Shown here piece after piece: positions 1-36,297 of a DNA stretch of 36,297 bases (the stretch's first letter is position 1; each line of letters begins with the position of its first letter). Both the position numbers and the translations under genes were made by a program. The notes beneath the pieces were generated by a model. The model saw only the letters and a program-made list of their open reading frames with translations. It did not search any database and had not been told where the DNA came from. The DNA is from Verrucomicrobiota bacterium (GTDB lineage: Bacteria; Verrucomicrobiota; Verrucomicrobiia; Chthoniobacterales; Terrimicrobiaceae), in contig JAPLTF010000057.1 in NCBI GenBank assembly GCA_026398275.1, positions 1-36,297 on the forward strand, in the 5' to 3' direction.

Positions 1-4
1 CAGC

Positions 5-45
5 CTGCCGCAGGCAGCCCGGAGGGCGATGCGAAGCATCGGCAA
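5..45. repeat. REP-like GC-rich short repeat, copy 1
   Basis: The stretch begins with the palindrome CTGCCGCAGGCAG and continues through AGGGCGATGCGAAGCATCGG, which can itself fold (GATGC/GCATC). A related copy lies at 9517-9556. Both copies are intergenic, and this one lies just beyond the broken end of the DUF6361 gene, so it may mark a rearrangement point. No transposase is associated with it here. Confidence 0.45.
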
Positions 46-125
46 CACCGCTGTGGGTATTGCCGCCGCCTTCGTGCCTTGGCCAAGCCAAAAATCCTCA
101 GCAACGCGGCTTTTTCCTAATTATT

Positions 126-794
126 TCACAGGTTCTTAGCCACAATCTGAAGGTGAAGAAACTCAGCCTCCTCACGAGTGAGATCGATGGTGAGCGTGTC
201 CCAATACTCACTGCCCACCTCGGGCACCCTCACACGGACACTTGACCCGGCGTCCTCCGCATCGGCGTCGTCTCCCTTGTCGTTTCCACGCTCCGCAAGC
301 AAAGCGGAGAGCGACGGCGTCTTCCCGACCCTTCTCCCAAACTCGGCCAGAGAGAGGTTTCGAGGGGAAACAATCCCGAACGTCTGTAACCCGCTCCAGT
401 AAATCGAAGATGGGTGCCGAACCACGTCGCGGTCCCTCCTCAACCCGAAGGATCCTCCGATGATCCCGAGATTTTGCCGCCCTTCTCCGTGGGTCTCAGC
501 AAGTTGAATGCGACAGCCTTTCTCTTCATCCTCAAGATACCGTTCGAGGTTGCGAGGATTCCGTTTCCGCATTTCATTTTGTTTGAAATCGTCAAGGAGC
601 AGCGCCGTGAGCGTGAAATACTTTGCCCGGGTCTGAATCGTCGAAATCCCCGGGAACATCTGGTCGGAAAACGAGGAGAGCACCACGCCGATTCCCAACT
701 CATCCAGAACTCCAGGAGCAGCGAGCAAATCAATCACCGTCCTGACCTTGTTTCGGTGTTCAGAGGAAAAATCGATCCAGCCTATTACTGACAT
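126..794 (-). pseudogene. DUF6361 family protein, C-terminally truncated
   Basis: The 222-residue product begins MSVIGWIDFSSEHRNKV and carries the FPGISTIQTRAKYF block and an RRPSAIYW-like stretch (RHPSSIYWSGLQTFGI), which are hallmarks of the DUF6361 family. As I recall the family, members are about 400 residues or more and continue well past the LTREEAEFL segment that here sits about ten residues from the stop. The C-terminal half is therefore missing. The reading frame ends in AT-rich sequence beside a REP-like repeat, which suggests deletion rather than a short natural form. The start is an ATG at 794. DUF6361 has no established function that I know of; such genes often occur in accessory or defence regions, which fits the toxin-antitoxin neighbours. 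A shortened functional form cannot be excluded. Confidence 0.7.
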
Positions 795-833
795 GGCAGT
801 GCCTTATTCATGGGCGCTCCAAGCATACGTGCC

Positions 834-853
834 CTTTGCCCGCGTGGGCAAAG
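834..853. other. Inverted repeat downstream of the toxin-antitoxin operon
   Basis: CTTTGCCC and GGGCAAAG form an 8-bp perfect stem with a 4-nt loop (GCGT). It lies about 60 nt beyond the stop of the leftward toxin-antitoxin operon and just upstream of the leftward DUF6361 start. It could be a weak terminator or an operator. There is no T-run on the minus strand, so a strong intrinsic terminator is unlikely. Confidence 0.3.
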
Positions 854-914
854 AAAGAGAGTGACGCTCCAGATGGAATGGGGCGGACTTTCGTGGGCGA
901 CTGAAAATTCGTGG

Positions 915-2006
915 TCATTCGGATTCTTTGACCCAAACGAACTTTGTCTTGAGCCCGTTGAAGTTCGTCCATTTTTGGGTCAGGTATTGATGGCGACCGA
1001 CGACGATGCCAGGGCAGATTCCGAGCCTTGCCGCGATTTTTTGAAGATCGCCTGCCGAGCGGACCGCTTTGATGGCCGGGTTGTGAATGTCCGGGATGAG
1101 AATGTCCGCAGCGAAATCATCGGCCCGTTTTTCCTCGGGCTTGTCGCGGTAGGACTTGCCATCATCAATGAAGGTTTCCTTTTTGCTGTCGTGAAGGATA
1201 TGCCCGGCCTCGTGGAAGAATGAGAACCAGAATTTGTCTTCGGACCTGCCACGGAGATTCACAAGAATCATGGCCTTCGTCGGGGTGATCCATTCTGCCG
1301 CCCCGCTCCAGGGAGCCCCCTTGATTTCAGGAACCAGCGCAAGGGCAACCCCGGCCTCGGCGCAGAGTCGGCGCATCTCAGGCACAAATTCCTTGGGGTG
1401 CTTGGTCGTCAGTGCTCGGATGAGGCGCAAGTTTTCGGAGAAACGTTTTTTGTCATAGGGAGCGCATTCGATCTCGCGAGCCTCCAGTTGTCCAAGGCGC
1501 AGCCATGCGGAGGTTGGACCCGGGCTGGACTTCAGGAAGGGTGATCTCCGGGCCGCAGCGGCGGGTTCATCCCATACGGTATGCCAGGACTCGACGCTGC
1601 TAACCCCGTAGAAACGGAGGACTTCACGCACAACAAGCCCCTTGTCCGTCTCGGCCGGAATGACCTTGCGCTCGCTGAGCTCCTTAACCGGAATGGACTT
1701 CAGCCAGATGATATTGTCCGCCATTTGTCGGGCCTGGTCGATTTTGGAAAGCTGTTCGCGGTATTGGGCCTCCAGATTATTCCAGAGGGCGGCCGGGGTT
1801 CCGGTGACCAACTCCAACTTGTTGGCGGTCTCGTAGGAAATCGGCTGCTCACCCTTAAAAATTCGGTTGAGCGTCTGCACGGTGAGTCCCGTGCGATCGG
1901 CAAGGTCACGCTGGGTCATGCCCAAAGCTTCCATGGTCTCCTCCAGCGTGGCACCGGGTGGGACGGCGTAATCGGGGTCGAAGCGGAATTTACGGATGGC
2001 TTTCAT
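915..2006 (-). CDS. XRE-family HTH fused to ImmA/IrrE metallopeptidase (antitoxin-type regulator)
   Basis: This 363-residue protein has an N-terminal helix-turn-helix at about residues 18-60 (GMTQRDLADRTGLTVQTLNR) of the HigA/VapI type and a C-terminal ImmA/IrrE zinc-peptidase domain with HEAGH near residues 265-269. A second acidic cluster (EEKRADDFAADILIP) about 25 residues later supplies the probable third metal ligand. The family acts as repressor/antitoxin and, in ImmA, cleaves a partner repressor. The gene directly follows the toxin gene, so the pair reads as a toxin-first HigBA-like operon. I chose the ATG at 2006. A TTG at 2018 would add four residues and overlap the toxin stop. All metal-site residues look intact, so a functional module is likely. 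Confidence 0.82.
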   Translation of the reverse strand: MKAIRKFRFDPDYAVPPGATLEETMEALGMTQRDLADRTGLTVQTLNRIFKGEQPISYETANKLELVTGTPAALWNNLEAQYREQLSKIDQARQMADNIIWLKSIPVKELSERKVIPAETDKGLVVREVLRFYGVSSVESWHTVWDEPAAAARRSPFLKSSPGPTSAWLRLGQLEAREIECAPYDKKRFSENLRLIRALTTKHPKEFVPEMRRLCAEAGVALALVPEIKGAPWSGAAEWITPTKAMILVNLRGRSEDKFWFSFFHEAGHILHDSKKETFIDDGKSYRDKPEEKRADDFAADILIPDIHNPAIKAVRSAGDLQKIAARLGICPGIVVGRHQYLTQKWTNFNGLKTKFVWVKESE

Positions 2007-2014
2007 GGCGATGT

Positions 2015-2350
2015 TCAATGGGTGTCTGCAATTTCAAGGATCTCGATCTCCGTGACGGCTTCCCAGTCCAACCCTCCGTCCTCTTTGCATGGGATGGGAT
2101 CATTGGCCGGGATAAAAATCAGGCGATACGGGTGGTCCAAGTCAACAGAGAGCTGACCTTTGCGGTTTGTGGACAGTTCGTGGCATCGTGGTGGTGGGAC
2201 TCGGGGAATTTGGGCGAGATGATCTGCAGCCTTCAGCTCCATCAGGCGCATTTTTAACTTCCGGGTGCGTGGTGCCCCATGGGTTTTGAGCATCTCTTTT
2301 TCTGAGTTGCAGGACTTCTCAAGTTTCTTGTTGCGAAAAAATATCTGCAT
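2015..2350 (-). CDS. RelE/HigB-like toxin
   Basis: This is a small basic protein of 111 residues with the pattern of HigB/RelE mRNA-interferase toxins: MQIFFRNKKLEKSC at the start, a helical segment rich in Lys/Arg (TRKLKMRLMELKAADHLAQI), then strands around CHELSTNRKGQLSVDL and PYRLIFIPAN. It ends in TEIEILEIADTH, the usual end of this fold. Family members cleave ribosome-associated mRNA and are neutralised by the downstream antitoxin. The stop lies 8 nt before the ATG of the HTH-ImmA/IrrE gene, consistent with one operon. The start is the ATG at 2350; an upstream TTG at 2365 is less likely. Activity is inferred from fold and context. Confidence 0.75.
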   Translation of the reverse strand: MQIFFRNKKLEKSCNSEKEMLKTHGAPRTRKLKMRLMELKAADHLAQIPRVPPPRCHELSTNRKGQLSVDLDHPYRLIFIPANDPIPCKEDGGLDWEAVTEIEILEIADTH

Positions 2351-2447
2351 TTGAGGGAATGTCAAAAAGAATCACATGATGTGTTCATCTTTTATTTGTT
2401 TTGTCTGTTGAACTCCATCTCGAAGCCCTCAACTTCCGCAAGGACCC

Positions 2448-2804
2448 TCATCGAATATTGGAACGTTGCCAGAGAAGCATCTCTTTCCAGTCTGCTCGGC
2501 GGCGGTAGGCAGAAAGCTGAAGAAAGGCGTTCACCTGCTCGGAGAGGCCGAGATGGTTGGCGGCATAGGCCCCGGAAGGCTGGAGGCGAATGGCGTCGCG
2601 CACGACGAGGGCACGGGCAATGGCATCGGCAGAAGGCGCCACAGTGCCGAGCACGGGGTCGGTAGCCTGGTAGTCGTAGAGGCCCCGGGCGAGTTGCCGG
2701 ATGGTGCCGCCAGCTTTCAACCGGTGCAGGGCGAGGTCAACCCCCCGCCGACTTCCGAGGTCTAGGAAGTGCTTCGGAGTGAACACCCAACCCCGATTCC
2801 GCTT
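2448..2804 (-). pseudogene. DUF6088 / AbiEi-like antitoxin fragment
   Basis: The readable part matches the DUF6088 (type IV AbiEi-like) family: FTPKHFLDLGSRRGVD, LHRLKAGGTIRQLARGLYDY, then RLQPSGAYAANHLGLSEQV. Both ends are damaged. Upstream in frame, codons for RNRGW precede the VFTP block, as in intact relatives, but no start codon precedes them before an in-frame TGA; the only available start is an internal GTG at 2786. Downstream, similarity stops at GLSEQV, and 26 unrelated residues follow where the family normally continues for roughly another 100. Another frame just after the break reads about 30 residues ending FEMEFNRQNK and may be the tail of a second lost gene. In intact loci the partner is usually an AbiEii-type nucleotidyltransferase toxin, which is absent here. 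Confidence 0.7.
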
Positions 2805-3134
2805 TACACGGTGGTAGCGACTCTGGCTTCAGTTCATCCCAACGCTTACCCGAATCTCCCGGACCACGGTTACAGGGCAGTGGAGGAGGATTGCCCTCCT
2901 TGTGCCAGCCTTCTGACGAATTGTGGTTTTTCCCTCCGAAAAGGGACACTTTCAGGGACACCTGCCCCGAAATCGGCCTTTTTGGTGCCCTGCCAAAATG
3001 GCCAAAAACACGAGCCCCTGTATTTATCAGGGCTTGCGGGCGATTGGCGGTCATGGCGGAGGGGGTGGGATTATCCGGCTGCGCAGGCTTTCCGAACGAG
3101 GCTTCGCTTTTAACGATGCCCCTCCTCGCAGATT
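2805..3134. other. Stretch of about 330 bp without a recognisable gene
   Basis: The overlapping open frames here on both strands have no recognisable family signature. The stretch lies between the DUF6088 fragment and the 3' end of tRNA-Ser, where an integrated element would normally join, so it is probably decayed accessory DNA. I see no direct repeat of the tRNA 3' end within it. Confidence 0.4.
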
Positions 3135-3219
3135 CGGAGGGGGTGGGATTCGAACCCACGGAGCCTTTCGGCTCTCCGGTTTTCAAGACCGGCGCAATAG
3201 ACCACTCTACCACCCCTCC
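3135..3219 (-). tRNA. tRNA-Ser (anticodon UGA)
   Basis: Read on the minus strand, the acceptor arm starts GGAGGGG and pairs with CCCCUCC, followed by a G discriminator as expected for serine. The anticodon arm is CCGGU-CUUGAAA-ACCGG, with UGA at the centre of the loop. A long variable arm (GAGCC-GAAA-GGCUC) marks a class II tRNA, and the T-arm is GUGGG-UUCGAAU-CCCAC. CCA is not encoded. All helices are intact. Confidence 0.96.
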
Positions 3220-3240
3220 TAGTTAACTTAACTGAAACAC

Positions 3241-3246
3241 GTTATA
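3241..3246 (-). promoter_or_regulatory. Probable -10 box of tRNA-Ser
   Basis: The minus strand reads TATAAC about 22 nt ahead of the mature tRNA 5' end, in AT-rich sequence. No good -35 is visible at 17 nt, so this is only a positional suggestion. Confidence 0.35.
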
Positions 3247-3312
3247 CTGACTTCAAAAAGTGCATTTTGATCTCTTAACAGACATTTTCTAGCCAACGTT
3301 TTACAGAGGGAC

Positions 3313-3534
3313 ATGCGAGAACCCATCTTCAAGACATGGCCAAAAATCAGGCTGGTTGTCATCAAGGGAAAAAGTCTCTACCAGATCGATGGAAGAAGGG
3401 AAGGCACAAATGGCAAGAGGGAATACCGAAAATCCCGCAAGGATGCCGAAAAACGGGCACAGGAAATCGAATCAGATTTCAAGCTGGAAGGGATTGAGGG
3501 GCTGACACTCTCCGCTCAGTCATTCAAGAAGTAG
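3313..3534 (+). CDS. Short protein resembling the N-terminal arm of a tyrosine integrase
   Basis: The product is 73 residues long. It shows a beta-rich stretch (IRLVVIKGKSLYQIDGRREG) followed by a basic helix (KSRKDAEKRAQEIESDF). This is the general layout of AP2-like or arm-binding domains at the N-terminus of tyrosine recombinases, where a converted-lysine helix follows three strands. It lies 93 nt beyond the 5' side of tRNA-Ser. No catalytic domain follows. A shifted frame starting at 3516 reads on for 19 codons (ending ARELFN, stop at 3573-3575), which hints that a frameshift shortened the gene. It could equally be an intact small hypothetical protein. Family assignment is tentative. Confidence 0.5.
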   Translation: MREPIFKTWPKIRLVVIKGKSLYQIDGRREGTNGKREYRKSRKDAEKRAQEIESDFKLEGIEGLTLSAQSFKK

Positions 3535-3639
3535 CCGACAAAAAACCAGAAGACGCCAGAGAGCTTTTCAACTAAGCGGCAAGGCTGAATCCTACGAGGA
3601 TTCCCGCGTGCCGGTGTTGGCTTGAAGCCGAATCGCGCT

Positions 3640-3668
3640 GGTTTTCCATGTTCCGCAACAGGAAAACC
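3640..3668 (+). terminator. Hairpin with downstream T-rich tract
   Basis: GGTTTTCC (3640-3647) pairs with GGAAAACC (3661-3668). An inner TGTT/AACA stem closes a CCGC tetraloop, with one unpaired A between the two stems. On the plus strand it is followed by GTTTTCGATTTT, giving a terminator shape for the short rightward gene. It also sits just past the aldolase stop, so it may serve both strands. Confidence 0.5.
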
Positions 3669-3678
3669 GTTTTCGATT

Positions 3679-4758
3679 TTATGCGGCGTTTCGGCCGACG
3701 CAGTTCAGGTCCTCGAACGAGGCGATGAGGCGCTTGGTGAACGTGGCTTCACCGGCACCGAGCCAGACGCGCGGGTCGTAGTATTTTTTATTCGGGGCAT
3801 CCGGGCCGGTCGGGTTGCCGATCTGGCCCTGCAGGAAGTCGTGGTTCTTGGCCTCGTAGCCGCGAACCCCGTCCCAGAACGCCCATTGGAGGTCGGTGTC
3901 GAGGTTCATCTTGACGGCGCCGTAGCTGAGGGCCTCGCGGATTTCCTCGCGGGTGGATCCGGATCCGCCGTGGAACACGAAGTTCACCGGTTTCGGACCT
4001 GTGCCGAATTTCTTCTGGATGAAGTCCTGCGAGTTTTTCAGGATGACGGGCTTGAGCTTGACGTTGCCGGGCTTATAGACCCCGTGGACGTTGCCGAAGG
4101 CGGCCGCGATTGTGAAGTTCGGGCTGATTTTCAGGAGTGCCTCGTAGGCGAGGGCGACTTCTTCGGGCTGGGTGTAGAGGCGGGATTCGTCCACGCCGGA
4201 ATTGTCCACCCCGTCCTCTTCGCCGCCGGTGACGCCAAGTTCGATTTCGAGCGTCATGCCCATCTTGCTCATGCGGGCGAGATACTTCGAGCAGATCTCG
4301 ATGTTCTCCTCGATCGGCTCTTCCGAGAGATCCAGCATGTGCGAGCTGTAGAGAGGTGCCCCGGTCTTGGCGAACTGCTCCTCGCTGGCGGCCAGCATTC
4401 CGTCCACCCAGGGAAGAAGCTTCTTCGCGCAATGGTCGGTGTTCAGGATGAGCGGAACTCCGTAGGCTTTCGCTGCGGCGTCCGCGTAGACGGCGCCGGC
4501 GATGCCGCCGAGGATCGGGCCGAGCTGGTTTTCCTTGCTCACTCCCTTGCCGATGAAGAACTGGGCTCCGCCGTTTGAGAACTGGATCATCATCGGGGAG
4601 TTGACCTCGCGGCCTGCGGCGAGCGAGGCGTTGACCGAGTTCGTGTTCACGCAGTTGACCGCGGGCAGGGCGAATTCGTTCGCCTTCGCATAGTCCAGCA
4701 CTTCCTTCACTTCATCGCCGAATAGAACTCCGGCCCGGAATTTTTTGTTTTCACTCAT
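3679..4758 (-). CDS. fbaA: Class II fructose-bisphosphate aldolase
   Basis: This cytosolic enzyme cleaves fructose 1,6-bisphosphate to dihydroxyacetone phosphate and glyceraldehyde 3-phosphate, and runs in reverse in gluconeogenesis. The 359-residue length matches the FbaA (class IIA) type. The catalytic/zinc region NTDHCAKK falls at residues 106-113, with Asp108 and His109. Further on, FGNVHGVY and FHGGSGS give the remaining zinc and phosphate-binding residues, and NLDTDLQWAFWDG is the conserved C-terminal block. The ATG at 4758 was chosen because MSENKKF starts the conserved domain; longer frames add unrelated residues. There is no Shine-Dalgarno site, only an A/T-rich leader. The gene lies 128 bp downstream of the phosphofructokinase gene in the same orientation, so two consecutive glycolytic steps are neighbours. 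Confidence 0.96.
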   Translation of the reverse strand: MSENKKFRAGVLFGDEVKEVLDYAKANEFALPAVNCVNTNSVNASLAAGREVNSPMMIQFSNGGAQFFIGKGVSKENQLGPILGGIAGAVYADAAAKAYGVPLILNTDHCAKKLLPWVDGMLAASEEQFAKTGAPLYSSHMLDLSEEPIEENIEICSKYLARMSKMGMTLEIELGVTGGEEDGVDNSGVDESRLYTQPEEVALAYEALLKISPNFTIAAAFGNVHGVYKPGNVKLKPVILKNSQDFIQKKFGTGPKPVNFVFHGGSGSTREEIREALSYGAVKMNLDTDLQWAFWDGVRGYEAKNHDFLQGQIGNPTGPDAPNKKYYDPRVWLGAGEATFTKRLIASFEDLNCVGRNAA

Positions 4759-4886
4759 GGTTTTAAATAGTTTTTTGTGCCTCCGCAAATTGGTCGGCAG
4801 TTGCTCCTACCACAGCGGCGGATTTTGAACAGCAGGAAACGTTCCGACATTCACGGAAGCGTGACCGGAGTCAAATTGCCGCGGCC

Positions 4887-6127
4887 TCAGGCGAACCGTT
4901 CCGGCTGTCCGGTTGCGGCGAGGACGCTGCTCCACCAGCCGCTGGCCGGGTCGAGGCGTTTGTGCCGGCCGGCCAGGAGCTCGATGGGGACGTGGATGAA
5001 CCGCTGGTGGAGGAAGCCGATGATCAGGCCGGTCTTGCCGGCCATGGCCGCGTGGACGGCGTGCCGCGCGAAGAGGTCGCAGAGGAGCGCGTCCTCGCTG
5101 TTCGCAGGGCAGCTGCGGATCTCGTAGCTCGGGTCGAAATAGCGCATGACCGCCGGAACGCCCTCTGCTTTGAAATACGCCTCGATGCGCTCGCGGAGGA
5201 ACGGGCCGATGTCCTTGAGCCTGACGTTGCCCGATGCATCGCGTTCGCTGGCATCGGCGGCCAGCAAGTCCTGCCCGGCCCCCTCCGCGACGGCGATGAC
5301 GGCGTGGTCTTTTTCGAGCATGCGGCGCTTGAGGGCGGCGAGAAAACTGTCCAGTGCAAACGGAACCTCGGGGATGAGCGCGAAGTTCACGTCCTGATTT
5401 GCGACCGTGGCTGCGGCGGTGATGAAGCCCGCATGGCGGCCCATGAGCTTCACGAGGCCGATGCCGCCGGTCACGCTCCGGGCCTCGGTGTGCGCCCGGT
5501 CGAGCACGCGCACCGCCTCCTCGACGGCGCTGAAAAACCCGAATGTCCGCGACACAAACCCGACATCGTTGTCGATCGTCTTCGGCACGCCGACGACGGA
5601 GAGCGCGTGACCCCGGCGGCGGGCTTCCTGGTAAATTTCGTTCGCCCCGCGCTGGGTACCGTCCCCGCCGAGCGTGAACAGAATGTCCACGCCGCGAGCG
5701 ATCAGGTTGTCCACCGCCCGGGCGGTGTCCACGGGGCCGCGAGAGGTGCCTAGAATCGTGCCGCCCTTGCGGTGGATGTCATCGACAATCCGGGGCGTGA
5801 GATCGAGCGGTTCGGCACCCGCCTCAGGATCGAGGCCGGTGTATCCGCCGCGAAAGCCGAGGATCCCGCCGACGCCGTAGCCGTAGTGGAGCTCCAGAAC
5901 AAGCGAGCGGATGACATTGTTGAGGCCGGGGCACAGGCCGCCGCAGGTCACGATGCCCGCCCGCGTTTTCTTTGCGTCGAAAAAAGCTTTTCGCGCGGGC
6001 CTGCCAGTTCGAACTGAAGCCCCGGCTCAGCGCCTGATTCTATCTGTTCGGGAATGCGGACGCTGTCGCCGACAGTGTGGGTCCGGTTGGAGACGTAGCG
6101 GGCTTCGCCGAGCGTGGGTGTGTTCAT
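4887..6127 (-). CDS. pfkA: ATP-dependent 6-phosphofructokinase, interrupted by a single-base frameshift
   Basis: This glycolytic enzyme phosphorylates fructose 6-phosphate. The main frame (4887-5951) shows CGGLCPGLNN, the GGDGT motif typical of ATP users (PPi users have GGDD), PKTIDND and the GRHAGF segment. It belongs to the long clade shared with plant-type PFKs. That frame has no proper start: its first possible codon is an internal GTG. The true beginning is the ATG at 6127, reading MNTPTLGEARYVSN and on to FELAGPREKLF. The two frames join if the six-A run at 5980-5985 (six T on the coding strand) is one base longer, giving EKLFFDAKKTRAGIVTCGG and a protein of about 413 residues. As written, the upstream frame stops at 5948. 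The ATG overlaps the stop of the HlyD-like gene as TGATG. The cause could be a sequencing error, slippage, or a recent mutation. Confidence 0.85.
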
Positions 6128-7260
6128 CAGTGCCCGTCGCTGAAGATGAAGTTCATCCAGGATTTCATGCGGAGCAGGACCTTGCGGAGGATGGATAGGT
6201 GCTTCATGTGGTCGGTGTATATGGCCACGTTGCCCGAGCTGCCCGGAACGATCTGGTATTTGGAGAGATCCTCCTCGAACTGGATGGAGACGATGACCCG
6301 CCCGGTGCCTTTGATCTGTTCGGGGTCGACAAGAGTGCCGCTCGGAAGCAGCTGTCCCTGCGGGATGTAGGCTCCTGTGGTGGCGACTTTGGCTTTAAAA
6401 AAACGGCCGGGCACGGCAGGCAGGATGACCTCCGCTTCCGAGCCCTCGATGATTCTCTGCGAGCTGTTCTGCAGGAAAGCTCCCGCAAACATGGCCTGCT
6501 CCTTGTGCATGAAAACCATCACGGGCCGCATGGGCATGGGAACCGCATACATGCCGGGGCGCAGGAAGAGCTGGACCACGACGCCATCGGTCGGGGCGCG
6601 CACCACGGTCTGCTCCAGATCGAAGCGGGCGCTGTCGAGTTCGGCCTGAATGCGCGCGACATCGGTGTTGACGCCCTGAATGGCGGCAGCAGCGTCCAGC
6701 GCGGCCCGCTCGGCCTCCGCCTGTGCCGCCTGCGCCTGGCTTTGGGCGGCGAAATACCTTTCTTCGGTCTGCTTGAACTGGGACTGCGAGATCACCCCCT
6801 TTTCCTGTAGGGGTTTCGAGCGGTCGTAGAGGTCCTTGGCCCCGTCGCGGGAGGAGGCTGCGGCGTCGGAGTTTTTCTTTGCCGTTTCGGCGGCGGACTT
6901 GAGCTGTTTTTCGGCCTGGGTTGCATCCGCGAGTTCGGCCTCCTTGGACTTCACTGCGTTTTGATATTTCTCGGGCTCGATCCGGAAGAGGACATCGCCG
7001 GCTTTGAGCGGGGTATTTGGCACAACCGGAACCTCGATGACCCGCCCGCCGACAGTCGGCGTGATCGGGGTCGTCACAAAATAGAAGCGACCTTCCGAAC
7101 TGAAGGGATGGTTGTAGTTCATCGCCAGCACGAGCAGGCCGATCATTGCGGCCCCACCCAACGCGGCCGTGAGGAGACTGAACCCGTTGACCGGGATCTT
7201 AAAAAGCTTGAAGATCCCGATGGCGAACGCCGCGTAGATGAGAATAAGGAGGAGTTCCAT
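6127..7260 (-). CDS. HlyD/EmrA-family membrane fusion protein (YiaV-like)
   Basis: The 377-residue protein has two N-terminal hydrophobic segments (residues 1-18 and about 30-47), then a periplasmic adaptor. A first half of a biotinyl-lipoyl domain (TPTVGGRVIEVPVVPNTPLK) is followed by a long Ala/Gln/Glu-rich coiled-coil hairpin at about residues 100-210. The second lipoyl half (VRAPTDGVVVQLFLRPGM) and a beta-barrel follow. Such proteins bridge inner-membrane transporters to outer-membrane channels. The partner upstream is a DUF3302 protein, the same pairing as E. coli yiaW-yiaV. Its stop overlaps the phosphofructokinase ATG by one base, so translation of the two is probably coupled. The substrate is unknown. 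Confidence 0.88.
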   Translation of the reverse strand: MELLLILIYAAFAIGIFKLFKIPVNGFSLLTAALGGAAMIGLLVLAMNYNHPFSSEGRFYFVTTPITPTVGGRVIEVPVVPNTPLKAGDVLFRIEPEKYQNAVKSKEAELADATQAEKQLKSAAETAKKNSDAAASSRDGAKDLYDRSKPLQEKGVISQSQFKQTEERYFAAQSQAQAAQAEAERAALDAAAAIQGVNTDVARIQAELDSARFDLEQTVVRAPTDGVVVQLFLRPGMYAVPMPMRPVMVFMHKEQAMFAGAFLQNSSQRIIEGSEAEVILPAVPGRFFKAKVATTGAYIPQGQLLPSGTLVDPEQIKGTGRVIVSIQFEEDLSKYQIVPGSSGNVAIYTDHMKHLSILRKVLLRMKSWMNFIFSDGH

Positions 7261-7263
7261 GGG

Positions 7264-7608
7264 TCAGGATTTTTGTTGGGGGCCGGCTTTTTCGATTTCA
7301 GCGAGTCGCGCTTCGAGGCGTGCGATCCGCTCGTCCGGCTCTCCGCCCGGTTTCGGCAATTTTGAATCGGGGCGTCCCGCGTAGCCGCCCTCGGGATGAT
7401 AGGACGTCGCCCAGATCCAGAGGAACGGCCAGATCACATGCAGGGTGAAAAGGCTAACCCAACCCGCGGTGTGGATGGCATCCTGGTGTGGATGGTTCCG
7501 CTTTTGGGCGATGTGGTAAGGGATGTCGTGGATCGCGATCATCCCGTAGGCCAGGATGAGGACGACAACCACGATCAGGCCGAGGGCGAAGTAGCTGAGG
7601 AAGTCCAT
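7264..7608 (-). CDS. DUF3302 inner-membrane protein (YiaW-like)
   Basis: The product has 114 residues counted from the ATG at 7608 (MDFLSYFALG). It has two membrane helices, FALGLIVVVVLILAYGMIAI and WVSLFTLHVIWPFLWIWA. The histidine-rich motif IPYHIAQKRNHPHQDAIH between them is typical of DUF3302. The cytoplasmic tail ends in a short predicted coiled coil (RIARLEARLAEIEKA). Family members sit in front of HlyD-type proteins, as here with a 3-nt gap, and probably form a small inner-membrane unit with them. An upstream TTG at 7626 would add six residues of no family character. No transported compound can be assigned. Confidence 0.85.
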   Translation of the reverse strand: MDFLSYFALGLIVVVVLILAYGMIAIHDIPYHIAQKRNHPHQDAIHTAGWVSLFTLHVIWPFLWIWATSYHPEGGYAGRPDSKLPKPGGEPDERIARLEARLAEIEKAGPQQKS

Positions 7609-7660
7609 GGTGGTGAATTGGGGCAATTCCCGCCGGTTGCGGGCCGCTCAGAATAGGGCG

Positions 7661-7676
7661 GGACAATCTTTTGTCC
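7661..7676. promoter_or_regulatory. Palindrome between divergent operons
   Basis: GGACAA and TTGTCC form a 6-bp inverted repeat with a 4-nt spacer (TCTT). It lies between the leftward YiaW-like gene (start 7608) and the rightward PPK2 gene (start 7781), so it could be a shared operator. The short arms make chance occurrence possible. Confidence 0.3.
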
Positions 7677-7780
7677 ATGCGTTTCGCGCAGCTGCAAAGC
7701 CGCTTCGTTGAGCATGAAAGACGTGACAAACTGCCGCGATCGGAGTTCGCTGGATACCGCAGATCTCTTCCCCGCATAAC

Positions 7781-8686
7781 ATGAAAACCAAACAGGTCAT
7801 CAAAGCAGCCCGCAAGTTCTCCAAGCCCTACCGCGTCACCGATGGAAAGGGATTCCGCCTCAAGGATGTTGACACCGGCGATACGCAGGATTTCAAATCC
7901 GAAGACAAGGGGCGCGCGAAGGAAGTGCTGCAGGCCGGAGTGGCTGCGCTCGCGGAGCTGCAGGACAGGCTCTACGCGCAGGACCGCTGGTCGGTGTTGC
8001 TGGTCTTCCAGGCGATGGATGCGGCGGGGAAGGACGGGACGATCAAGCATGTGATGTCGGGCATCAACCCGCAGGGCTGCCAGGTCACGTCGTTCAAGGG
8101 GCCGAGCAGCGAGGAGCTGGATCACGACTATCTCTGGCGCTGCCAGAAGCATCTGCCCGAGCGCGGGCGGATCGGGATTTTCAACCGCAGCTACTACGAG
8201 GAGACGCTGGTGGTGCGCGTGCACCCGGAGTTTCTCGCGGCGCAGAAGCTGCCGGAGAAGCGCGTGACGAAGCACATCTGGGATGAGCGGTTTCAGGATA
8301 TCCGGTCCTTCGAGCGCTACCTCAAGCGGAACGGAACGATCGTCCTGAAGTTCTTCCTCCACGTCTCGAAGGAAGAGCAGAAGAAGCGTTTCCTCGAACG
8401 GATCGAGCTTCCGGAGAAGAACTGGAAATTCTCGTCCGCCGACATGAAGGAGCGCGGATTCTGGGACCAGTATCAGAAGGCTTACGAGGAGACGATCCGC
8501 GAGACGGCGACGAAGGATGCGCCTTGGTATGTGGTTCCGGCGGACAACAAGTGGTTCACGCGCCTGGTGGTGGCCGCCGCTGTCATCGACGCACTGGACT
8601 CGTTGGATCTGCAATACCCGAAAGTCAACGACGAGAAGCTCGCGGATCTCGCCGTCGCGAAGAAGGCACTGCTCGCGGACAAATGA
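7781..8686 (+). CDS. ppk2: Polyphosphate kinase 2 family protein (class III-like)
   Basis: PPK2 enzymes transfer phosphate from polyphosphate to AMP, ADP or GDP in the cytoplasm. This 301-residue protein has the Walker A motif AAGKDGT at residues 81-87, preceded by FQAMD. A second motif, FNRSYYEE, at 134-141 is followed by VVRVHPE. The lid region and the FERYLKRNGTIVLKFFLHVSKEEQ stretch are also conserved. Single-domain length and these motifs resemble class III members, which can charge AMP to ADP to ATP. The exact substrate cannot be read from sequence. The stop overlaps the ATG of a SulP-like remnant (ATGA), so an operon with ion transporters once existed here. No upstream pho box is obvious. 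Confidence 0.93.
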   Translation: MKTKQVIKAARKFSKPYRVTDGKGFRLKDVDTGDTQDFKSEDKGRAKEVLQAGVAALAELQDRLYAQDRWSVLLVFQAMDAAGKDGTIKHVMSGINPQGCQVTSFKGPSSEELDHDYLWRCQKHLPERGRIGIFNRSYYEETLVVRVHPEFLAAQKLPEKRVTKHIWDERFQDIRSFERYLKRNGTIVLKFFLHVSKEEQKKRFLERIELPEKNWKFSSADMKERGFWDQYQKAYEETIRETATKDAPWYVVPADNKWFTRLVVAAAVIDALDSLDLQYPKVNDEKLADLAVAKKALLADK

Positions 8687-8832
8687 GCGCGGCGGCCGGC
8701 CATGCGGCCCCCTCCGGGCGCTGGCGCGGGATCGTTCCGGCGCTGGGCTGGCTGCGGAGCTACGAGCCGGGCTGGTTTCGAGCGGACCTTGCGGCGGGCG
8801 TGACGCTTGCGGCCTACCTTTTGCCGGCGGCG
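8683..8832 (+). pseudogene. SulP-family anion transporter, N-terminal remnant
   Basis: An ATG overlapping the PPK2 stop opens a frame reading WRGIVPALGWLRSYEPGW and then FRADLAAGVTLAAYLLPA. This is the characteristic start of SulP transporters up to the first membrane helix, where intact proteins (about 500 residues or more) continue. Here similarity ends within about 50 codons and the frame closes shortly after. The following DNA belongs to another remnant in a different frame. This is a broken gene or a deletion scar. Confidence 0.65.
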
Positions 8833-8939
8833 CGGTCGAGGCGCTCACGGGCATCCTGATGTGCGGGTGGTCCACGGCCTTCTTCTTTGCAGTTGTCAGC
8901 CGGAGAAACGTGTCGAAGACAACCGAAATAATCCCATGA
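8826..8939 (+). pseudogene. Possible ion-channel C-terminal remnant
   Basis: In another frame than the SulP remnant, codons from 8826 read GGAVEALTGILMCGWSTAFF and then FAVVSRR. This is one hydrophobic helix with the EALTG and GWS pattern I associate with the last helix of small two-helix K+ channel proteins. No pore signature (TVGYG) is present because the upstream part is missing. The frame ends in TGA overlapping the ATG of the next gene (ATGA), as an intact operon member would. The assignment rests on a short motif and is tentative. Confidence 0.4.
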
Positions 8940-9454
8940 ACCCACTCCTCAAAGAAATTCGCCACAATCCCCTGCTCTGGCTTCTGGCCTTCGTGCCCGT
9001 GGTGTTGGTGGCGCAGAAGCTCATGCCTGGCTCGCACACGCTGCTCTTCGTTCTGTCCGTGCTGGCCATCGTCCCGCTGGCGGCGCTGCTGAGCCACGCG
9101 ACCGAGTCGGTGGCGACGAAGACCGGCGACGCGGTCGGGGGGTTGCTCAACGCCACGCTCGGAAACCTCACCGAACTGATCATCGCGATTGCGGCCCTGC
9201 GCGCCGGCGAATACATGCTCGTGAAGGCGTCCATCGCCGGGGCGATTGTCACCAATACCCTCTTCATGCTGGGTGCTTCATTCCTCCTCGGTGGACTCAG
9301 GCACCACGTCCAGGAATTCATGATGCTCATCGCTGCTCTGACCGCCTCGCTGGTCACCAGCAGCGGCCGCTCGGCGTGGTTCGTCGGGGTGTTGGTGCTG
9401 ATGGTCTATCTCGTTTTTGCAATGACGCTCTACCTTCTGCCGCCTGCACACTAG
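8936..9454 (+). pseudogene. Ca2+/H+ antiporter (CaCA/Cax family) with large internal deletion
   Basis: The 172-residue product begins like a complete Cax protein: MNPLLKEIRHNPLLWLLAFV, then ATESVATKTGDAVGGLLNAT and the alpha-1 repeat signature LGNLTELIIAIAAL. It then follows KASIAGAIVTNTLFMLGASF as far as LLGGLRHHVQEF. The next residues (MMLIAALTASLVTSSGRSAW) match the very end of the family. The middle of the protein, including the whole second alpha repeat, is absent although the frame is kept. Family members are roughly 350 residues, so some 180-190 residues appear to be lost. Both alpha repeats are needed to form the transport site, so this product is unlikely to exchange calcium. A polymerised half-antiporter is a remote alternative. 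Confidence 0.75.
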
Positions 9455-9516
9455 TGTAGTCCGTCCAACGGATTGCGGGTTATGTTGTGGAGGCAGCCGA
9501 AGCGGAGCGGAGACAG

Positions 9517-9556
9517 CTTGCCGCAGGCAACCCGTAGGGCGAGCGCAGCGAGGCAA
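9517..9556. repeat. REP-like GC-rich short repeat, copy 2
   Basis: CTTGCCGCAGGCAA followed by CCCGTAGGGCGAGCGCAGCG parallels the copy at 5-45. It sits in the 160-bp gap between the deleted antiporter gene and glycerate kinase, again beside a broken gene. This suggests repeats of this type take part in deletions. Confidence 0.45.
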
Positions 9557-9615
9557 TTATGCCACCCTCCAGAAAATTCGTGCCCGATTCTCTAGCAGAT
9601 GGCAGGCTGGTTTGC

Positions 9616-10722
9616 ATGAGAATTCTGATTGCGCCGGACAAGTTCAAGGGCTCGCTGACGGCGGCTCAGGCGGCGGAGGCGATCGAACTCGGATGGAAGG
9701 ACGCCATGCCGGAAGCGATCTTCGACCGGGCTTGTCTGGCGGATGGCGGCGAGGGAACGGCGGATGTTATTGCATCCTGGGCAGGCGCGGAGATCAGGCG
9801 GGCAGATGTCCATGATGCCTTGGGGCAAGCTCTGGGCGCGGAATTTGTGTGGATTCCCGGCGAGGGCCTCGCGGCGATGGAGATGAGCGCGGCTTCGGGG
9901 CTCGAGAAGATTCCGGAAAGCGAGCGGGACATTCTTCGATCGACGACATTCGGCGCGGGGGAATTGCTGCTTGCCGCCATGGCTACGGGGGCCGACACGG
10001 TGGCGGTCGGCTTGGGTGGCAGCGCAACGAACGACGGCGGGGCGGGATGGGCCTCGGCCATCGGGTGGAAATTTCATGACCGCATGGGCCGGGACATGGA
10101 GCCGACGCCCGGAAACCTCTGCGCTATCGAAGGGATTATTCCCCCTCCCCGGCGGGCCCCAGTGAAGATCCTGGCCCTGTCCGATGTGAAAAATCCCCTG
10201 CTTGGACCGCGAGGATGCAGCCGGGTTTACGGTCCGCAAAAGGGTGCGACGGAGGAACAAATTGAACTCATGGAGGCCAACCTCGAACATTTTTCCAATG
10301 TGTGTGAAAAGACTTTCGGCACCAGCCATCGCGGGACACCGGGGGCAGGTGCCGCAGGCGGAACCGGGTTTGGCTTGCTGACGTTTTGTGGTGCGGAAAT
10401 TGTCTCCGGCTTCGACTGGATCGCGCATCGCCTCGACCTCGAAGCCCGTGTCGCCGCCTGCGACCTCGTCATCACCGGGGAGGGCTCGCTCGATGCCCAG
10501 ACACTCGAAGGCAAGGGACCCGGAGCACTTGCCGCGCTGGCAAAAGCGCATGGAAAGCCGTGCATCGCTTTTGCCGGGCGCATCGAGAATGCGGTTCGGG
10601 GCGTCTTTTCGCGCTGCGTTTCCATCGGCGATCCTGCAATCGGGCTTGCTGAGAACCTCGCCCGTGGGGCACAATCGCTGCGCGCTGCCGCCAACAAGAC
10701 GGCGCAATCACTTCTATCATGA
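9616..10722 (+). CDS. Glycerate kinase (type 1, GlxK/GarK family)
   Basis: The enzyme phosphorylates glycerate to 2-phosphoglycerate (or the 3-phosphate in some members) and feeds glyoxylate or sugar-acid breakdown into glycolysis. The 368-residue protein starts MRILIAPDKFKGSLTA, the family hallmark. It continues with CLADGGEGTADV, VGLGGSATNDGGAGWA and GAAGGTGFG, then DLVITGEGSLDAQTLEGKGP near the C-terminus. Length and motif order are complete. I chose the ATG at 9616 because the preceding in-frame residues (from 9559) have no conserved character. The last four bases ATGA overlap the fabD start, which suggests translational coupling. Confidence 0.95.
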   Translation: MRILIAPDKFKGSLTAAQAAEAIELGWKDAMPEAIFDRACLADGGEGTADVIASWAGAEIRRADVHDALGQALGAEFVWIPGEGLAAMEMSAASGLEKIPESERDILRSTTFGAGELLLAAMATGADTVAVGLGGSATNDGGAGWASAIGWKFHDRMGRDMEPTPGNLCAIEGIIPPPRRAPVKILALSDVKNPLLGPRGCSRVYGPQKGATEEQIELMEANLEHFSNVCEKTFGTSHRGTPGAGAAGGTGFGLLTFCGAEIVSGFDWIAHRLDLEARVAACDLVITGEGSLDAQTLEGKGPGALAALAKAHGKPCIAFAGRIENAVRGVFSRCVSIGDPAIGLAENLARGAQSLRAAANKTAQSLLS

Positions 10723-11657
10723 CCAAAAAACTCGCTCTCCTCTTCGCAGGCCAGGGTGCCCAGTCCGTCGGAATGGGCAAGGACCTCGCCGCCGAATTCC
10801 CCGCCGCCGCCGCCCTTTTCAAGCAGGCGGATGAAATCCTGGGATATCCGCTCTCGCAAATCGCATTCGAGGGCCCTGCGGAGGAACTCACGAAGACCGC
10901 CGTCTGTCAGCCCGCCCTCTATGTCCATGGGCTGGCTTGCCTGGCGGTGGTAAAGGAGAAATTTCCGGCGCTGGACTTCCATGCGACGGCTGGCCTCTCG
11001 CTCGGGGAGTTCACGGCGCATACCGCTGCGGGAACATTTGATTTTGAGACCGGCCTCCGCCTCGTGGACAAGCGGGCCCGTGCGATGCAGCAGGCCTGCG
11101 ACTCCACCGAAGGGGCCATGGCGGCGATCATCGGAGGTGACGAGGACCGGGTGCGCGACCTCGCGTCCGCCGCGGATGTCGATGTCGCAAATCTCAACTC
11201 CCCGGGCCAGATCGTCCTCTCCGGAGAATCCTCGAAAATCGCCCTGGCGGTTTCGCTGGCCAAGGAATACGGCGCGCGCAAGGCGGTCGAGCTGACGGTC
11301 GCGGGAGCATTCCACTCGCGGCTCATGGAGTCCGCCTATCAAACCCTCAGCCAGGCACTGGAGGAAACTCCGATGCTGCAGCCGCGTGTGCCGGTCGTCT
11401 GCAACGTCGATGCCACCGCTGTGGGCGATGCGGAAAACATCCGCCGCACGCTGGCCGACCAGGTCACCGGCAGCGTCTGCTGGTCGCAGAGCATCGAATA
11501 CATGATCGACCATCTCCATATCACAAACTTCCTGGAGCTCGGGCCAGGGGGGGTGATCGCCGGGCTCGTCGGGCGGATCCGCAAGGGGACGCCGGTTGTC
11601 TCCGTCTCCAATGTGGCGACGCTCGACGAGGGCCTGCCGCTGTTGATGGCCTGCTGA
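10719..11657 (+). CDS. fabD: Malonyl-CoA:ACP transacylase
   Basis: FabD loads malonate onto acyl carrier protein to start each elongation round of type II fatty acid synthesis. The 312-residue protein has LFAGQGAQSVGMGKDL at the N-terminus, the nucleophile motif GLSLGEF with Ser94, and the catalytic His199 in GAFHSRLM. It also has NLNSPGQIVLSG and a C-terminal ELGPGGVIAGLVGRI segment. No ketosynthase or ACP domain is attached and no other fab gene is adjacent, so its partners are elsewhere. It is coupled to the upstream glycerate kinase by a 4-base overlap and ends 10 bp before the convergent anti-sigma-like gene. Confidence 0.96.
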   Translation: MTKKLALLFAGQGAQSVGMGKDLAAEFPAAAALFKQADEILGYPLSQIAFEGPAEELTKTAVCQPALYVHGLACLAVVKEKFPALDFHATAGLSLGEFTAHTAAGTFDFETGLRLVDKRARAMQQACDSTEGAMAAIIGGDEDRVRDLASAADVDVANLNSPGQIVLSGESSKIALAVSLAKEYGARKAVELTVAGAFHSRLMESAYQTLSQALEETPMLQPRVPVVCNVDATAVGDAENIRRTLADQVTGSVCWSQSIEYMIDHLHITNFLELGPGGVIAGLVGRIRKGTPVVSVSNVATLDEGLPLLMAC

Positions 11658-11667
11658 AGAGCGGGCA

Positions 11668-13014
11668 TCAGTTGCCCTCGTGGTCACTGACCTTGCGAAG
11701 ATGTTCCAGGAGCTTCAGTAATCCGGACTGGATTCCAGGCGTGGGGTGATCGGCGGAGAGGATTTCGACGGCATCCGATTTCGACTCGAAGGTGAAAACG
11801 CCTCCGTAGTCGCGGAGCGCGCGGGCAATTTCCCGTGCGGCTCCGAACTTTTCCGGATCAAGGTTTTTGGAAATCGCAATGCGGGATCCCAGGCGGCACT
11901 TGCTCCTGGTCAGAGACGATGGAAGCCCGAGAGAAAGAGCATGGGGGATGCCGTTTTCAAGCTCTCCCGGCCGGATGATTCCGGCGAGGAGCGGTTGCCC
12001 GGGGCCCTCTCCTTCGACGTCGCCCGCAAGGTCAACATGCCGGGCCGCTGCCGCCCCGATGCGGCCCTCCCCAATCGGGCGGGGCTCCGTCACCTCCCAG
12101 GCGGTGAGGCCGTCGGCGGAGACAAGGATCAGTGGCGATTGCCGGAACATTTGCAAGTCGACCGCCGCCGGCATGCGAAGGACTCCGAGCCGGGAATCCC
12201 CGACCCACAGCTCGCGCTCGGGCATTTGAATCTCGCTGACAAAGACCGGCTGCCACCGCAGGCCGATTCGGAGATTTGTATTCTGACCGGCCAGTCGGAC
12301 ACTGGAGAGTTTGCTGTCTGCGGCAAGAGGAAGATTCCAGCGGCAGGTATCGGCAAACGGGCGGGCGCGCGGATCCCGGGTTGCCAGTGCGACCGCCACA
12401 ACGGGGGGCGGCGTTGGTGTCGCGGCGGCCACGGAGGTCTCCGGCGATGGGGAAGCCTCGGGTAATGGAATCGATGGCAAAGGCGGAGGGGTTGCCTCGA
12501 CATAGGCTGGAGATGGAGCGGGCTGGATCTCCGGGGTGGACGGCGAAGGCTGCGGGGGCGGAGTGGATTCGACCATGCGGAGCTCCGGGGAGGACTCCGG
12601 AATGGCCGGGGATGCGCCCGGAGTCGGGGCGGCAACAATTTTTCCCGGAACGCGATATTCCGCAGGCGGAAACAACCGAGCCAGGAGCACGAGGGCCACA
12701 CAGGCTGCGGCGGCCAGCCAGGCACCGATCCAGAACGTTCTCCGATCGTCATCGGATCGCTTCCTCCTCGCTTTCTTGACTGCCGTTTCAGAGACGATCT
12801 CCCGAGCTTGTTGAGGAGCGGAGGAGCGGATGTCGGCCATCACGGAGGCACGGACTCTGGCCGACGCCTGTCCGGAGTCGTAAATCGCCGCGAGGGCCTG
12901 CGCCATGCGCTCTTGGTCGAGCATTCCTGCGTGAAGGTCGTCTCCCTCCGGCAGTCGAGTGATCGGTTCCGGGTCCCCATCCACCCACGCGGCGATGGCC
13001 TCCTCAATGTCCAC
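11668..13014 (-). CDS. Membrane-anchored probable anti-sigma partner with proline-rich linker
   Basis: The 448-residue protein has a cytoplasmic N-terminus of about 92 residues and one membrane helix at about residues 94-116 (FWIGAWLAAAACVALVLLA). A long Pro/Ser/Thr-rich stretch at about 130-215 (repeats such as PPPQPSPSTP) precedes an extracytoplasmic domain of unknown fold. It directly follows the sigma-factor gene, overlapping it by 11 bp, with a good Shine-Dalgarno site (AAGGAGG) 7 nt before its GTG start. The architecture and arrangement fit an anti-sigma factor that holds the sigma factor at the membrane. No zinc-binding HxxxCxxC motif is visible in the N-terminal part, so the mode of sigma binding is unknown. 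The function is inferred from context. Confidence 0.65.
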   Translation of the reverse strand: MDIEEAIAAWVDGDPEPITRLPEGDDLHAGMLDQERMAQALAAIYDSGQASARVRASVMADIRSSAPQQAREIVSETAVKKARRKRSDDDRRTFWIGAWLAAAACVALVLLARLFPPAEYRVPGKIVAAPTPGASPAIPESSPELRMVESTPPPQPSPSTPEIQPAPSPAYVEATPPPLPSIPLPEASPSPETSVAAATPTPPPVVAVALATRDPRARPFADTCRWNLPLAADSKLSSVRLAGQNTNLRIGLRWQPVFVSEIQMPERELWVGDSRLGVLRMPAAVDLQMFRQSPLILVSADGLTAWEVTEPRPIGEGRIGAAAARHVDLAGDVEGEGPGQPLLAGIIRPGELENGIPHALSLGLPSSLTRSKCRLGSRIAISKNLDPEKFGAAREIARALRDYGGVFTFESKSDAVEILSADHPTPGIQSGLLKLLEHLRKVSDHEGN

Positions 13015-13564
13015 TGGCGGCCTCCTTCAGCTTCTGCTCGACGCAGAGCTTCAATTGCTGTCGCAGTCGGAAGAGCGTGATGCGGACCCATTCCAGCGAC
13101 TTTTTTCTCATCCCCGCCATCGTGGCGGAGTCCCTGCCTTCCCGGTATCTTTCCTCGAGAAGCTCGCGGGCTCCCGCCCCCATGCGGTCGAGGCATTGAG
13201 CAAGGTATTCGGCATCCGGCGCATCGAGGCGCTCGGAGGCGCGGGCCTGGGATTGGACGAGTTTCCATTCCTCGTAGCGTGAGCGCCCGGCCTGCTCGCG
13301 GGCATGACGCTGGAGTTCTGCGCGCAGGAGGTTTGAGGCGATGGCACGCAGCCAGGCGGAAAACGAGGTTTCCGCTTGGAAACCGTGAATGTTGCGGTAG
13401 GCAAAGACGAAGGACTCGTGCGAGATTTCGTCAATGAGATGGGGGACCGGAGCGCGCAGGGCGATAAACGCGCGCAGCTGCGGGAGATGCCTCTCCAAAA
13501 GCGGCTCAAAGGCCTGCTGATCGCCCCGCTGGACGGCCCTCACAAACTCGGCATCATCGCTCAT
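13004..13564 (-). CDS. ECF-type RNA polymerase sigma factor
   Basis: The 186-residue protein has a sigma-70 region 2 (FVRAVQRGDQQAFEPLLERH through ESFVFAYRNIHGF and TSFSAWLRAIASNLLR). A region 4 follows (CLDRMGAGARELLEERYREG, then TLFRLRQQLKLCVEQKL) with a helix-turn-helix-like segment between. This two-domain layout without region 3 is typical of extracytoplasmic-function sigma factors. The likely start is the ATG at 13564 (MSDDAEFVRA); frames extending to 13606 add non-conserved residues. Its stop overlaps the GTG of the membrane partner gene. The large secreted BNR protein is transcribed from just upstream in the same direction and may be a target, but this is inference. Confidence 0.85.
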   Translation of the reverse strand: MSDDAEFVRAVQRGDQQAFEPLLERHLPQLRAFIALRAPVPHLIDEISHESFVFAYRNIHGFQAETSFSAWLRAIASNLLRAELQRHAREQAGRSRYEEWKLVQSQARASERLDAPDAEYLAQCLDRMGAGARELLEERYREGRDSATMAGMRKKSLEWVRITLFRLRQQLKLCVEQKLKEAASGH

Positions 13565-13623
13565 GACAACAGCAATATGGCAGGTTGGCGCATGGTTATC
13601 GATCAAAAGGCGGGATGGCGTTC

Positions 13624-16491
13624 CTATTGAAGCATCATTCGCAGGCGAAGGAACCTGCGCGGGGTGACGGCGAGGTTTGCGGAATCTGTCACGGTCGTTG
13701 TTCCCGCAACATTTGCCGCGCCGGTGCTGCTCCAGATCGGTGCGGCTCCCCAGTCCAGGAGATCATTGCTCGCCTCAACGGAATACGTCAGGAAAGGATC
13801 CGCGATGCGTTGGAATGTCAGCGAAAGGAAATCCCCGGATGGCGATAATGAGAGGGCTGGACGGGGCGCACTTGCTGCGGCCAGCGGGTCCCCGCCCATG
13901 GAGTATTCCAAAAGGTTGGACAGGCCGTCGCCATCGGGGTCCGCAGATTCGCCGGCAACCAAAGGATCTGCCGCCTGCAAGCCAAACCGGTCTTTTTGCC
14001 AGAGGAGAAAACTTTGGGGGCGGCTGGTGATGCTAAGCCCGTATCCATTGCTGGTAATCCAGACTTCGTCCGGCGAGTAGGGGTTGAAAAACACGCGCTC
14101 CGGTGCCCGAAAGGGATATGAGGTCTGCTGAAATGTCGGGTTCGCCGCATCGCGATCCTGCGAGATCCAGAGCCCCGCGAAGCGGGTGGTCATCCAAAGC
14201 TCGTACCTATTCGTGGGGTGGACGGTCACCGAGATGACGCTGCATCCCGCCGTGCCGGGTTGGCCGGCGACACCCGTCTGGCCATTCCAAACGAGCGTCC
14301 AACTCCCCCCGCCGTCGATCGTTTTGTAGAGCCCACCGTAGGTGGTGGGGGCGTCCGCCGAGGCGGGAACTGTTGTGGCGAGATCGGTATTGCTCACACA
14401 GGCATACCAGGTGAGCCCGGCAGGATCGCCCGGATCGACGACCACATCGCGGGTAAAATACCGGAGCTCGATGCGGGTGGATTTGTCAGTCCATGCGCCC
14501 GCAGATTGTGAGTAGAGGAAGACTCCCGAACTTGGCGTGTAGCCGGCATTGGCATTTCCGGCCTGCCTGGCGGAATAGCTCACCAGCAAGTCGCCGTTTG
14601 CGAGGATCCGGATGTTGAACGGATGCACGATGGCTGTGCCTGCGGGGCGGAATGCACCGGGTGCGGGCGACGGAAGTTTTTTCCATGCTCCGGTGGTCAA
14701 GTCATTTTGATAGATCCCATCAGCCGCCGGGTTGCTGTGCTGGATCGCGACATAAAGCCTGCGGCGTGGCGAGTCCACTACGACCCAGCACGGGTTGGCT
14801 CCGCGCGTGAGCGGGGACCCGGGCTCGCCGACCCCGAAGTCGTTCCTGACGAGAACCCACTGCGTCGCTCCGGGCGGGAGCGACCAGAGGCCCGGAGCAG
14901 GTTTTTTCGCTGGCCCGGTGTTGTCCACATGCAAGTCGTCTGTTCCGAGAAATTCATAGAGAGTGTTGGCATACGTGCAGATCGCGTAGCGGGTGCCGGT
15001 GAGCGGATCGCTGACGACCTGCGGGATGTCTCCGCTGGGCAGGGTGGTAGGATCATAGTCAAACCCCCACCGCATGCCCCCATCCAGGCTGTGAGGACAC
15101 TGGTAATCCAGAGCACCGATAAACACATCCGACGCGGAGGACCAGTCCACCCAGTAAGCCACGGTGAGCTCCAGACCGCCGGTCTGGTAGGACTGTCCGT
15201 GCGGAAACAGTTCTCCCGGGCCATGGAGCGGGTTGTCCGGGGTCGTATAGATTTGCTGCCACACGGGCGAGGCCTGCGCGGCATTGTCGCTGCGGTGGAT
15301 CACACAGTTGTCGCAGATGACCACGCGGTCGGCATCGACTGCGGATACCGCCATCCCGCACGGAAACGAATAGCTGATGTTTGTTTCGAGGGTGCTCGCA
15401 ACCGGCCCGCTGTTGGCGTTGATGCTGCCCCAACCGGTATGAAGGTTTCCGTTCCCCTCGGTGAGCATTGTTCTCGTCCAGGGTGCCCCCGGTCCGTCCT
15501 GCCGGTAGATGCTGTGCTGGTTCGGATAACTTGCCGAGCGCGCGACCGCGACGTGCGCGCAATCCACGCGGTTCCCGGCCATCCCGACGAGGACCGGATA
15601 ATCCGCAGCCGGAATCCCCCCTTCGATCGTCCAAGCGGAATCCTGCGGCCAGTCCATGTGATAAACCCGGTTGCTCGAGCCGCCGGAAAAACTCTGCGGT
15701 GTCTTGGTCGCATCCACCGGCATCTGGGTGGTGACGCAATAAAACCGCAATACCCCGCCCTGGCGTGCACCAGCGAAGGAGATCATTTTGTTTCCAGAAG
15801 GCGGGCTGACCGCCAGCGAGAAGCTCCCCCCGGCGAAAGGATCCGAATGATGGAGCAGGCCATCGCTGGATCCGACCCAGACCTCCGGGGTCGTGCTGCT
15901 CCAATGGACGCCGCCGACCCGCGCGTTCCCGCTGGGGAACGTATACAATAGAGTAAAATTTCCAGAGGTCCCGCCGCTTCGATAAAACCAAAGGCGGGCA
16001 TCGCTCGCGACAAGGAAGCTGTCATCCCGGTTGGGGTCCGCCCAGACCGACACAGCCCGTTCGGACGGGTAAGTCGCCGGCGGCCAGGATGGAAACGAGG
16101 ACCAGTGGTCGCCGAGGTCCTGGCTTTTTTTCGGGCGGAAAACATTTCCTTCGGCAATCGGATCCCGCCCGCGCTCGGCTGCATAGATCGTCGAGGGAGT
16201 CGAGGTGAACTGCACCTGCGTCTGCTGCTGGCCCTCGATCTGCTGGAATGGCAGAACCTGCCAGGATGCCCCGGCATCGCGGGTCCGGAAGACGTGCCCC
16301 ATGTCGATAGCCAGGAACATCACGTTCGGATCATGCGGGCTGATCGCCGGAGAAAACATCCCCCCACCCCCACCCAGCCCCGAGGGTTCCCATGCATCCG
16401 GCAGTGTGCCGGATGCCCCCGCTGATGAGCCTGCTCCCGCGATAAGGCATGCCACGACCAATGCTGCAAGAGTTCGCAATCGAGTATTCAT
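13624..16491 (-). CDS. Secreted BNR/sortilin-type beta-propeller protein
   Basis: The 955-residue protein has a signal peptide (MNTRLRTLAALVVACLIAGA, ending near Ala-Gly-Ala). Repeated BNR/Asp-box motifs such as TRDAGASWQ, KTIDGGGSWTLVW and SQDLGDHW place it among sortilin-like or GH74/exo-alpha-sialidase-like propellers. The C-terminal 100 residues contain DPDGDGLSNLLEYSMGGDP followed by a beta-rich region (SVEASNDLLDWG to TPRRFLRLRMML). Verrucomicrobial secreted enzymes often carry such a region, probably for surface attachment. The ATG at 16491 was preferred over 16542 because it starts directly at the signal peptide. A carbohydrate-active role (GH74-like) is possible but no catalytic aspartates can be assigned with certainty. 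The sigma/anti-sigma pair lies immediately downstream. Confidence 0.8.
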   Translation of the reverse strand: MNTRLRTLAALVVACLIAGAGSSAGASGTLPDAWEPSGLGGGGGMFSPAISPHDPNVMFLAIDMGHVFRTRDAGASWQVLPFQQIEGQQQTQVQFTSTPSTIYAAERGRDPIAEGNVFRPKKSQDLGDHWSSFPSWPPATYPSERAVSVWADPNRDDSFLVASDARLWFYRSGGTSGNFTLLYTFPSGNARVGGVHWSSTTPEVWVGSSDGLLHHSDPFAGGSFSLAVSPPSGNKMISFAGARQGGVLRFYCVTTQMPVDATKTPQSFSGGSSNRVYHMDWPQDSAWTIEGGIPAADYPVLVGMAGNRVDCAHVAVARSASYPNQHSIYRQDGPGAPWTRTMLTEGNGNLHTGWGSINANSGPVASTLETNISYSFPCGMAVSAVDADRVVICDNCVIHRSDNAAQASPVWQQIYTTPDNPLHGPGELFPHGQSYQTGGLELTVAYWVDWSSASDVFIGALDYQCPHSLDGGMRWGFDYDPTTLPSGDIPQVVSDPLTGTRYAICTYANTLYEFLGTDDLHVDNTGPAKKPAPGLWSLPPGATQWVLVRNDFGVGEPGSPLTRGANPCWVVVDSPRRRLYVAIQHSNPAADGIYQNDLTTGAWKKLPSPAPGAFRPAGTAIVHPFNIRILANGDLLVSYSARQAGNANAGYTPSSGVFLYSQSAGAWTDKSTRIELRYFTRDVVVDPGDPAGLTWYACVSNTDLATTVPASADAPTTYGGLYKTIDGGGSWTLVWNGQTGVAGQPGTAGCSVISVTVHPTNRYELWMTTRFAGLWISQDRDAANPTFQQTSYPFRAPERVFFNPYSPDEVWITSNGYGLSITSRPQSFLLWQKDRFGLQAADPLVAGESADPDGDGLSNLLEYSMGGDPLAAASAPRPALSLSPSGDFLSLTFQRIADPFLTYSVEASNDLLDWGAAPIWSSTGAANVAGTTTVTDSANLAVTPRRFLRLRMMLQ

Positions 16492-16569
16492 ATAACACTC
16501 CATAGCGGCAGCCGGTCCCGGCGTTACAACAATCTCCTCCAAGAGGGTGTCTCCCTGTGTGTCAGAAAA

Positions 16570-17700
16570 TCAGTCCAGCGTCCGGCGGTAGCGGCCGACG
16601 CCAACGACAAGGGCGACGACGAGGAAGACTGCGATCGGTCCGAGCTCAAGCAGCGTCGGGGAAAGCCCGTTTCCCTTGAGCAGGATCCCGCGCACGATGC
16701 GCAGGAAGTGAGTGAGGGGAAAAGCCTCACCGAGATACTGCGCCCAGACGGGCATGCCCCGGAACGGAAACATGAATCCCGAAAGCAGAAGCGATGGCAG
16801 GAAAAAGAAAAAGGACATCTGCATGGCTTGGAGCTGGTTTGTGGCCACGCTCGAAAATGTGACCCCCACCGCGAGGTTGGCCGCGATGAAAACAAACGAC
16901 GCTCCGAGCAGCAGGGGCAGGCTCCCCATCATCGGCACATGGAAAACCACGGCGGCCGCGGCCAGGATGAGCGCGACCTGGATGTATCCGACAAGGATGT
17001 AGGGCAGGATTTTTCCGACCATGACCTCGATCGGCTGCGACGGCATCGAGAGGAGGTTTTCCATCGTGCCTCGCTCGCGCTCGCGGGTGATGGCGAGCGC
17101 GGTGATCATCACCATCGTCATCGTCAGGACCACGCCCATCAGGCCGGGGACAATGTTGTATTGGGTGATTGCTTCCGGATTGAATTTGGCATGCACGATG
17201 AGGTTCACCGGCCCGGGTTTTCCGGACAATCCGGCCAGCGGCCCGGTCAGGTCCCGGCTCCAGACGGACCGCACCAGCTCCTCGACGGTCGAGATCGCAT
17301 TGCCGGTGGCCGCCGGGTCGGTCGCGTCGGCCTCCAGCAGTATCTCCGGCCGGTCGCCGCGCAGGAGCGAGCGAGAAAAATCCGGCGGGATCGTCAGGAC
17401 AAACTGGACGCTTCCGAGCTGGAGCGCCTCGCGGGCGGCCCCCGCGCCGAGCTGACCGCGAATTTCGAAATACCCGCTGTTCCTCATCCCCTGGAGGAGG
17501 GTTTGCACGCAGGGGCTGTTGTCACCGAGCACGACCGCGGTCGGCAGGTTCTTCGGGTTCGAGTTGATGGCAAACCCGAAGAGCGTGAGCTGGAGGAGCG
17601 GAACACCGACCATCATGCCGAAGGTCAGCCGGTCCCGCCGCATCTGGATGAACTCCTTGATGACGACCGCCCACAGGCGATGGATGCTGAAGCTGTTCAT
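16570..17700 (-). CDS. ABC-2 type transporter permease (YhhJ/YbhS-like)
   Basis: The 376-residue membrane protein has an N-terminal helix (LTFGMMVGVPLLQLTLFGFAI), an extracytoplasmic domain of about 150 residues, and five C-terminal helices starting at IVPGLMGVVLTMTMVMITAL. The motif ERERGTMENLLSMP right after the second helix is the conserved coupling segment of the ABC-2 permease family. The gene overlaps the ATPase gene by ATGA and completes an operon of HlyD adaptor, ATPase and permease. Such tripartite units (YbhGFSR or YhiI-RbbA-YhhJ type) export drugs or other hydrophobic molecules. Only one permease gene is present, so a homodimer is expected. The substrate is unknown. Confidence 0.92.
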   Translation of the reverse strand: MNSFSIHRLWAVVIKEFIQMRRDRLTFGMMVGVPLLQLTLFGFAINSNPKNLPTAVVLGDNSPCVQTLLQGMRNSGYFEIRGQLGAGAAREALQLGSVQFVLTIPPDFSRSLLRGDRPEILLEADATDPAATGNAISTVEELVRSVWSRDLTGPLAGLSGKPGPVNLIVHAKFNPEAITQYNIVPGLMGVVLTMTMVMITALAITRERERGTMENLLSMPSQPIEVMVGKILPYILVGYIQVALILAAAAVVFHVPMMGSLPLLLGASFVFIAANLAVGVTFSSVATNQLQAMQMSFFFFLPSLLLSGFMFPFRGMPVWAQYLGEAFPLTHFLRIVRGILLKGNGLSPTLLELGPIAVFLVVALVVGVGRYRRTLD

Positions 17701-18620
17701 GGAAAATTATCGCGGGAGGTTTCCATGAGGTGGATAAAGACGTCCTCGAGGCTCGAGGGGATCTTCTGCCACACGAGGCCGGGCGCCCGCTCCGGGCGGA
17801 TGGCTTCTTCCAGCTTGGCCGGATCGGTGCCGCTGATGTGGAGCGTGGTTCCGAACGGAACGAGTTGCTCGACGCCGGGCTTTCCTGAGAGGCGCGCGAC
17901 GATTCCCTGGAGGTCCGCGCCGCTTGCCGCCCAAGTGTGCAGGCCGGACCCTGCCACAACCTCCGGCACGGTTCCGGCCGTGAGAAGACGCCCGTAGGAA
18001 AGATAGCCGATCCGATGGCAGCGCTCGGCCTCGTCCATGTAGTGCGTGGTGATGAGAACGGTGAGCCCCTCCGCCGCCAGCCCGTGGATGGACTCCCAAA
18101 AATCGCGGCGCGCCTTCGGATCAACCCCGGCCGTCGGCTCGTCGAGAAGGAGCAGCCTCGGGCTGTGCAGCATGCAGGCGGCCAGGGCGAGGCGCTGCTT
18201 CCAGCCTCCGGACAGTCCGCCCGCGAGCTGGTTCCTGCGCCCGCTCAACCCGTGCCCGTCCAGGATTTTCTCCACGGCGATCCTCCGGTCCGGCAGACCG
18301 TAAACCCGCGCGACAAAATCGAGGTTCTCCTGAACGGTCAGATCCTCGTAGAAACTGAACCGCTGGGTCATGTAGCCGACACGGTTTTTGATCTCCCGGC
18401 TCCCGGTGAGGAAATCATATCCGAGGCATGTTCCCTCCCCGCCGTCCGCCTTCAGGAGGCCGCAAAGCATGCGTATGAATGTGGTCTTCCCGCTGCCGTT
18501 CGGACCGAGAAACCCGTAGATTTCGCCCTGCTCGACGCGGAGGGCCACGTCGTCAACGACCTTTTTTCCGTCGAAGCTTTTCGTGACCCCGCGGACGTCG
18601 ATCGCAGGATTTCCGCTCAC
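17697..18620 (-). CDS. ABC transporter ATP-binding protein
   Basis: The 307-residue cytoplasmic ATPase has Walker A GPNGSGKTT, Q-loop MTQRFSFYEDLTV, signature LSGGWKQRLALA, Walker B LLLLDEPTAGVD and an H-loop TTHYMDEAERC. Its C-terminal region of about 90 residues is like the DUF4162-type tail of drug and antibiotic exporters. The start is the GTG at 18620, which overlaps the stop of the HlyD gene as GTGA; longer upstream frames read through the HlyD gene and are not credible. There is one nucleotide-binding domain, unlike E. coli RbbA or YbhF, which have two. It energises the permease encoded immediately downstream. Confidence 0.94.
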   Translation of the reverse strand: MSGNPAIDVRGVTKSFDGKKVVDDVALRVEQGEIYGFLGPNGSGKTTFIRMLCGLLKADGGEGTCLGYDFLTGSREIKNRVGYMTQRFSFYEDLTVQENLDFVARVYGLPDRRIAVEKILDGHGLSGRRNQLAGGLSGGWKQRLALAACMLHSPRLLLLDEPTAGVDPKARRDFWESIHGLAAEGLTVLITTHYMDEAERCHRIGYLSYGRLLTAGTVPEVVAGSGLHTWAASGADLQGIVARLSGKPGVEQLVPFGTTLHISGTDPAKLEEAIRPERAPGLVWQKIPSSLEDVFIHLMETSRDNFP

Positions 18621-19597
18621 AGCTTTCCCCTGCTCACCGTCACCGGCAACCCCGGGTGCAGCGCCGCCGCCGTCTTCGGGTCGAACGAGACCTCGACCAG
18701 GAAGACGAGCTGCGCGCGGCTCTCGCGGCTGAAGATCACCGGCGGGGAGTATTCTGCCGACGGCGAGATATACGAGATACGGCCGCGGGCGGGCGATGCC
18801 CCGTCGGCGGTGACCGTCACCTCTTCGCCGGTCTTCAGCGAGGCCAGCGTTGTTTCGGGCACGAAGAAGCGCACGCGGACCCGTTCGGGCGGGAGGAGGC
18901 TGACGACCGCCTGGCCGGCCGGAATCCATTCTCCGGGCCGGAACATCGTGTCAAAGACGAGCGCTTTGGATGGCGAGCATCTGGTTTTTTGCGCGAGGTT
19001 CCAGCGGGCCTGAGCGAGCTGGGCCGAGGCAATATCCACCTGGGCCTTCGCGGCGGCGACCTGGTCCACGCGGCCCCCAAGGCCAGCGGATTCGAGCGAG
19101 GACTCGAGCGACGCGGCGATTTCCATGAGGGCGATATCCGCACTCTGGTAGAGATTGAGGTTTTGCTCGGCGACCACCTTCGTGGTGTAGAGCTCCTTCG
19201 AGCGTTTGAGCTGGATGTCGGTGTAGGTCTGTGCCGCGAGCGCTGCCTTCTGCTGGTGCTCGATCGCGGCGATCTCCGTTGGCCGTTTTCCCTTCTGCAG
19301 ATCGGCAAGATTTGCCTCCGCCTGCCTCAGCGCGGCGGCGGCCGCATCCATCTGGTCCCTCTCGGGCTGCGGGTCGAGCACAAAGAGCTCGGCCCCCTCC
19401 TCGACCCAGGCCCCGCGCTCGACGGGCAGCCGCTCCAACCGGCCGGCTGCGGGCGAGGCTACGAGCACGTATTCGCCGGACACATAGCCCGCATACCGCC
19501 CGCCATCCGAAGGCCGGCATCCGGTGAAAAACCCGGCCAATGGCGTGGAAACGGCCAGGCAGGTGAGGGAGAACAGCGCCGCGCGGGTGACATCCAT
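18617..19597 (-). CDS. HlyD-family periplasmic adaptor of an ABC exporter (YbhG/YhiI-like)
   Basis: The 326-residue protein has an N-terminal hydrophobic segment (AALFSLTCLAVSTPLAGFF) ending in TGC, a possible lipobox. A lipoyl half-motif (VASPAAGRLERLPVERGAWV) is followed by a coiled coil at about residues 75-200 with many Ala, Gln and Glu. The beta-barrel domain then runs through VRVRFFVPETTLASLKTGEE. The RVRFFVPE motif is typical of the YbhG/YhiI branch. It is the first gene of a leftward three-gene operon with the ATPase and permease. It probably docks the ABC exporter to a TolC-like channel, which is not encoded in the window. It is divergent from nadA with 96 bp between the starts. Confidence 0.9.
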   Translation of the reverse strand: MDVTRAALFSLTCLAVSTPLAGFFTGCRPSDGGRYAGYVSGEYVLVASPAAGRLERLPVERGAWVEEGAELFVLDPQPERDQMDAAAAALRQAEANLADLQKGKRPTEIAAIEHQQKAALAAQTYTDIQLKRSKELYTTKVVAEQNLNLYQSADIALMEIAASLESSLESAGLGGRVDQVAAAKAQVDIASAQLAQARWNLAQKTRCSPSKALVFDTMFRPGEWIPAGQAVVSLLPPERVRVRFFVPETTLASLKTGEEVTVTADGASPARGRISYISPSAEYSPPVIFSRESRAQLVFLVEVSFDPKTAAALHPGLPVTVSRGKL

Positions 19598-19693
19598 GTT
19601 CCTCCAAGAAAATCAGATGTCCCCCCGACTGACAACCGCGAGTATTTCCGCCGCAAACTTGATCGGAGCAGGCTGATAGTCCATGATTCCGCC

Positions 19694-20632
19694 ATGGCAA
19701 CGGCTTCCAACGATCTTGTTTCTGAAATCCTCGAGCTCAAGCGCGAGCGGAATGCCGTGATCCTTGCGCACAACTACCAGACCGCCGACATCCAGGAGCT
19801 GGCGGACTTCGTCGGCGACTCGCTCGGGCTGAGCTACAAGGCGGCGGAGACGGATGCGGACGTGATCGCATTTTGCGGCGTCCACTTCATGGGGGAGACC
19901 GCGAAGATTGTGAGCCCGTCGAAGACCGTGGTGATCCCGGACATGGACGCCGGGTGCTCGCTCTCGGACTCGTGCCCGGCGGACAAGCTGGAGGAGTATC
20001 TCGCCGCGCATGCGGAGAAGAACTATTTCGTCATCGCCTACATCAACTGCAGCGCCGGGGTGAAAGCCCTGGCGGATGTCATCTGCACGAGCGGAAATGC
20101 CGTGAAGATCGTCGAGTCCGTGCCGCCCGGCCGGAACATCCTGTTTGTTCCGGACCAGAACCTCGGGGCGTGGGTGATGGAGAAGACCGGCCGCTCCATG
20201 GATCTCTGGCGGGGGAATTGCTACGTGCATGTCGAGTTCACGCGCGACAGCATCGGCCGGATCCGCACGGAATATCCCGACGCCAAAGTCGTCGCGCATC
20301 CGGAGTGCACGCACGCGGTCCGGCTGCTCGCCGACGAGGTCTGCTCGACGGAGAAGATGGTCGCGTATTGCCGGGACAATCCGGCTCGGGAATTCATCAT
20401 CGTCACCGAGAGCGGGATGCTCCACCGGCTCCGCCGCGAGGTGCCGGACAAAATTTTCATCCCGGGCCCGACCGACCTGTGCTCGTGCGGCGACTGCCGC
20501 TACATGAAGCTCAACACGCTGGAGAAGCTGCGCGACTGCCTCGCCACGCTGAATCCGGAGATCCAGATCCCGGAGGGGGTCCGCGTCACCGCCGAGCGCT
20601 CGGTGCGCCGGATGCTCGAGATCTCGCGCTGA
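19694..20632 (+). CDS. nadA: Quinolinate synthase
   Basis: NadA condenses iminoaspartate with dihydroxyacetone phosphate to quinolinate in de novo NAD synthesis, using a [4Fe-4S] cluster. The 312-residue protein has ILAHNYQTADIQELADFVGD near the N-terminus. Its cluster cysteines are in DAGCSL (Cys88), AHPECTHAV (Cys205) and CSCGDCRYMK (probably Cys268). The length and motifs are complete. The ATG at 19694 begins the conserved domain. A weak TTGATC (19659) and CATGAT (19682) pair would place transcription near the ATG itself, so a leaderless message is possible but not well supported. The partners nadB and nadC are not adjacent. Confidence 0.97.
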   Translation: MATASNDLVSEILELKRERNAVILAHNYQTADIQELADFVGDSLGLSYKAAETDADVIAFCGVHFMGETAKIVSPSKTVVIPDMDAGCSLSDSCPADKLEEYLAAHAEKNYFVIAYINCSAGVKALADVICTSGNAVKIVESVPPGRNILFVPDQNLGAWVMEKTGRSMDLWRGNCYVHVEFTRDSIGRIRTEYPDAKVVAHPECTHAVRLLADEVCSTEKMVAYCRDNPAREFIIVTESGMLHRLRREVPDKIFIPGPTDLCSCGDCRYMKLNTLEKLRDCLATLNPEIQIPEGVRVTAERSVRRMLEISR

Positions 20633-20638
20633 GGCAGA

Positions 20639-21673
20639 TCACTCCTTGAGCAGCTTCGTGATCCAGGTGCCGTAATTGTCGCGGGCGTTGAGCGCCCGGA
20701 GGACCCCGGCTTTGTCGAAGATGAAGACGGTCGGGAGGGCGTTGATGCCCAGCGGGCGGGCGACCGCATTGTCCCAGCCCCTGCCGTCAAAATTCGTCGG
20801 CCAGTCCTCGATCTGAAATTCTTTGAGCCTCTGGGAAAGTGCGTTGCCATTGGTGTCGAGGCTGACCGTGACGATGCGCAGATCGGCTTTGGGGAGCTTG
20901 GCGAGCGCGCTTCGGAAGCTCTGCATCCACATCAGGCTGTGGGGGGATTCGGCCGACCAAAACACGACGACCACGACTTTGCCCTTCTGCGCCGAGATGT
21001 CAAAGCTGCCTCCCTGAAGGGTGGAAAACTTCAGCGCCATCGGCTTGTTGAGCTGGTTGAGGCGGACGAGGTCGTCGGCGATCCGGTGGTTGAGTTCCTC
21101 TTCTTTCGAGAGCGCCCGGGCCTCCTCGAGGAGCTTTCTTTTGAGTGCCGGATCGTTGTCGCAGACCGTGGCCGCCTCGACCAGCAGCCGCGGCCCCCGC
21201 TTGTCGCCGGGGTATTTTGCCACGAAGTTCCGTGCGGTGTCGACGATGGCATCCCGCATCTCGGATTCGTGCCCGATCGTGCCCTGGAGGAAAAGCGAGA
21301 CCCGCCGGAATCCGGCATCGGCTCGCTTTCCGGCCGGCGCATCGGATGATTTTTCGAGGGCCGTGAGAATGCGCATGGCCTCATCCGTCTGCTGCGACAC
21401 ATTGTCCATCTTCCCGGTGGCGGCCAGGATCGCGGCGAGGTGAAGCTTCGCATCAAAGGCCCGGGGATCGGAGGGATACTGCGAAAGAAAAACCTCGATC
21501 AACTTTTTCTGTTTGGCCAGGTGGGTCCTGGCCAGAACCTGGGCCTCCTCGCGGGTCGCCGGCTTCTTCGACGGCCCGGCATCCATGGCCACGATCGCCG
21601 TCCAGTCGGTGTCCGGGGTGGCGTAGGCGCAGGCGGCGCAGAGCAGGATGGCGGCGGCGAGAAGTCGTTTCAT
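20639..21673 (-). CDS. Secreted TlpA-like redoxin-fold protein lacking the CXXC motif
   Basis: The 344-residue protein has a signal peptide (MKRLLAAAILLCAACAYA) and an alpha-helical, TPR-like middle part (residues about 30-200). Its C-terminal thioredoxin-like domain is of the TlpA/AhpC-TSA type: FSTLQGGSFDISAQKGKVVV, then VFWSAESPHSLMWMQSF, IVTVSLDTN and GINALPTVFIFDKAG. The catalytic CXXC, expected right after the tryptophan in FW, is replaced by SPHS, so classical disulfide exchange is not possible. The cis-proline loop (LPT) is retained. It overlaps the upstream nuclease-like gene by ATGA, so the two are co-translated. A structural or chaperone-like periplasmic role is possible; the function is unknown. 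Confidence 0.8.
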   Translation of the reverse strand: MKRLLAAAILLCAACAYATPDTDWTAIVAMDAGPSKKPATREEAQVLARTHLAKQKKLIEVFLSQYPSDPRAFDAKLHLAAILAATGKMDNVSQQTDEAMRILTALEKSSDAPAGKRADAGFRRVSLFLQGTIGHESEMRDAIVDTARNFVAKYPGDKRGPRLLVEAATVCDNDPALKRKLLEEARALSKEEELNHRIADDLVRLNQLNKPMALKFSTLQGGSFDISAQKGKVVVVVFWSAESPHSLMWMQSFRSALAKLPKADLRIVTVSLDTNGNALSQRLKEFQIEDWPTNFDGRGWDNAVARPLGINALPTVFIFDKAGVLRALNARDNYGTWITKLLKE

Positions 21674-22578
21674 TTTTGAGGGGTCTTGATGCTGGTGAAA
21701 ATGGCCCGGTGGTCGCTGGCTTTGGACCAGACCTTTGAGCTGCTGATGCCGCTCTTGTCCATGTTGATGTTCGGCCAGAGTTTCAGGCTGACGAGCAGGT
21801 AGTCAATGCGGGAATAGATGTCGGCCGCTGCCCAATAATGTGTCCAGCGGTTGCCGTGACGGTCGCTGAGGTTGAGATCCTTCATCCGGAGCGGATCCCT
21901 GGCGGAGCCGGTCAATTCCTTCACCGCGTATTCATTCTTGGTGTCGTTCAGATCGCCGAACAGAAGGACTTTCTCCCCAGGGTTGGCCTTCAGAATCGTA
22001 TTGAGGTGCTCGCGGACAAGCCCGGCCTCTTTTGCCCGCACGGCCGCCTGGTCGAAATCCGGAACCTCCCGGCGGGATTTCAAATGCGCCCCGACCAGAC
22101 GAAGCTGGCCGTTGTCCTGGAGCCTGACCGTCACGTCCAAAATCCCCCGCCCGATCCGCATCCGGGCACCGTTGAGTTCGAAGGGAACGTCATCACGCGA
22201 AGCTCTGGCGATGATCGGAAACCGGCTCAGCAGCGCGAGATGCCTTGCCGCATCCGCCCCGCTGACCCACTCCTTGTGCGGATAGTCGAGACCGGCGGCT
22301 TTCAGCCTGTCTCGAAGATCATCGAGCATCGGCTCATCCCCCATCTCCACGATGCCGAGAATATCCGGATTGATTTCCTTGATGACTGAAATGACAGCGG
22401 AGATTGCCTCCTCGGGCTTCGGGGCATCGGGAACCGTTTTGCCGGCCACCCGGCGTTCCATTTTGAGGTAGTTCTCGACGTTATACGACGCCACGACGAC
22501 ATCGCGCGCAGAGGCGCCGGCTGACGCCAGCAGCAGGCCAAGAAGAGCAGGGGCAAACTGGAGAAATGCCCGTTTCAA
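21670..22578 (-). CDS. Secreted endonuclease/exonuclease/phosphatase family protein
   Basis: The 302-residue protein has a signal peptide (FAPALLGLLLASAGASA). The full set of EEP-fold catalytic motifs follows: ASYNVENY (Asn), ILGIVEMGD (metal-binding Glu), LVGAHLKSRR (His), LLFGDLNDTKNE (Asp and Asn), and KASDHRAIF (the Asp-His pair) near the C-terminus. Such enzymes hydrolyse nucleic acids, phosphoinositides or other phosphodiesters. With export to the periplasm or outside, nucleic-acid scavenging is plausible. The gene is coupled to the downstream CXXC-less redoxin gene by a 4-base overlap. The substrate cannot be read from the sequence. Confidence 0.88.
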   Translation of the reverse strand: MKRAFLQFAPALLGLLLASAGASARDVVVASYNVENYLKMERRVAGKTVPDAPKPEEAISAVISVIKEINPDILGIVEMGDEPMLDDLRDRLKAAGLDYPHKEWVSGADAARHLALLSRFPIIARASRDDVPFELNGARMRIGRGILDVTVRLQDNGQLRLVGAHLKSRREVPDFDQAAVRAKEAGLVREHLNTILKANPGEKVLLFGDLNDTKNEYAVKELTGSARDPLRMKDLNLSDRHGNRWTHYWAAADIYSRIDYLLVSLKLWPNINMDKSGISSSKVWSKASDHRAIFTSIKTPQK

Positions 22579-22599
22579 CGCGGAGCTCCTGACCGCAGC

Positions 22600-22887
22600 T
22601 CAGGCGGTTTTCGGCGGTTCCTTGGGCGCTTCCACAGCCTCTGTCCCGGCACCCGGTTTCAGGAAAGGCTCCTTGGCCGGAGCCGTCTTGATCTCCACAT
22701 CGGTCGCGGATTTGTGGACTTCGCGTTCGAATTCCTCACGCGCTTTTTTGAACTCCCCCAGGCTCTGCCCGAGGCCTCTCGCAAGCTCCGGCAGCTTCTT
22801 GGCCCCGAAGAGCAGCAGCACGATCACCAGGATAAAAATCAGCTCGGGGCCGCCGGGCATCGTAAAGGCCAGAAGTGGATGCATCAT
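22600..22887 (-). CDS. tatA: Twin-arginine translocase subunit TatA/TatE
   Basis: TatA forms the protein-conducting part of the Tat pathway for folded proteins. The 95-residue protein has one N-terminal membrane helix ([20 protein letters not shown]) and the conserved hinge [14 protein letters not shown]. An amphipathic helix ([13 protein letters not shown]) and a charged Pro/Ala/Lys-rich tail follow. Two adjacent ATG codons (22887 and 22884) could start it. No tatB or tatC is adjacent. An upstream CACCC-TTTGATC-CACCC element lies 61 nt before the start, shared with two other genes in the window. Confidence 0.93.
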
Positions 22888-22948
22888 GGTCCCTCAATAC
22901 ACCTGAAAATCAGCGGATGCCAGTAATTCCTTTGGCTCGGGCAGCTGC

Positions 22949-22969
22949 GGGTGTGATCAAATGTGGGTG
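22949..22969 (-). promoter_or_regulatory. CACCC-TTTGATC-CACCC upstream element of tatA
   Basis: In gene orientation (minus strand) it reads CACCCACATTTGATCACACC followed by C: two CACCC boxes with starts 16 bp apart and TTTGATC between them. It ends 61 nt before the tatA ATG. Copies at 23069-23089 and 36131-36151 have the same orientation and distance relative to their genes. This suggests a regulator site or alternative promoter. Confidence 0.6.
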
Positions 22970-23068
22970 CGATTGCAAATAGGACATGGGAGGGAGGGAC
23001 GTCCCCGGCCCGCCGCCTTCTTCCTCTGGTCAGCCCGGAGGTCTGCCCCTGCCTTTCACGGAAAACAT

Positions 23069-23089
23069 CCCCCACATTTCATCACACCC
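23069..23089 (+). promoter_or_regulatory. CACCC-box upstream element of the glycosyltransferase gene
   Basis: This plus-strand copy matches the tatA copy at 19 of 21 positions; the core is TTTCATC instead of TTTGATC, and the first box is CCCCC instead of CACCC. It ends 64 nt before the TTG start of the glycosyltransferase gene. It is one arm of the inverted repeat 22944-23094. Confidence 0.6.
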
Positions 23090-23133
23090 GCAGCCGCCCC
23101 CATGTCCGAATCCTTGATTCCGCGACCGCTTCC

Positions 23134-23157
23134 ATGCAGACTCACCCATCAGCTTGA
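23134..23157 (+). CDS. Possible seven-codon leader ORF
   Basis: An ATG opens MQTHPSA and stops at a TGA that overlaps the TTG start of the glycosyltransferase gene (TTGA). Termination-reinitiation could feed ribosomes to the weak TTG start. There is no Shine-Dalgarno site and the peptide is too short for any homology, so this may be chance. Confidence 0.25.
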   Translation: MQTHPSA

Positions 23158-24272
23158 GTCCACAAACCACGAAAAAGACCAGGGTTCTTCTCCTGACCGC
23201 CAGCATGGGAGAAGGCCACAACACCGCCGCGCGCAACATCCGCGACGCCATCCTTGCCGAGTGTCCGGACACCGCCGAGGTTCTTGTGGCGGACCCCTAC
23301 ACGCGAACGAACCCGATCGTGAACCGCCTGATGCAGAGCGGCTACACCATGGCCATCAACCGCTATCCCAGAGCCTGGAAAGTCGTATTCGAGCTCCTGA
23401 GCCGACGCGGAGTCGTGGAGGGGATGGGGCCGATGCTCGCGGAGCTGACCGCGGCCGTGCGGTCGCTCGTGGAGGAATTTCAACCTCACGTGATCGCCTC
23501 GACGTATCCGGTCTTTTCGTTCCTGAACGCAAAACTCCGGAGGCGCAACCCCTCCATGCAGATCCCGTTTTTCACGGTGATCACGGATTCCACACAGATC
23601 AATTCCGCGTGGTATCGGTGCCCGTGCGACGGCTCGATCGTTGCCGACGAGCACACGGCCAACGTGCTGAGGGCCGACGGGGTTCCCGAGGACAAGATCC
23701 ACGTGCTGGGCTTTCCGGTCGGGCTCAAATTTGAAAATCTCACGCCGCCGCCGGCCTCGCAGCCCTGGAAGGTCCTGTTCTTTCCCGGCGGCACCTCGGC
23801 ACGCGCCGTGGCCACGCTCCAGTTCCTTGCCTCGTTAAAGAACGTCTCCGTGGATGTTGTCACCGGCCGCCGCAAAGCCACGCACGACGCGATCGCGGAA
23901 GCCAACCTGCCGAAGACCGGCACGCTGACCGGATGGACGGATCAAATGCCCGAGCTCATGGCGTCCCACCACCTTTTTGTGGGCAAGGCCGGAGGCGCGA
24001 CCGTGCAGGAAGCCATCGCGGCACAGATTCCGTTTCTGGTCAGCCACATCGTGCCCGGGCAGGAGGAAGGGAATATCGCATTCATCGAGCAGATGGGGAT
24101 CGGGGCCCTCGCCGCCGGCTCGCCGGAATATATCCTGCACCGTGTCCAGGGAGCTTTCGCCAACGGGGGCAACGTCTGGCAGGCTTGGAGAAAGAACCTC
24201 GCGGCCATGCAGAAGCCCTCCGCTTCCCGGGCGATCGCGCGCTTCCTTTTGGAACGCTGTTCGAAGGGGTGA
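23154..24272 (+). CDS. MGDG synthase-like glycosyltransferase (GT28 family)
   Basis: The family transfers glucose or galactose from a UDP-sugar to diacylglycerol at the cytoplasmic membrane face, like UgtP or plant MGD1. The 372-residue protein has the N-terminal acceptor motif LLLTASMGEGHNTAARNI and the GLKFENL linker. The C-terminal donor motif FVGKAGGATVQEAIAAQIPF is followed by VPGQEEGNIAFI. The TTG start at 23154 is required because no ATG or GTG lies in frame before the conserved GEGHN motif. Upstream the frame is closed by a stop. Lipid product and sugar cannot be fixed; a role in making glycolipids under phosphate limitation is known for relatives. It converges on amt with a 15-bp gap. 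Confidence 0.85.
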   Translation: MSPQTTKKTRVLLLTASMGEGHNTAARNIRDAILAECPDTAEVLVADPYTRTNPIVNRLMQSGYTMAINRYPRAWKVVFELLSRRGVVEGMGPMLAELTAAVRSLVEEFQPHVIASTYPVFSFLNAKLRRRNPSMQIPFFTVITDSTQINSAWYRCPCDGSIVADEHTANVLRADGVPEDKIHVLGFPVGLKFENLTPPPASQPWKVLFFPGGTSARAVATLQFLASLKNVSVDVVTGRRKATHDAIAEANLPKTGTLTGWTDQMPELMASHHLFVGKAGGATVQEAIAAQIPFLVSHIVPGQEEGNIAFIEQMGIGALAAGSPEYILHRVQGAFANGGNVWQAWRKNLAAMQKPSASRAIARFLLERCSKG

Positions 24273-24287
24273 TTCCGTTCCGAATCC

Positions 24288-25682
24288 CTACTCGTTGTAA
24301 GCGGCCTCGCCGTGCTGCGAGACGTCGAGACCCGTGGCCTCATCCTCGGGCTCGACGCGCAAGCCGATGGCGGCATCGACAAGTTTGAGAATCGCGATCG
24401 TGACGACGCCTGAAAAGACCGCCGTGAAAACGATGGCGATGATTTGATTGCGGAGCTGCTCCAGTCCGCCAGCCAGCGAAACCAGCGTTCCCTGGACCTT
24501 GAAGGTCGCCGCGATGGCGGGGTTCACCTCGGCGCTGGCCAGCACGCCGACGAGGACCATGCCGACCGTGCTCCCGACCCCATGGACGCCGAAGACATCC
24601 AGCGAATCATCGTAGCGGAACTTTGCCTTGAGCTTGGTCACCGCGAGATAGCAGCCCCCCCCACCGGCGAGGCCGATGAGGACCGCGGCGGGAATGGTGA
24701 CAAAACCGGATGCCGGCGTGATTGTGGCAAGCCCTGCGACCATTCCCGACGCCGTGCCGAGCACGCTCGGCTTGCCTTTGAGATACCATTCCAAAACGGT
24801 CCAGCTCAATGCGCCCGCAGCGGCGGAAAAGTGCGTCGCCGCAAAGGCGCTGGTGGCCAGCGCTCCGGCTGATACCGCGCTGCCCGCGTTGAAGCCGAAC
24901 CATCCGACCCAGAGCAGGCCAGTGCCGGTGAGGCTCAGCACGACATTGTGAGGAAGCATCGGCTCATGCGGAAAGCCGAGGCGCTTTCCCACGAGGACCG
25001 CGCAGACGAGGGCCGAGATGCCGGAGCTGATGTGGACGACCGTTCCGCCGGCAAAATCCAGGACCGGGATCCGGCCGCCGAGCGCCCAGTTGAAAAATCC
25101 CCCCCTGCCCCAAACCATGTGCGCGAGCGGAAAATACACGATCGTCACCCACAGGATCACAAAGACCAGATACGCGCTGAATTTCATTCGCTCCGCAATC
25201 GCGCCGCTGATCAGGGCGGGCGTGATGATCGCAAACATCATCTGGAAGAGCATGAACGTCTCCTGCGGAACCGTCGGCGCATAGTCCGGCTGCGGGGCCG
25301 CCCCCACCCCGTGCAGCAGGAAGTGTTGCAGCGGATTTCCGACAAAGGCGTTTCCTTCGCCGAACGCCATGCTGTAGCCGAAAATCATCCAGAGGATCGA
25401 GACCACGGACATCAGGATGAAGCTGTGCATCATCGTCGAGAGGACGCTGCGATTGCGCACAAGCCCGCCGTAGAAGAGCACCAGGCCCGGCGCGGTCATC
25501 ATCAAAACCAGCGCCGCGCTCACGAGCATCCAGGCATTGTCGCCGGTGTTGATCGCGCCGCTAGCGGCAGCAGCCGCCCCGGCTGTTTGCACTTCAGCCG
25601 CCGCCCTCTGAAGAGGAAAAAAACAGGACGCGCAGAAAAGGAACAGCGGAAGCAGAATCCGGGAGGTTCGGGAGATTTTCAC
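24288..25682 (-). CDS. amt: Ammonium transporter
   Basis: This is an Amt/Rh channel for NH4+/NH3 in the cytoplasmic membrane. The protein has a signal peptide of about 30 residues (SRTSRILLPLFLFCASCFFP) and then eleven expected helices. Family motifs are APGLVLFYGGLVR, the conserved DFAGGTVVHISSG, HNVVLSLTGTGLLWVGWFGF and the second pore-histidine region VFGVHGVGSTVG. The C-terminal tail ends in the EPEDEATGLDVSQHGEAAY segment typical of Amt1-like proteins and needed for gating. I prefer the GTG at 25682 (first residues MKISRTSR) to the TTG at 25697. No glnK or glnB gene is next to it, unlike in many bacteria. A -10-like TATAAT lies 80 nt upstream. Confidence 0.96.
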   Translation of the reverse strand: MKISRTSRILLPLFLFCASCFFPLQRAAAEVQTAGAAAAASGAINTGDNAWMLVSAALVLMMTAPGLVLFYGGLVRNRSVLSTMMHSFILMSVVSILWMIFGYSMAFGEGNAFVGNPLQHFLLHGVGAAPQPDYAPTVPQETFMLFQMMFAIITPALISGAIAERMKFSAYLVFVILWVTIVYFPLAHMVWGRGGFFNWALGGRIPVLDFAGGTVVHISSGISALVCAVLVGKRLGFPHEPMLPHNVVLSLTGTGLLWVGWFGFNAGSAVSAGALATSAFAATHFSAAAGALSWTVLEWYLKGKPSVLGTASGMVAGLATITPASGFVTIPAAVLIGLAGGGGCYLAVTKLKAKFRYDDSLDVFGVHGVGSTVGMVLVGVLASAEVNPAIAATFKVQGTLVSLAGGLEQLRNQIIAIVFTAVFSGVVTIAILKLVDAAIGLRVEPEDEATGLDVSQHGEAAYNE

Positions 25683-25761
25683 AGGCGGAAAAGGCAAAAC
25701 GAAATGCCGCCGGGTGTCAACTCCAGGCCCGCGACACTCCAGGCCGCAAGGCTTTGCGCTA

Positions 25762-25767
25762 ATTATA
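25762..25767 (-). promoter_or_regulatory. Probable -10 box of amt
   Basis: The minus strand has a perfect TATAAT in an AT-rich island (AATTATAAGC on the plus strand), which would give a leader of about 70 nt before the GTG at 25682. No clear -35 is found at 17 nt, and I see no sigma-54 type GG-GC pair. Confidence 0.4.
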
Positions 25768-25864
25768 AGCTTTTCTTAACTTGCGCCTTGACGCCGCGCC
25801 TGAAAACCGCTGAGCTTTTCCCTGCTGACCGGACATTTTCCGGCCGTTTGTTCTTTTCAACCAA

Positions 25865-25971
25865 TCCGCCGGCCTAGGAAAGCGGGGTGAAATTCCCCCA
25901 CTGTCGCGCAAAGGTCAAAGTCCGGGTTCGAACCGGCGGAGAAAACTGCACCGTCCTGAAATGGACAACGG
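25865..25971 (+). promoter_or_regulatory. Cobalamin riboswitch-like leader
   Basis: The closing helix TCCGCCGG (25865-25872) pairs with CCGGCGGA (25933-25940). Inside are GGAA, then a GGGG-TGAAATT-CCCC hairpin (25884-25898) matching the GGTGAAAATCC core. ACTGTCGCGCAAAGGT matches the CCCGCCACTGT region. AAAGTCCGG...ACCGGCGG corresponds to the B12 box. A further hairpin (25951-25971) could be the kissing-loop arm. Downstream, ACGGGG/CCCCGT (26011-26043) may be the expression platform, ahead of the ribosome site AAAGGA at 26061. The consensus fit is partial in the B12 box. Confidence 0.72.
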
Positions 25972-26069
25972 CGACGCGTATCGTCCGTGCAGGGGTAGTC
26001 CTTTTTCTATACGGGGGAAAGGCTGTCCGAAGACACTCCCCGTGAAATTCGAAATAGAAAAAAGGATAA

Positions 26070-26678
26070 ATGAAAAAGACACTATTGGCATTCGTGCTCA
26101 CAACTCTGGGCACACTGATCACCCCGGACTCCGGCTACACTCAAATCCAGGTTGGAAGCGGGCCGGATTCTTCGTTCCTGGTCGTGGAGGCTGCGGCATT
26201 TGGAGCTCCGCTCGTTTACCAATGGAACTATACTTACAATGTTTCGGCCCCGCCTTCCACTGCGGACATGATCACCGCAGTCGATTTGGTCTCATTGGAG
26301 CTCAACTTTACCATTCTCTACAGCGGCACGTTCCTCGACTCCATCGAGCATTCCAGTCTGACGCTGACAAACGCCAGCAGCTACCCATACAGCCCTTTCT
26401 GGGCCCAGTGGGTCAGCGGCGGAACATCAGGCAGCCCTCTCGTCGCCAAACCCTCCGGCGTCTGGAGTGCCGGCTATGGCATAACCTATCGGGAGCTCGC
26501 GCCGGGATCATGGGATGGGTTCATTTTCAACGGGGTCTATGATTCGAACCCTCCTTACGATGTGATCTCCCTCGCTCCCTCCGTTGCTCCTGTGCCGGAA
26601 TCCTCCTCCCTCATCCTCCTGACCGGGGCTATCCTGCTCCTTCTCATCCGTGCAAGAAAAAGGCTTCACGCTTGTTGA
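26070..26678 (+). CDS. PEP-CTERM sorting-domain surface protein
   Basis: The 202-residue exported protein has a signal peptide (MKKTLLAFVLTTLGTLITP). Its middle region is beta-rich and has no cysteines before the tail. A tripartite C-terminal sorting signal follows: PVPESSS, one helix (LILLTGAILLLLI) and a basic end (RARKRLHA). Exosortase enzymes recognise this signal and attach or release the protein at the cell surface; none is encoded here. The gene sits about 100 nt behind the riboswitch-like leader with the ribosome site AAAGGA 3-4 nt before the ATG. Its end overlaps the pseudopilin gene by 29 bp. Cobalamin control is inferred from the leader. The function of the middle domain is unknown. 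Confidence 0.85.
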   Translation: MKKTLLAFVLTTLGTLITPDSGYTQIQVGSGPDSSFLVVEAAAFGAPLVYQWNYTYNVSAPPSTADMITAVDLVSLELNFTILYSGTFLDSIEHSSLTLTNASSYPYSPFWAQWVSGGTSGSPLVAKPSGVWSAGYGITYRELAPGSWDGFIFNGVYDSNPPYDVISLAPSVAPVPESSSLILLTGAILLLLIRARKRLHAC

Positions 26679-27414
26679 ACTCCTGACGGTGATCGCCATC
26701 GTGATGGTGCTGAGCATGGTGTCGTTCGGCGCCGGCTGGAGGGTCTACGAATCTTCCTCACTGGCCGTTTCCGCCAACAATATCAGGCAGCTCTCCGTGG
26801 GCGGCATCAACTACCTTGCCGAGCACAACTACGTTTACTGGCCTTGGTGCCAGGAAAATGTCGAAGTCACCGGCGATGCGGCATGGTGGTTTGGCTACGA
26901 AACACCGCAGAGCAGAAAACGGGCCGAAGGGTCAAGGGATTTTGATCCTGCCAAAGGACCGCTGAGCGGGTATATTCCAAAAGGGATCCGCCCGGATCCG
27001 AGCTTTTCCCTGGAGGGGAACGCCTTTAAACCAAAATACCGGAACGGGTATATCGGCACCGGCTACAATACTCTTCTCAGCGGTGGCTGGAGATGGGTGA
27101 ATGATGAAATAACTCCGCGGCTGAACCACTGGCAACTTTCCGACCCTGCAAAAGTCGTGGTCTTCTTCACCTCTGCACAAGTCGCATTCCAACCTCCGGC
27201 GTCCCCCAAAAAGCCGATGTTGGAAGAGTTTTACGGTGTCGATGCCTGGAGTCAGCCAAGCGTCCACTTCCGCCACCACGGAAAAGCAATGGTCTCCTTC
27301 GCGAGCGGCAATGCGGGGTTCCTCGACATGGATGAATCAACGCGCGACATGTCCATGCCAAAGGCCAACGTCGGGCGGTTTGCTCCTAAAGGAGATACGA
27401 CGTATCTGAAATAG
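26650..27414 (+). CDS. Type II secretion/type IV pilus-like pseudopilin
   Basis: The 254-residue protein starts MQEKGFTLVELLTVIAIVMV. This is a class III prepilin peptide with cleavage after Gly, N-methylated Phe and Glu5, followed by one hydrophobic helix. The globular part is rich in aromatic residues and ends with the FRHHGKAMVSFASGNAGFLD motif. That motif is common in the large verrucomicrobial and planctomycete family of H-X9-DG-like pseudopilins (DUF1559-related). The GTG at 26650 lies inside the PEP-CTERM gene, so expression is coupled and shares the riboswitch leader. Such genes often occur singly, away from the secretion machinery. The role is unknown; a surface fibre or substrate-binding tip is a guess. 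Confidence 0.85.
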   Translation: MQEKGFTLVELLTVIAIVMVLSMVSFGAGWRVYESSSLAVSANNIRQLSVGGINYLAEHNYVYWPWCQENVEVTGDAAWWFGYETPQSRKRAEGSRDFDPAKGPLSGYIPKGIRPDPSFSLEGNAFKPKYRNGYIGTGYNTLLSGGWRWVNDEITPRLNHWQLSDPAKVVVFFTSAQVAFQPPASPKKPMLEEFYGVDAWSQPSVHFRHHGKAMVSFASGNAGFLDMDESTRDMSMPKANVGRFAPKGDTTYLK

Positions 27415-27435
27415 GCTTTCGGCTTGACCCGCAAT

Positions 27436-27456
27436 GAAATAAAGTTACTTTATTTC
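27436..27456. promoter_or_regulatory. Operator palindrome of the vapBC-type module
   Basis: GAAATAAAG and CTTTATTTC form a perfect 9-bp inverted repeat around TTA, ending one base before the antitoxin ATG. A -35-like TTGACC lies at 27424-27429 and the AT-rich palindrome covers the -10 zone. Binding of the antitoxin here would block RNA polymerase, and transcription would begin at or very near the ATG. Confidence 0.6.
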
Positions 27457-27457
27457 C

Positions 27458-27712
27458 ATGAAAGTGGTGAATCTGTCCATTCCCGAAGAGACCTGGCGCA
27501 TGGCGCGGATCGAGGCGGCGAAACGCAATACGAGTTTAAGCGCGATCGTCCGCGGCTACCTGCAGGCCATGGTGAAGGGAAAGGCTCCGGTGGTCTTTGC
27601 AGACTCCGCCGACAAGGATCAGCAGGAGCGGAGGAAACTTGTCGAAGCCCTCAAGGACTGCAACCTCGTTCTCGGCTTTAAGCCCTCGCGCGGAAAAACC
27701 TATGAGCGTTGA
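27458..27712 (+). CDS. Ribbon-helix-helix antitoxin (VapB-like)
   Basis: The 84-residue protein starts with a beta-strand (MKVVNLSIPEETWRMA) and two helices (RIEAAKRNTS, LSAIVRGYLQAMV). This is the ribbon-helix-helix DNA-binding fold of CopG/Arc-type antitoxins. The second half is charged and should wrap the toxin. It overlaps the PIN-domain toxin gene by 11 bp. The palindrome just before its ATG is the likely autoregulatory operator. No room remains for a Shine-Dalgarno site upstream except the palindrome itself, which supports leaderless translation. Pairing with a PIN toxin makes the antitoxin role likely. Confidence 0.82.
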   Translation: MKVVNLSIPEETWRMARIEAAKRNTSLSAIVRGYLQAMVKGKAPVVFADSADKDQQERRKLVEALKDCNLVLGFKPSRGKTYER

Positions 27713-28115
27713 GGCGTTTCTGGACTCGAACATCCTTCTCTACGTCGCCTCCAAAGATCCGGCGGATCGCAGGAAAGCGGCGCGGGCAGCCGAGATTGTC
27801 GCCGGAACCCGGTTTGGTGTCTCTTTGCAGGTCGCCCAGGAATTCTATCACAACGCCCGGGTGAAAGCCCGGCTGGGCATCACCTCCGGGCAGGCGGAAA
27901 AGATCATAAGCCTTCTGCTGTCGCGCCCGCTCGTCATTTCCGACGAGACCCTCTTCGCGGAGGCGCGGCGCATCACGGAGCGGTATCAGCTCCGTTACTG
28001 GGATGCCGCCATCGTGGCGGCTGCCGCCCGTCTCGGCGCGCCCGTGCTCTATTCGGAAGACCTCAATGACGGTCAAACCTACGATGGCGTCAAGGTCGTG
28101 AATCCGTTCAGCTGA
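27702..28115 (+). CDS. PIN-domain ribonuclease toxin (VapC-like)
   Basis: The 137-residue protein has the PIN fold: FLDSNILLY with the first catalytic Asp, QVAQEFYHN with the Glu, and RYWDAAIVAAA with the next Asp. The terminal strand is VLYSEDLNDGQ. Family members cleave tRNA or rRNA and are held inactive by the RHH antitoxin encoded upstream. The ATG at 27702 overlaps the antitoxin gene by 11 bp. All acidic catalytic residues are in place, so the toxin should be active. The convergent porin gene ends 4 bp away, so the module is tightly inserted between core genes. Confidence 0.88.
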   Translation: MSVEAFLDSNILLYVASKDPADRRKAARAAEIVAGTRFGVSLQVAQEFYHNARVKARLGITSGQAEKIISLLLSRPLVISDETLFAEARRITERYQLRYWDAAIVAAAARLGAPVLYSEDLNDGQTYDGVKVVNPFS

Positions 28116-28119
28116 CCGC

Positions 28120-29457
28120 TCAGAACGTCACGCCGAAGTGCACGCCGAGCACGGTGGCATTCGCGACCTGCCCGTCGCCGCCGGGGCGGATGACGTATTG
28201 CAGGAACGGCTGGACGAACGACCACTTGTTGACCTGGACGCGGTATTCAAATTCCAGCACGCCTTCATAGGTGTCGGCGATCTGCCGCCCCTCCTCCCGG
28301 TTCGCCAGAATCTGATAGTAGCTGTAGTTGCCATAGGCCAGCGCGATGCCGGCCTGGTCGTGGTCGCGGGTCGGGATCAGCCCCTCATAGACAAGCCCGG
28401 TATAGAAGAAGAACGGCAGGCAGTTGTCGTATTTGGGCGCGTAGTTCACGAACCCCAGCCACCGCAGCCCCTGCCTGGAATCCTTTGGTGACGCCGCGAC
28501 AACTTTGGATTTTCCGTCAGTGGTTTTTCCGCCCGATACCTCAACGTCCGGCGCGGGCTCGCGATAGAGCGTCTGCTCGGCCATGGCGTAAAATCCATAC
28601 TTGCCGTCATACCTGGCTCCGAAGAACGAGGTGTTCTCAAGCCCCCAGTAGTAGCCGCCGACGGAATATTTTCCCGGAAGCCCGGCGATCTTCGGCATCA
28701 CTCCGGTCTCCCCGAGCGCATACCAGCCATTCCTGTTCCAAGGCTGCGCTCCGGCGAGTTCGAGCCCGTGGTTGGACGTCGAGGCATCACCCGGAATCGC
28801 CATGTAGAGACCGCCCTGCGCATAAAACCAATCCCAGGGAGCAACCTTCGCCATCCCGCCCCAGGCGGCGTAACTGGATGACCACCCCACCCCGTTCGAG
28901 CTGATTCCCTTTCCGCTCACGATGATATTGTTCCGGAAAAGCTTGGCGTCCTCCTGGCGCGCGAAAAGTTCATAAGGGTTTTGCCATCCCCCGGAGATCG
29001 TCAGGAAATTCCGGACCCCGAAAAGCTCGGGTGTGGTGTAGGTGAGATAAAACGGCAGCAGGCGCCAGTGCATCCCCCCCTGGTAGGAGGAGGGGTTGAA
29101 CGCCGGTGAGGCCCCGACGTAATTGTTGACGTTCGTCCCCTCGCGCATGCGGACTCCCCCCACCGCCGTGAGACCTTCCAGCCCATCCCATCCGGTCGCT
29201 TTTGCAAAATCGAGCCTGGCCTCAAATTTCAGCTCCTGATCGAACGTGGCCCGGTGCTCAAGCCCTCCGTCGACGACACCATAGACGGTGCCCAGCCACT
29301 TGCCGCCGAGAGTGAGGCCGTGATCCACGACAACCTCCCGCGCGCCGAACCAGTCTCCGGCCGCCCCGCGCCCGTTCCACCATCCCTCGACTTCACCGGC
29401 CGAACACACCCCCACCAGCCCTGCGGCCAGTGCCAATACGAAAAACCACGATTTCAT
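28120..29457 (-). CDS. OprB-family carbohydrate-selective porin
   Basis: The 445-residue outer-membrane protein has a signal peptide (MKSWFFVLALAAGLVGVCSA) and the family start GWWNGRGAAGDWFGAREVVV DHG. Alternating amphipathic strands follow, ending in an aromatic terminal residue (VLGVHFGVTF), which is the BAM recognition signal. WLGFVNYAPKYDNCLPFFFY and DTYEGVLEFEYRVQVNKW are typical OprB strands. Relatives carry glucose and other sugars across the outer membrane. The start codon is preceded within 3 nt by a hairpin/operator (29460-29480), so expression is probably controlled there. No sugar-uptake genes are adjacent. Confidence 0.9.
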   Translation of the reverse strand: MKSWFFVLALAAGLVGVCSAGEVEGWWNGRGAAGDWFGAREVVVDHGLTLGGKWLGTVYGVVDGGLEHRATFDQELKFEARLDFAKATGWDGLEGLTAVGGVRMREGTNVNNYVGASPAFNPSSYQGGMHWRLLPFYLTYTTPELFGVRNFLTISGGWQNPYELFARQEDAKLFRNNIIVSGKGISSNGVGWSSSYAAWGGMAKVAPWDWFYAQGGLYMAIPGDASTSNHGLELAGAQPWNRNGWYALGETGVMPKIAGLPGKYSVGGYYWGLENTSFFGARYDGKYGFYAMAEQTLYREPAPDVEVSGGKTTDGKSKVVAASPKDSRQGLRWLGFVNYAPKYDNCLPFFFYTGLVYEGLIPTRDHDQAGIALAYGNYSYYQILANREEGRQIADTYEGVLEFEYRVQVNKWSFVQPFLQYVIRPGGDGQVANATVLGVHFGVTF

Positions 29458-29459
29458 TC

Positions 29460-29480
29460 AGGATTAGTTTTTCTAATCCT
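29460..29480 (-). promoter_or_regulatory. Inverted repeat at the oprB start, operator or translational hairpin
   Basis: AGGATTAG and CTAATCCT form a perfect 8-bp stem with a TTTTT loop, ending 2 nt before the porin ATG. The stem could sequester the ribosome site in the mRNA. A second imperfect copy (TTAC-TTTTT-CTAAT) lies at 29503-29517, exactly 39 bp away, which favours a DNA-binding protein site. Confidence 0.5.
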
Positions 29481-29591
29481 CATATTGGTTTCAATGCTTT
29501 TTTTACTTTTTCTAATACATCGCCACTCCCCCGCACTTCCCGCCGGTGAAATAATCTGGCCCGAACCGGCAAAACGGTTTATTTCCGGCTC

Positions 29592-30119
29592 ATGAAACTC
29601 CTCCTCTCCCTCGCCCTGCTCGTCCCGTTTTTTGCGCTGCATGCCGGCGATCATGCCGGGGCGCTTTCCAGCCTGAATGCCCTGCCTGCCAAATACAAAG
29701 ACGGGGTGCTGAAGCTCTCCGCCGACAACGCGAACCCCAATCCGGAGACATGGTATGTCGTGGCCCAGCGGGGCGGCAGTGACAGCGACATCCACAACCT
29801 GACCATCGAGGGCGGGCAGGTCATCTCGGACAAGCGGACGATCGGCCTGCGGGAGATCTTCGGCCAGGCCAGCCCGATCTCGCTCGCCAGGGTGGCCGTG
29901 GATTCGCGGGACGCTTTCGCCATCGCGCAGAGATACGCCAATGCCAACGGCAAGACGGTCGGCAGCGTCAGCTTTGCCCTCCAGCAAAAAGGCGGATCCT
30001 CGGCCCCGATCTGGTCGGTCTGGTGCTACGGGCCGAGCGGGTCCTACCAGGGGCTCCTCCAAATGCTCGCCACCGACGGCACGGTCATCTCGAACGACGC
30101 CTTTCCGATCAAGCCGTAG
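29592..30119 (+). CDS. Secreted protein of unknown function
   Basis: The 175-residue protein has a signal peptide (MKLLLSLALLVPFFALHA). The mature part alternates strands and short helices (DNANPNPETWYVVAQRG, DIHNLTIEGGQVISDKRTIG, APIWSVWCYGPSGSYQG), which loosely resembles PepSY-like folds. It has one cysteine and no catalytic motif I recognise. It ends 5 bp before the rlmN GTG start, so the two are probably co-transcribed. It is divergent from the porin gene across a 134-bp regulatory gap. Confidence 0.7.
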   Translation: MKLLLSLALLVPFFALHAGDHAGALSSLNALPAKYKDGVLKLSADNANPNPETWYVVAQRGGSDSDIHNLTIEGGQVISDKRTIGLREIFGQASPISLARVAVDSRDAFAIAQRYANANGKTVGSVSFALQQKGGSSAPIWSVWCYGPSGSYQGLLQMLATDGTVISNDAFPIKP

Positions 30120-30124
30120 CCCGC

Positions 30125-31195
30125 GTGGAAGTCTATTCTCTGGCAAAGGCCGATTGGGAGGAACGGCTCTCCCTCCTCGGCGAGCCGCGGTTCCGCGCAG
30201 GCCAGATCCTGGAATGGCTCTACAAGCGCCGCGCCTCCCGCTGGGAGGACATGACGAACCTGCCCGCCCCGCTCCGCGAAAAGCTGTCCGCCGAATTCCC
30301 GATCGCCCCGCTCGAGATCGTCCGCGAGAGCGGGTCCGGGGACACCACCAGAAAATTCCTTTTCCGGCTTGAGGACAGGCAGCTGATCGAAACCGTCCTG
30401 ATCCCTGCGTCCCCCGCCCTCTACGGCGAGGCCTCCGACCGCCGCACCGTCTGCATCTCGAGCCAGGTCGGGTGCGCGTATGGGTGCAAGTTTTGCGCCA
30501 GCGGGCTCGACGGATGGAAGCGCAATCTCACGGCGGGTGAGATCGTCGGGCAGTTCCTGCGCGTCGGGGCGCTGGGCGGCGAGAGGATCAACAACATCGT
30601 GTTCATGGGCATGGGCGAGCCGATGGCCAACTACGACAACCTCCTCCGCGCGATCGGCATTTTGAACGCCTCATGGGGAGTCGGCCTCGGAGCCCGGCAC
30701 ATGACGATCTCGACCTCCGGGCTCGTCCCGGGAATCCGGGACCTCGCAGCCCAGCCGCTCCAGGTCCGCCTCGCAATCTCGCTCCACGGGGCCACGGATG
30801 AGATCCGCAACAAGATCATGCCCGTCAACCGGAAATACCCGCTCGCCCAGCTTCTGGACGCCTGCGCCGATTATGTCCGGCAGAAAAAGCAAAAGCTCAC
30901 GTTCGAATATATCCTCATCAAGGACCTCAACGACACCCCGGATCAGGCCCGCCTCCTCGCCGCGCATGCGCGGAAGCTCGGCGCGAAAATCAACCTCATC
31001 CCCTGCAACTCGGTCGAGGGGCTCGATTGGGAACGCCCCGACGAACCCCGACAGATCGAGTTTCTTTCCATCGTCCGCCGCGGTGGTGCCGATGCCACCC
31101 TGCGCCGGGAAAAAGGTTCCGACATCGCGGCCGCCTGCGGGCAGCTCCGCCTGCAGGCCGAAAAATCCTTTGCACAGTCCAAGCCTCTGAACTAA
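30125..31195 (+). CDS. rlmN: Dual-specificity rRNA/tRNA adenine-C2 methyltransferase
   Basis: RlmN is a radical-SAM enzyme that methylates 23S rRNA A2503 and A37 of some tRNAs. The 356-residue protein has the cluster motif CAYGCKFC (Cys117, 121, 124), the FMGMGEPMANYDN motif, STSGLVPGI and LAISLHGA. The C-terminal methyl-carrying cysteine is in DIAAACGQL (about Cys338), paired with Cys117-region chemistry as in E. coli. The GTG at 30125 gives the usual family start (VYSLAKADWEERL). Everything needed for activity is present. It follows the small secreted protein gene by 5 bp. Confidence 0.96.
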   Translation: MEVYSLAKADWEERLSLLGEPRFRAGQILEWLYKRRASRWEDMTNLPAPLREKLSAEFPIAPLEIVRESGSGDTTRKFLFRLEDRQLIETVLIPASPALYGEASDRRTVCISSQVGCAYGCKFCASGLDGWKRNLTAGEIVGQFLRVGALGGERINNIVFMGMGEPMANYDNLLRAIGILNASWGVGLGARHMTISTSGLVPGIRDLAAQPLQVRLAISLHGATDEIRNKIMPVNRKYPLAQLLDACADYVRQKKQKLTFEYILIKDLNDTPDQARLLAAHARKLGAKINLIPCNSVEGLDWERPDEPRQIEFLSIVRRGGADATLRREKGSDIAAACGQLRLQAEKSFAQSKPLN

Positions 31196-31205
31196 CGGTT
31201 TGTTG

Positions 31206-31859
31206 ATGCCGCACGACGACGATGATTTTTCCGGGGATATCTGGGACGAATACCAATGGGAACGGTTTCTCCAGGAGCAGGATCGGAATACCGAGAAGTA
31301 TTTCGGCCTGCTCGAAAAGTTTGCCGACCATCCGGAGCGCGACGAACTGATCGCCAGAGAGATGGGGTGGGACTCGTGCGCGGACGACAGCGAGATCGAG
31401 GAAATCGCCGACCTCATGTGCGGGCAGGAATTCGAAGACAGCAAAGAGGATCCGGCCAGCGAGGGGGAATTTGACAAGTTCACAAAGTCCCCGATCTACG
31501 AGGACACGCTCCGGCTCCACCGGTGGATCAACAAATGGATCGACTCGGACAAACGGCTCAGGGACCACCCGGAAGCGATACGCTTCGCGACGCGCTCCGC
31601 TGTCTGCGGAGCCAAGCTCGCAGCCGCTCTCTGCGGGGATGACATCACCGAACTCGGGATGACGATCGCCTATCTGAAGCGCGCGCTCAAAGCCTCGAAC
31701 GACGCGCTGGATGCAACCGCCAAGCTGGTGGATGCCGGCGTGCTGGACAAGCGCCGCGCGGCGGTGGCCAGGAGATACGTCTTCAAAATCCGGAACCGCG
31801 TCGTGGACCACATGAGCGAATTCCGTGCGGAATGGCGCAAGCGATACGGGGAGCGTTGA
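31206..31859 (+). CDS. Hypothetical cytoplasmic protein, acidic N-terminus
   Basis: The 217-residue protein has an acidic beginning (HDDDDFSGDIWDEYQWERFL) and a helical body (YEDTLRLHRWINKWIDSDKRL, YLKRALKASNDALDATAKLV). The C-terminus is basic (FRAEWRKRYGER). It has no signal peptide or membrane helix. I do not recognise the family; it may be lineage-specific. The ATG at 31206 was chosen over two TTG codons at 31200 and 31203. It follows rlmN by 10 bp and could be in its operon. Confidence 0.65.
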   Translation: MPHDDDDFSGDIWDEYQWERFLQEQDRNTEKYFGLLEKFADHPERDELIAREMGWDSCADDSEIEEIADLMCGQEFEDSKEDPASEGEFDKFTKSPIYEDTLRLHRWINKWIDSDKRLRDHPEAIRFATRSAVCGAKLAAALCGDDITELGMTIAYLKRALKASNDALDATAKLVDAGVLDKRRAAVARRYVFKIRNRVVDHMSEFRAEWRKRYGER

Positions 31860-31900
31860 TCTTTTCTTTGAATGCCGCGCGGGGATCGCGCGTTGCCCCT

Positions 31901-31981
31901 ATGGACCATGAACGCGAATTGCTCGAACGCGCCCATAAACACCTCCAATCCCTCCTGAAAGACGCCCATGAAAGATTTTGA
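31901..31981 (+). CDS. Possible 26-residue small ORF ahead of the anti-sigma-like gene
   Basis: The frame encodes one highly charged amphipathic helix (MDHERELLERAHKHLQSLLK and six more residues). It overlaps the following gene by 14 bp, which would couple the two. It may be a real small protein or the tail of a lost gene, for example the sigma factor that usually precedes such anti-sigma genes. No Shine-Dalgarno site is visible. Confidence 0.35.
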   Translation: MDHERELLERAHKHLQSLLKDAHERF

Positions 31982-32426
31982 ATCCAACTTCAACCGCTGG
32001 CTGGACGGTTCGCTGAACGAGGCCGAGCGCCGGGAATTTGAGGCAAGCCTGGATGAGGAAACCCTGCACACCGCGAAATCCTGGCCCGGGATCCGCACGC
32101 TCCTCAAGGAATCGGCCGCGCAGATCGCCCTCCCCCACCCGGATTTCCTCAACGAGCAGGTCCGCCGCGCGATTGAGGAAAAGCCGCCCCGCCCGGCGGT
32201 TCCCTTGAGCCGCCTTCTCTGGGCCGGCTCGTTTTGCGTCGCAGCCGCCGTGGCGCTGACCCTCTGTTTCTTGCCGATTCAAAACCACGGAAGCACGGTG
32301 GTCTTCGTTGCCGGGACTTCCGTCCACGGCGCCTCGGCGTCCACATTCCAAACGCCCGGGGAGCGCGGCGCTGTGATCTGGTTGGATGGCATGCCGTATA
32401 TTCCGGATGGGGAGAGGGTCCAATGA
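31968..32426 (+). CDS. Anti-sigma factor-like membrane protein
   Basis: The 152-residue protein starts with a short cytoplasmic part (FNRWLDGSLNEAERREFEAS), a segment common at the N-terminus of zinc-less anti-sigma factors. One membrane helix follows near residues 80-100 (LLWAGSFCVAAAVALTLCFL), then a short periplasmic tail. It overlaps the next gene by ATGA. No sigma factor lies upstream, where one is usual. The role is inferred from the N-terminal pattern and topology only. Confidence 0.55.
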   Translation: MKDFESNFNRWLDGSLNEAERREFEASLDEETLHTAKSWPGIRTLLKESAAQIALPHPDFLNEQVRRAIEEKPPRPAVPLSRLLWAGSFCVAAAVALTLCFLPIQNHGSTVVFVAGTSVHGASASTFQTPGERGAVIWLDGMPYIPDGERVQ

Positions 32427-32854
32427 AACGTATTCTTCTTGCAGCCTTGCTGGCGTTGATCCCGGCAGCTGCCATCCAGGCCTCGGACAACATCTGGTCC
32501 GCCCTCGTCCTCGCAACCAATGAGACCCCACCGGCGGACGTCCCCAAGGCGCTCGGGGACTTTTCGGCCACGATCAAAAAAGTCTTCGGCTACAACTCGC
32601 TCTATCTTCTCGGGCAGAAAAAGCGCGAACTCGGCGGCGCGGGCGGCGACTGGCTGGTTCCCAGCAAGGACTTCTTCTTTCAAATCACCCCGCTCGATCA
32701 GGATCCCGCCCATTACCGGCTCCGCATCGAACTCTTCCGCAACAAGGATCTGCTGCTCACGACCGAAGCCGCACTCCCGCGCGATGCCCCGCTCTACATT
32801 CGAGGACCCCAATGGGGCAAGGGCCAGCTCATCCTGCTCCTCGAAGTGCGCTGA
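32423..32854 (+). CDS. Small secreted protein of unknown function
   Basis: The 143-residue product has a signal peptide (MKRILLAALLALIPAAAIQA) and a beta-rich mature region (YNSLYLLGQKKREL, DFFFQITPLDQDPAHYRLRI, WGKGQLILLLEVR). It is coupled to the anti-sigma-like gene by a 4-base overlap, so it probably belongs to the same envelope-related unit. No catalytic motif or known family is apparent. Confidence 0.7.
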   Translation: MKRILLAALLALIPAAAIQASDNIWSALVLATNETPPADVPKALGDFSATIKKVFGYNSLYLLGQKKRELGGAGGDWLVPSKDFFFQITPLDQDPAHYRLRIELFRNKDLLLTTEAALPRDAPLYIRGPQWGKGQLILLLEVR

Positions 32855-32899
32855 GCTTGATCCCATGCACATTCGAGCGTAGGGTGTGGGTCTTTTCCT

Positions 32900-34462
32900 A
32901 TGAAACCCGTCACGATCTACGACACGACACTGCGCGATGGCACGCAGGGCACCGGCATCTCCTTCTCGGTGCTGGATAAGATTCGCGTCGCGGAGAAATT
33001 GGATTCGTTCGGAGTGGATTACATCGAGGGCGGATGGCCGGGATCGAATCCTCGCGACGTCGCATTTTTTGCCGAGGCGGCCAACCGGACCTGGAAGCAC
33101 GCGAAGATCGCGGCATTCGGGAGCACCCGCCGCGGCGGGGTTTCCGTCGAGACGGACTCCCAGGTGCGGACGCTCCTGGAAGCCAATACGCCGGTCGTCA
33201 CGATTGTCGGAAAAACCTGGCTCCTCCACGTCACCGAGGTCCTCGGGGTTTCTCCGGAGGAAAATCTGGCGATGATCGCCGACACGGTCGCCTTTCTCAA
33301 AAAGAATGGTCGCGAGGTTTTTTACGACGCCGAACATTTTTTCGACAGCTACAGGGAGGATTCCGAATATTCGACCCGGACGCTGGCTGCCGCAAAGAAT
33401 GCCGGAGCGGACCTTCTCGTTCTCTGCGACACCAACGGCGGCACCCTGTCGGATGAGGTCGCCCGCATCACTGGCGAGGTCATCCAGGCCCTGGGCTGCC
33501 CGGTGGGAATCCACACCCACAACGACTGCGGGCTGGGTGTCGCCAACGCCCTGGCCGCCGTCGCGGTCGGAGCCTGCCAGGTCCAGGGCACGATCAACGG
33601 CTACGGTGAGCGCGTCGGCAACTGCAACCTCACCACCCTCATCCCCACGCTCCAGGCGAAGAAGGGGATACAGGTCGTTCCGGATCTCAGGCGTCTGCGC
33701 GAGGTCTCACGCTTCGTGGATGAGCTGGCGAATGTTCCGCAGGATATCCGTGCGCCTTATGTCGGCGGCGCAGCCTTCACTCACAAGGGCGGGCTTCATG
33801 TGCATGCGGTTCAAAAACTCGCTCGCAGCTATGAGCACATCGATCCCGCGCTGGTCGGAAATGCCCAGACGATCCTCGTGTCCGACATGTCCGGCCAGAG
33901 CAACATCCTGGCCAAGACCGCGGAACTCGGATTCGAGTTTCAAAAAGGCTCCGCCGAGGTGGCCGCCATCCTCCGCCATGTCAAGGACAGCGAGGCGGCG
34001 GGCTACGAGTTTGAGGCGGCGGATGCGTCGTTCGATCTTCTCGTCCGGAGAACGCTCGGCCGCCACCAACCGCTTTTCGAGCTGAAGGAATACCATTGCT
34101 CCTTCAGGCGGTCCGCGCTTCACGGCTTCACCACCTGCGAAGCCACGGTAAAAATCCGGATCAACGGGGTCTCGGAATACACGGTCGACGAGGGCGACGG
34201 GCCGGTCAATGCCCTGGATGCCGCGCTCCGCAAGGCGCTGCGTCCGTTTTACTCGTGGATCGATGACCTGCGGCTCGCCGATTACAAAGTCCGGATCGTT
34301 GACGGTGCGCGCGGCACGGCCGCGCGGACGCGGGTGCTCATCGTTTCGACCGACGGAAGCTCCACGTGGGGAACGGTCGGCGTCTCGGACAACATCATCG
34401 AGGCCAGTTGGCTCGCCCTGGTGGACAGCTTCGAGTTCTACAGCGTCAAGCAGCGGGCCTAG
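32900..34462 (+). CDS. cimA: Citramalate synthase
   Basis: CimA condenses pyruvate with acetyl-CoA to (R)-citramalate, the first step of the threonine-independent isoleucine route. The 520-residue protein belongs to the GSU1798-type branch of the LeuA/HMGL family. The N-terminus has IYDTTLRDGTQGTGISFSV with the DxTLRDG motif. GIHTHNDCGLGVANALAAV carries the HxH metal site, followed by GTINGYGERVGNCNLTTLIP and GLHVHAVQK. The C-terminal LeuA-like regulatory domain (about residues 380-520) is present, so isoleucine feedback is likely. The length is as expected. A palindromic terminator/repeat follows 15 bp after the stop. No other branched-chain amino acid genes are adjacent. Confidence 0.95.
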   Translation: MKPVTIYDTTLRDGTQGTGISFSVLDKIRVAEKLDSFGVDYIEGGWPGSNPRDVAFFAEAANRTWKHAKIAAFGSTRRGGVSVETDSQVRTLLEANTPVVTIVGKTWLLHVTEVLGVSPEENLAMIADTVAFLKKNGREVFYDAEHFFDSYREDSEYSTRTLAAAKNAGADLLVLCDTNGGTLSDEVARITGEVIQALGCPVGIHTHNDCGLGVANALAAVAVGACQVQGTINGYGERVGNCNLTTLIPTLQAKKGIQVVPDLRRLREVSRFVDELANVPQDIRAPYVGGAAFTHKGGLHVHAVQKLARSYEHIDPALVGNAQTILVSDMSGQSNILAKTAELGFEFQKGSAEVAAILRHVKDSEAAGYEFEAADASFDLLVRRTLGRHQPLFELKEYHCSFRRSALHGFTTCEATVKIRINGVSEYTVDEGDGPVNALDAALRKALRPFYSWIDDLRLADYKVRIVDGARGTAARTRVLIVSTDGSSTWGTVGVSDNIIEASWLALVDSFEFYSVKQRA

Positions 34463-34477
34463 TTCGTCTCCGGATCG

Positions 34478-34545
34478 ATGGAGGGACCGGCTCTGTCCGG
34501 TCCGACTTTATCTTGGGACGGCACAGCGGCCGTCCCTCCATTTTT
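34478..34545 (+). terminator. Compound palindrome, terminator between cimA and the convergent MauE-like gene
   Basis: The outer arms ATGGAGGGAC (34478-34487) and GTCCCTCCAT (34532-34541) are followed by TTTT. Inside are two hairpins, GGACCGG/CCGGTCC and GGGACGGC/GCCGTCCC. The T-run favours termination of cimA. The nested structure also looks like an interspersed repeat, and it supplies the last codons of the MauE-like gene on the other strand. Confidence 0.6.
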
Positions 34546-34936
34546 CCGGCATGCGCGATAAATAAATCCATACCGAGAGCCCCAGGAGAACAACCGCCCG
34601 CACAAACCCCACCCGCGTGGACGCCTGGAGGATCTCCCACTTTCCGAAACACCCACACGTGACGTCGAGCCCCCGCGCCAGAGCAGACGCATAAAGCACA
34701 ACAAAGCAGGCCGACAGGCCGCAGGCCGCTAATGCCGCAGCCGACCGCGTGCGCCTGCTCAGAACCCCGAGGCCGGTGAGGATTTCAAAGTAGGGAAGGA
34801 TCATCGCCATCGGGTTGATGATCCAGGCGGGAAAAATCTGGAACGCTGCGATCCCGTCGGAAAATGCCAGCGGATCGCGCAGCTTGAGGACGCCCGCTAC
34901 GAGGAAAATCAATGCGATGAGAATCCGTAAAATCAT
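34508..34936 (-). CDS. MauE/DoxX-like membrane protein
   Basis: The 142-residue protein has four membrane helices (MILRILIALIFLVAGVLKLR; WIINPMAMILPYFEILTGLG; SAAALAACGLSACFVVLYAS; VGFVRAVVLLGLSVWIYLS). It has the VTCGCFG motif of MauE-type proteins, whose cysteine pair is linked to periplasmic thiol chemistry. It is the last gene of a leftward operon with DUF1573 and rhodanese genes and overlaps the rhodanese gene by ATGA. Its last ten codons (WRDGRCAVPR) come from the palindromic repeat at 34478-34541, so the natural C-terminus was probably altered by the repeat. Confidence 0.82.
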   Translation of the reverse strand: MILRILIALIFLVAGVLKLRDPLAFSDGIAAFQIFPAWIINPMAMILPYFEILTGLGVLSRRTRSAAALAACGLSACFVVLYASALARGLDVTCGCFGKWEILQASTRVGFVRAVVLLGLSVWIYLSRMPEKWRDGRCAVPR

Positions 34937-35430
34937 TTTTCCACAGGCGAGCCGGATGCCGACCATTCCTCCCATCCTCCGGAATAGACCGAGACTTTTG
35001 AATACCCCATCGCCAGGAGCCCCTTGGCGACGATCCTGCTGTCATCACAGTCTTCTCCCGAGCAATACACGACGAGCGGGCGCGCCTTGTCCGCCAATGC
35101 CGCGATGGACCCGGCCTGGACGATCGAATCGCGCGGCAGGTTGATGGACCGGGGGATGTGGCCCTCCTCAAAGAACGGCGGGTTGCGGGCGTCCACGAAG
35201 AGTGCGGCCGATGCCTTCCAGGTCTGCACCGCAACCTTATACTCCAGGACCTCGGGCTCGCCCGACGTGATCGCCGCAGCAGGAGACACGGCGCTCAGCA
35301 CTCGGGCCTCCGGATTTTTATAGAGCATGGGCAGCGGAACCCGGCGCAGGACATTTGTCGAAATGCCCAGCACCACCGAGGCGGCGAATGCCGCTGCAAT
35401 GAGCGCAATGTCCCGGGCAACCCAGCTCAT
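34933..35430 (-). CDS. Membrane-anchored rhodanese-like sulfurtransferase
   Basis: The 165-residue protein has one N-terminal helix (DIALIAAAFAASVVLGISTN) and a single rhodanese domain. FVDARNPPFFEEGHIPRSIN is the CH2A-like segment. VVYCSGEDCDDSRIVAKGLL carries the active-site Cys in a CSGEDCD loop, and VSVYSGGWEEW is the usual end. Sulfur transfer or thiol handling in the periplasm is the expected role. The start at 35430 (MSWVARD) begins just before the membrane helix. It lies 2 bp after the DUF1573 stop and overlaps the MauE-like gene. Confidence 0.88.
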   Translation of the reverse strand: MSWVARDIALIAAAFAASVVLGISTNVLRRVPLPMLYKNPEARVLSAVSPAAAITSGEPEVLEYKVAVQTWKASAALFVDARNPPFFEEGHIPRSINLPRDSIVQAGSIAALADKARPLVVYCSGEDCDDSRIVAKGLLAMGYSKVSVYSGGWEEWSASGSPVEK

Positions 35431-35432
35431 GC

Positions 35433-36068
35433 CTAGTTTTCGATCCTCGCCTGCAGAAGCACCGAGCGCTTTTTGGGATCTGCGATTTGGATCTTGATGG
35501 AGGTATCCACAGGAATTCCGGTCGAGCGGGGGGTGACGACGAGCCGGTATCGGATCCCCGCATCCATCTCCTCGAGCCGCGCATCGAACTGGTCGTTCAG
35601 CGACTCGACTCCAAGGATCCGTGCGCCGGCGCCCAGCTCGACGATGGATTCCTTCGGCGTCGCCGGCCCGCCGGAACTCCACACAAACTCCCTCTGGCTG
35701 AAGGCCACGGGATCCTGGATCAATACGCGCAGGACCAGGGTCTGCCTGGTGCGATCCGAGGTCTTGACGACGATCCCTTTGACCTGCTCGCCTTTGCGGC
35801 TGCCGATGTCAAACCGCACATGGACGGCTCCGGCCTCACCGGGCGCAATCTGCTTTTTGTCGATCTTCGCCACCGTGCAGCCGCACGAGGTCTCAAGCGA
35901 GGCAATATCGAGCGGGGCGGTCCCCGTGTTCTTGAAGCCAAAATCGGCGAACAGTTCCTTCTCGTTCGCGGGAACCCGGATCTCCCGGTAGGTCGTCTCC
36001 CAGACCAGACCGGCATAAGCAGAGTGCATGAGCGAACCAACGAGGACCAGACAGGCGGAGAAACGCAT
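35433..36068 (-). CDS. Secreted DUF1573 protein
   Basis: The 211-residue protein has a signal peptide (MRFSACLVLVGSLMHSAYA) and an N-terminal DUF1573 Ig-like domain with the hallmark FGFKNTGTAPLDIASLETSC followed by GCTVA and PGEAGAVHVRFD. A second beta-rich region follows (residues about 110-211). DUF1573 proteins are common in Bacteroidetes and Verrucomicrobia; their function is not established. It is the first gene of the leftward operon with rhodanese and MauE-like genes. A CACCC-TTTGATC element lies 62 nt upstream of its ATG. Confidence 0.85.
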   Translation of the reverse strand: MRFSACLVLVGSLMHSAYAGLVWETTYREIRVPANEKELFADFGFKNTGTAPLDIASLETSCGCTVAKIDKKQIAPGEAGAVHVRFDIGSRKGEQVKGIVVKTSDRTRQTLVLRVLIQDPVAFSQREFVWSSGGPATPKESIVELGAGARILGVESLNDQFDARLEEMDAGIRYRLVVTPRSTGIPVDTSIKIQIADPKKRSVLLQARIEN

Positions 36069-36130
36069 CCCTCCCTTTTCCCCCGTCGCAGGACGAATTT
36101 GAATACAAATCTTCCGGTGGGCTCACGAAT

Positions 36131-36151
36131 GGGTGCGATCAAAACTGGGTG
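36131..36151 (-). promoter_or_regulatory. CACCC-TTTGATC-CACCC upstream element of the DUF1573 operon
   Basis: In gene orientation it reads CACCCAGTTTTGATCGCACC followed by C, identical at 18 of 21 positions to the tatA copy. It is 62 nt before the DUF1573 ATG, matching the 61 and 64 nt of the other two copies. Confidence 0.6.
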
Positions 36152-36184
36152 AGGTTGGACGCAATGCCTGGCAGATGACATGTA

Positions 36185-36220
36185 GCCGACAGGAGGCACC
36201 GGAGGTGCCATCCTGTCGGC
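36185..36220. repeat. 16-bp foldback just before the partial transposase-like ORF
   Basis: GCCGACAGGA pairs with TCCTGTCGGC, and inside these GGCACC pairs with GGTGCC around a GGA loop, with one bulged A. The foldback ends 3 nt before the ATG at 36224. Such structures occur at ends of insertion sequences and in REP elements. Confidence 0.7.
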
Positions 36221-36223
36221 GTC

Positions 36224-36297
36224 ATGAACACTAACGAGAAAACCAAAGACAGTTCTTTGGCGAAAGCCAAGGAAGAACCGACAACTATCAAGCTGGG
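36224..36297 (+). CDS. Partial ORF, probable IS110-family transposase N-terminus
   Basis: Only 24 codons lie in the window: MNTNEKTKDSSLAKAKEEPT followed by TIKLG. From memory of related genomes, an Ala/Lys-rich leader followed by TIKLG precedes LDVH or LDWH, the first DEDD-type catalytic motif of IS110 transposases. The motif itself is beyond the window edge. The preceding foldback fits an insertion-sequence end. The identification is tentative and the frame is open at the right edge. Confidence 0.45.
   Translation, partial: MNTNEKTKDSSLAKAKEEPTTIKL

Follow-up and report, generated by a model that had tools for sequence, protein, structure and literature searches.

A cobalamin-riboswitch leader found in a Verrucomicrobiota genome precedes two overlapping genes coding for a PEP-CTERM surface protein and a pseudopilin, which are best read as a form of the known scavenging of B12 that does without BtuB, the pair being repressed by B12 and serving to capture corrinoids. 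The probability of this reading is put at about 0.78, with cobalamin binding by the RNA and by the surface protein, the direction of regulation and the role of the pilin as its presumed parts. The window, meaning the whole stretch of DNA analysed, comprises 36,297 nucleotides of contig JAPLTF010000057.1 from a member of Terrimicrobiaceae; the leader, the two envelope genes and the ribbon-helix-helix/PIN genes described below lie on its forward strand. The genome of the window (G000) has a size of 4.66 Mb in 117 contigs and is 98.7% complete. Corrinoid capture had been suggested by the initial annotation, and is supported by the transcobalamin-like predicted fold of the PEP-CTERM protein, by a DUF4465 protein in the same slot of a locus from the same genus, and by the missing matches to TonB and BtuC.

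Comparison of the window with Rfam (cmscan) revealed a match to the AdoCbl-II riboswitch family RF01689 at positions 25866-25939, scoring 37.3 bits where the gathering score is 36.5, with a whole-window E of 1.8e-5. The initial annotation had proposed a cobalamin-riboswitch leader and a check with the Rfam Cobalamin models; RF01689 above its gathering score bears this out, and the GGTGAAA hairpin, GTCGCGCAAAGGT and AAAGTCCGG..ACCGGCGG form the conserved aptamer core. The cut-off is exceeded by 0.8 bits only, and the relatives of this leader score below it. In the window's genome this is the sole match to RF01689 and the sole one of cobalamin class, no match to RF00174 being present in the whole genome. 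The Avashort thermometer and FMN were also considered as the identity of the leader and rejected, since their Rfam scores were far under the respective cut-offs.

The full leader consists of the aptamer core, a second arm and an expression platform that extends up to the start codon at 26070. A custom covariance model, R1, recognises the aptamer, the second arm and the start of the platform at 25861-26007 with 156.8 bits. The second arm, CTGCAC...GTGCAG (25946-25992), is a predicted helix conserved in an alignment of 13 leaders and, by analogy, a putative kissing-loop arm. It is followed by an anti-Shine-Dalgarno strand, GTCCTTTTT (25998-26006), able to form nine pairs with the ribosome-binding site AAAAAGGAT (26059-26067), which starts 11 bases 5' of the ATG and would be sequestered by this pairing. 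Such pairing is possible in all 18 leaders inspected, with a covarying helix of 5-10 pairs; the usual strands are GTCCTTT directly 3' of the second arm and AAAGGAC on the Shine-Dalgarno side. Where one strand differs, the other has changed with it, as in the window (GTCCTTTTT/AAAAAGGAT), in L064 (CTTTTCAA/TTGAAAAG), in L049 (CTTTCTTCAA/TTGAAGAAAG) and in L068 and L075 (GTCCTTTCG/CGAAAGGAC). This anatomy would be that of a translation-off switch, the direction being taken from known cobalamin riboswitches. Between 25700 and 27700 neither a strong candidate sigma-70 promoter site nor a terminator above chance was found, and the stability of the minimum-free-energy fold of the leader is not unusual (z -1.05).

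Regarding the distribution of the leader, RF01689 matches at E 0.01 were obtained in 14 of the 26 genomes of the family, and the leader is missing from two of the four genomes of the genus. The 13 homologous leaders that were aligned have a mean column identity of 88%, and R1 was made from this alignment. Of 213 genomes of the order, 21 have a match to R1, always as a single copy.

In order to examine the pair independently of the RNA, an alignment of the pseudopilin was searched, using protein only, against 84,980 species genomes, resulting in 28 loci. These are labelled as Chthoniobacterales, Spartobacteria, Terrimicrobiaceae and other Verrucomicrobia, with three from Kiritimatiellae or the PVC group and one distant locus from Planctomycetota. 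A cobalamin-class riboswitch is located just 5' of the pair in 25 of them, and conservation of the leader upstream of orthologous pairs, on which the original proposal depended, is therefore confirmed. Leaders of the R1 type account for 11 loci, all in genomes already known, and RF00174 was found at its gathering score upstream of the pair in 11 further loci and, in addition, in L071, L081 and L084. Since R1-type and RF00174-type leaders occur at the same place, two riboswitch subfamilies precede the same pair. Among the 17 loci without an R1 leader, the contig of L078 ends before the leader would begin, 14 have a riboswitch and two do not, so that the riboswitch is present in 14 of the 16 testable loci that had no share in building the RNA model. 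The two exceptions are L082 and L083, with no detectable cobalamin riboswitch upstream of the pair, where the riboswitch control may have disappeared or given way to another; the pair of L083 is also followed by a MetH-like gene. Judged from these sequence comparisons, the single copy of R1 in the 21 genomes and the link between leader and pair in 25 of 28 pseudopilin loci argue that the leader is not at this locus by chance. In the Planctomycetota locus (L084, 5678-7630) a distant pilin with 25% identity and a PEP-CTERM protein follow an RF00174 riboswitch scoring 100 bits, which suggests that the system is older or was transferred.

The two envelope genes overlap by 29 bp, as initially described. 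The first (26070-26678) encodes a protein of 202 aa with a match to TIGR02595 PEP_CTERM at 17.4 bits (cut-off 16); its sorting signal, residues 175-198 (26592-26663), consists of VPVPESSSL, a transmembrane segment and RARKR. The related model PF07589 matches 22 of the 28 relatives, while the window protein, having PES as its motif, has no match. In five slot proteins (L072-L074, L076 and L075) the PEP-CTERM signal is lost and other C-terminal extensions are present, one of them with TSP3-like repeats; the mode of anchoring is thus variable. The genome of the window contains four PF09721 matches for exosortase.

Pfam detected no domain in the window protein, including no match to PF14717 (DUF4465), and none of the 28 slot proteins has a DUF4430-type Pfam match. 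An AlphaFold model built from the 28 slot proteins (mean pLDDT 83.9, pTM 0.74) predicts a single globular domain lacking an alpha/alpha toroid. Comparison of this model with solved structures by VIA-align aligned residues ~29-158 (26154-26543), a predicted beta-grasp domain, with the beta domain of mammalian B12 carriers. The best match was haptocorrin (Z 11.7, 100 residues, 2.3 A), followed by intrinsic factor (11.6) and transcobalamin (11.3), and the isolated transcobalamin beta domain gave Z 10.9. All of the top 14 rows are mammalian haptocorrin, intrinsic factor or transcobalamin (Z 10.5-11.7, ~100 residues, 2.2-2.4 A); below them come a Ruminococcus gnavus protein of putative metal-binding function (Z 9.7) and, as the next fold, Urm1 (Z 6.2). 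Since models with no clear match typically peak at Z 7-8 in this comparison, the value of 11.7 stands out. The six best PDB matches by Foldseek are likewise transcobalamins, with weak E values of 0.03-0.09 and probabilities of 0.95-0.99. A profile comparison of the slot family with transcobalamin beta domains, the latter represented by two sequences, scored no higher than shuffled controls, and therefore sequence homology to transcobalamin is not claimed; the slot-family profile found nothing real among PDB sequences.

A further line of evidence comes from the same-genus genome G005, the locus of which has the order leader, PEP-CTERM gene, pilin gene and, on the opposite strand, an OprB-like gene. 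The G005 pilin is homologous to the window pilin over its full length (32% identity, 2e-37), whereas the slot proteins of the two loci are unrelated by BLASTP. The slot protein of the G005 locus (L003) combines DUF4465 with PEP-CTERM, matching PF14717 at 3.7e-50 and the PDB entry 9hmu, its best match, at 1.3e-35. DUF4465 is a B12-binding family in Bacteroides, represented by BtuJ (PMC12751083), and DUF4465 proteins, among them some from the Verrucomicrobiota genera Coraliomargarita and Haloferula, were included in B12-binding studies with a reported positive outcome (PMC13398666). The strongest functional argument for the proposed role is that two B12-associated folds alternate in a single slot under riboswitch control.

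In the window the pair is flanked upstream, on the other strand, by a gene for an Amt-type ammonium transporter and downstream by a ribbon-helix-helix (RHH)/PIN pair and an OprB porin gene. These neighbours agree with the earlier observation that no TonB, Btu or cobalamin-synthesis gene adjoins the pair. The RHH/PIN pair (27458-28115), resembling a toxin-antitoxin system, directly follows the pseudopilin gene; comparison with G005 suggests that it is an insertion separating the OprB gene from the envelope pair. At other loci the neighbouring genes also point to B12. Membrane proteins of the DUF6580 type are encoded behind the pilin gene or elsewhere in its cluster in L062/L015, L053, L049, L082 and L083; a PF20221 match confirms the assignment in L053 and L049, while the others were assigned by resemblance. 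MetH-like genes are located near the pair in L062, L068, L083 and L067 and, less clearly, L069, with PF02965 verified in G001 and G072. DUF6580 has no match among PDB sequences and no mention in the literature searched; to regard it as a candidate inner-membrane corrinoid transporter is a guess from its membrane character.

The second gene of the pair (26650-27414) begins with GTG and encodes a pseudopilin of 254 aa, recognised by PF07963 N_methyl at 25.2 bits (cut-off 21.2). Its type IV prepilin motif, QEK-GFTLVELL..., at 26653-26724 is covered by PF07963 and TIGR02532. The protein is 47-68% identical to 26 relatives and 25% identical to the Planctomycetota one. Over the 28 loci the mean identity of the pilin is 55% as against 26% for the slot protein. 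The best solved-structure matches of the pseudopilin are pilins, and the C-terminal domain has no clear solved fold, its best matches again being pilins at Z of 4.8 or below. Compared with the Verru_Chthon cassette pseudopilins (TIGR02596, TIGR02599), with which it shares a verrucomicrobial-type prepilin N-terminus, the window pilin matches in the N-terminal part only, with 21 bits against a cut-off of 70, and has another C-terminal domain. Secretins were found in all 19 genomes examined, with five PF00263 matches in that of the window. The fibre proposed in the initial reading is a putative structure, based on the conserved N-terminus of the pilin and on these secretins.

Some features of B12 metabolism help to place the pair. 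The B12-dependent methionine synthase MetH was found in 13 of 14 genomes, that of the window being one of them, and CbiC was absent from all 19 genomes tested, again including the window's, while seven control genomes were positive. The presence of MetH and absence of CbiC indicate, at the level of gene content, that these bacteria probably need external corrinoids. Directly behind the same leader family, the genomes G016, G018 and G020 have a TonB-dependent BtuB-like receptor, with receptor domains confirmed for G016 and the plug domain in all three. Of the 14 genomes searched, only these three gave a match to the receptor and the other 11 gave none; it is absent from the window's genome. The pair thus seems to occupy the place held by BtuB in relatives. 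The 98.7% complete genome of the window has no match to the TonB plug (PF07715) or to the FecCD permease (PF01032), and both are likewise absent from G001 and G025. TonB receptors of other kinds, or FecCD proteins, do occur in several other genomes with the pair, and replacement of BtuB by the pair is therefore not universal. Searches of the window's genome for an inner-membrane B12 transporter by FecCD or DUF6580 gave none, the DUF6580 search being one for which no control was positive.

These data can be combined into the following model. When intracellular adenosylcobalamin is scarce, the ribosome-binding site would be free and both envelope proteins would be made; at high levels, its binding to the aptamer would favour the GTCCTTT/AAAGGA helix and hide the site. 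The PEP-CTERM protein would be anchored via exosortase, presumably at the cell surface, and its single domain, resembling the beta domain of transcobalamin and intrinsic factor, would bind cobalamin. The pseudopilin, as a dedicated partner, would most likely aid display, export or delivery through type II/IV (secretin) machinery. In cells unable to synthesise B12 the pair would supply it to MetH, as riboswitch-controlled BtuB does in close relatives. Exosortase and secretins, both required by the proposed pair, occur in the window's genome. A more far-reaching form of the model, in which B12 captured by the PEP-CTERM-anchored transcobalamin-type domain crosses the outer membrane by means of the B12-regulated pseudopilin and a secretin machine, replacing BtuB with TonB-free import, is tentative and, on balance, unlikely.

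The role of the pilin is the point at which a serious rival has to be considered. The PEP-CTERM protein may be a soluble or surface cobalamin trap, with the pseudopilin as a mere type II-like secretion helper that assists its passage across the outer membrane and takes no part in uptake. This is a sub-reading of the capture explanation, differing solely in what the pilin does, and is quite possible, if short of an even chance. It accords with the presence of secretins in all the genomes examined, with a pilin recognisable by its N-terminal motif and helix only, and with retention of the pilin while the slot protein changes. The C-terminal domain of the pilin is far better conserved than the capture protein (55% versus 26% mean identity), pointing to a function specific to the pilin.

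Two other explanations concern the function of the pair and the response of the leader. PEP-CTERM proteins in general are associated with exopolysaccharide and the biofilm matrix, and pilins are frequently adhesive; the pair could respond to B12 as components of adhesion or biofilm matrix tied to corrinoid status, for example in attachment to B12-producing neighbours. This is improbable in view of the predicted fold of the window protein, which is that of the cobalamin-binding beta domain of B12 carriers, the B12-binding family DUF4465 filling the slot of the same-genus locus, and the replacement of the pair by BtuB in relatives. That the leader is a decayed or look-alike RNA with no response to cobalamin, leaving the pair constitutive, could be argued from a score barely over the RF01689 cut-off and from relatives under it; the core, however, is invariant across families, the Shine-Dalgarno pairing covaries, and RF00174-type riboswitches take the same place in 14 other loci, making this a very improbable account. 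The capture reading remains the preferred one.

The proposed capture pair has a known relative for each of its components. Like known cobalamin riboswitches of the RF01689 and RF00174 families, the leader has a core above the RF01689 cut-off, counterparts of RF00174 type at the same place elsewhere, and a translation-type platform that would hide the Shine-Dalgarno sequence. It differs from them in driving PEP-CTERM and pseudopilin genes, instead of Btu, synthesis or B12-independent isozyme genes, and from RF01689 in that most of its relatives fall under the cut-off of that family. The surface protein resembles the beta domain of transcobalamin, intrinsic factor and haptocorrin in predicted fold, with neither the alpha/alpha toroid of these carriers nor a significant sequence match to them. 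A transcobalamin-like clade of SLBB domains was defined in a 2007 analysis and reported in low-GC Gram-positives and planctomycetes; its bacterial members were predicted to scavenge B12, generally in bacteria without B12 synthesis enzymes (PMC1796856). In contrast to those bacterial proteins, the window protein is PEP-CTERM-anchored, not carrying a Gram-positive anchor, and has a pseudopilin partner. Another likeness is to BtuG, BtuH, BtuJ (DUF4465) and BtuK of Bacteroides, cobalamin-riboswitch-controlled surface proteins of diverse folds (PMC6143338, PMC8941943, PMC12751083), one of whose families, DUF4465, occupies the slot in G005. The Bacteroides proteins are lipoproteins working with BtuB and BtuFCD, whereas the window's genome has no TonB or BtuC match and the conserved partner is a pilin.

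In the standard scheme, Gram-negative bacteria take up B12 through BtuB with TonB and then BtuFCD. The pair, by comparison, belongs to B12-dependent, apparently non-synthesising bacteria, and in the window's genome the sole cobalamin riboswitch would control this pair and not Btu genes. No description of a riboswitch with a PEP-CTERM capture protein and a pseudopilin was found in the literature searched, which covered few subscription journals; within that literature the combination of these components, in genomes with no BtuB or BtuC matches, is new. The capture reading would extend surface B12 binders beyond the Bacteroides lipoproteins, show that a surface protein of Gram-negative bacteria can contain a capture domain resembling transcobalamin, and assign a concrete job to the PEP-CTERM/exosortase system and to a pseudopilin family.

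Two minor observations may be added. In L050 (G070, 7236-11747) beta-propeller proteins with SBBP and Reg_prop repeats and weak PEP-CTERM ends stand behind a leader of this family, and there is no pilin; this is possibly another B12 capture cassette, recalling by analogy the propellers of BtuG. Elsewhere in the window, on the reverse strand, positions 3135-3219 carry a tRNA gene whose variable arm is long and which is of serine type according to the TGA in its anticodon loop.
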